A stretch of DNA of 37,661 nt, taken from assembly GCA_003152995.1 (NCBI GenBank), contig PMBR01000088.1, positions 10,390 through 48,050 on the forward strand, read 5' to 3'. The notes under the pieces were generated by a model. The model ran no database searches. It worked only from the letters and a program-made list of their open reading frames with translations, and had not been told where the DNA came from. Position numbers and translations under genes: made by a program. This DNA is from Chloroflexota bacterium. GTDB taxonomy: Bacteria; Chloroflexota; Limnocylindria; Limnocylindrales; CSP1-4. Below, piece by piece: positions 1 to 37,661 of the stretch. Each line of letters opens with the position of its first letter. Within the stretch, counting starts at the first letter, position 1.

Positions 1-1148
1 GCCTCGGCCAGCAGCACGTTCATATGGCCCGGCATCCGGCCGGCCACAGGATGGATCGCGTACGAGACCTCGATCCCGCGAGCTTCAAGCAGGTCTGCCA
101 ATTCGCGGACGCCGTGCTGCGCCTGGGCGACAGCCAGACCGTAGCCGGGGACGATGACCACTTTGCTGGCGTACGCGAGCTGGATCGCGGCGTCGTCGAC
201 GGACACTTCTCGGACCGTGCCGCCCGCGGTGGTCAACGCCGCCTGCGACCCCTCGGCGGTGCCGAAGCCGCCTATCAGGATGTTGCCGATGGAGCGGTTC
301 ATGGCGCCGGCCATGAGCCTCGTGAGGATCGCGCCCGAGGCCCCGACGAGAGCGCCCGCCACGATGAGGATCACGTTCCCTACGACGAACCCGGCCATCG
401 AAACGGCGGTCCCGGTGAAGGCGTTCAGCATGGAGATCACGACCGGCATGTCCGCTCCGCCGATCGGCAGGACCATCATCACGCCGAAGATCAGGGCCCC
501 GCCGAGGGCGCCCATGAGGAGCAGGTCCAGGACCTCGGTGTCGTAGTTGAAGAGCCCGGCTCCGGCCAGCACCAGCACGATGGAGCAGCTGATCGCCACG
601 ATCAACGCGACGGCCGAAAGGAGTCGTCCGCCAGGCAGGATGATCGGCTGGCCCTTGAGCCTGCCCATCAGCTTGGCCGAGGCGATCAACGACCCGGTGA
701 ACGTCACCGAGCCGATCACGACATCGACGACGATGAAGAAGATCAGCCAGCCGTCCAGGTTTGCCAGGGCGCCCTCCGGGGTGCGCAGGCCGCTCAGCCG
801 GACGAAGTCGTCGATGGCCAGCAGGCCCGCGGCCCCGCCGCCGACGGCATTGAACAGCGACACGAGCTGAGGCATGGCGGTCATGCCGACGGTCCGGGCC
901 ATGCGCAGGCCGGCCGCTCCGCCGACCGCAAGGCCGCCGAAGATGATCAGCCAGTTGCCGATGCCGGGACCCGCGTTGGCGACAAAGCCCAACTCGGCCA
1001 CGACTGCGATGCACATGCCGATAGCGGAGAGGCGGTTGCCGCTGCGCGCCGAGGCCGGCGAGTTCATCAGGTGCAGGCCGAGCGCGAAGAACGCGGCGCC
1101 AATCAGGAACGCCAGCTGCACCAGGTATCCAAGGTCGGTGTTGTTCAT
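1..1148 (-). CDS. pntB: NAD(P) transhydrogenase beta subunit PntB, 3' end cut off by the window
   Basis: PntB is the membrane subunit that binds NADP(H) in the proton-translocating transhydrogenase; it couples proton entry to hydride transfer from NADH to NADP+. The frame opens with ATG at 1148 (MNNTDLGYLVQLAFLIGAAF) and stays open for about 382 codons to the window edge. The family is usually about 460 residues, so roughly 80 C-terminal residues are missing. Several hydrophobic helices occupy the first ~170 residues. Then come GADMPVVISMLNAFTG and VVIVPGYGLAVAQAQH, two highly conserved PntB stretches of the NADP-binding domain, and HPVAGRMPGHMNVLLAEA at the edge. The start lies 13 bases after the pntAB stop, so the three pnt genes form one operon. 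Identification is by family motifs and context. Confidence 0.95.
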   Translation of the reverse strand, partial: MNNTDLGYLVQLAFLIGAAFFALGLHLMNSPASARSGNRLSAIGMCIAVVAELGFVANAGPGIGNWLIIFGGLAVGGAAGLRMARTVGMTAMPQLVSLFNAVGGGAAGLLAIDDFVRLSGLRTPEGALANLDGWLIFFIVVDVVIGSVTFTGSLIASAKLMGRLKGQPIILPGGRLLSAVALIVAISCSIVLVLAGAGLFNYDTEVLDLLLMGALGGALIFGVMMVLPIGGADMPVVISMLNAFTGTAVSMAGFVVGNVILIVAGALVGASGAILTRLMAGAMNRSIGNILIGGFGTAEGSQAALTTAGGTVREVSVDDAAIQLAYASKVVIVPGYGLAVAQAQHGVRELADLLEARGIEVSYAIHPVAGRMPGHMNVLLAE

Positions 1149-1161
1149 GGCCGGCTCCTCG

Positions 1162-1476
1162 TCAATCCGCCGACTTGTCGGCCTTGGGGACCGGGCGTCG
1201 TTTGAACATCTGCAGCATTCGATCCGTGACCCAGTAGCCGCCGACCACGTTTGCCCCGGCGAAGACGACAGCGACGAAGGCGAGAGTGCCGGTCAGCGGA
1301 TTGTCGGCCGAGGCCGCGAGGGCTATTGCTCCCACGAGAACGATGCCGTGGATGGAGTTGGTGCCCGACATCAGCGGCGTGTGGAGCGTCGCCGGAACCC
1401 GGCTTATCACTTCGAAGCCGAGCAGAATCGCCAGCGCAAAGACCGTCAGGTCGTTGATCAGCGTGCCGACGTTCAT
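1162..1476 (-). CDS. pntAB: NAD(P) transhydrogenase alpha subunit, transmembrane part
   Basis: A 104-residue membrane protein matching the C-terminal membrane domain of PntA, which in many bacteria is a separate polypeptide (PntAB or PntA2). It has about three hydrophobic segments: near residues 5-22, 42-60 and 64-84. The conserved stretch VPATLHTPLMSGTNSIHGI is visible in the middle. It helps form the proton channel together with the PntB helices. Its ATG overlaps the stop of pntAA in an ATGA (1473-1476), which points to translational coupling and equal expression. The split alpha subunit is normal outside enterobacteria and is not a frameshift. Confidence 0.93.
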   Translation of the reverse strand: MNVGTLINDLTVFALAILLGFEVISRVPATLHTPLMSGTNSIHGIVLVGAIALAASADNPLTGTLAFVAVVFAGANVVGGYWVTDRMLQMFKRRPVPKADKSAD

Positions 1477-2633
1477 GCCTGGGCGCCTCCCTTTGGAGCC
1501 GGCTGAAGCAGCTTGAGGGTCGCCGGCTGCACGACCTTGCCGCCGTTCGTGATGACAGTCGCGGCCGTCACTTCGTCGTCGAAGTCCAGATGAATGGCCC
1601 CGTCGGAGACGACGTTGAGCAACAGGTTGGAGATATTGCGCGAATAGAAGATGCTGGCTCCTGTGGGCATTGACGAGGGCAGGTTGAGGGGTGCGTGGAT
1701 CTCTACGCCATTCGCGCTGGCCACAACTTTGCCCGGCCTGGAGAGCTCGCAGTTGCCGCCCAGTTCGCTCGCGGCCATGTCGACGATGATCGAGCCCGTC
1801 TTCATGCCCTCGACGGCGGCCTTTGTTACGAGAACGGGTGGACGGCGGCCGGGGACCTGCGCCGTGGTGATCACGATGTCCGAGTTGGCGATGATGCCGT
1901 TGAGCTCCGACTGCTGAGCCGCCTGCTCTTCTGCCGTCAGGGCGCGGGCGTAGCCGCCCTGGCCGGTAGCCTCGATCGCCGACTTGAGCGTGACGAACTG
2001 TGCGCCCAGCGACTCGGCCTGCTCCTTGGTGTCGCTGCGGACATCGTAGGCCTTGACCATGGCCCCGAGCCGGCGGGCGGTGGCGATGGCCTGAAGCCCG
2101 GCCACGCCGACGCCGAGCACCAGCACGTTCGCGGGCTTGGCCGTGCCGGCGGGCGTCGTCAGCAGTGGGAAGTACCGACCGAAGGCATTGGCGGCAATGA
2201 GGACGGCCTTGTACCCGCCGACGTTGGCCTGTGAGGAGAGGGCGTCCATGCCCTGCGAGCGGCTGAGCGTGCGAGGGATGGCATCGAGGCTGATGGCCGT
2301 CACATTCCGGTGCGCGAGGGCGAGCATGGCGCGAGGATCGAGCAGCGGCGCCAGAAGGCCGATGACCACTTGACCCTCGTGAAGCAACTCAACCTCGGCC
2401 GGCGTCGGCCTATGAATGCGCAGGAGGATGTCGGTCGTCGAGTAGATGGCCGCCGTGGTGACGATCCTTGCGCCCGCGTCGACGTAGAGTTGATCCGGGA
2501 ACGAGGCCGCCGCTCCAGCGCCGCGCTCGACAAGCACGGTCATCTTCGCTTCCCGGAGCTTCTGAACCGCGTCCGGAACCAGCGCCACGCGCCGCTCCTC
2601 CGGAGCGATCTCCCTGACTACGCCAACTCTCAT
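1473..2633 (-). CDS. pntAA: NAD(P) transhydrogenase alpha subunit, NAD-binding part
   Basis: A 386-residue soluble subunit that binds NAD(H) in the transhydrogenase; related to alanine dehydrogenase. The start MRVGVVREIAPEERRVAL is the typical N-terminal motif of the AlaDH/PNT family. A Rossmann nucleotide-binding motif, VLGVGVAGLQAIATARRLGA followed by KAYDVR, lies near residues 172-200. QVPGRRPPVLV and IIVDMAASELGGNCE are further conserved family segments. The ATG at 2633 is the first in frame, with a weak purine run (AGGTG) about 10 bases upstream. It is the first gene of the minus-strand pntAA-pntAB-pntB operon; together these supply NADPH using the proton gradient. The length is normal for the separate NAD-binding subunit. 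Confidence 0.95.
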   Translation of the reverse strand: MRVGVVREIAPEERRVALVPDAVQKLREAKMTVLVERGAGAAASFPDQLYVDAGARIVTTAAIYSTTDILLRIHRPTPAEVELLHEGQVVIGLLAPLLDPRAMLALAHRNVTAISLDAIPRTLSRSQGMDALSSQANVGGYKAVLIAANAFGRYFPLLTTPAGTAKPANVLVLGVGVAGLQAIATARRLGAMVKAYDVRSDTKEQAESLGAQFVTLKSAIEATGQGGYARALTAEEQAAQQSELNGIIANSDIVITTAQVPGRRPPVLVTKAAVEGMKTGSIIVDMAASELGGNCELSRPGKVVASANGVEIHAPLNLPSSMPTGASIFYSRNISNLLLNVVSDGAIHLDFDDEVTAATVITNGGKVVQPATLKLLQPAPKGGAQA

Positions 2634-3040
2634 GGTGGGATCACCTGCTGCACGCGTCTTGGACCGGCCGGCTCAGGGCAGGAGCGTCCCCGGGAGGACG
2701 CGCCCGAAAGTCTAGCCCGGCTCGCCGGGACGTGCCATGCCGTCCGGCACGTCCACCCTGGTTCTATTCCGAAGGCACCGCCGCGACTTTTCGACGGGAG
2801 ACGACCCCAGTCGAGCGTCCGGCCCTCATCGAAGTGGGTATTCACGATCGCACATCTCACACTTCCGGGTGACGGACACTGCCTCGTGTCCCGCCAGATC
2901 GAAGTCTTGCCCATATTTCGTGGCACTCGGCGCCGCCCTCTGGATACATTTCCACGAAGGCGTATAGTCGCAGTGCTGTCGCCGCGATTGCCGGCGAGAT
3001 ACGACGAATCGGGTCGTGGGCTGAGAGAGAGGAAGACACC
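2634..3040. other. Divergent intergenic region between pntAA and an unknown gene
   Basis: About 400 bases separate the divergent pntAA and the 110-residue gene. A TATAGT hexamer at 2963-2968 (plus strand) could be the -10 element for the right-hand gene, but no good -35 sits 16-18 bases upstream. Open frames crossing this region on the minus strand have arginine/serine-rich, shadow-like composition and no family match, so I do not call a gene. No structured RNA was recognised. Confidence 0.4.
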
Positions 3041-3373
3041 ATGGTCACAGTTCGCAAAGCCGATCCGGCGCTCATGGACAAAGCCGCCAGCCCGACGCGT
3101 GAATTGAGCCCTGCCGCACAGGAGCGAGAGCAGCAGCAGCGCCAATTCAAGCGGCTCATCGCGCAGCTCAAGGGTCCCGAGCAGGTCTTCGTGGTTCGCC
3201 TCGATCCCACGGAGAAACCGATCACGATCCGGCAGCGATTGCTGCGCGTCGCCGCCGATGCCAATGTGGAGATCGCCGTCCGAAAGCACGGCGACGGTTT
3301 CCTGGTCGGCTTGCTCACACCTGAGCGACGCACGAATCGTGGCCGCCGTGCGGCCGGCGCGCCCAAGCGCTGA
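3041..3373 (+). CDS. Unknown 110-residue basic protein
   Basis: Not recognised. The ATG at 3041 is preceded by GAGAGAGGAAG about 6 bases upstream, a good ribosome-binding site, so the start is firm. Residues ~22-45 are charged and helix-prone (QEREQQQRQFKRLIAQLKGP). Residues ~45-95 look like a small folded domain with alternating beta/alpha pattern (EQVFVVRLDPTEKPITIRQR, then VEIAVRKHGDGFLVGLL). The tail is arginine/lysine-rich (RRTNRGRRAAGAPKR). There is no signal peptide or membrane segment, so it is probably cytoplasmic; the basic tail could contact nucleic acid, but that is inference. It stands alone between a divergent operon and a 344-base gap. Confidence 0.7.
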   Translation: MVTVRKADPALMDKAASPTRELSPAAQEREQQQRQFKRLIAQLKGPEQVFVVRLDPTEKPITIRQRLLRVAADANVEIAVRKHGDGFLVGLLTPERRTNRGRRAAGAPKR

Positions 3374-3612
3374 CACGCCAGTCGAGTTCGCACGGTCGTC
3401 TCGACGCGGGCATCGCTGAATTCGCGGGCAATCGCCCGTCGAAAACGGCCTCCAGCGGGCGGCAGTCCGATGAACGATCCGGGCCGACCGCTTCTGTTCA
3501 ATTTCGCTCGGTTTGCTGGCATGCCGTTGCCCGTCGTGGCGTCTTCTGCCGCCGTAGGTGGGGCGCTCGAGTCCAGCGTCCCAGTGTGGAAATAGCAGAC
3601 GTCCGCAGGCTC

Positions 3613-3659
3613 TTGTGGGCCCGGGTGGGCTGCGTAGAATGCATTTGTCGAGTACTCGA
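3613..3659 (+). promoter_or_regulatory. Candidate promoter with a palindrome at the transcription start
   Basis: TTGTGG at 3613-3618 and TAGAAT at 3635-3640 are separated by 16 bases, a plausible -35/-10 pair. A perfect 12-base palindrome, TCGAGTACTCGA (3648-3659), begins about where transcription would start and could be an operator. It lies about 60 bases upstream of the next gene's start. The rest of the 344-base gap (3374-3717) shows nothing else I can name. Confidence 0.4.
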
Positions 3660-3717
3660 GGCCGCCGTCTTGCGGAGTCCCGGGTGCATGACAAATGCGG
3701 CGCAGGGGGACTAGCAC

Positions 3718-5109
3718 GTGCAGGTCGGTGACCTCAAGGACCATGCCGGCGCCGAGCCGCCAGTTGGCGCTGACGCTGTAGATGGCGCCGAGCCGCTCGA
3801 TGTCGGGGCCAGCCGCCGCCGCCTGGTCGACATACGGTGCGGTTTTGCCGAACTGGCTCGTCGCGAGGCGGGGGCAGCCGAAGAGCGCGTAGTCGAGGCG
3901 CGAAGGCTGTTCGATGCCCAGCTGGCCGTCTTGACCGCTGCCCAGGCCGAGGTGGATCCGGGCGCCACTCGCGGCGCCAAAGAAGAGGCCCACCGCGCCT
4001 TCCGCAAGGCAATCGGCGTGGCCAGGTCACGGAGCCAGGTGGAAGTGGCGGCCGGTGTGTGGCTGACCGAGATAAACCGCATCAACGGCGCGGTCCGCGC
4101 CTCACAACTGCGGATCCGGCGAGAGCGCGAGGAGACCGACGCCGCCGCCGCCGAACTCGACCGCCAGACGGCCATCGCCGAAGCGAGCAGGGCCATGGCG
4201 GAAGCCGCGGTCGAGGCTTGCCGGGCGGCTCAGGAGGCGCTGGCCGTCACTGATGGTGAGGAGGTCGCACGGACGGCCGGAGATCCCACCAGCGGTTCTG
4301 CGGCAGAGCTGATTGCGGCGCACGCTGCGTCTCAGGCGGGGCTGCAGGCGGCCGCGACTCTCGCGGCCGCGGCATCCCCGGGCGCCGCGCCCGACCCCAA
4401 CAGCGAGGCCGCCGAGGGGGCCCAGCCTGCCGACCCCTCCCAGGACGCCGCAACCGTCATGACATCCGCGTCGACCGGTGGTTCCGTGGACGCCGCCGCC
4501 CTGGCGGAGGAGGCAGTCGCGCCGATCGATCTCCGCGGGCCGGCGCCGCTTGCGATCGTTCGTCTCCTGGAGCGGGACGGCGCCGCGATGAGCCGCCTGG
4601 TCGACTGGTTGTCGGGCCCCAATGCCGAGCAGCGGCGTCGCTGGCAGCTGTGTCTATCCAACTTAGTGGACGCAGTAGTGGCGACGGCCATCGACGGCGG
4701 CTGGTTCGTCTTCGAAGCGGGCAATCCATTCTGGGATCAACTCACGCAAGTCGAGGCTCGCGACGTCGCGCGCGGGCTTGCCGCGCTGGGTTTTCGATAC
4801 GACGGCATGGGCGAGTTCGCCGACGGACGGGTGCCGAGCCACCGCGAGCTTTCGATGGCACTCGGCAATGCCGGGCTTCTGCCGGTCCGCGTGCGCCATT
4901 GGCCGCGACCCGAAGAAACGGCGCTCCTGTATCGCCAGGTCAGCGTCGATCCGATCGCACTCCTGGCCGAGCAAGCACCGTCGCTCACCATGGGCGAGTT
5001 GGTCCTGATGCTCGGTCGCCGCGCGGAGATGGCCGCCGACCTCTGGAACGACTGGTCGCGCGCACGGCCTCTGTTGCTTCTGCCCGTCGAGCCCAGCCGA
5101 GGCGGGTAG
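3718..5109 (+). CDS. Unknown coiled-coil protein with a conserved-looking C-terminal domain
   Basis: A 463-residue protein of unknown function. The start is GTG at 3718: AGGGGGA ends 7 bases upstream, and an in-frame TAG at 3712 excludes any longer version. Residues ~40-190 are alanine/glutamate/arginine-rich with heptad-like spacing and almost no proline, suggesting a long coiled coil. Residues ~200-270 are a low-complexity Ala/Pro/Gly linker. Residues ~280-460 look globular: LLERDGAAMSRLVDWLSG, WFVFEAGNPFWDQLTQVEAR, then a tryptophan- and arginine-rich region ending LWNDWSRARPLLLLPVEPS. There are no membrane segments. Competing frames on the opposite strand are low-complexity and less protein-like. 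It could be a scaffold or a regulator; the sequence gives no firm clue. Confidence 0.7.
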   Translation: MQVGDLKDHAGAEPPVGADAVDGAEPLDVGASRRRLVDIRCGFAELARREAGAAEERVVEARRLFDAQLAVLTAAQAEVDPGATRGAKEEAHRAFRKAIGVARSRSQVEVAAGVWLTEINRINGAVRASQLRIRREREETDAAAAELDRQTAIAEASRAMAEAAVEACRAAQEALAVTDGEEVARTAGDPTSGSAAELIAAHAASQAGLQAAATLAAAASPGAAPDPNSEAAEGAQPADPSQDAATVMTSASTGGSVDAAALAEEAVAPIDLRGPAPLAIVRLLERDGAAMSRLVDWLSGPNAEQRRRWQLCLSNLVDAVVATAIDGGWFVFEAGNPFWDQLTQVEARDVARGLAALGFRYDGMGEFADGRVPSHRELSMALGNAGLLPVRVRHWPRPEETALLYRQVSVDPIALLAEQAPSLTMGELVLMLGRRAEMAADLWNDWSRARPLLLLPVEPSRGG

Positions 5110-5326
5110 ATTCGCGACTGGCATCCGAGGTTCGGAATCCTCGAGGCCGCAGCGTGAGGTTGACAGTGAAGCAGTCAGCGAACGGGCTCGTGGCCGCGGT
5201 CGTCGATGGATGAGGAGTCCCATGTCGACGGGCCGGCCGGGTCGGCCGAGAGCGACTCGATAATTACCGGTCGGTGGCGAAGACGTTCCCGAGGTTCTTC
5301 GAGGCGCTGGACCGGCTCTGACGCCA

Positions 5327-6112
5327 CTACTCGGCCGCCAGTTCCTCCCGAACCTCCGAAGACTCCTGGGGCTCCGCCGGGTCCTGATCGATCACCACGA
5401 GCCTGTAGGCCTCCGCCGCGGCCACGCCGATCCTGGCTCCCTGCTCGGCCAGCCGGCCGCGGACTCGGGCGAAGACGGCCTCTGGATCGTGGAGCTGGCT
5501 AGCGTGGGCCCGCAGGGCTTCGATCTTGCGGTCGACGGTCGTCGTGACGTCGATCCAGACGTCCGGCTGGTTCGACCACATCAGGTACAGCCGTCGCACC
5601 CGGTGGGCGGGCAATCCCTGGCGATGGAGCCACGGGAAGACCATCGGGTTTCGGGCGGCCGGGTAGACGGCATCGACGGCAGCCATGGCCGCCGCGCGGT
5701 GATCGGTGTGATTGATTCCTCCGCCCACGTGGATCACCACCTCCGGATCGCCGGCGAAGACCGCGTCCGGCTTGAAGGTTCGGATCTCGCGCACGAGCAT
5801 CTCGCGCAGCGGCAGGTCATTGGCCAGATTGCCGTCGGGCTGATGGAGGAAAGTCACGCCCTTGTAACCGACGATCGCGGCCGCAAGGCGCTGCTCCTCC
5901 TCGCGGGCCCGGGCCAGCTCGAACGGGTTTGCTGCGGGATCCTCGCCGCCCGCGTCGCCGGAGGTGCAGCACACCAGCCAGCCCTCGGCGCCGGCGCCGA
6001 TCCAGGCCGAGGCCGCGCCGGCCGGGCCGAAGTCGGCGTCGTCGGGGTGGCCGACGATGACCATGAAGCGTCGGGGTAGCCAGCTGTGAGGGGAAGCCGT
6101 CTCGTCGGTCAT
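5327..6112 (-). CDS. LmbE/PIG-L family N-acetylglucosamine deacetylase-like hydrolase
   Basis: A 261-residue zinc hydrolase of the LmbE/PIG-L (GlcNAc deacetylase) superfamily, which includes MshB (mycothiol) and BshB (bacillithiol) as well as antibiotic-pathway deacetylases. The metal-binding motif HPDD is at residues 22-25 (MVIVGHPDDADFGP), and the family's later histidine motif appears as INHTDHRAA. CCTSGDAGGEDP is the typical segment after the metal site. ATG at 6112 is chosen because the open frame upstream has no family similarity, and AGGAG lies 12 bases before it. The true substrate (a GlcNAc-inositol, GlcNAc-malate or another N-acyl sugar) cannot be told from sequence. It is downstream of bcp, but 304 bases separate them, so co-transcription is uncertain. 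Confidence 0.9.
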   Translation of the reverse strand: MTDETASPHSWLPRRFMVIVGHPDDADFGPAGAASAWIGAGAEGWLVCCTSGDAGGEDPAANPFELARAREEEQRLAAAIVGYKGVTFLHQPDGNLANDLPLREMLVREIRTFKPDAVFAGDPEVVIHVGGGINHTDHRAAAMAAVDAVYPAARNPMVFPWLHRQGLPAHRVRRLYLMWSNQPDVWIDVTTTVDRKIEALRAHASQLHDPEAVFARVRGRLAEQGARIGVAAAEAYRLVVIDQDPAEPQESSEVREELAAE

Positions 6113-6416
6113 CGTGCGTCGTGGCTCCTGTGAAGTGGTCCAGTTCACCGTTGTCCGAGAGCAACGGACGCCGTTCCGGCCCTCGCCGGCGGGTTGGAAA
6201 CGGCCCTTCGCGACTTGCGGACCCTTGGTATCATGCCGCCCGAGGCTTCGCTCGTCTCCCCCCACGGGCGAGGCCTCTCTTGCTGTCCGGGACTCTATAC
6301 GCGGCGACCGGCCGGCGCTACGCGGCCCCTCGCGTCGGGACGGCGGGTTGCCACGCGGGCGGACATGACGCGACGACCGGCGGCGCGGGGGCTGTCGAGC
6401 CGGCGTCCTTTTGGCG
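6113..6416. other. Intergenic region upstream of the LmbE-like gene
   Basis: About 300 bases between bcp and the LmbE-like gene on the minus strand. Open frames cross it in both directions, but their composition is arginine/glycine/proline-rich and shadow-like. No convincing promoter, terminator or RNA was found. Confidence 0.3.
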
Positions 6417-6902
6417 TCAGACGAGGGTCGCGCGGGCTTCTCGCAGGGCAACCAGGACTTCGGCGGCGTGGTCTTCGGGCTTGACCTTTGTCCACACGGT
6501 GACGATCCGCCCGTCCGGCCCCACCAGGAAGCTGTTCCTAGCCACGCCCCAGTAGGTCTTGCCGTAGTTCTGCTTCTCCACCCAGCTGCCGTACGAATCG
6601 GCCACGGCGTGGTCTTCGTCGGCGAGCAGCGTGAACGGCAGCGCGTACTTGGCGCGGAAGGCCGCCTTGCTTGCGGCTCCCTGCGGGCTGATGCCCCACA
6701 CCTCCGTGCGGGCGTCGTCGAACGACGTCTTGGCGTCTCGGAAGGCACAGGCCTCCTTGGTGCATCCGGGAGTGTCGTCGGCAGGGTAGAAGTAGACGAC
6801 CGTGAACTGGCCTTGTCTCTCGGAGAGGCGGTGGGTCCGCCCCTCGTCGTCGTGAAGCTCGAAATCGGGCGCGAGCTCGCCCACAATCGGTATGTTGCTC
6901 AT
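6417..6902 (-). CDS. bcp: Thioredoxin-dependent peroxiredoxin, Bcp/PrxQ type
   Basis: A 161-residue peroxiredoxin that reduces hydrogen peroxide and organic hydroperoxides with electrons from thioredoxin. The peroxidatic cysteine is Cys47 in DDTPGCTKEACAFRD, and the second cysteine five residues later (Cys52) is the resolving cysteine typical of the Bcp/PrxQ alpha type. The thioredoxin-fold start (GELAPDFELHDDEG) and the YWGVARNSFLVGPDG segment are family-typical. No signal peptide, so cytoplasmic. The ATG has no Shine-Dalgarno sequence; TAATCT lies exactly 6 bases upstream of it, suggesting a leaderless transcript with its own promoter rather than being the tail of the ykoC operon 33 bases upstream. 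Confidence 0.95.
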   Translation of the reverse strand: MSNIPIVGELAPDFELHDDEGRTHRLSERQGQFTVVYFYPADDTPGCTKEACAFRDAKTSFDDARTEVWGISPQGAASKAAFRAKYALPFTLLADEDHAVADSYGSWVEKQNYGKTYWGVARNSFLVGPDGRIVTVWTKVKPEDHAAEVLVALREARATLV

Positions 6903-6914
6903 GCAAGCAGATTA
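6903..6914 (-). promoter_or_regulatory. Candidate -10 box for leaderless bcp transcript
   Basis: On the minus strand TAATCT (6914-6909) is followed by 6 bases and then the bcp ATG at 6902. This TANNNT-N6-start arrangement is what is known for leaderless genes. No clear -35 is visible. Confidence 0.45.
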
Positions 6915-6935
6915 GCAGCGCGACGGCGACATCGA

Positions 6936-7721
6936 CTAACGAGGGACGAAGAGCGCGACTGCCGCGACGGCGATTGCCGCCGCGATCGTCAGCCAGTCGC
7001 GCCAGCCCGTCCGGACCTCGCGGAAATGGGTACGGCGGAGGCCGCTGTCGAAGCCGCGGGCGTCCATGGCGAGGGCCAAACGCTCCGCGCGCCTGATCGA
7101 GGAGACGAGCATCACGAGCAAACGGCCGCCCGCCTCGCGAACCCGCGCGACCGGGCCTCGGGGCGCGAGGCCTCGGAGTCGGCGAGCCGCTCCGATCGTG
7201 GCCCAGTCGCCGGCCATGAACGGGGCCACTCGCACGGCGGCCAACGTGCCGTAGGCGAACCGGTCCGGAACGTGCCACTGCTGCACCAGCGAGTCGGCCA
7301 TGCGGGTCGGGTCGGATGGGCCGAAGACGAGCAGCGTCGTGAGGGCGATCACGACGACCCGGAGACCGACGGCGATCCCGGCCGAGATGGCCGGACCGGT
7401 GATCCGCGCCGGCCCAATCTGCGCGACGGTCGAGAGCGTCCGATCGCCGTTTGCGCTCGAGAGCAGGATCGAGAAGACGGTCAGGCTCAGGACGGCGAAT
7501 CCGAGCGGGGCGAGCCGGCCGGGGATGCGTCGCATCGGCAGGCCCGACCAGAGCCAGAGGACGACGATCGCGGCGACGGCCAGCCTGACGGGCACGATCG
7601 GGTCGAGAGTCACGACGCTGGCGACGAGCCAGACGACGCCCGCCACGAGACGCGCCGCGGGCGTGGTCCGGGTCAGGAAGGCGTCTCGGGTCGGTTGGAG
7701 CGCGGCCGGGAGAACGCTCAT
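6936..7721 (-). CDS. ykoC: ECF transporter T component, YkoC-like
   Basis: A 261-residue membrane protein of the EcfT/CbiQ family, the scaffold that couples the ATPase to the substrate-binding S component. Four to six hydrophobic helices are seen: about 21-42, 44-62, 68-86, 100-125 and the very C-terminus (WLTIAAAIAVAAVALFVP). The T-component coupling helices carry Ala-Arg-Gly-like motifs, here AARRLRGLAPRG and LALAMDARGFDSG. ATG at 7721 overlaps the ATPase stop (ATGA), and the residues upstream of it in the open frame are out of family. It is the fourth gene of the TPP-riboswitch operon, which supports a thiamine or HMP substrate. Confidence 0.9.
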   Translation of the reverse strand: MSVLPAALQPTRDAFLTRTTPAARLVAGVVWLVASVVTLDPIVPVRLAVAAIVVLWLWSGLPMRRIPGRLAPLGFAVLSLTVFSILLSSANGDRTLSTVAQIGPARITGPAISAGIAVGLRVVVIALTTLLVFGPSDPTRMADSLVQQWHVPDRFAYGTLAAVRVAPFMAGDWATIGAARRLRGLAPRGPVARVREAGGRLLVMLVSSIRRAERLALAMDARGFDSGLRRTHFREVRTGWRDWLTIAAAIAVAAVALFVPR

Positions 7722-9472
7722 GGGACGGCCGTTCGGGGTGTCGACGCTGGCCCGGGCGCGACGCCATCGCGCCACGGCTCGGCTGGTTCGAAGGGCGGGG
7801 CGGCCAGGAACGCGGCCGGCGACCCGTCGAAGACGACACGACCTCGATCGAGGGCTACCACGCGGTCGCACGCGGGCAGCAGCCGCGGGTCGTGCGTCGC
7901 GAGGATCTGGGCCTGCCCGGCCGTCCGGCCCTCGTCCAGGAGAGCCAGCACTGCCTCGGTTCCGCGCCGGTCGAGCCCAAAAGTCGGCTCATCGAGCAGC
8001 AGGACGGCCGGGGGCCGGAGCGCGAGGGCGGCCAGGCTCAAACGGCGCTGCTCGCCCTGGCTCAACGCAAACGGGACTTCGGCAGCGAGATGGCCGAGAC
8101 CGAATCGGGCAAGCGCGCCGTCCGCGCCGAGATCGTCCGGTCCGCCGCTGCCGGTCCCAGTGCGACCGCCCGCGGCCCGGGCGCTGGCGTTCACCTCGTC
8201 GCGTGCCGTGCCCGCCACGAAGCCGAGCTCCGGGTCCTGGAAGACGAGACCGATCCGGGCCGCAATCTCGCTCGACCGTAGGCGCGAAGGGTCGCGCAGA
8301 GGCTCGACCGCCTCGCCGTTCCTCGGCAGTGCGCGCAGCCGCACGGTTCCGGCGGCCGGACGGAGCAGCCCGGCAATGGCGAACAGCAGGCTCGATTTCC
8401 CGGCGCCGTTCGGCCCGACGAGGGCGATTCGCTCGCCGGAATGCACGGCCACCGAGACCGCGTCGAGAGCCAGTCGCTTGCCGCTTGTGTCGGCCGGGTA
8501 TTCGAGGCGAACGCCGGTGGCTTCGACAAGAAGCGCACTGGGATCGGCCGGTCGGCCGCCCCGAGCAGCCGGTTGCGAGGCTGGCGCCGTGGCTCGTTCA
8601 ACCGCCCGCGCCTTGGCTCGTTCAACCGCCCTCGCCGTGGCTCGTTCAACCGCCCGCGAGGTGCCTGCTCCCGTCCATGCCCGCGGCACCCACGCGCCGC
8701 TTCGGTCGAGCAACTCGACAGCCTCTCGACCGACCGCGCCGGCCGGCGCGAACGCCAGCTGGTGTCCGCCGTCGTCCATCAGGAGAACGTCGTCCGCGAG
8801 CGGCAGGGCTGCCTCGAGCCGGTGCTCGATCAGGACGATCGTGTGCTCGCGCCGTTTCGCAAGCACCGCCAGCTGCTCGAAGACGGAGTACATGCCGGGT
8901 GGATCGAGATTCGCGGTCGGTTCGTCGAGGACGAGGAGCCCGGGCCGGGCCGCGAGGATGTCGGCGATCGCCAGGCGCTGTTTCTCGCCGCCCGAGAGCG
9001 TCACCGTGCTGCGGTGCTCGAAACCCGACAGACCGACCTGCGCGAGTGCCAGCGGAACGCGGGCCGTCATCTCAGTCCGCGACCAGGCGCGGTTCTCCAG
9101 GCCGAAGGCGACTTCGTCGTCGACGCGCGTCATGACCAGCTGGCTGTCCGGATCCTGGAACACGAGGCCGATCCGCTCGCCGAGCAAACGAGCCGGCGTA
9201 TCGGCAACCTCCAACTCGCCGACGCGGAGGCTGCCCTGCCAGCTGCCCGGCTGAACATGCGGAACCAGGCCGGCGAGGGCGCGAGCCAGCGTGCTCTTGC
9301 CCGAGCCCGAAGGACCGAGAACGAGAAGGACGCGCCCGGCCTCGAGCCGGAAGGTCAGGCCTTCGATGGCGGGCCGCCGTCTGCCGGCGTAGGTCCAGCC
9401 GAGCCCGGTCGCTTCGATCGAAGGCGGGGCCGCCGCAGCTCCCGACGGCCGGCCGGCCGGGGCTTCCGTCAC
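7718..9472 (-). CDS. ykoD: ECF transporter ATPase with two fused nucleotide-binding domains, YkoD-like
   Basis: A 584-residue protein with two ABC ATPase domains in one chain. Domain 1 has Walker A GPSGSGKST (residues ~52-60), Q-loop VFQDPDSQ, signature LSGGEKQR and Walker B LLVLDEPTANLD. Domain 2 has Walker A GPNGAGKSS, VFQDPELG, a slightly altered signature LSQGEQRR and VLLLDEPTFGLD. It powers uptake through YkoC and YkoE. I choose GTG at 9472 because it overlaps the ykoE stop in GTGA, as do other junctions here; a TTG at 9532 would add 20 residues and overlap ykoE by 64 bases. The inter-domain linker carries three copies of an 8-residue repeat (RAVERA..), an in-frame tandem duplication. 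Confidence 0.92.
   Translation of the reverse strand: MTEAPAGRPSGAAAAPPSIEATGLGWTYAGRRRPAIEGLTFRLEAGRVLLVLGPSGSGKSTLARALAGLVPHVQPGSWQGSLRVGELEVADTPARLLGERIGLVFQDPDSQLVMTRVDDEVAFGLENRAWSRTEMTARVPLALAQVGLSGFEHRSTVTLSGGEKQRLAIADILAARPGLLVLDEPTANLDPPGMYSVFEQLAVLAKRREHTIVLIEHRLEAALPLADDVLLMDDGGHQLAFAPAGAVGREAVELLDRSGAWVPRAWTGAGTSRAVERATARAVERAKARAVERATAPASQPAARGGRPADPSALLVEATGVRLEYPADTSGKRLALDAVSVAVHSGERIALVGPNGAGKSSLLFAIAGLLRPAAGTVRLRALPRNGEAVEPLRDPSRLRSSEIAARIGLVFQDPELGFVAGTARDEVNASARAAGGRTGTGSGGPDDLGADGALARFGLGHLAAEVPFALSQGEQRRLSLAALALRPPAVLLLDEPTFGLDRRGTEAVLALLDEGRTAGQAQILATHDPRLLPACDRVVALDRGRVVFDGSPAAFLAAPPFEPAEPWRDGVAPGPASTPRTAVP
8591..8662. repeat. Three 24-bp in-frame tandem repeats inside ykoD
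   Basis: Three adjacent 24-base units begin GGCTCGTTCAACCGCCC or nearly so (8591-8614, 8615-8638, 8639-8662), differing at a few positions. They encode the alanine/arginine/glutamate-rich linker between the two ATPase domains. Being a multiple of three, expansions keep the frame. Confidence 0.9.
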
Positions 9473-10056
9473 CCGCCGGAGGGGAATGTCTGCAACGCGC
9501 CTGTCCGTCGCAGAGCCCGAACGAGCAGCCAACCGCCGATCCCGACTATGACGATTGCCGAGACGATCTCGGCCGCCCCGATGGCCGCCCGGCCGGCGTC
9601 GTCGAGTCCCGGATAGTTGACGATCAGGTCGTGAATCGCCTCACCGATTCCGGCGCCGGCTGCCGCCAGGACCGCCACGACCGGGTTCCATGCCCGGTAC
9701 ATCGTGATCAGGAAGACGACTTCCGCGCCGGCGCCCTGGAGGAGCCCGGACAGCAGCGTGTCCAGGCCCCAGTAGCTGCCGAGCAGCGCCGAAATGATGG
9801 CGGCGACGAGCTCGCCGAAGAGCGCCGCCCCCGGCCTGCGCACGATCATCGGACAGACGACCGCCGGGAGCAGCCACACGCCGGTGAGCAAAGACTCGGT
9901 CTGGGGGCCGAGGAAACTGCCCCACGCCCAGACGTAGGTGCCCCAGGCCCAGAAGACGACCCCAAAGGCGACTGCCAGCAGGGCCACGACGACGATATCG
10001 ACCGTCCTCCAGCGGAGGAGCTCGGCGGCGGGCTTGGTGGTTTCCAGGGCTTTCAC
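9469..10056 (-). CDS. ykoE: ECF transporter S component for thiamine or its pyrimidine, YkoE-like
   Basis: A 195-residue membrane protein with about five hydrophobic helices (residues ~20-45, 52-72, 75-100, 105-130 and 160-185). The first helix has tryptophan-rich WAWGTYVWAWGSF, and the middle has YWGLDTLLSGLLQGAGAEVVF, both typical of the YkoE family of substrate-binding S components. YkoE-D-C systems are known from riboswitch context and experiment to import thiamine or hydroxymethylpyrimidine. The start is GTG at 10056: AGGAG is 7 bases upstream, and the GTGA overlaps the thiN stop. The neighbouring thiN and the upstream TPP riboswitch fix the substrate class; which thiamine-related compound is bound is not visible. 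Confidence 0.9.
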   Translation of the reverse strand: MKALETTKPAAELLRWRTVDIVVVALLAVAFGVVFWAWGTYVWAWGSFLGPQTESLLTGVWLLPAVVCPMIVRRPGAALFGELVAAIISALLGSYWGLDTLLSGLLQGAGAEVVFLITMYRAWNPVVAVLAAAGAGIGEAIHDLIVNYPGLDDAGRAAIGAAEIVSAIVIVGIGGWLLVRALRRTGALQTFPSGG

Positions 10057-10766
10057 GTCAGATCTCCTGTTCCCGGTGGTTCGATTTCCATTTGTATCCT
10101 GGTTTCGACTATCAGCAGATCGCCGAGGCGGAGTGAGACGCTGGCCTCGTTCGCCAGGCGCACGTTGGACAGGCCACGCGCGGGTCCAGGTCGAAGGGTC
10201 TCGTCCAGGAGCGGGTAGAGAAGCCCGACCGTCGTAACTCCCTCGGCCGGCCGGCCGACCGGCAGCAACGAGACGAGATCGCCCGCGGCGCCGCTCAACT
10301 CGCACCGAACCGGGGCCCGGCCGCCCGCAAGAGAACGGAGAAGCCGCACCCGCGTCGTTTCGTCCAGCAGTTGCACCCGCACGACCTGCGGGTCCGCAAG
10401 CGCGAGCAGGCCAACGTTCGCGAGGGCGTGGTCGAAACGTTGTCCGCCGAGCGCCCCCAGGATCGTCACGTCGGTCGCCCCCCGCCGGAGCGCGGCCATG
10501 AATGCCAGCTCCGTGTCGGATTCGTCCTTGGCCGTAGGGGAGCGCTCGATGGGGACGCCCTGGGCAGCCAGTTCGGCGAAGCGAGCGTCCGACAGGGAAT
10601 CGGCGTCGCCCACAAGAAGAGCCGGCCGCAGGCCAAGTGCGACAGCCTTGTCCCAGCCGCCGTCGGCAGCCACGACCAGCTCCACGTCGCGGTCCCAATC
10701 CGGCCAGCCCACGCACAGCGCGGCGCGGTTCGGGACATCGCCGTCGGCAACGATCAGCGCGCGCAT
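10053..10766 (-). CDS. thiN: Thiamine pyrophosphokinase
   Basis: A 237-residue enzyme that converts thiamine and ATP to thiamine pyrophosphate and AMP. Key family motifs are all present: VVAADGGWDKAVALGLRP (residues ~31-48), VGDADSLSD, the charged motif SPTAKDESDTELAFMAAL, and GALGGQRFDHALANVGLL near residue 105. The C-terminal thiamine-binding half is beta-rich and includes GLSNVRL. ATG at 10766 is the first good start; no strong ribosome-binding site is seen. It is the first gene after the TPP riboswitch and is coupled to ykoE, so imported thiamine can be activated directly. Confidence 0.95.
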   Translation of the reverse strand: MRALIVADGDVPNRAALCVGWPDWDRDVELVVAADGGWDKAVALGLRPALLVGDADSLSDARFAELAAQGVPIERSPTAKDESDTELAFMAALRRGATDVTILGALGGQRFDHALANVGLLALADPQVVRVQLLDETTRVRLLRSLAGGRAPVRCELSGAAGDLVSLLPVGRPAEGVTTVGLLYPLLDETLRPGPARGLSNVRLANEASVSLRLGDLLIVETRIQMEIEPPGTGDLT

Positions 10767-10856
10767 GGCCGCCTGCAGGCGATCGCCGAAGGGACTTTCC
10801 CGCGAGTCGGCTCGGAGCGTCCCAATGCCGCCCCTTCGGCCGTCTCTTTGCGCAAG

Positions 10857-10886
10857 AAAACACCTCCATCGGATTCGACAGAGGTG
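10857..10886 (-). terminator. Intrinsic terminator between the TPP riboswitch and thiN
   Basis: On the minus strand CACCTC (10886-10881) pairs with GAGGTG (10866-10861). Further U-G, U-A, C-G and G-C pairs extend the stem to about 11 pairs with a short AAUC loop. It is followed directly by TTTTCTT. It lies only a few bases downstream of the aptamer, so it is the likely expression platform: TPP binding would favour termination before thiN. Confidence 0.8.
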
Positions 10887-10892
10887 CTCGGT

Positions 10893-10986
10893 GCTTGACT
10901 CCCTTCGCCGGCATGATCCGGATCAGGTTCCAAGGGTCTGTGGATCTAGCTCCACACTCTCAGCGCCGCCCCGGCGCTCCCCTGTC
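10893..10986 (-). ncRNA. TPP riboswitch (THI element)
   Basis: The minus strand reads CAGGGGAGCGCC, then the conserved CTGAGAG (10963-10957), then GACCCTTGGAACCTGATC, CGGATCATGCCGGCG and AAGGGAGTC. These are the hallmark pieces of the thiamine pyrophosphate aptamer in the right order: the pyrimidine-sensing CUGAGA loop and the pyrophosphate-sensing helix pair. It lies ~125 bases upstream of thiN, heads the thiN-ykoE-ykoD-ykoC operon and is followed by an intrinsic terminator. Confidence 0.97.
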
Positions 10987-11005
10987 TGTGTTCAGTTGTC
11001 GGTCG

Positions 11006-11011
11006 ACTTTA
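11006..11011 (-). promoter_or_regulatory. Candidate -10 box of the thiN operon
   Basis: TAAAGT, preceded by TG (extended -10 style), lies about 20 bases upstream of the riboswitch on the minus strand. No convincing -35 hexamer is present, so this is tentative. Confidence 0.35.
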
Positions 11012-11085
11012 CACCTGCTCCGGGTACCCTCGCCAGCCCGGTTGCGTTTCGCTGGGGCAGCTGCAATCCAAAGCGCGGGCTGCGA

Positions 11086-11098
11086 CGTATCGAATACG
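11086..11098. promoter_or_regulatory. Palindrome CGTATCGAATACG, copy 1
   Basis: A 13-base palindromic site with arms CGTAT/ATACG and spacer CGA, in the divergent region between the thiamine operon and the YbaK gene. A near-identical site (one base different) lies at 11961-11973. AT-rich arms stand out in this GC-rich sequence, so a repressor operator is plausible; no regulator is identified. Confidence 0.45.
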
Positions 11099-11218
11099 GA
11101 AGTCGAGGGAACCAAAGGGGCCCGAGTGGGGTCATTAAGTCGAGGGACCGCCTCCTCCCACTGTTCGATTCGATCTCGCCAGCCGATACTATCAAGGTAA
11201 ACCAAGTCGAACACATGG

Positions 11219-11224
11219 TAGATT
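11219..11224 (+). promoter_or_regulatory. Candidate -10 box for leaderless ybaK transcript
   Basis: TAGATT followed by 7 bases and then the GTG start at 11232. The gene has no Shine-Dalgarno sequence, so a leaderless mRNA is likely. An alternative, more upstream promoter (TTCGAT at 11164, TACTAT at 11187, 17-base spacer) is possible. Confidence 0.4.
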
Positions 11225-11231
11225 TGTAAAC

Positions 11232-11795
11232 GTGAGCGACCTCTCGCACCCAGCTATTCAGCGAGTTGTCCAGGTGGCGGCCCGCAAGGGCGTCAAATTG
11301 GACATAACCATATTCGACGACTCTACGCACACCGCCGAAGAGGCGGCTGCGGTCGTTGGCGCGGATCTGGGACAGATCGTCAAGTCGCTCGTTTTCGTCG
11401 CGCCGCGGGCAGGCGGTCGCCTCGTCCCGATCATCTGCCTGGTTTCCGGACGCAACCGCGTGGATCTCGGCCAGCTCGCCGCGGTCACCGGCGAGGCCGC
11501 CATTCGGCGAGCTACAGCTCGTGAGGCTCGCGACCTGACCGGGTTCTCGATCGGAGGCATACCGCCCTTCGGCCACGGCCACGACGTGCGCATCGTGATG
11601 GATCCGGACCTGTGCCCCTATCCGGTGGTTTGGGCCTCGGCCGGTACCGATGCCGCCATCTTCCCGGTCCCGCCCGGCACGCTGCGGGTTCTGGCCAACG
11701 CCCTGGTCGCACCCATCGCCGAGGAGCAGTGGATCCCGGCTGCGATCGGGGTGGAAACGCGCATGCGCTTCGAGACCGGCGGGTCCACGGCCTAG
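11232..11795 (+). CDS. ybaK: YbaK/EbsC-family aminoacyl-tRNA deacylase
   Basis: A 187-residue protein of the YbaK/ProX editing-domain family, which hydrolyses mischarged tRNAs in trans (for example Cys-tRNA-Pro or Ala-tRNA-Pro). Typical segments: DDSTHTAEEAAAVVG near residue 30, GQIVKSLVFV (the conserved catalytic-lysine region), a CLVSGRNRVDL strand, and TGFSIGGIPPFGHG, the family's glycine-rich substrate loop. It is cytoplasmic and of normal length (150-190). GTG at 11232 is the only reasonable start; it lacks a Shine-Dalgarno sequence. The gene is monocistronic, divergent from the thiamine operon and convergent with the SAM hydrolase. Which tRNA it edits is not shown. Confidence 0.92.
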   Translation: MSDLSHPAIQRVVQVAARKGVKLDITIFDDSTHTAEEAAAVVGADLGQIVKSLVFVAPRAGGRLVPIICLVSGRNRVDLGQLAAVTGEAAIRRATAREARDLTGFSIGGIPPFGHGHDVRIVMDPDLCPYPVVWASAGTDAAIFPVPPGTLRVLANALVAPIAEEQWIPAAIGVETRMRFETGGSTA

Positions 11796-11959
11796 GCGTC
11801 GGCGGCCGCTTCTTCGCTCTGCGGTCCTATTCGGGCTGTCCTTTGTCCACTTTGGTCGCCTGCGGACCGGCCGGCATGGTGGACGAACGGTGGACAACTC
11901 ACCGGCTCAGGTCGCATCTAGGTGCAGAACCCGATTGTCTGGAGACCACATCCTCAGTA

Positions 11960-11974
11960 GCGTATTGAATACGC
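11960..11974. promoter_or_regulatory. Palindrome GCGTATTGAATACGC, copy 2
   Basis: A perfect 7-base inverted repeat around one central base. Its inner 13 bases differ by one base from the site at 11086-11098. It lies 165 bases downstream of the ybaK stop, where no promoter is expected, so it may be a protein-binding site that is not a classical operator. Confidence 0.45.
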
Positions 11975-12026
11975 CCGAAGGGGTCGAGCGACTGCTAGTG
12001 GCTGCGATGACATCAAGGCCCACGCA

Positions 12027-12056
12027 GCGAGAAGGTTCCTTCGAGCGTTTTGTTTT
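12027..12056 (+). terminator. Weak intrinsic terminator downstream of ybaK
   Basis: GAAGG/CCTTC (12031-12042) forms a short stem extended by tandem G-A mismatches and two G-C pairs, followed by TTTTGTTTT. The stem is short, so confidence is modest. It is correctly placed to end ybaK transcription. Confidence 0.4.
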
Positions 12057-12165
12057 GCCCAGCGCAGGATAACGGCGAAGCCGGGGGCCCATCGGGCGTC
12101 CAGGGTCGTGGCGTCAGAGGCCAGATCCACCCCGTGAGTGGCCCTCGCCGCTACTGGGTGGGACC

Positions 12166-13011
12166 TCAGCGGCGTGTGATTCGCAGGCGGCGGTTGGCCT
12201 CCAGGCCGAACTTCGCGGCCGCGCTGTCGAGGTTGACCGCGAGCCCCAGCCGACCGTAGGAATCCAGGCAGATCAGCGGTTCGCCGGGCGCGGCGTCGCC
12301 ATAGGTCAGTCGCCAGCGCAGGTCGATGCCGTCGAGGCCGTGGAGCGAGGACCCGTCGGCGGCTTCGATCCGCAACTGGTCGCCGTTCGATACGCCTCCG
12401 ATCGCGGCCTCGAGGTCGGCCGGCTCGGCCAGCAGCTGGACGTTGCCCCACGTGTCCACGAAAGCGACGCTTGCGTCCAGGCGACCCGGTGACAGCGTGG
12501 GATCGAGGATCTCCAACCGGATGAGCGAAGCGGGGTCCAATGCGGGCCCGAAAGCGTCAAGCGGGACTCCCTGGGCGAGATGCGCGGCGGCGGGCGCAAA
12601 GATGTCCCGGGCGTGGAAGGTTCGGCTGACGGAGGCGAGGCGGTACGCCGGGCGCTCGAGCAGATGCGCGGCAACGATTCCACCGAGCCGTTCCGCTGCG
12701 GGCAGCAGCAGGCCGTTGTCCGGTCCGACGAGGTGGTCGCCCCGGCCGGTTCGCAACGCGATGGCGCGCCGTTCGGTGCCCACGCCGGGGTCCACGACCG
12801 CGAGGTGAATACCTGCGGGAAGGTAGGGCAGGGCGGCCCACAGGATCGCGGCGCCGTGGGCGACGCAGTGGCGGGCAATGCCGTGGCTGATGTCGATGAG
12901 CCGGACGTCGGGGGCGATGCGCAGGATGACGCCCTTGCATGCCGCCACGGATGGATCGGCCACGCCGAAGTCGGTCAGGAGCGAAACGACTCGTGCAGCC
13001 ACGCGACGCAT
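12166..13011 (-). CDS. S-adenosylmethionine hydrolase (DUF62/SAM hydroxide adenosyltransferase family)
   Basis: A 281-residue member of the DUF62 family, related to fluorinase and chlorinase, whose characterised bacterial members cleave SAM to adenosine and methionine. Motifs: VVSLLTDFGVADPSVAACKG at the N-terminus (the conserved Asp of the family), VVDPGVGTERRAIA, VGPDNGLLLPAAE, and FHARDIFAPAAAHLA. The C-terminal domain is beta-rich. ATG at 13011 begins 8 residues before the conserved core; the frame is open upstream to 13158, but that stretch runs through perfect hairpins and is off-family. There is no clear ribosome-binding site. Halogenase activity is unlikely because most family members are hydrolases, but the sequence alone does not exclude it. 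Confidence 0.9.
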   Translation of the reverse strand: MRRVAARVVSLLTDFGVADPSVAACKGVILRIAPDVRLIDISHGIARHCVAHGAAILWAALPYLPAGIHLAVVDPGVGTERRAIALRTGRGDHLVGPDNGLLLPAAERLGGIVAAHLLERPAYRLASVSRTFHARDIFAPAAAHLAQGVPLDAFGPALDPASLIRLEILDPTLSPGRLDASVAFVDTWGNVQLLAEPADLEAAIGGVSNGDQLRIEAADGSSLHGLDGIDLRWRLTYGDAAPGEPLICLDSYGRLGLAVNLDSAAAKFGLEANRRLRITRR

Positions 13012-13036
13012 GGTAGCCGCGGCGATGCGTCCGCGC

Positions 13037-13073
13037 GAGCGTTTGTGCCGTAGCCGCCCTAGCGTTTGTGCCG
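13037..13073. repeat. Two direct repeats AGCGTTTGTGCCG, 24 bp apart
   Basis: The 13-mer occurs at 13037-13049 and 13061-13073, a spacing of 24 bases (a little over two helical turns). They lie 26-62 bases upstream of the SAM hydrolase start on its promoter side and may be paired binding sites for a regulator. Confidence 0.45.
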
Positions 13074-13112
13074 CGCCGGCGCGAGCGTGCATGGTGCGAC
13101 GTCCGAGACAAG

Positions 13113-13193
13113 CGTCGAGGCGGCGTCCCGGGAGAGCAGGCGCCGCCTCGACGGACATCGTTTCGAGGCGGAGGAGGAGGCCTCGAAACGATG
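13113..13193. repeat. Two adjacent perfect hairpins
   Basis: Hairpin 1: CGTCGAGGCGGCG (13113-13125) and its exact complement at 13141-13153, a 13-bp stem with a 15-base loop. Hairpin 2 starts 2 bases later: CATCGTTTCGAGGC (13156-13169) and its complement at 13180-13193, a 14-bp stem with a GGAGGAGGAG-like loop. The inner arms can also pair with each other (CCGCCTCG at 13144-13151 with CGAGGCGG at 13164-13171), so the two hairpins have an exclusive alternative fold. No T-run follows on either strand, so they are not ordinary terminators. Confidence 0.85.
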
Positions 13194-13245
13194 CTGGATC
13201 AGTCGTGCAATCGGCCGGCCGCCGACCTGGCGATCGATCGGTTGG

Positions 13246-13656
13246 TCAGTTGCCGGGCTTGCGCTCGGCTTCACCCCATTCGCTTTCGTTGTAGATGGAT
13301 CGAAGGAACAGCAGTCGATTGATTTGGGTCATCGTCCAGGGCGACACTCTCGTCGGCAGGCCGGACACGTAGCCGATCAAGCCCGCCGCCTCGGCGCCGG
13401 TTAGCCCGCTCGCGACGAGCTGACGATATGAGACCTGGGTCCGGATCGTTCGTGGCAGGACGGCCGGCGATACGCCACGGGTGACCGTCACGATCGTTTC
13501 GTCGCATGGGGAATCTGGGATCGGCTCCACTGCGCCGACGCCGATCGGAACCGGAGTCGCCTGCGAATACCTGATGCCGCGGGCGCGAGAAGGCGTCGCT
13601 CGCTCCGGCGTTCGGCCGGTGCCGTCTGTGCCCGAGTGGTCTGGCTTGCCTGTCAT
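13246..13656 (-). CDS. Unknown 136-residue protein
   Basis: Not recognised. ATG at 13656 is preceded by GAAGG 8 bases upstream. The first ~70 residues are low-complexity and probably disordered. Residues ~75-130 look like a compact helical domain: SYRQLVASGLTGAEAAGLIG, then YVSGLPTRVSPWTMTQINRL and LLFLRSIYNESEW. The layout (a short helix with SGLTGAEAAGLI, then a predicted turn-helix) resembles a small DNA-binding or adaptor fold, but this is only inference. No membrane segment. It is divergent from the membrane protein at 13760, with 103 bases between them. Confidence 0.65.
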   Translation of the reverse strand: MTGKPDHSGTDGTGRTPERATPSRARGIRYSQATPVPIGVGAVEPIPDSPCDETIVTVTRGVSPAVLPRTIRTQVSYRQLVASGLTGAEAAGLIGYVSGLPTRVSPWTMTQINRLLFLRSIYNESEWGEAERKPGN

Positions 13657-13747
13657 CGCGAGAACCTTCGAACCCTTTGTTGTGGTATCGGCGACTATCG
13701 ATTTCGCTCCAGTCGTTTGGAACGCCCCGGGCTGCCGATTTCGCCGC

Positions 13748-13753
13748 TAGACT
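13748..13753 (+). promoter_or_regulatory. Candidate -10 box for a leaderless transcript
   Basis: TAGACT is followed by 6 bases and then the GTG start at 13760, and no ribosome-binding site is present. Same arrangement as at bcp, ybaK and the HD phosphohydrolase. Confidence 0.45.
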
Positions 13754-13759
13754 GCGGTC

Positions 13760-14950
13760 GTGCGCGTCCGCCTTTTCGAGCTGCGGCTCCTGGCCGTCGC
13801 CCTCACCGTCCTTTGGGCCGCGGGCGGCGGCATCGTCCTGATCGGCTACCGGCCTGGCGGCCCGTGGGACCTGCTGGTAGGCATGACCGCCGCGCTGCCG
13901 CTCCTGGTGGCCGTGGCCCCGATCGTGTGGCCGCCGCTCGCGACGAGCAACCGCGGCGCCGCGGGGGTGTTCTGGATCGGGCTCCTGGCCGCGCTGCTGC
14001 TGGTGCCTTCGATCGTCAGCGTCACCGCGCAGGTTCTGGCGCGCCGCTCCGAGCCGCTACTGCCATCCGCCGAGGTCGTCTATCCGTGGGCTGTGGCGCT
14101 GCTCGCCACGGGGCTGTTCTCCGGCCTGGGCGTCAGCCGCCAGCTGATCGCAGAAACCGGCTACGGCCGCAAGCGCCTCGCGGTGTCGATCGGCTTTGCG
14201 TTGGTCACGACCAGCGTCATCGGCATCGCTTTCGCCGGCGTCAGCCTGGCCGACGACGCCGCCCTGCGCGATATGCCGTCGCTCTACTCGAGGTTCGGCC
14301 CCACCTCCGCGGCGCTCGAGCCTCTCCAATGCGACCAGCAATTGGTGACCGGCCCAACGGCGCAGCTCGAGCTCAATGTCTGGGGCAACATCGACACGCG
14401 CTCGATCGGTTCCGTGGATCTGACCGGGCAGCGTTCCGGCGGAGACATTTACTGGACCGCCCAGGTCGTGCGCAGCGATCTCTTCGGCCAGTTCGGCGCA
14501 GCCCGACTCGGATCGGCAGCGTGGATGTTGGCGCCGAACCAGGGTTGGTACGGCGTCCCGTTCGCCTCGCTCGACTCGGCCATGATCGATGCCACCGCCA
14601 TCGCCGAAGCCTTTACCTCCGGAAACCGGGCGACCGCCGAGGATCGCGGAGTCGAGTACGTGGAAGGGGCGCGGGCTCGCCACTGCCGCGTAGCGATCGA
14701 CGGCGACACATTCGGCGCATCGTTTCCGCAGGTCGTCTGGCTCGTCGGAGATGCGAGCCTGGCCACGTGGCGCGGCGAGCTCGACTACTGGATCTTCGGC
14801 GACGGAGAGATCGGGATGATCACGGGCTCTGTGAACGGCAATGCTCAGGCGATCCTGCCCCACGGCCTGCAGGCGACAGTCGAGGTCAAGCTCACCGCAA
14901 CCGACCGGGGCAAACCCGTCGCGATCTCGGCACCGCGAACCGGGAAATGA
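13760..14950 (+). CDS. Unknown membrane protein with a large extracytoplasmic domain
   Basis: A 396-residue protein of unknown function. Five hydrophobic helices are in the first 160 residues (about 10-30, 38-57, 69-91, 107-124 and 139-160). About 230 non-membrane residues follow, probably outside the membrane. That domain contains LELNVWGNIDTRSIGSVDLT, ARHCRVAIDGDTFGASFPQV and ELDYWIFGDGEIGMITGSVN. Its strand-rich pattern recalls lipoprotein-type LppX/LprG-like domains, but the match is by eye and weak. GTG at 13760 is chosen because it follows a TANNNT box by 6 bases and is the first start. Its stop overlaps the ATG of the WYL regulator (ATGA), so both are co-expressed. Confidence 0.75.
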   Translation: MRVRLFELRLLAVALTVLWAAGGGIVLIGYRPGGPWDLLVGMTAALPLLVAVAPIVWPPLATSNRGAAGVFWIGLLAALLLVPSIVSVTAQVLARRSEPLLPSAEVVYPWAVALLATGLFSGLGVSRQLIAETGYGRKRLAVSIGFALVTTSVIGIAFAGVSLADDAALRDMPSLYSRFGPTSAALEPLQCDQQLVTGPTAQLELNVWGNIDTRSIGSVDLTGQRSGGDIYWTAQVVRSDLFGQFGAARLGSAAWMLAPNQGWYGVPFASLDSAMIDATAIAEAFTSGNRATAEDRGVEYVEGARARHCRVAIDGDTFGASFPQVVWLVGDASLATWRGELDYWIFGDGEIGMITGSVNGNAQAILPHGLQATVEVKLTATDRGKPVAISAPRTGK

Positions 14951-16098
14951 CCCCAGCCGCCCCGCGCGACCATGAAGGGACTGCGGCCGCGGCAGCGTCG
15001 CGCGACCACGAAGGGGCGACAGGGCCGACGACCGAGCTTGCGCCCAACCCGGCCCCGGCTTCGGCGGCGGTACCCCAGCATTCGCCCGACCGAACCTTCG
15101 AACCTGACTCGGATCGAGCTTCCGATCGGGCGTCCGCCAAGCACGATCGGCTGGCCCGCTTCTACCGCGTCCTTCGCTACCTGCAGGCTCACCCGGAGGG
15201 AGCCACGCCCGAGGCGATCGCCGGCTTCGTGGGCATGTCGAGGAGGACCGTCTATCGCGACCTGCGGGCTCTCGAGGGCGAGATCGAGATCCCGCTGTGG
15301 AGCGAAGGCGGCAGGTGGGGGATCGTCGAGGGGGCATTCCTGCCGCCCCTACGCCTCACCCTCGACGAGGCCGTCGCCTTCTTCTTCGCGGCGCGGCTGA
15401 CGACCCAGTTCGCCGATCGCTACGAGCCCGACATGGGCGCCGCGTTCCAGAAGCTGGCGGAGATTCTCCCGCCCGTCGTCGCGCGGCATCTGGAGCGGAC
15501 GATCGACGTCCTGGCGAGCCGGCCCCAGGACGAGCAGCTGACGCGCCACCTGCGGACCCTCGCCCGCGCCTGGGCCGAGCGGCGCGTCGTGGAGTTGACC
15601 TACGACGCCGCCACCTACAGCCCCGGCCGGCCGCCGCGGCGGTCGCGTGTCCACCCGTATCTGCTGGAGGCGTCGGCGACGACGCGGGCGCTGTACCTCA
15701 TGGGGTTCGACGAGTCGCGCGATGCGATCAGGACATTCAAGCTGCAGCGGATCCTGGAGGTTTCGCTGACGCCCGACACGTTCGAGCCGCCCGATCCACG
15801 CGAGGTGCAGGAGGGTTTGGGTCGGGCCTGGGGCGTCATCGCAGATCAGGAAGAGGTCGAGGTCGTGCTGCGCTTCGACCCCGCGATTGCCGGTCTCGTG
15901 ACCGAGACGACATGGCATCCCACGGAGCAGGTCGCGCGCGAGGCCGACGGCAGCGTCGTGTGGCGCGGCCGCGTCCCGGGCACGATCGAGATCCGGCGGT
16001 GGATCCTGCAATGGGGCGCGCAGGTCGAGGTTCTGGCCCCGCCGGAGCTGCGGGACGAGGTGGCCGCAACGTACAGGGCCGCCGCGGCGCGTTACTGA
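14947..16098 (+). CDS. WYL-domain transcriptional regulator
   Basis: A 383-residue regulator. Residues 1-~65 are a disordered Ala/Pro/acidic extension. Residues ~68-125 form a DeoR-type winged helix-turn-helix (RFYRVLRYLQAHPEGATPEA, then GMSRRTVYRDLRALEGEIEI). The WYL domain follows from about 190, with RRSRVHPYLLEASATTRALY and LMGFDESRDAIRTFKLQRI, and ends in the WCX-like C-terminal part with ADGSVVWRGRVPGTIEIRRW. WYL domains sense ligands, often nucleic acid or nucleotides; several members regulate DNA-damage or phage-defence genes. The literal W-Y-L triplet is replaced by A-L-Y-L-M-G. ATG at 14947 overlaps the upstream stop. Its target is unknown; the coupled membrane protein may be part of the regulated response. 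Confidence 0.88.
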   Translation: MTPAAPRDHEGTAAAAASRDHEGATGPTTELAPNPAPASAAVPQHSPDRTFEPDSDRASDRASAKHDRLARFYRVLRYLQAHPEGATPEAIAGFVGMSRRTVYRDLRALEGEIEIPLWSEGGRWGIVEGAFLPPLRLTLDEAVAFFFAARLTTQFADRYEPDMGAAFQKLAEILPPVVARHLERTIDVLASRPQDEQLTRHLRTLARAWAERRVVELTYDAATYSPGRPPRRSRVHPYLLEASATTRALYLMGFDESRDAIRTFKLQRILEVSLTPDTFEPPDPREVQEGLGRAWGVIADQEEVEVVLRFDPAIAGLVTETTWHPTEQVAREADGSVVWRGRVPGTIEIRRWILQWGAQVEVLAPPELRDEVAATYRAAAARY

Positions 16099-16199
16099 CC
16101 GGGACGCCGGCGGCGGGGCGCTCGCAGCGCCGATCGGGTAGGCTGGCGAGAACCGGAAGGCAGAAGGCCGCCGAAAGGCCGGCATTTGAGGAGGACGAG

Positions 16200-17312
16200 A
16201 TGCGCCGGTTGCTCACTCTAGTGTCGGTGGCCGCGCTTGTAGTCGTGGCAGGCTGCGCGGCCAGCGCGCCGTCCCTCTCGAGTTCCGGCCAGGACAACCC
16301 GACCGCAAGCTACCCGCCCGACATGCCGCCCGAGAAGGTGCAGGCTATCCAGGCGGCGGCCAACTGGACGATGCCGCCCGTCGTTGGCGCGCTCGTTCCG
16401 TGGGTGGATAGGGCGTACACACGGCCACATCCCACCGACACGCCCGACCCGGCAGCCGGGCTGTCGACGTGCTCGGCGGCGCAGATCGAGATCTCGTTTG
16501 CGGGTTGGAGCGATCAGGACGAATTGGGCTCGATCGGGATGGTCGTGGCTCGGAACCTCGGGGGAGCGGCGTGCATCATCACCGGTCCGCCGCAGATCGA
16601 CCTTCTCGACGGCGGCGGTCGAACCCTGGCGACGGCAATCGAAGGCGACGGGCCGCGCAGCCCGGCCGTGCTCCGCCCGGGCTTGCCGCCCCATCCAAAC
16701 GGGCCCCTTGCGATGGGTGCCCTGGGTCCGGAACTCTTGCCGGGATACGGCTACGGCGAGGTCCGGGTAACCGGCTACTGCGACACCGCGGCGACGCTGC
16801 GGGTCATGCTGCCGAACGGCGCCGGGCGTGACCTCGCGCTCCCACGCCAACCATCGACGCACTGCGGCGGACCAGCGTCTGTACTGACCTGGTATCTCGG
16901 CAGTGTCGAGGCTCCGCAACCGAAGACCTACTCGGCGGACAATCTGCTCGCGTTCCTCGACCTTCCGGACGCGGTGGTCGCGGGCCGGCCATTCCACTTC
17001 ACGGTTGCGCTTCAGAACGATAGTCCCCTGCCGGTGTCACTCGACCCATGCCCCGATTACACGATCGAGGTGTCGGCCGACCGGGCGCCTAACCAGCTCG
17101 ATAGTCAGACTTCGCACGAGTACGCGCTCAACTGCGACTCGGTCGCCACCATTGACGTCGGTGCCGCGGTGGCCTTCGACATGGAGGCGACGGTTCCCGC
17201 CAACACGCCACTCGCCGACAAGGTGTACGTGAGCTGGACACTCGGAACGCTGGACCGGCCCCGCGGCGCGACCATGATGAAGGACAAGACCCTGCGACTG
17301 ACCGCGCCGTAG
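16200..17312 (+). CDS. Secreted lipoprotein with DUF4232-like repeats
   Basis: A 370-residue lipoprotein. The signal peptide MRRLLTLVSVAALVVVAGCA has a lipobox VVAGC with the lipidated cysteine at residue 19. Two beta-rich domains follow: residues ~85-220 begin LSTCSAAQIEISFAGWSDQD and include the ITGPPQIDLLDGGGRTLAT pattern typical of DUF4232. Residues ~240-365 have a strand pattern like cell-surface immunoglobulin-like domains (FHFTVALQNDSPLPVSLDPC). Paired cysteines suggest disulfides. GAGGAGG lies 6 bases before ATG 16200, and TAGGCT at 16139-16144 may be its -10 box. It is 101 bases after the WYL gene and probably has its own promoter. Function is unknown; members are presumed to be cell-envelope proteins. 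Confidence 0.8.
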   Translation: MRRLLTLVSVAALVVVAGCAASAPSLSSSGQDNPTASYPPDMPPEKVQAIQAAANWTMPPVVGALVPWVDRAYTRPHPTDTPDPAAGLSTCSAAQIEISFAGWSDQDELGSIGMVVARNLGGAACIITGPPQIDLLDGGGRTLATAIEGDGPRSPAVLRPGLPPHPNGPLAMGALGPELLPGYGYGEVRVTGYCDTAATLRVMLPNGAGRDLALPRQPSTHCGGPASVLTWYLGSVEAPQPKTYSADNLLAFLDLPDAVVAGRPFHFTVALQNDSPLPVSLDPCPDYTIEVSADRAPNQLDSQTSHEYALNCDSVATIDVGAAVAFDMEATVPANTPLADKVYVSWTLGTLDRPRGATMMKDKTLRLTAP

Positions 17313-17337
17313 CGATCTATTCGGGGCGCGTCTCGGA

Positions 17338-17343
17338 TAGGCT
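17338..17343 (+). promoter_or_regulatory. Candidate -10 box for leaderless HD hydrolase transcript
   Basis: TAGGCT followed by 6 bases and then ATG at 17350; no Shine-Dalgarno sequence. One of four such starts in the window. Confidence 0.45.
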
Positions 17344-17349
17344 TGGACA

Positions 17350-18873
17350 ATGCACGACGAAGCTGTCAGGTCTGTCGGAAGTGCGGGCGCGGGCGCGGGC
17401 GAGGGCGCGGGCGCCGAAGTGCCGGCGGCCGAAGCAATCGCCGCCTCCGCCGGTCGGCTTCATCCGCAGATGTGGGCCGTCAATCTCGTCAGCGATCCAA
17501 TCTACGGTTACATCGAGCTGACCAAACGGCTCACGCCGGAACGCGCGCGAGGGCTCGGTCTGGAGCTCGAAGAGGCAGCCGAGGGAGATCTGCTCGACTC
17601 GGCCTGGGTTCAGCGGATGCGCCGCATCAGCCAGCTCCAGAGCGCTCGCTGGGTCTTTCCCACGGCCGAGCACAGCCGCTTCACCCACGGCCTGGGCGTC
17701 ATGCACGAAGCCGGGCTGTGGGCCCGCCACCTCTATCCCAGCCTGCGGACGGCGCTGGCCGAAGCAGAGCCCGGCGCCTCGCTCCCGTCAGAAGGCCTGG
17801 TCGTCGAGACGCTGCGTCTCGCCGGCTTGCTGCACGACGTCGGACACGGGCCCTTCGCCCACTTCTTCGACGAGCACGTCCTGTGCCACTTTCCCGCTCC
17901 GGCCGATCCTCGTCGCGGCGGGCGCAAACTCCTGACCCACGAGGACCTCTCGGCCTTGATCATCGAGCGCGAGCTGGGCGACACGATCGCGGCCATCCGG
18001 CGCGCTCCCGGCATCATCCCCGAGCGCGACGCCCTGAGGCCGGATGAACGCATCGATCCGCGCTGGGTCTCGTTCCTCATCTCCAAGCCGGCCCTGGCGG
18101 ATCCGAGCATGCCGCGCTGGCTGCGCTGGCTGCAGCCCCTGCTCTCGGGCGTATTCACCGTAGACAACCTCGACTACGTCCGCCGCGACGCGTATCTCAT
18201 TGGCGTCTCTGCGGGTCCGATCGACGTAGAGCGGCTCCGCCGCTACAGCTTTATCGGGCCGCGCGGGCTCTCGCTCTACGAACCCGGGCTCGGGGCGCTG
18301 GAGATGTTCCTGACGGCGCGGCTCTTCATGTACCAGCAGATCTACTTTCATCGATCGGTCCGGGCGATCGACCTCGATCTGGCGGAGGTCTTCCGGCCGA
18401 GCGTCACGGCCATCTTCGGCGACGGCTCACCGGCGGAGGCGCTGGCTCACTACGTCGACCTGGACGAGTACTCGCTGCTGCACCAGGCGGCCCTCTGGGC
18501 GCGCGGCGAGGCACTCTCAGGCGAGCCGGCACCCGGCGACGGGACGGTCACGCCGCAGGTCGGACGAGTCTGGCAGGCGATCCTGCTGCGCCGCTCGCGC
18601 TGGCGGGCCGAAGCCGAGTTGCGCCGCGACTACGAAGCGGCCGACCGCGACGCGACGCGTGCGGCCGCCGAGGTCGAACTCGGGGCGGCGGGGCCGGGAC
18701 GCGTGAGCATCGATCTGGCCGAGGTCGACGCCCGCCCGGCCGATGCCACCTCGACCGATTCGCTGCTGGCCATCGTCGGTCGCGACGGCACCCCGTCGGC
18801 ACCGCTCAGCGAATCGCTCGGGAGATTGCCGGCCTACTCGCTGGTCGCGAGGCGCTATCGCCGCGCCGTCTGA
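17350..18873 (+). CDS. HD-domain phosphohydrolase, dGTPase/SAMHD1-like
   Basis: A 507-residue HD-superfamily metal hydrolase; relatives are dNTP triphosphohydrolases that control deoxynucleotide pools. The metal ligands are seen in order: His in HSRFTHGLGVMHEAG (~residue 103-112), His-Asp in GLLHDVGHGPFAHFFDEHV (~residue 160), and the final Asp in VDNLDYVRRDAYLIG (~residue 275). The N-terminal 30 residues are Ala/Gly-rich and variable. The C-terminal ~100 residues are charged and helical, without a recognised domain. Substrate specificity cannot be read from the sequence. ATG at 17350 follows a TANNNT box by 6 bases. It is convergent with the M23 peptidase, with only 19 bases between them. 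Confidence 0.92.
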   Translation: MHDEAVRSVGSAGAGAGEGAGAEVPAAEAIAASAGRLHPQMWAVNLVSDPIYGYIELTKRLTPERARGLGLELEEAAEGDLLDSAWVQRMRRISQLQSARWVFPTAEHSRFTHGLGVMHEAGLWARHLYPSLRTALAEAEPGASLPSEGLVVETLRLAGLLHDVGHGPFAHFFDEHVLCHFPAPADPRRGGRKLLTHEDLSALIIERELGDTIAAIRRAPGIIPERDALRPDERIDPRWVSFLISKPALADPSMPRWLRWLQPLLSGVFTVDNLDYVRRDAYLIGVSAGPIDVERLRRYSFIGPRGLSLYEPGLGALEMFLTARLFMYQQIYFHRSVRAIDLDLAEVFRPSVTAIFGDGSPAEALAHYVDLDEYSLLHQAALWARGEALSGEPAPGDGTVTPQVGRVWQAILLRRSRWRAEAELRRDYEAADRDATRAAAEVELGAAGPGRVSIDLAEVDARPADATSTDSLLAIVGRDGTPSAPLSESLGRLPAYSLVARRYRRAV

Positions 18874-18892
18874 TTGGCGCGAACGCCGACCG

Positions 18893-19858
18893 CTAGCCCG
18901 ACGGGCTTGCCGAGGAGTGGGCTGAGGGGTGGGCGGAGGCCCAGGCGGCGGCGTCTGCCGGCCGAAGCTTGCGCATCTCCGAAAGATCGTTTCGATAAGG
19001 AAGCACGAGCAGCGGATCGATCCGGGCGATAATCGTCGCGGGGAGCTGAAGACGCGTGATGTAGTCCGGCAGGTTGTCGAAGGTGGCCGTCTGGAGCGGG
19101 CTGAAGAGGCCGAAATGGAGATGACAGCCGCTGGCGTTTCCGGTGGCGCCTTCGTACCCGATCGTCTGTCCCGCGGTGACGTACTGGTTGACTTTGACGG
19201 TGACCTGTGACTCGTGGGCGTAGATGCTGCGGTAGCCGTCGCCGTCGTCGATCACGACCACGTTCGGAACGGTGCTCCAGTAGTTGTGACGGGTGAGGTA
19301 TCGCCCGTACGGCGACGTGTCGCCCACCCAGCCCATGACAGTGTCGTAGTGGATTCCGGCAGCGAGAACGACGCCGTCGTGCGCTGCCATGACCTTGTCG
19401 CCGCATTGCGTGGCCATGTCGACGCCGTCGTGGAACAGCTTGCCGTTCACCAGGAACTCCCCCCACGGGCTGGGGCCGAACGGCAGCGTGATCTTGGCGT
19501 TGACCAGCGGCCAGACATAGCCGGTCAGCATCGATGGCGGGGCCGCCGTGGGCGGGCCCGGAACGGGCGTCGGGGCCGGAGTGGGAGTGACAGTGGGCGA
19601 GGGTGTCGGCGTGGGCGAGGGTGTGGGAGACGGCGTGGCGGTCGGAGTGGGGGACGGCGTCGGTGTCGGGGCGGGCGAGATCAGGATCTGGCCGGCCAGG
19701 AGCGCCACGATCGCCAGAATGGCCAGATCGGCCAGCGCCAGGCCCCCAACAACGACTCGAACCCGCCGCGAAGCGTGCCAGTTCCGATGTGTGGAGCTGA
19801 CTCCGGGGCGCTGCGGGGAGACGTCGTCGAGGCCGTCCATCTCGGACTCTTGTAACAC
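18893..19858 (-). CDS. Membrane-anchored M23 (LytM) family peptidase
   Basis: A 321-residue protein: a short cytoplasmic start, one transmembrane helix (residues ~33-58, VVVGGLALADLAILAIVALL), a proline/threonine-rich spacer of PTP-type repeats (~62-100), and a C-terminal M23 domain. The zinc motif is partly visible as FHDGVDMAT (the H-x(3)-D site) and GCHLHFGL (the H-x-H site). M23 enzymes cut peptidoglycan cross-bridges or act as non-catalytic activators; both metal motifs look intact. The start is ambiguous: GTG 19858 has GGAG 7 bases upstream, whereas ATG 19840 has only AAGAG. The spacer is encoded by repetitive DNA at 19548-19690. Confidence 0.9.
   Translation of the reverse strand: MLQESEMDGLDDVSPQRPGVSSTHRNWHASRRVRVVVGGLALADLAILAIVALLAGQILISPAPTPTPSPTPTATPSPTPSPTPTPSPTVTPTPAPTPVPGPPTAAPPSMLTGYVWPLVNAKITLPFGPSPWGEFLVNGKLFHDGVDMATQCGDKVMAAHDGVVLAAGIHYDTVMGWVGDTSPYGRYLTRHNYWSTVPNVVVIDDGDGYRSIYAHESQVTVKVNQYVTAGQTIGYEGATGNASGCHLHFGLFSPLQTATFDNLPDYITRLQLPATIIARIDPLLVLPYRNDLSEMRKLRPADAAAWASAHPSAHSSASPSG
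19548..19690. repeat. Repeats encoding the Pro/Thr/Ser spacer of the M23 peptidase
   Basis: Imperfect 6-12 base repeats such as GGCGTGGGCGAGGGT encode PSPTPTP-like sequence linking the membrane helix to the enzyme domain. A length-variable cell-wall-spanning spacer is likely. Confidence 0.8.
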
Positions 19859-20139
19859 GGAACGGCTCCGGGCGCTACGTCAGCACGGGGCTTCCCCCAC
19901 GGCTGACCCTCCAGACGAGGTGGCGTCGCTGCCGCTTCGGGTTGCGCGTTGGGGTGTCATAGCGGCACACTGCACGCGCACCGGTCCAATCGCCCCGGCG
20001 ATCGACAGGGAACGGTGGCATAGGATCGAGTTTGCCTCCATCACGGCGGACTCTTCAGACAGACGGTGCCCGTCGTCGGGCCCCGCTCAATAGGCCGGTA
20101 ACTCGGCCGGTCGAAGGCCCAAGGATCGGAGCGACACAG
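19859..20139. other. Divergent intergenic region
   Basis: This 281-base gap between the M23 gene and the Kelch-repeat gene shows no clear -35/-10 pair, terminator or RNA element by eye. Confidence 0.3.
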
Positions 20140-22446
20140 ATGAATCCAGCCAGAATGGCCCGCCGGGTCGCCGCCGCCGCCGTCTTGATCAGTCTGGCCG
20201 CGATCGGGCCGACCGTGATGACTGCGGCCGCAGCCTCGACGCCGGGCTCGTGGGCTGCCACGGGTAGCCTGCCTCTCGCTCGAGGCTTCGCGCCCGCGGT
20301 TCTGCTCAACGACCACACCGTCATCACGGCCGGCGGCACCGACGGGAACACGTTTTCGGCAAACGCGCAACGATGGTCCGCTGGAACCTGGGCGAGCGCG
20401 GGATCGCTGGGTCATGCAGTCGCCGGCCAGGTTGCGGCCCTGCTGCCCAGCGGCAAGGCGCTCTTTGCCGGAGGGGCCGACGCCATGAGCTACTACACGC
20501 GAGGCGACCTCTTCGACCCCGTCGGCGGAACGTGGACCCACACGCCGGCGATGGCTCACGCCCACGCCTACGGTGTCGCTGCGTCTCTGACAAACGGCGA
20601 CGTGCTGGTGATCGGCGGATACGACGGCGGCGCAACTTTCACCACGGGCGCGGTGGACATCTACTCCGCGTCGAGCGGGACCTGGAGCGCCGGCTCCGCG
20701 CTGCCAGGGCCCCGGTACGAATTCACGGCCACGACCCTGAGCGACGGCCGAGTGCTCGTCGCGGGCGGCGACGACGGGTCGCTGGCCCCCGGATCGGCCC
20801 TTTCCTCCGTCGAGATCTACCAGTCGGGGTCCGGCTGGTCGGCTGCCGAATCGATGAAGAAGGTACGCCTCGACGATGCCGCGGTCCTGCTCAAGGACGG
20901 CCGAATCCTCGTCGCCGGCGGGGTGGACGCCAGCGGAACGGCACTCAACTCGGCCGAGGTCTTCGACCCGAAGTCCGGCCAATGGACGCTGACCGGGACG
21001 ATGTCGTCCGCTCGGGCCGGGTTCACGATGACCGTTCTGCCCGATGGTCGAGTCGTAGCCGCGGGCGGCTATGCGGCCAACACCAGCCAGGCCCTGGCCT
21101 CGGCCGACCTGTTCGACCCGACGACGAGCGGCTGGACGGCTACAGGGTCGCTCATCACGGGGCGCCGCTACCAGGACGCCACGTCTCTCGGCGACGGGAG
21201 CGTGCTGGTCGTCGGCGGCCACGGCGCGGCCACGGACTATCTGGCCTCGTGCGAGATCTACACGCCGCCACCGGCGCGGATCACCTATCCGGCCACGACC
21301 TTCCACCCGATCGACCCGGTCCGGATCCTCGACACTCGCTCGGCGAACGGCCTGATTGGCCGCTTCTACTCCCACACCCCACGGCGGTTCCAGGTGACCA
21401 CCCGCGGCAACGTGCCCAGCGGCGCAGTCGCGGTGACGGGCATCCTGACCACGACCGCCTCGACGGCCCAGGGCTACCTGACGCTCGGGCCGGTGTTCAC
21501 GGGTGCGCCCAGTTCCTCCACTCTGAACTTCCCCGCCGCCGACAATCGGTCCAACAACGTCGCCGTCGCCCTCGACAGCGCAGGAATGCTGTCGCTCGTC
21601 TACGTCGGATCGGGCTCAACCCAGGCCATCTTCGACGTCACCGGCTACTTCACCGCCGACGACACAGGCGCCACGTTCTTCCCGCTCGATCCGGGGCGCG
21701 TGCTCGACACCCGCATCGGCATCGGCCTGAGCGGCAAGTTCGCGTCGAAGACCGCCCACACCTTCCAGGTCACCGGCAAGAACGGCGTGCCCGACGGCGC
21801 GCTCGCGGTGACCGGCAATCTGACCCTCGTCACCCCCAGCAGCAAGGGCTGGGCTTTCGTAGGCCCGTCGATCCCGGCAAACCCCGACACGCTGAACTGC
21901 TCGACCGTGAACGCGCCGGCGGGCGACATCCGAGCCGACGGCGTCACCGTAAAGCTCGCCACGGGCGGCAAGCTCAGCGCCGTCTGGGTGGGCACGGTCG
22001 GGTCCACCGCGGACCTCGTCTTCGACGTGACCGGCTACTTCCTCCAGGGCACCACCGGTTCCAAGTTCGTTCCTCTCGATCCGACGCGATTGGTCGACAC
22101 CCGCAACGGCCTGCCGTTCAAGGGCCCCGTGCTCCGGGCTACGCCGGCGACGATCGCCATCGTCGGTCACGGCGGCGTCCCCGTCTCCGCTGCCGGAATC
22201 AGCGCCAACCTGACCGTGACCGAGCAGACCTACAAGGGCTACCTCACGGTCGCACCGCATCTCGTCGCCGGAGTCGTGCCGCCGATCTCCACGATCAACT
22301 TCCCGACAGGTGACAATCGAGCGAATGGTTTCTACGTGCGTCTCTACCAGGACGGGTCGCTGGCGGTCGACTACGAGGCGGGTCGCGCCGGTTCGACGAC
22401 GCAGTTCATCATCGATATCACAGGCTACTTCCTGGCCGCGCCGTAA
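20140..22446 (+). CDS. Secreted protein with Kelch repeats and three DVTGYF repeats
   Basis: A 768-residue exported protein. ATG at 20140 starts MNPARMARRVAAAAVLISLA with a signal peptide ending near residue 35 (AAAAS). GGAG lies 10 bases upstream. Residues ~38-390 hold about seven Kelch-type repeats with the usual G-G and V-E-I-Y/D-P elements (VLVIGGYDGG, ILVAGGVDAS, VVAAGGYAAN), predicted to fold as a beta-propeller. Residues ~390-768 hold three copies of a ~125-residue domain, each with LDTR near its start and ending in FDVTGYF (IDITGYF in the last), a family seen in secreted actinobacterial and chloroflexotal proteins. It is surface-exposed or released; ligand unknown. It is followed 144 bases later by cydA, which has its own promoter. 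Confidence 0.9.
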   Translation: MNPARMARRVAAAAVLISLAAIGPTVMTAAAASTPGSWAATGSLPLARGFAPAVLLNDHTVITAGGTDGNTFSANAQRWSAGTWASAGSLGHAVAGQVAALLPSGKALFAGGADAMSYYTRGDLFDPVGGTWTHTPAMAHAHAYGVAASLTNGDVLVIGGYDGGATFTTGAVDIYSASSGTWSAGSALPGPRYEFTATTLSDGRVLVAGGDDGSLAPGSALSSVEIYQSGSGWSAAESMKKVRLDDAAVLLKDGRILVAGGVDASGTALNSAEVFDPKSGQWTLTGTMSSARAGFTMTVLPDGRVVAAGGYAANTSQALASADLFDPTTSGWTATGSLITGRRYQDATSLGDGSVLVVGGHGAATDYLASCEIYTPPPARITYPATTFHPIDPVRILDTRSANGLIGRFYSHTPRRFQVTTRGNVPSGAVAVTGILTTTASTAQGYLTLGPVFTGAPSSSTLNFPAADNRSNNVAVALDSAGMLSLVYVGSGSTQAIFDVTGYFTADDTGATFFPLDPGRVLDTRIGIGLSGKFASKTAHTFQVTGKNGVPDGALAVTGNLTLVTPSSKGWAFVGPSIPANPDTLNCSTVNAPAGDIRADGVTVKLATGGKLSAVWVGTVGSTADLVFDVTGYFLQGTTGSKFVPLDPTRLVDTRNGLPFKGPVLRATPATIAIVGHGGVPVSAAGISANLTVTEQTYKGYLTVAPHLVAGVVPPISTINFPTGDNRANGFYVRLYQDGSLAVDYEAGRAGSTTQFIIDITGYFLAAP

Positions 22447-22474
22447 CATCCCCTTCCGCGCAGTGGACCTGGCA

Positions 22475-22503
22475 TAGACCCCCGACCGCTCCCTCTACAT
22501 AAT
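22475..22503 (+). promoter_or_regulatory. Candidate cydAB promoter
   Basis: TAGACC (22475-22480) and CATAAT (22498-22503) with a 17-base spacer. Transcription would start near 22510, leaving an ~80-base leader. The same CATAAT -10 is used at the lysine operon. No known redox-regulator site was recognised. Confidence 0.5.
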
Positions 22504-22590
22504 GTGAGCAGAAGCGCCGAGGTGTAGACGCGGCCGACAACCGCTCAGCTGCCATAGAGCGTTCGGCCAATCTGCCAGAGGAGAGTGTCT

Positions 22591-23991
22591 GTGGACGTCG
22601 TCCAGCTGTCGCGTCTTCAGTTCGCCCTGACGATCAGCTTCCACTTCATCTTTCCGTCGATCACGATCGGCCTGGCAGGCTTGATCGCGGTGACGGAAAC
22701 GTTCCGCTGGTACACCAAGCGCGAAGTCTATGACCGCATGTCGGTCTTCCTGACGAAGTTGTTCGCCGTAACCTTCGTGATCGGTGTCGTGAGCGGTGTG
22801 GTGATGGAGTTCCAGTTCGGCACGAACTGGTCGACCTTCTCCGCCTATGTGGGCGACATCTTCGGAGCCCCACTGGCGGCCGAAGGCGTGTTCGCGTTCT
22901 TCCTGGAGTCGGCATTCGTCGGTCTCGTCCTCTTCGGACGCGACCGCATTTCGTCGACTGTCCGCTGGATCGCGGGCTTGCTGGTGGCCTTCGCCACGCT
23001 TCTGTCGGCCTTCTGGATCCTCGTGGCCAACTCGTTCATGCAGACGCCGGCCGGCTACACGTGCTCGCCGGATCCGGCCTGCGGACCCAGCACCACGAAG
23101 CTCGTCCTGACGGACTTCTGGGCCGCGGTCTTCAACCCGTCCACTCTGCCGCGCTTCTTCCACACGGTCGCGGCCTGCTATGTGGCCGGCGCCTTCTTCC
23201 TGGTCGGCGTGGCCGCCTGGTATCTGCTGCGCCAGCGCCACCTCGACATCGCCCGCCTGTCCATGACGATGGGCATCATCGTGGCGTTCCTCGGGTCCGG
23301 CGCCATGTTCGCCAGCGGCGATCTCCAGACCCGTGAAGTGGCCACGTACCAGCCGCTCAAGTTCGCGGCAATGGAGGGCGTCTGCACTACCGGGAGCAGC
23401 GTCGAACTCGCGATCTTCGGCCTGCCGCCAAGCCAGGACTGCACAACGGGGGCCCTGACGGTGGGCGTTCCGGCCGGCTTGAGCCTGATGATGAATCTCA
23501 ACCCCAACAGCACGATCAAGGGTCTGGACCAGCAGCCCGATCAGTCGCTCTGGCCACCGGTGGCGGCCCCCTTCATCGGCTTCCACACGATGGTCGGTCT
23601 CGGCGCGCTGATGATGCTGATCATGACGCTCGGCGGCTTCTTCCTGCTCAAACGATCGGTCGAAAAGCACCGCTGGTGGCTCAAGCTGGCGGTCCTGGCC
23701 GTTCCATTGCCTCTGCTGGCAATTGAGATCGGCTGGATGGTTGCGGAGGTCGGCCGGCAGCCGTGGATCGTCCAGGGGCTGATGAAGACCACCGCCGGAG
23801 TCTCGCCAGGCGTCTCCAGCACCGATGTCGCGATCTCGATCATCGGCATCGTGCTGCTGTACGCGCTCTTATTCGGGTTGTGGCTGTACTCGCTCGGGAA
23901 GGAGATCCGTCGAGGTCCCGAGCCGGCGCCATCACTGATCGACGCCGCCGCTTCCAGCGCGGCGGCCGCCAAGAGCGCGGGAGGGAACTGA
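22591..23991 (+). CDS. cydA: Cytochrome bd ubiquinol oxidase subunit I
   Basis: The 466-residue haem-binding subunit of the high-affinity bd-type quinol oxidase in the membrane. Family landmarks: MDVVQLSRLQFALTISFHFIFPS with the haem b595 ligand His18, GVVMEFQFGTNW (conserved Glu), RFFHTVAACYVAGAF (second haem His), KFAAMEG, and VAEVGRQPW with the GRQPW signature. The Q-loop region (residues ~265-320) contains cysteines and is of the short type compared with E. coli. GTG at 22591 is preferred over GTG 22585: AGGAG is 7 bases upstream of the former and only 1 base from the latter, and MDVVxLSRxQFAL is the usual N-terminus. It reduces oxygen to water at low oxygen tension. Confidence 0.96.
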   Translation: MDVVQLSRLQFALTISFHFIFPSITIGLAGLIAVTETFRWYTKREVYDRMSVFLTKLFAVTFVIGVVSGVVMEFQFGTNWSTFSAYVGDIFGAPLAAEGVFAFFLESAFVGLVLFGRDRISSTVRWIAGLLVAFATLLSAFWILVANSFMQTPAGYTCSPDPACGPSTTKLVLTDFWAAVFNPSTLPRFFHTVAACYVAGAFFLVGVAAWYLLRQRHLDIARLSMTMGIIVAFLGSGAMFASGDLQTREVATYQPLKFAAMEGVCTTGSSVELAIFGLPPSQDCTTGALTVGVPAGLSLMMNLNPNSTIKGLDQQPDQSLWPPVAAPFIGFHTMVGLGALMMLIMTLGGFFLLKRSVEKHRWWLKLAVLAVPLPLLAIEIGWMVAEVGRQPWIVQGLMKTTAGVSPGVSSTDVAISIIGIVLLYALLFGLWLYSLGKEIRRGPEPAPSLIDAAASSAAAAKSAGGN

Positions 23992-23992
23992 C

Positions 23993-25012
23993 ATGCCGTT
24001 CCTCGCGACGACCTGGTTCGTGCTCCTGGGCGTGCTGTTCACCGGCTACGCCTTGCTCGACGGCTTCGATCTGGGTGCCGGTGTCGTCCACCTGTTCGTG
24101 GCCCGGACGGACCTCGAGCGGCGCCAGGTCCTCAACTCCATCGGCCCGGTCTGGGACGGCAACGAAGTCTGGCTGATCACCGCCGGCGGGGCGCTCTTCG
24201 CCGCCTTCCCGATCGTCTACGCGACGGTATTCTCCGGTTTTTACCTGGCGATGATGCTCGTCCTCGCGTCCTTGATCCTGCGCGCGATCTCGATCGAGTA
24301 TCGCGGCAAGGAGACGGCGAAGTGGTGGCGGGCCGGCTGGGACCTCGGCTTCTCCGTTGGATCGGGCCTGGTGGCGCTGCTTCTCGGTGTAGCGCTCGGC
24401 AACCTGCTCAACGGCGTCGCCCTCGACGCAGGCGGCGTGTATCGGGGCGGCCTGATCGGCCTTCTGAACCCGTTCTCTCTGGTCGTGGGCGTCCTGACCC
24501 TCGCACTTGCGGCGCAGCAGGGCTCGGCCTGGCTCGTCCTCAAGACGGAGGGCGATCTCAACGCGCGGGCACACCGGGCCCAGATCGCGGCCCAAGTCGT
24601 GGTCGTGATCGCCTGGCTCGGGGCCACGGTCCTGGCCTTCGCCGGCAACCTGCCGGCGGTCGGCAACTTCAAGACGAACATAGCCGCCTGGATCGGTCCG
24701 GTGCTGGTTGTGAACGCGATCGTCTTCGGGCTCCGGGCGACTGTGATGGGCCAGCAGTTCCGTGCGTTCGTCTGCTCGAGCCTCACGATCGCAGCCCTGG
24801 CGATCACCGCGGGCGCGGCGCTCTACCCGAACCTCGTTCCTGCCGCCGTCGACTCTCGAAGCCTGACGATCGCCAATGCCCATTCCTCGGACCTGACGCT
24901 GCAGGTCATGCTGGTCGTGGCGCTGTTCGGAATGCCGGTCGTCATCGGCTACACCTCGTACATCTACTGGAAGTTCAAGGGCAAGGTCCGGCTGGACGAA
25001 GCCAGCTACTAG
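23993..25012 (+). CDS. cydB: Cytochrome bd ubiquinol oxidase subunit II
   Basis: The 339-residue partner subunit of CydA, with 8-9 hydrophobic helices. Typical segments: YALLDGFDLGAGVVHLF near residue 20 and VWDGNEVWLITAGGALFAAFP near residue 55, both nearly invariant in CydB, plus FRAFVCSSLTIAALAITAGA in the second half. ATG at 23993 is one base after the cydA stop, with a GGGAGGG site overlapping the cydA end, so the two are co-translated. No cydX/cydH-like small subunit is seen after it, and cydDC assembly genes are not in the window. Length is normal. Confidence 0.96.
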   Translation: MPFLATTWFVLLGVLFTGYALLDGFDLGAGVVHLFVARTDLERRQVLNSIGPVWDGNEVWLITAGGALFAAFPIVYATVFSGFYLAMMLVLASLILRAISIEYRGKETAKWWRAGWDLGFSVGSGLVALLLGVALGNLLNGVALDAGGVYRGGLIGLLNPFSLVVGVLTLALAAQQGSAWLVLKTEGDLNARAHRAQIAAQVVVVIAWLGATVLAFAGNLPAVGNFKTNIAAWIGPVLVVNAIVFGLRATVMGQQFRAFVCSSLTIAALAITAGAALYPNLVPAAVDSRSLTIANAHSSDLTLQVMLVVALFGMPVVIGYTSYIYWKFKGKVRLDEASY

Positions 25013-25013
25013 G

Positions 25014-25044
25014 GCGATTGCCAGCGAGCGGCTGCGGCAATCGC
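25014..25044. terminator. Hairpin immediately after cydB, no T-run
   Basis: GCGATTGCC (25014-25022) and GGCAATCGC (25036-25044) make a perfect 9-bp stem starting 2 bases after the cydB stop, with a 13-base loop. It may stabilise or end the cydAB mRNA, but there is no poly-T tract, so a standard intrinsic terminator is not shown. Confidence 0.5.
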
Positions 25045-25052
25045 GCCGCTGC

Positions 25053-25290
25053 GGTGCGCCGAGAAAGTGGCGCGCCGAGGGTGACTTCGCGCCAGTGGCG
25101 CCGCGGCAGTGGCGCCGAGAAGGTAGCGCCGCGGCAGCGGCGTCGAGAAGGTGGCGCCGTGGCAGTGGCGCCGAGAAGGTGGCGAGCCAAGGGTGTCTTC
25201 GCGGCGGTAGCGCCGAGAAGGTGGCGCGCCGCTGGTGGCGCCGTGGCAGCGGCGCCGAGAATGTAGCGCCGCGGCGGTAGCGCCGAGCGC
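25053..25290. repeat. Seventeen-unit, 14-bp tandem array
   Basis: Seventeen consecutive 14-base units fill the region with no insertions or deletions. The typical units are GTGGCGCCGAGAAG and GTAGCGCCGCGGCA. Most carry the self-complementary GGCGCC or a variant, and many form 28-bp higher-order pairs. Two 28-bp stretches (25067-25094 and 25179-25206) form a diverged subfamily ending in GTGACTTCG/GTGTCTTCG. The 14-bp period is not a multiple of three, so it is not coding. Confidence 0.9.
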
Positions 25291-25687
25291 GGCCGTTTCC
25301 GTGATGCCCGCCGAGCGTCGTGAGCGGCATGGCAACAGGGAGCCGCGGCGTTTCAGCGACACTATCTCGCGCGATTTCGGTGGCACCGAAAGGAATCGGG
25401 CTGTCTAGCAGGCTCGGAAGCCGGGCCCCCCTTCCGGCCGTGGATTCGAGGTGGGATATGGGTCGCAGGGTGGGTTCGGGTGCCTCCAGGGCCGATTCGG
25501 CCTCCATCAAGGCGTGCCCGGGGCTGATTGGCGGGCCACCGGCCCGAGAAGATGCAAATCGGGGCGTTGAGTTTCGGTGTGGCCGAAACGTTGCACGATC
25601 CGCGTGCCGAATGGCGCGGCCCAGGCGGCGAACGACGCCTTCTCGGCGGTGATTGGCTTGGCCAGGATGCCGCCACTCTCCCGCGGG
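25291..25687. other. Intergenic region with two 17-base palindromes
   Basis: Between the 14-bp array and the lysA stop I see no gene; the crossing frames look like shadows. Two similar palindromes lie here: TTTCGGTGGCACCGAAA (25375-25391) and TTTCGGTGTGGCCGAAA (25572-25588), identical at 14 of 17 positions and 197 bp apart. They could be operators or small hairpins. Confidence 0.5.
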
Positions 25688-27151
25688 TTACCAGCGCGGG
25701 GCGATCTGGCGGTCCAGTAGCTCGCTCGGCCAGATGCGCGGGCGGATCTGGCAGGCGTGGCCGTCGCGGACGGCGACTTCAGCGGCGGTGGGGTGGGACA
25801 GGAAGAACGGCATCGACTCGGTGAAGCCGTAGGCGCCCGCGTCCAGCACGGCGATGAGATCGCCGACCTGCGGCCGCGGCAACTCGGCCCGCAACGTGAA
25901 GACGTCGATGCCGGTGCAGAGCGGACCCGCGACCAAGGTCGGAACTCGGTCGCGCGAGTCCGCGTCCGGCGCGAGGACCGCCAGGCGCTGCTCCTGCCGC
26001 ACGAGCGCGGTCCGGACCAGGTGGTTGATGCCGCCGTCGAGGATCGCGACCGGCGCCGCGTCGGTGCCCTTGACGTCCACGACCCGGGCCACGTACGCGC
26101 CCGCGGGACCAACCAGGAACCGGCCCGGTTCGAGGAGCACTTCCATCTCGCGCAGGGCGGGATCCCGGTCCCAGCGAGCGCGCAACTTCTGCAGCCGAGC
26201 GCCCAGCAGAGCCAGGTCCAGGGGCGGCTCGCCGCCGGCGTAGGGGATCCCCAGGCCGCCGCCAGCGTCGACGAGACGGAGTGGAACGCCCGCCTCCGCG
26301 GCCACCCCCTTGCCAATCGCCACGAGCTCCGCAATGTGATCCGCGATCCGGTTCGCGTCGAGCACGTTGGACGCGCCGAAGGCATGGACGCCCAGCAGCT
26401 CCAGGTTCGGCGATCTGACCACGGCCGAAGCCGCTTCCTTGAGCACCGGCAGCGGCATGCCGAACTTGCCTTCGGCGCCGCCGATGAGGCGGACGCCCTC
26501 GAACTTTGCGTCGTCGGCGACGGCGAGGCGCAGCAGAATCGGCTGGCGGCGACGCAGCCTTGCGGAGATGGCGTCGAGGCGGTGCAGCTCCCCGACCGAC
26601 TCCACCGTCACGGCCCCGATCCCGGCGGTGACTGCGGCAGCCAGCTCCTCGTCGCGCTTTCCGGGACCCGTCATCGCGATCGTGACTGGGGCGAAGCCGG
26701 CTCGCAGCACCGCCTCGAGCTCTCCGCCGGAGGCGATGTCCGCGCCGATGCAGCAGCCGGCGACGTGGGCCAAAACGCCCAGCGCGGGATTGCTCTTGAC
26801 GGCGAACGCCAGCCGGAAGCCGAAAGGCAGGACGGCGCCCAGGGCGTCGATGCGGCGACCGACCAGCTCCAGGTCGTAGACGTAGAATGGCGTGCCGAAA
26901 TCGGTCGCCAGCGCGTTCGGCACTACGCCGGCCAGCCGGCCGTTTCGAAGCAGGCCGTCGATCGAGGGCGCTGCCGGTTCGACCGCGGGCTCGACCGCCG
27001 TTTCGACCGCAGGCTCGACCGCCCGGGCTGCCGCCGGTTCGACCGCAGGCTCGACCGCCCGGGCTGCCGCCGGTTCGACCGCCGTTTCGACCGCCCGGGC
27101 TGCCGCCGGTTCGACCGGCTGGCCTTCGATGGCTGCCTCATTCGAAGTCAT
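25688..27151 (-). CDS. lysA: Diaminopimelate decarboxylase-type PLP enzyme
   Basis: A 487-residue fold-type III PLP decarboxylase, expected to convert meso-diaminopimelate to lysine as the last pathway step. Motifs: FAVKSNP with PLP-binding Lys119, IASGGELEAVL, DAGGGLGIPY, LLEPGRFLVGPAGAY, LDGGINHLVRTAL and LDAGAYGFTESMPFFLSHPT. The Cys motif reads GPLCTGIDVF; canonical LysA has CESxD, while some siderophore- and butirosin-type decarboxylases have CTxxD, so the exact substrate is less certain than the family. Residues ~11-62 are an unusual AVEPA-repeat extension absent from normal LysA. ATG at 27151 overlaps the dapD stop (ATGA). Being last in a dap operon supports a lysine role. Confidence 0.8.
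   Translation of the reverse strand: MTSNEAAIEGQPVEPAAARAVETAVEPAAARAVEPAVEPAAARAVEPAVETAVEPAVEPAAPSIDGLLRNGRLAGVVPNALATDFGTPFYVYDLELVGRRIDALGAVLPFGFRLAFAVKSNPALGVLAHVAGCCIGADIASGGELEAVLRAGFAPVTIAMTGPGKRDEELAAAVTAGIGAVTVESVGELHRLDAISARLRRRQPILLRLAVADDAKFEGVRLIGGAEGKFGMPLPVLKEAASAVVRSPNLELLGVHAFGASNVLDANRIADHIAELVAIGKGVAAEAGVPLRLVDAGGGLGIPYAGGEPPLDLALLGARLQKLRARWDRDPALREMEVLLEPGRFLVGPAGAYVARVVDVKGTDAAPVAILDGGINHLVRTALVRQEQRLAVLAPDADSRDRVPTLVAGPLCTGIDVFTLRAELPRPQVGDLIAVLDAGAYGFTESMPFFLSHPTAAEVAVRDGHACQIRPRIWPSELLDRQIAPRW
26975..27117. repeat. In-frame tandem repeats encoding the lysA N-terminal extension
   Basis: Repeats built from GGTTCGACCGC and GGCTCGACCGCC, with a 36-base higher unit occurring about three times. 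They encode the AVEPAAAR-type tail at the start of LysA. The GTTCRACCGC core is shared with the linker repeats of ykoD (8591-8662). Confidence 0.85.
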
Positions 27152-27957
27152 CGCAGCGCCTCCTCGAGTGCGACGCGCGCGTCGGTCCGATCGTCGCGGT
27201 ATTTGACTATGACCGTGGCCGAGAGCCCGATGCCGTTGGCTTGCGCGAACTCGCCGCGGGCCTGCCGTACGCCGGGCGCCACGACCGCGCCGGCGGGGAC
27301 GACAAGCGGCTCCTCCAGTGTCCCGACCAGGATGCGGTCGTGGACCAGGTCGTAGAGGCGACTCGTGCCGGTCAGGATGACGCCGGCGGCGATGACGGCT
27401 CCGCGTTTCACGAGCACGCCATCGAGCAGCGCCGACTGGGCGCCGACGAAGACCTCGTCCTCGACGATGACCGGCCGGCGGCCCGCCGGCTCCAGCACGC
27501 CGCCGATCTGGACCGCGGCCGAGAGATGGACGCGCGACCCGATCTGGGCGCACGAGCCGACCAGGACGTGCGAGTCGACCATCGTTCCTTCGCCGACCCA
27601 CGCGCCGACATTGATGTACGAGGGCGGCATGATCGTCACGCCGGGCGCGAGATACACGCCACCCCGGACCGTGGTTCCGCCGGGGACGACCCGCCACGGC
27701 TTGCCGGCCGCCAGCGCGGCTTGGGCCTCCACCGAGTCGAGCAGATCCTTCACCGGCAGCCCGACGCGGTCGCGGAACTGAAACGCGCCGTCGAGGTTCC
27801 ACGTCCGGGTCTCGCGGTCGGCGAAGAGCCCGAGAATCGCCGACTGGACGGCCGAATCGACGCGCCAGCCGCCCGGAGCATCCGGATCGGGGTGTGCGGC
27901 GCGGATTCGGCCGGAGTCGAGGTCGGCGAGGATGTCGGCTGGGGTCTTGTCGTTCAC
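27148..27957 (-). CDS. dapD: Tetrahydrodipicolinate N-succinyltransferase
   Basis: A 269-residue left-handed beta-helix acyltransferase that succinylates tetrahydrodipicolinate with succinyl-CoA in the succinylase branch of lysine/DAP synthesis. The hexapeptide repeats are visible from residue ~95 (VRGGVYLAPGVTIMPPSYIN, VGAWVGEGTMVDSHVLVGSC), followed by the DapD-typical AAVQIGGVLEPAGRRPVIVE and GVILTGTSRLYDL. GTG at 27957 is the only start in frame near the domain; no strong ribosome-binding site is seen and the gap after dapA is 43 bases, so reinitiation is possible. The succinyl route also needs DapC and DapE, which are not in this window. Confidence 0.93.
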   Translation of the reverse strand: MNDKTPADILADLDSGRIRAAHPDPDAPGGWRVDSAVQSAILGLFADRETRTWNLDGAFQFRDRVGLPVKDLLDSVEAQAALAAGKPWRVVPGGTTVRGGVYLAPGVTIMPPSYINVGAWVGEGTMVDSHVLVGSCAQIGSRVHLSAAVQIGGVLEPAGRRPVIVEDEVFVGAQSALLDGVLVKRGAVIAAGVILTGTSRLYDLVHDRILVGTLEEPLVVPAGAVVAPGVRQARGEFAQANGIGLSATVIVKYRDDRTDARVALEEALR

Positions 27958-28000
27958 GGCGTCATCATCGTGCGGAACGACCGGCCCGTCTCTGTCGAGT

Positions 28001-29059
28001 TCACGCGTGGGCCGTCGCTGTGGCCTGGACGATGGCCCGGGTCCGCGCCGAACTCCTCGTCATGGACCGGGCCGCGGATCGCCGCCCGCCGCCGCCCGCC
28101 GCGTCGGCCGATCCCTCGTCGGCCGATCCCTCGTCGGCCGTCCCGTCGAGCTCCATCGCGCCGGTCGCCTCGAGGACCAGGCGCAACCGGGCCCGATACG
28201 ACTCCTCGAGCGGCAGGAGCGGCAGCCGGACCATGTCGGACGACAGGCCCATCAGCGAGAGCGCGGCCTTTACCGGGACCGGGTTCGGCCCGCCGACGAA
28301 GTTGGCTTTCATGAGCGGCAGCCATCGCTCGTGGATCCGGCGCGCGGTATCCCAGTCGGCCGCGAATGCGGCGTCGCACATCTCGGCCATCTGGCCGGGG
28401 ATCTCGTTTGAGCAGGTGCAGATGACGCCGTCGCCGCCCATGGCCAGCATCGGCATGGTCCAGGCGTCGTCGCCGGCGAGAACCGAGAAGTCGGCCGGTC
28501 GCTCGCTCAGGATGGTCGCGATCTGATCCATGTTGGCCGAGGCCTCCTTGACGGCCACGATCCGCGGATGCTCGGCCAGTCGCAGGAGCGTGGCGGCCTC
28601 GACGTTGACCCCGGTTCGGCCGGGCACGTTGTAGACGATGATCGGCAGATCGCCTTCCTCGGCGACCGCACGGAAGTGCGCCTCCAGCATCCGCTGGTCG
28701 GGCTTGTTGTAGTACGGGGCGACGACGAGGGCGGCGTCGACGCCCATTGCGGCCGCGCGGCGGGTCGATCGGATCGCGGTCGCGGTGCTGTTGGAGCCGG
28801 TCCCGGCGATGACCCGGAGGCGGTCGCGGCTCGGGCGCTCGGCGGCGACTTCGAGCGTGGTCGCGATCACCCACTCGTCTTCTTCATGGCTGAGTGTCGG
28901 CGTCTCGCCGGTCGTTCCGCAGGCCACCAGGCCGTGGATGGCGGAATCGATCTGGCGGCGGACCAGGGCCCGGAAGGTCTCCTCGTCGATCGAGCCGTCG
29001 GCTCGGAATGGCGTGACGAGGGCCGTGAAGGCCCCCCTGAGCATGCGGCCGGCTGGCAT
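28001..29059 (-). CDS. dapA: 4-hydroxy-tetrahydrodipicolinate synthase
   Basis: A 352-residue aldolase that condenses pyruvate and aspartate semialdehyde, the first committed lysine step. Conserved parts: ACGTTGETPTLSHEED (residues 46-61), Tyr143 in YNVPGRTGVN, and Schiff-base Lys171 in VAVKEASANMDQ. ATG at 29059 has AAGGAG 7 bases upstream; the upstream open frame is off-family. The usual length is ~295 residues; this one has an extra ~50-residue disordered, Ala/Ser/Arg-rich tail with repeated DEGSA encoded by 15-bp repeats. Enzymes of this fold in the NAL superfamily can act on other substrates, but the dapB-dapA-dapD-lysA order makes DapA the best call. Confidence 0.93.
   Translation of the reverse strand: MPAGRMLRGAFTALVTPFRADGSIDEETFRALVRRQIDSAIHGLVACGTTGETPTLSHEEDEWVIATTLEVAAERPSRDRLRVIAGTGSNSTATAIRSTRRAAAMGVDAALVVAPYYNKPDQRMLEAHFRAVAEEGDLPIIVYNVPGRTGVNVEAATLLRLAEHPRIVAVKEASANMDQIATILSERPADFSVLAGDDAWTMPMLAMGGDGVICTCSNEIPGQMAEMCDAAFAADWDTARRIHERWLPLMKANFVGGPNPVPVKAALSLMGLSSDMVRLPLLPLEESYRARLRLVLEATGAMELDGTADEGSADEGSADAAGGGGRRSAARSMTRSSARTRAIVQATATAHA
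28103..28140. repeat. Short tandem repeats in the dapA tail
   Basis: A 15-base unit GTCGGCCGATCCCTC occurs twice, with a partial third copy, encoding DEGSADEGSAD in the C-terminal tail of DapA. Confidence 0.85.
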
Positions 29060-29115
29060 CGGTGTCTCCTTGGTTGCGCCTTCGGCGCGATTGGCTGGGC
29101 TGGGTTGGGGCGGTG

Positions 29116-29919
29116 TCAGGAAGCTGAGGCCGAAGCTCCGACGGCTCCGGCCGGCCGCTTGCCGACGGCCTCGATCATCGAGTCGATGACTTCGTCGAAT
29201 GGGTGGAAGCCGGGGGCTCTGGGCCCGGCCAGGAGCCACTCGGCGGCGGTGACGGCGCCGGCTGCGTAGGCCGACCGATCTCGCGCGGTCAAGCGCATCT
29301 CCAGGCTCTCACCGGGAGCGTCGAAGCCGACGAGGTGCATGCCCGGGGCCGCCCCGGCTCGAATGACGGCCACGTCCAGCTCCTCCGGCGCGGGGGCGCC
29401 GTGGGCCATGGGCTGGGCGACACGCGTCTTGCGAGGGTGGGCGGCGATGAGGCGCCGCGACAGCTCGATGGCGGTCCCGGACGGCCGGTCGGCCTTGGTG
29501 CGGCGGTGCCACTCCACGAGATAAGGGTCGTACTCGGCGAACGGGCCGAAGAGACGGGCCGCATCCTCCACGAGACGGGCGAAGAGCATGACGCCCAGGC
29601 TGAAGCTGGCCGATGCCACCGCGGTCGCCGCGCAATCGATGAGCAGTTCGTCGACTTCCCGGCGGTCGTTCGCCCAGTTCGTCGTACCGATGACGAAGCT
29701 TCGGACTCCGCCTGCCAGGGCGGCGCGGACGTTCGGCAGGACGGCGTCGCCCTGGCTGAATTCGAAGAGGATCTCGGCGCCCAGGAACCGGCCGGGTTCG
29801 TGGCCGGCGACCGGGTCGGCGGGCATCCCGAGGATTGCCGCAGGCGGTATGCCGCGGCCGGCGAGCGCGGCTGCGACCGCCCGGCCCATTCCGCCATCCC
29901 CGGCGACGATGCTCAACAT
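29116..29919 (-). CDS. dapB: 4-hydroxy-tetrahydrodipicolinate reductase
   Basis: A 267-residue NAD(P)H-dependent reductase, the second step of the DAP pathway. Motifs: GDGGMGRAVAAAL (residues 7-19, nucleotide binding), FEFSQGDAV, GTTNW, SASFSLGVMLF, and EWHRRTKADRPSGTA with the catalytic His138/Lys142 region. The canonical E-x-H-H is E-W-H-R here. ATG at 29919 has GGAGG about 8 bases upstream. It is the first structural gene of the lysine operon, following a leader peptide and terminator. The C-terminal ~15 residues are an Ala/Ser-rich variable tail. A 56-base gap precedes dapA. Confidence 0.93.
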   Translation of the reverse strand: MLSIVAGDGGMGRAVAAALAGRGIPPAAILGMPADPVAGHEPGRFLGAEILFEFSQGDAVLPNVRAALAGGVRSFVIGTTNWANDRREVDELLIDCAATAVASASFSLGVMLFARLVEDAARLFGPFAEYDPYLVEWHRRTKADRPSGTAIELSRRLIAAHPRKTRVAQPMAHGAPAPEELDVAVIRAGAAPGMHLVGFDAPGESLEMRLTARDRSAYAAGAVTAAEWLLAGPRAPGFHPFDEVIDSMIEAVGKRPAGAVGASASAS

Positions 29920-29949
29920 TCCGTGACCTCCGTGTGGATCCCCTCGGAC

Positions 29950-29988
29950 AAACAGAAAGGCCGCGCCACCTGCCCCGGTGTCGCGGCC
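29950..29988 (-). terminator. Attenuator terminator in the dapB leader
   Basis: On the minus strand GGCCGCG-A-CACC (29988-29977) pairs with GGTG-G-CGCGGCC (29970-29959), a ~11-bp stem with one mismatch and a GGGGCA loop. It is followed at once by TTTCTGTTT. It lies about 40 bases upstream of dapB and downstream of the lysine-rich leader peptide, so it would stop transcription before the operon unless disrupted. Confidence 0.75.
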
Positions 29989-29991
29989 CCT

Positions 29992-30058
29992 GGAGCCTTG
30001 CCCCGGCTCCGCGGTTCTGTGCGAACGCCGCCGAGCTAGGGCCGAGCCTCGCGGCGGG
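29992..30058 (-). promoter_or_regulatory. Additional leader hairpins upstream of the dapB terminator
   Basis: Two further stems are seen on the minus strand. One pairs codons 17-19 of the leader peptide (CGCCGCGAG) with CTCGGCGGCG just after its stop codon, spanning about 30026-30055. The other is GGAGCC-GGGGCAA-GGCTCC (30010-29992). The loop of the second repeats the GGGGCA of the terminator loop. The bases GCGGCCCC near 30055-30063 are fully complementary to GGGGCCGC in the terminator's 5' side. Confidence 0.6.
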
Positions 30059-30104
30059 GCCGCCAGAACTTGGCCTTGGGCTTGGCGAGCGTCAGAAGGA
30101 TCAT
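30036..30104 (-). CDS. Lysine-rich leader peptide of the dap operon
   Basis: A 22-codon open frame, ATG at 30104 and TAG at 30036-30038. It begins MILLTLAKPKAKFW and has three AAG lysine codons at positions 8, 10 and 12. Lysine is rare in this GC-rich genome, so three in five codons just upstream of a lysine biosynthesis operon is striking. The start is only ~3 bases after the predicted transcription start, so the peptide is probably translated from a leaderless mRNA; no Shine-Dalgarno is present. By analogy to trp/his/leu leaders it should sense charged tRNA-Lys. It is too short to expect homologs in protein databases; expression is inferred from the surrounding signals. Confidence 0.7.
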   Translation of the reverse strand: MILLTLAKPKAKFWRPRREARP

Positions 30105-30113
30105 TGCCGGCTG

Positions 30114-30142
30114 ATTATGCACTATCCGGTGGCCGGGCGCAA
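30114..30142 (-). promoter_or_regulatory. Promoter of the lysine operon
   Basis: On the minus strand TTGCGC (30142-30137), a 17-base spacer and CATAAT (30119-30114). Transcription would start near 30107, three bases before the leader peptide ATG. Confidence 0.65.
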
Positions 30143-30155
30143 CCGTTCCGCGACA

Positions 30156-30184
30156 TATGCAGGATGCATAGGCACCGTATGCAT
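30156..30184. promoter_or_regulatory. Candidate operator upstream of the lysine promoter
   Basis: Three half sites TATGCA (30156-30161), ATGCATA (30164-30170) and TATGCAT (30178-30184). The last two are a perfect 7-bp inverted repeat with a 7-base spacer. The AT-rich block is centred about 60-70 bases upstream of the predicted start, where an activator would sit. Confidence 0.5.
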
Positions 30185-30260
30185 CAGGGTATACAGTGCG
30201 GATATGGCGTGAGTGGCGGCGCGGAGCGGCGGAGTGGCGGCGCCGGGATCGGCCGCCCGG

Positions 30261-30405
30261 TTTCTGCAAGATGTGCGCCGAGAGGGCGCTATGCGCAAGA
30301 CAGGCGCCCGAGGTGCGGGATTTGGCGCCTGCCGTCGTGGCGGCGTCGGGCGCGCGCCGGTCGCGCGCCCTGAATAGCGCCCTGGGAATGGGAATCTTGC
30401 AGAAA
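30261..30405. mobile_element. Palindromic intergenic element, copy A (MITE/REP-like)
   Basis: Outer arms TTTCTGCAAGAT (30261-30272) and ATCTTGCAGAAA (30394-30405) are perfect complements. Inner arms AGGGCGCTAT (30283-30292) and ATAGCGCCCT (30374-30383) are also perfect. The arms are separated by 10 bases on the left and 10 on the right. A third inverted pair CAGGCGCC/GGCGCCTG (30301-30308, 30324-30331) lies within. No reading frame of note and no obvious target-site duplication. Confidence 0.6.
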
Positions 30406-30477
30406 TGACGCAGCGGCGACCACTTCGGCGGCGACCACTGCGGCGACGCACCACGACGGCGCCGGCGGGGTGCGGCC

Positions 30478-31419
30478 CTACGTCGGCCGGCGGCGGCGGA
30501 CCACGATCCCGGTCAGAACGAGCAGGACCGCGGAGACGGCGGTGATCCCGGCCGCATCGACCGCCTCGACGAACGGATGGCGCGATCCAGGCACCACTTT
30601 GTTCTCGAGAGTAGCGCCGGCCAGGGGCCCGATGAAGTTGCCGTTCGCGTCCTCGTCCCACTGGACGCTCCAGGTCGGAACCAGCTCTCCGGACGGCAGG
30701 CGAAGCAGCTGATCGAGGACGAGCGAGCCATCGGCGTTCGACCCGTCTCTCGCGTCTACCATCACGGCCTGGGTCTGGATCCAGTTCGACTCCGCGACGA
30801 AGGCACCGACGGTCAGGGCCAGCCCCAGGACCGCGGCGACCAGCAGCGCCGGCAGAACGCGGCCCATAACCGACCCGACCAGGACCGCGGCGCAGAAGAC
30901 CATGAAGCCGAGCGCGACCAGTTCGAGCCCGCGGCTGCTCTCGTTGTAGAAGGAGAGAAGGGGATTCACCGACGGATTGGCTGCCCCCTCGACGTCGGTG
31001 GCCGCGATCGCCGCGATCGCGAAAAGGACCAGCAGGATCACGGCCACGGGCGCGACCCGACCGACGAGCCAGCGTGTCCGCGACGGCGCGAGCGACCAGG
31101 CAATCGCTGCCGTCCGCTCCTCGATCTCGCGGGCGACGAGCGATACGCCGACCAGCAGTCCGCCGATTGGGGCGATGCCGCCGAGGACGCCCTTCAGGCC
31201 GGCCCAAGTGCCGTCGATCTGGTCGAAGTTCGTCAGCTGCGCCTGGCAGGCGACGGTGGCCGACGAATCCCAACGCGAGGCGAGACATTCCGGGGTGGCG
31301 GCCGCGCGCAGGGCGGCGGCCACGATGAGCGCCGCCAGAGACGCGACGATGACGATCGCTCCGACAACGAATAGCGCGAACCTGTTGAGGCGGATGGCGA
31401 GACGGGCCTGGGTCAGCAT
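30478..31419 (-). CDS. ABC exporter permease
   Basis: A 313-residue membrane protein. The N-terminus MLTQARLAIRLNRFALFVVGAIV leads into the first helix; further hydrophobic helices are at about 75-95, 115-140, 165-190, 195-220 and the C-terminus (AVSAVLLVLTGIVVRRRRPT). The extracellular loop between helices 1 and 2 has paired cysteines (PECLASRW, TVACQAQL). This is the layout of ABC-2/NatB-type export permeases. ATG at 31419 overlaps the ATPase stop by one base (TGATG). With the ATPase it forms a two-gene exporter; substrate unknown. The sensor kinase/regulator pair next door often controls such exporters in response to antibiotics or peptides. Confidence 0.85.
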   Translation of the reverse strand: MLTQARLAIRLNRFALFVVGAIVIVASLAALIVAAALRAAATPECLASRWDSSATVACQAQLTNFDQIDGTWAGLKGVLGGIAPIGGLLVGVSLVAREIEERTAAIAWSLAPSRTRWLVGRVAPVAVILLVLFAIAAIAATDVEGAANPSVNPLLSFYNESSRGLELVALGFMVFCAAVLVGSVMGRVLPALLVAAVLGLALTVGAFVAESNWIQTQAVMVDARDGSNADGSLVLDQLLRLPSGELVPTWSVQWDEDANGNFIGPLAGATLENKVVPGSRHPFVEAVDAAGITAVSAVLLVLTGIVVRRRRPT

Positions 31420-32348
31420 CAGAGAGGCCTTTCGTTGGCGTCGGCGGCGGCCGGAGCGGCGACCGAAGCGGCGGCGCCGGAGTCCCGGCCCGGCCGGGGG
31501 CGCCGGGCGCTGGACAGATAGCCGAGCACGACCTCGTCGAGTTCGGCCGGCCGGCCACCTTCGGGAGCGCGCCACAGCGCCAGCTCGCCGGCCCGCCCGG
31601 GGAACTGGGCGATTAGGTAGCCGCTCAGCCGAGCGTCCGGATCGGTGATCCGGTGGTCGGCGACGGCGGCGGCGAGAGTGTCGTCGAGCAGGATGCGGCC
31701 GCCGCCCAGGACGACGAGCCGGTCGCAGGCCGCCTCGATGTCGGTGATGACATGCGACGAGAGGAGCGCGGTCGATCCCTCGGCCCGGACCGCACTGACC
31801 AGGACGGCAAGGAACTCGCGGCGTGCCAGCGGGTCGAGCGACGCCAGCGGCTCGTCGAGAAGGAGGACCTCCGCTCGGCAGCCGATGGCGAGCGCGAGCG
31901 CGACCTGAGCCTGCTGCCCGCCCGAGAGCTCGCCCGCCAGACGATCGAGGGGTATGTCCAGCTCTTCGAGACGGCGCCGGGCGACATCCCGGTCGAAGCG
32001 CGGCCGCAGGCTGGCCGCCATGTCGAGGTGGTGGGCCACGGTCAGCGAGCGGTACAGGGATGCGTTCTGGGGCACGTAGCCCGTGTGCACGACGGCCCGT
32101 CCCCGGTCGCGCCAGGGGTCGATGCCCATGACCGTCATGCGGCCGCTCGTCGGCCGTTCGAAGCCGACGAAGCCGCGGATCAGGGTCGACTTGCCGGCGC
32201 CGTTGGGCCCGACCAGCGCGGTGATCGAGCCGGCGGGGATTGCCAGGTCCACGTCCCGCAGCGCCTCCGTCCGTCTTCCGAAGCGTCGCCCGTACGTCTT
32301 GCCGACCGCGAATGTCTGGAGCGGCGGCGCCTCGACGGCAGCTGTCAT
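31419..32348 (-). CDS. ABC exporter ATP-binding protein
   Basis: A 309-residue single ABC domain: Walker A GPNGAGKST (residues ~47-55), Q-loop GYVPQNAS, signature LSGGQQAQV, Walker B VLLLDEPLASLDP, and the H-loop SSHV. A ~70-residue C-terminal extension contains ELDEVVLGYLSSARR and a proline/alanine tail. ATG at 32348 has AGGAGG 5 bases upstream, a strong site. It pairs with the permease by a one-base overlap. The signature has a small change (GGQQAQ rather than GGQxQR). Divergent from the histidine kinase, 133 bases away. Confidence 0.92.
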   Translation of the reverse strand: MTAAVEAPPLQTFAVGKTYGRRFGRRTEALRDVDLAIPAGSITALVGPNGAGKSTLIRGFVGFERPTSGRMTVMGIDPWRDRGRAVVHTGYVPQNASLYRSLTVAHHLDMAASLRPRFDRDVARRRLEELDIPLDRLAGELSGGQQAQVALALAIGCRAEVLLLDEPLASLDPLARREFLAVLVSAVRAEGSTALLSSHVITDIEAACDRLVVLGGGRILLDDTLAAAVADHRITDPDARLSGYLIAQFPGRAGELALWRAPEGGRPAELDEVVLGYLSSARRPRPGRDSGAAASVAAPAAADANERPL

Positions 32349-32375
32349 GGTCCCTCCTCGAGCGAATGTGCCAAC

Positions 32376-32431
32376 CGTACAGGCACCGCCGGCTCGCGTG
32401 CATCAGGAACAGCCCGTCAGGATCGTACAGG
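32376..32431. promoter_or_regulatory. Paired CGTACAGG sites in the divergent region
   Basis: CGTACAGG occurs at 32376-32383 and 32424-32431, 48 bases apart in the same orientation, between the exporter and the kinase gene. They may be binding sites for the neighbouring response regulator. Function is inferred from place only. Confidence 0.35.
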
Positions 32432-32481
32432 GATTTCCCGACATCTTCGGCCCCATCTCCGGTGCTACCTTTGGCGGCGAC

Positions 32482-34305
32482 ATGACCTTCCGTCGTCGCG
32501 AACTGGCCGCCCTCGCGCTGGTCGCATTCACGTTCGTGCTGGGCACGATCGCGTGGGGTTCGGGGCCGAGCGCGACCGGCATGACTCTGGCGCTCCAGAA
32601 CGACCAGGTCGTCGTCGCGTCGGTCGACCCGGGTAGCCCGGCCGCGCTCAACGGCGTCCAGACGGGGATGGTCGTGACCATGCTCGACCAGACCGACGTT
32701 CTGGGTGCTTCGTTGGATACTAAGGCTGCGATCGTGGCAAACCCGCGCTTCTGGCAGTGGCTGGAGGCCCTGTGGCCCGATCAGGTACCCGCCGAACTGG
32801 CCGCCCGTGCCCAACTGGCCAGCGAGCAGGCAGCCGCGGCGGTGGCCTCACCCCCACCCACGCCCGTCGACGGATCGGACGGATCGTATGTTGGGTCGAC
32901 CGTTGGCCAGGACATCCAGTTCCCGGGTTACGCCTCGGTCGGTTTCAACTTTCCAGACGCCAGTCGTTCGAACTCGCTCTCCTCGGTGTACGCCGGACTG
33001 GCGATCCTGATCGTCGGCATCTGGTGGCTGGGCACCGGGCGGGCGGGTCCGTCGCTCCGCCGGGTCGCGATCACCCTCCCGGCGGCGACCGCGATGCCGC
33101 TCTTCGCCCTGCCGGTCCAGCTCATGCCGACGCTGCCATTCCTGATCACGTCGTTCGTCGTGGTGCCGGCCGGGATGGTGCCCCTGGCGGCCGATTTCTG
33201 CGACCGGCTCGACGACGCCGCCCTGGCGGTGAATCTCCGCCGGGTGGTCGGGGTTCTGGCGGCGGCCTCCTTCCTGGCGGGTGCGACCTTCGTGATGGGC
33301 GCCGACTTCGGCTGGCATACGACCTGGAGCGCAGTCCTGGCCGGCTGCGTCGCCTTCGTGCCCGGGCTGATCGCGGCGCGGCCCGCCTTCCTGAAGGAAG
33401 CCGCGGACGATTCCGGGTCGGCGCCCGCACCTGGAAGATTCGTCGAATCGACCGAACTGGCCCTGGCCGCGGCCACGCCGGCGGTGGCCGCGGCGGTTCT
33501 GGTGTTTCGCTCCTGGGATCCGTTCCTGTGGCCGCTCCTGATCTGGCTCGTGGCGATCCTGCTGGCGCGACGGTTCACGCTCCGGCCGCTTCTCCGGCTC
33601 GCGAATCGGGCCACGCTCCAGCGCGACGTCGTCGTCGCCGCCACGGAGGCCGAGCGCGCCCGGATCGCGGCCGACATCCACGACGACGCGCTGCAGGACC
33701 TCACGATGCTCGTCCGCCGGCTGGACGCCGCGGGTGACGTCCAGAACGCCGAAGCCGCTCGAGCCATCGCCGTCCGGCTGAGGGGCATCTGCGGCGAGCT
33801 CCGCCTGCCCGTCCTGGACGACCTCGGGCTGGGTCCGGCCCTCGACTGGCTGACCGAGCGGTTCGAACCGCTGGCCGGCGGGCCCGTGTATCTGGAGCGC
33901 CTTCCCGAGGAGCCGCGTCTGCCCGCGAACGTCGAACTGGCGATCTTCCGCATCGCGCAGGAGGCGCTGGCGAATGCGGTCAGGCACGGCGCCCCGCCGA
34001 TCGTCGTGCGTTACCGCGCCGGCGGGACCTGGGCCGAACTCGATGTCGACGATTCAGGGCCGGGCTTGGCGCCCGGGGCGGCGGCGCTCGCGGAGCAGTC
34101 CGGCCATCAGGGCCTGCTCAACATGACCCAGCGCGCAGAAGCGGTCGGAGCGGAGCTGCGAGTCGGAAGGCGCCCGGGCGGAGGAACGCGGGTCAACGTC
34201 GTCTGGGAGGCCGCCGCCTCCGCGAATCCGGCCATCGACCCGGCGAGCGGCGTCTCCTCGGCCATTGGTGCCGCCGCGACGGCAACCGCCGTCCCGCAGT
34301 TGTGA
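32482..34305 (+). CDS. Membrane sensor histidine kinase with PDZ-like N-terminal domain
   Basis: A 607-residue sensor kinase of the HisKA_3/HATPase_c type. A helix at ~5-25 is followed by an extracytoplasmic region whose start resembles a PDZ domain (QNDQVVVASVDPGSPAALNG, then VQTGMVVTMLDQTDV). Then come six or so membrane helices (~170-345). The phospho-acceptor His400 is in AERARIAADIHDDALQDLTM. The ATP-binding part has IAQEALANAVRHG (N-box) and DVDDSGPGL (G-box). ATG 32482 has only a weak site; a TACCTT box lies 10 bases upstream. GTGA overlaps the regulator gene, so the pair is co-translated. It is opposite the ABC exporter, suggesting a detect-and-export module. Signal unknown. Confidence 0.9.
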   Translation: MTFRRRELAALALVAFTFVLGTIAWGSGPSATGMTLALQNDQVVVASVDPGSPAALNGVQTGMVVTMLDQTDVLGASLDTKAAIVANPRFWQWLEALWPDQVPAELAARAQLASEQAAAAVASPPPTPVDGSDGSYVGSTVGQDIQFPGYASVGFNFPDASRSNSLSSVYAGLAILIVGIWWLGTGRAGPSLRRVAITLPAATAMPLFALPVQLMPTLPFLITSFVVVPAGMVPLAADFCDRLDDAALAVNLRRVVGVLAAASFLAGATFVMGADFGWHTTWSAVLAGCVAFVPGLIAARPAFLKEAADDSGSAPAPGRFVESTELALAAATPAVAAAVLVFRSWDPFLWPLLIWLVAILLARRFTLRPLLRLANRATLQRDVVVAATEAERARIAADIHDDALQDLTMLVRRLDAAGDVQNAEAARAIAVRLRGICGELRLPVLDDLGLGPALDWLTERFEPLAGGPVYLERLPEEPRLPANVELAIFRIAQEALANAVRHGAPPIVVRYRAGGTWAELDVDDSGPGLAPGAAALAEQSGHQGLLNMTQRAEAVGAELRVGRRPGGGTRVNVVWEAAASANPAIDPASGVSSAIGAAATATAVPQL

Positions 34306-34910
34306 CCGCCGCCGCGGCGCCGATCCGCGTCGCGATCGTCGACGATCATCCCGTCGTTCGCGAGGGAACCGCCGCTCTGCTGGCGACCGTGCCAGGGCTG
34401 TCCATCGCCGGCACCGCGGGCTCGCTCGAAGACGCGATGCCGCTGCTCGATCCGTCGGCCGTCGACGTGGTGCTCCTCGACATCCGGCTCGGATCGCAGA
34501 GCGGGTTGACTCTGCTGGGTGGCAAGGCGAATCTGCCCGCGATCGTGGTCCTGACCGCCTACGACTACCCCCAATATGCGGCCGCGGCGCTGCGGCTGGG
34601 GGCGGCGGGCTTCGTCCTCAAGACGGCGCCGATCGCAGAGTTGATCGAGGCGATCCGTCGAGCCGCCTCGGGCGGGATGGCTTTCGGCGTCCGCCCGATG
34701 GGTTTGATGCCCGTCCTCACGGCCCGAGAGCGGGAGGTCGTCCTGCTCGTCGTCGAGGGGCGGAGCAACGACGAGATCGGCGTGGCCCTGGGCATCACGT
34801 CAAAGACGGTCGAGGCGCATCTGCGGCGCCTATTCGACCGACTGGGGCTGCAGTCGCGGACGGAGCTGGCCACGCGGGCCCTCCGCGAGGGCTGGCTCGA
34901 GGTGCCGTAG
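34302..34910 (+). CDS. NarL/LuxR-family response regulator
   Basis: A 202-residue response regulator. The receiver domain has VAIVDDHPVVREGTAAL (acidic Asp pair), phospho-acceptor Asp60 in VVLLDIRLGSQSG, the conserved Thr in VVLTAYD, and Lys in FVLKTAP. The output domain is a LuxR-type helix-turn-helix: LTAREREVVLLVVEGRSNDE, then VALGITSKTVEAHLRRLFDR, at residues ~140-190. GTG at 34302 overlaps the kinase stop. It should be phosphorylated by the preceding kinase and probably regulates the divergent exporter; the actual targets are not shown. Confidence 0.93.
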   Translation: MTAAAAPIRVAIVDDHPVVREGTAALLATVPGLSIAGTAGSLEDAMPLLDPSAVDVVLLDIRLGSQSGLTLLGGKANLPAIVVLTAYDYPQYAAAALRLGAAGFVLKTAPIAELIEAIRRAASGGMAFGVRPMGLMPVLTAREREVVLLVVEGRSNDEIGVALGITSKTVEAHLRRLFDRLGLQSRTELATRALREGWLEVP

Positions 34911-34935
34911 GCCGCCGCGGGTTGGTCGGAGGCCG

Positions 34936-35178
34936 GTTCCTGTAATTCGTGCGCCGTGCGGGCGGTGTGCGGGCAATTGCGGCCGGGGGTCCATTCGAGC
35001 GGCTCGTGATCTCCCGCGGCGGCTCGTGATCTCCCGCGGCGGCTCGTGATCTCCCGCGGCGGTTCGGGAGCCCTTCTGAGGGTGGACGGACGGGCCTGCC
35101 CGGATCAGATCGGCGCCCATGAAGGCTGCCGATGCGGATGGGCTGCATAGCGTTCGCCAGGCGGGAATCTTTCAGAAA
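34936..35178. mobile_element. Palindromic intergenic element, copy B
   Basis: The left end GTTCCTGTAATTCGTGCGCC (from 34936) matches copy A at ~23 of 31 positions over its first part. The right end holds ATAGCG (35147) and GGGAATCTTTCAGAAA (35163-35178), 16 bases apart start to start, exactly as in copy A. Its interior is longer (243 vs 145 bases) and contains the 20-bp triplet repeats. It lies between convergent genes. Confidence 0.5.
35001..35060. repeat. Three perfect 20-bp tandem repeats
   Basis: A 20-base unit beginning GGCTCGTGATCTCCC occurs three times with no differences (35001-35020, 35021-35040, 35041-35060), followed by a broken partial copy. It lies inside element copy B. Recent duplication is likely. 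Confidence 0.9.
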
Positions 35179-35222
35179 CGGCCCGAGCCGCCGCGGCGGC
35201 GCGCCGCCCGATCGGCGACGAT

Positions 35223-36479
35223 CTACTTGAGCGCTTCCGCCAGGAGGGTCGCCAGCTGGTCCCACTCCACCAGGAAGGCGTCGTGGCCCTTCGTCGAGCG
35301 GATCTCGCGGTAGGCGGCATCCATGCCGGCGGCCGTGGCGGCCTTGACCATCTCACGGACCTGGGTCGTGCCGTACAGGATGTCGCCCTCGACTCCGACG
35401 CCGGTGAGCCGCGTCCCGTAGGCGGCGAGACGCCGCAGCGCGGCCACGGCGCCGCCGCGGTCGCGACCGATGTCATGCGTGTCCATGGCTCGGACGAGCG
35501 TTCGGTACGTGTCCTCGTCGAAGCGATCGAGCAGCTTTCGACCCTGGTGGCGCAGGTAGCTGACCACCGAAGGCGAGCCATCAGCCTCTGTTCGACCGGC
35601 GAAGCGTTGCTCGAAGTCGACCTCGCTGCGATACGTCGTCATCGCCAGCTGGCGGGCCAGATCCAGTCCCTCCGGACCGAGCTTGTCCACCATTTCCAGC
35701 TGAATCGCGTCCCAGGCGACCGCGAGCTGCCCGATCCGCGTCGTGGCCGCGATCGGTACGACACGGCTGATCTCGCCCGGCCGCTCGAGCGCCACTTCCA
35801 GGGCGACCATGCCGCCGAGGGACCCGCCCACCGCCAGCGCGAGCTTGCCGATCCCCAGCGCGTCGAGGAGTCGCCACTGGGCCCGGGCCTGATCTCGAAC
35901 CGTGACACGGGGAAAGGCTCGACCGTAGGGCTTGCCGGTCACCGGGTTCCGTGAGATCGGACCGCTGGTGCCGTACCGGCTGCCCAAGAGGTTCATGCAG
36001 ATGATCCCGAACTTGTCCGTGTCGAGAACCTGGCCGGGGCCGATGAGCGGCGCCCACCAGTCGCCGGCGGCGTCGGCCGAGCCGGTCAGCGCGTGGACGA
36101 CCAGAATCTGGCGCCCTTCGCCAATCGGGACGCCATCGTGGCGGTAGGCCGCGACCAGGTCCGGCAGGATCGCCCCGGACTCCAGAACGAAGCGACCCAG
36201 CCAGCGGGAGACGATTCTTCCGGTCTGAGGGTCGCTCGGATTATCCACGTCGTTCAGGCTACGAAAACCGAAGTCGGCGCGTGCGGTCGAAACGCCGGGA
36301 TCGGCGGGGACGAAGCCCGATCCGGTGCCGCGACCGCTCGCCTTTGGTTCGTGAATGCCGAGCGCGCCGAGCCCCGCGAGGGACCCGGCGCGAGCGATGC
36401 CCGGGTCGGCGACGGGCTCAGAGGGCGCGGGCCGGCCGCGCACCTCCGAGATCCATCGAATTGCCGGGTCCGATTTCAT
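35223..36479 (-). CDS. metX: Homoserine O-acetyltransferase
   Basis: A 418-residue alpha/beta hydrolase-fold acyltransferase that activates homoserine for methionine synthesis. The nucleophile Ser220 is in AVGGSLGGMVALEVAL; the acid Asp366 is in GVEGDILYGTT and His399 in STKGHDAFLVEW. The N-terminal ~85 residues are an extra extension; the family core begins near RFVLESGAILPDLVAAYRHD. ATG at 36479 has GAAGG 8 bases upstream. The preceding gene metY ends 24 bases upstream, so they form a metY-metX operon. Acetyl versus succinyl specificity cannot be fixed by eye; the MetX name is by family. Confidence 0.92.
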   Translation of the reverse strand: MKSDPAIRWISEVRGRPAPSEPVADPGIARAGSLAGLGALGIHEPKASGRGTGSGFVPADPGVSTARADFGFRSLNDVDNPSDPQTGRIVSRWLGRFVLESGAILPDLVAAYRHDGVPIGEGRQILVVHALTGSADAAGDWWAPLIGPGQVLDTDKFGIICMNLLGSRYGTSGPISRNPVTGKPYGRAFPRVTVRDQARAQWRLLDALGIGKLALAVGGSLGGMVALEVALERPGEISRVVPIAATTRIGQLAVAWDAIQLEMVDKLGPEGLDLARQLAMTTYRSEVDFEQRFAGRTEADGSPSVVSYLRHQGRKLLDRFDEDTYRTLVRAMDTHDIGRDRGGAVAALRRLAAYGTRLTGVGVEGDILYGTTQVREMVKAATAAGMDAAYREIRSTKGHDAFLVEWDQLATLLAEALK

Positions 36480-36503
36480 GAGGTCACCTTCCGCGGGAAA
36501 GTC

Positions 36504-37661
<1,158 letters not shown>

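Follow-up and report, generated by a model that had tools for sequence, protein, structure and literature searches.

By what mechanism is a cluster of lysine biosynthesis genes controlled when, directly in front of it, a promoter is followed by a short frame with lysine codons and a terminator-like hairpin? This question is raised by the dapB locus of a Chloroflexota contig, of which a stretch of 37,661 nucleotides was analyzed (hereafter the window). The original prediction, made from the letters alone, was that of a likely lysine attenuator, and it is supported by conserved lysine codons, by the terminator, by the lack of any matching Rfam family and by a conserved pairing between the frame and the terminator. 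We estimate the probability at about 85% that charged tRNA-Lys is sensed here by a ribosome-mediated transcription attenuator, in which a ribosome would stall when lysine is short and transcription would otherwise terminate.

The anatomy of the element can be read directly from the window (Table 1). The promoter hexamers are 17 nt apart and the frame of 22 codons has AAG at codons 8, 10 and 12, exactly as originally described. Within the frame a segment, denoted A, runs from the last base of codon 14 to the first base of codon 17 and is the exact complement of segment F, the 5' arm of the predicted terminator; the terminator shares F with the A:F pairing, i.e. antiterminator and terminator are mutually exclusive. 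The terminator and its T-run were likewise confirmed upstream of dapB. They are located between the leader frame and the first gene, the distance to dapB being some 30 nt, and the U-tract is weak in the window. In an alignment of 29 elements of the Met type, the middle hairpin D:E has a counterpart of the form GGGACC..GGTCCC. That two loops share GGGGCA is true of the window but is not conserved, since aligned elements differ in their terminator loop. The lysine gene set had been called complete; the run dapB-dapA-dapD-lysA is indeed present, but the qualification 'complete' is too strong. For the lysA protein, the model of a related decarboxylase (TIGR03099, E 4e-83) scores slightly above TIGR01048 and is likewise below its cut-off.

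Table 1. Features of the lysine locus and of neighbouring genes in the window (positions as in the window).
Feature	Position	Strand	Basis or remark
Leader element, promoter to U-tract	30142-29949	-	direct read of sequence
-35 hexamer TTGCGC	30137..30142	-	sequence
-10 hexamer CATAAT	30114..30119	-	sequence; 9 nt upstream of leader ATG
Leader peptide frame MILLTLAKPKAKFWRPRREARP* (22 codons)	30036..30104	-	sequence; ATG at 30104; probably leaderless by promoter spacing
Control codons AAG-x-AAG-x-AAG (Lys8, Lys10, Lys12)	30069..30083	-	sequence
Segment A GCGGCCCC, antiterminator 5' strand	30056..30063	-	pairs with F
Middle hairpin D:E, GGAGCC-GGGGCAA-GGCTCC	29992..30010	-	sequence
Segment F GGGGCCGC, terminator 5' arm and partner of A	29983..29990	-	pairing analyses
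Intrinsic terminator stem-loop (predicted)	29959..29990	-	fold -26.2 kcal/mol
U-tract TTTCTGTTTG, 3' of terminator stem	29949..29958	-	T-rich tract also aligned across elements
GGAGG ribosome-binding site of dapB	29927..29931	-	sequence
dapB, putative first gene controlled	29116..29919	-	ATG at 29919; TIGR00036 E 4e-30, best model, below its cut-off
dapA (start inferred)	28001..29059	-	TIGR00674 E 2e-93, passes NCBIfam cut-off
dapD	27148..27957	-	PRK11830 (tetrahydrodipicolinate N-succinyltransferase) E 3e-75, passes NCBIfam cut-off
lysA (start inferred)	25688..27151	-	TIGR01048 E 5e-78, below cut-off
metY	36504-37661	-	within window
metX	35223-36479	-	within window; below its NCBIfam cut-offs

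The remark that neither an L-box nor a T-box is present agrees with the Rfam scan of positions 29850-30300, which returned no L-box, T-box or other family up to an E-value of 1; at the leaders of seven further loci there was no match at the gathering score either. Elsewhere in the window, at 10883-10993 (minus strand), a TPP riboswitch is found (RF00059, 72.3 bits).

Conservation in relatives had been proposed as the check on the prediction. Loci were therefore picked by the dapB protein alone, in 61 related genomes that include the window's own. Matches were found in 28 of these, at 29 loci, of which 26 had the dapB start together with upstream sequence; the other three are two fragments that lack upstream sequence (L020, L028) and a weak match that begins at residue 47 (L029). 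A short frame coded for lysine was observed at the same place in all 26, and thus from the genus to the class level (17 loci in the window's genus, 8 in other genera of the family and 1, in G059, in another family of the class), and the terminator is deviant in two of them (L006, L023). The remaining 24 leaders were used to build a covariance model, R1, which matched in 97 of the 177 genomes of the class at an E-value of 0.05, a loose limit that admits chance and antisense hits. At loci other than dapB, R1 gave a second tier of matches with the same scaffold, in which Met-Cys-Met replaces the lysines; these elements mostly precede metY, encoding O-acetylhomoserine sulfhydrylase (one representative matches TIGR01326 with E 2e-198). 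A mixed model, R2, was built from 55 elements and matched in 87 of the 177 genomes at an E-value of 0.01; it revealed a third type, in which Cys-x-Cys stands in front of cysE and cysK.

Several choices define these sets. Model hits that lacked the architecture were dropped (L106, L107, L111, L116, L117, L118, L119, L188, L189), and L115, at a contig end, was removed before counting. The wider dapB-type set is biased towards lysine, as R1 itself contains the lysine codons and its hits were parsed with a lysine-codon pattern; seven R1 hits that failed this pattern were restored, and the figure free of such bias is the 26 out of 26 obtained by protein. The script that reads the codon register in a fixed frame misreads five elements (L024, L068, L094, L136, L172), which were re-read separately.

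In all three classes, i.e. Lys, Met and Cys, the short leader frame holds codons for the amino acid to be regulated, and in 150 distinct elements the control codons, a constant distance upstream of segment A (GCGGCCC), track the downstream gene. In dapB elements Lys is found at W-4 in 60 and at W-2 in 63 of 66, while metY elements have Met at these positions in 49 and 50 out of 50. Cys-x-Cys precedes cysE in 11/11 cases, seven in the same register and four shifted by one codon, and relatives of cystathionine beta-synthase/cysK in 2/2. The leader of a sulfite/nitrite-reductase-like gene reads C-V-C-M-C, and C-C-C-C precedes a gene without NCBIfam match, which we take to be DUF4395-like. Met-Cys-Met is present in front of eight OsmC-like genes, some with metY adjoining, and of three of six weakly carbonic-anhydrase-like genes, the other three having variants. 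Such leaders (L180, L074, L181, L190, L065, L097) hint at a role of the presumably DUF4395-like, the OsmC-like and the weakly carbonic-anhydrase-like genes in sulfur amino-acid metabolism. For the Met-x-Met scaffold in front of three threonine synthase genes (L068, L094, L173) we offer no explanation.

All three types occur together in the genome of the window. A Met-Ser-Met leader lies about 330 nt past the window's end (G000:C139:48379-48503), before metY and metX, and a Cys-Leu-Cys leader precedes cysE-cysK on another contig (G000:C37). A metY search in the 61 genomes gave 44 matches, 26 of which show at least 70% identity and have their 5' end present (the others being 14 paralogs of lower identity and 4 fragments); comparing the lists of elements and of metY genes by eye, an element was found just upstream of all 26. 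In G059 a Lys-type and a Met-type leader stand back to back on opposite strands, about 370 nt apart (L084, G059:C5:140093-140752).

This natural codon swap, with Lys, Met and Cys on the same scaffold, we regard as the best evidence that the element would act as an attenuator. It also bears on whether the RNA could bind lysine as a riboswitch of a new kind, with the frame being incidental. High sequence conservation and alternative helices are what such an RNA would display, but the codon register follows the downstream pathway, genes for Met and Cys use the same scaffold and Rfam gives no match at an E-value of 1, so that a riboswitch is extremely unlikely. With respect to attenuation, it is quite likely that a single scaffold was copied within one Chloroflexota class and retuned to Lys, Met or Cys by codon swap, giving a modular regulon on leaderless RNAs that would include an attenuator with methionine codons.

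The class concerned we infer to be Limnocylindria. When R2 was run on 400 genomes of the phylum, 30 were matched, 28 of them within this class. The matches outside it (G237 and G513, E about 0.005) were rejected as chance, the contexts of L188 and L189 having no leader-terminator arrangement. The 19 small genomes of a sister family (0.8-1.2 Mb) gave neither a dapB nor an R2 match. The exact core pattern was found on 24 contigs in a named collection, all of them titled Chloroflexi or, once, Anaerolinea sp.; five derive from 'fen' bins and two contigs belong to one bin. Among the genomes searched, the codon-swapped family is thus found in only one class of Chloroflexota.

The pairing of a leader segment near 30055-30063 with the 5' side of the terminator, noticed originally in the window, proved to be conserved with compensatory changes. 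A match of A and F over 8 bp (GU allowed) is present in 51/66 dapB elements (i.e. absent from 15), in 61/66 of the Met group and in 15/15 of the Cys group, and in 0/3 elements before thrC, against 2-7% in controls made by shuffling the regions or by taking 8-mers from elsewhere in the frame (0.05-0.07 for the dapB, Met and Cys groups). Over the 55 mixed elements 93.1% of the A:F cells are paired, against 41-52% when the strands are slid by one to three columns; seven of the nine pairs are never broken and the ninth fails in 29. Changes from CG to UA compensate in 11 elements at column pair 23:116 and in 1 at 22:117; A:F is so conserved that most of its covariation comes from a single column pair. 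Near-invariance of the terminator arm is confined to the part that matches A, where the mean entropy is 0.19 bits, compared with 0.94 in the remainder of the arm. The alternative hairpin that takes up A inside the frame has 93.5% of its cells paired in dapB elements (n=55), with double changes at three pairs; of another pair of alternative helices, P2 versus P3 in the middle region, P3 alone was counted, in Met-type elements.

Is A conserved as RNA or as peptide? WRPCREAR or a close variant is encoded in most dapB-type elements (exceptions include L019, L023, L024 and L026), as would be expected if it were an arrest peptide that senses a small molecule and has the lysines as part of its arrest motif. 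However, when A is read in the WRP frame, it has CGG in 147/150 and CCC in 136/150 elements although synonyms would preserve the peptide, and other residues follow RP in the Met and Cys elements. Moreover, A is retained where the frame over it encodes something else (L024, AARP; L068, PCGP; L172, PAAP), which argues against an arrest peptide and leaves that explanation very unlikely.

The terminator has 97.2% of its cells paired over the 55 mixed elements, with double changes at three pairs. The strong GC stem and T-rich tract are thus conserved, and in elements of dapB, metY and cysE they separate the frame from the gene. Both points speak against frame and pairing controlling translation, Rho-dependent termination or mRNA decay, with the Lys codons still sensing lysine. 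The weak U-tract of the window and the deviant terminators of L006 and L023 would suit such control, as would the leaderless cysteine-codon frames that, according to excerpts of PMC9031893 and PMC1262725, act differently in mycobacteria; on balance we consider it unlikely.

If transcription is attenuated at the terminator, the position of the ribosome should decide whether A is available to F. This was modelled by constrained folding in silico of transcripts cut after F, i.e. before the 3' arm of the terminator exists, in 59/67 dapB-type and 40/49 other elements (56 and 39 distinct sequences); those without a T-run, start or 7-pair stem by the rule used were left out, and the 40 others are mostly Met, with 11 not filed under metY. 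The ribosome footprint was assumed to be that of E. coli, and the outcome depends on this choice. In the window, the predicted probability of A:F is 0.00 in the absence of a ribosome. A ribosome raises it to 0.75 when Lys8 or Lys10 occupies the A site and to 0.16 when Lys12 does; the value is 0 for a ribosome at codon 14 or 17 and 0.62 for one at the stop codon. The fold with a ribosome block at codons 8-12, which had been suggested originally, thus frees A for F at the first two lysines but hardly at the third. The mean values in the dapB type are 0.26 (free), 0.71 (W-4), 0.15 (W-2), 0 (next positions) and 0.62 (stop), and those in the other type 0.61, 0.95, 0.05, 0 and 0.77, respectively, so that stalling at the last control codon would help little; it also counts against the model that Met-type leaders already reach 0.61 in the free state. 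With the front edge of the ribosome placed 9-13 nt past the first A-site base, the W-4 value ranges over 0.66-0.74 (dapB) and 0.94-0.95 (other); at +15 it drops to 0.45 and 0.63. Once the RNA is complete, the terminator prevails whatever the state (0.85-0.87 in the dapB type, 0.88-0.94 in the other), which implies that antitermination can only be kinetic. Since A also becomes free when the ribosome sits at the stop codon, the release of the ribosome must be quick or something else must intervene. In this model the folding fits antitermination induced by stalling at the early control codons, with timing having to decide.

The leader may be translated without a 5' leader of its own. A suitably placed promoter pair (TTGNNN followed at 15-19 nt by a -10-like hexamer that ends 5-11 nt before the leader start) is present in 49/63 dapB-type and 53/70 other elements (102/133), against 0.4% of random positions; 17 of the 150 elements had no start in range or no upstream sequence and were not tallied. 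In the 63 dapB-type elements, which have an in-frame start 32-47 nt before A, there are 58 occurrences of TTGNNN ending 30-34 nt before the leader start, and 39 -10-like hexamers at the 9-nt gap seen in the window. None of the 133 elements has a Shine-Dalgarno-like motif before the leader frame. From this motif's absence and the promoter spacing, rather than a mapped 5' end, it follows that the peptide is probably read from a leaderless mRNA. Upstream of the -35 hexamer, the window has an array of TGCATA/TATGCA boxes (30183-30156, minus strand; about -79, -66 and -57 from the leader start). All 17 dapB leaders of the window's genus have 2-5 such boxes (including one in the -10), and upstream of -45 there are none in 38 of the 49 other dapB leaders and in 83 of the 84 Met/Cys and other leaders; they may serve as operators in a second layer of control that is specific to the genus.

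Taken together, the element could work as follows. RNA polymerase would initiate at or beside the leader ATG and a ribosome would load directly onto the 5' end. Without a ribosome, the stretch of Lys codons would fold with leader sequence 3' of A into one long hairpin that encloses A and keeps it out of the reach of F, so that the terminator would halt transcription ahead of dapB. When lysine is short, the ribosome would pause once one of the early Lys codons occupies its A site, with its front edge just short of A, covering the codon stretch that would otherwise close over A; A could then pair with the emerging F, which would delay the terminator and let the polymerase proceed into dapB-dapA-dapD-lysA. 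Given ample lysine, the ribosome would move over A and mask it, and the terminator would form. The scaffold would be tuned to Met or Cys by a change of the codons that start 8-14 nt before A.

The attenuators of the E. coli type (trp, his, leu, thr and ilv) combine codons for the end product, a terminator, an antiterminator and a decision by ribosome position, and the present element likewise has end-product codons in its leader, a predicted terminator and an antiterminator pairing, with a decision that would depend on the ribosome. In contrast to them, its control amino acid is Lys (or Met or Cys), it is probably leaderless, three amino acids are served by the same scaffold, and the antiterminator strand is part of the frame, where it follows the control codons immediately and pairs with the 5' arm of the terminator. 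As far as we know, it is unusual for attenuators of different operons to be related. The lysine cluster of Thermus thermophilus, which belongs to the alpha-aminoadipate pathway, is controlled by leader-peptide attenuation with a terminator. Lysine genes, leader peptide and terminator are common to both, but in terms of general layout, rather than of compared sequences, the two differ in phylum and in pathway (DAP here); a lysine leader peptide of Thermus was not found in the literature searched.

Part of PMC9413887 describes the his attenuator with leader peptide, terminator, antiterminator and a decision by ribosome position. In other species lysine and methionine genes are controlled by L-box (lysine) and S-box (SAM) riboswitches, according to an excerpt of PMC1262725; here the same types of genes would be regulated by a leader that, in the window, has no Rfam match at an E-value of 1. 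The same excerpt reports no conserved RNA structures before the lysine and methionine operons of Actinobacteria, and that no terminator hairpin is conserved upstream of the cys operons of mycobacteria. Leaderless polycysteine frames in mycobacteria, which respond to cysteine (Canestrari 2020 as cited in PMC9031893), share the leaderless short frame with control codons, whereas in the Chloroflexota family terminator and antiterminator are conserved and versions for Lys and Met exist as well. The trpL attenuator peptide of Sinorhizobium meliloti, which senses tryptophan, is also read from leaderless RNA (part of PMC10117765), a likeness by description and not by sequence; that text further suggests a Thr/Lys-rich leader before an aspartate dehydrogenase gene in Sinorhizobium. 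The literature searched, by titles and starts of abstracts and with few subscription papers, contained no recognisable leader-peptide attenuator of this kind for Lys (DAP pathway) or Met, nor one in Chloroflexota.

The natural codon swap can be viewed as evolution's own experiment, implying that the sensing codons are separable from the switching RNA. It would bring leader-peptide attenuators to the DAP lysine pathway and to methionine codons, for which RNA control by riboswitches is more familiar, and it would do so in uncultured Chloroflexota that are represented in these data only by metagenome-assembled genomes. Such a family makes it possible to test whether specificity is determined by nothing but the control codons, and how the first ribosome is coupled to the polymerase when the leader is leaderless. 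The working principle is the classical one of trp and his, here probably sensing lysine; what appears new are the amino acids, the probably leaderless layout and, above all, the codon-swapped family.
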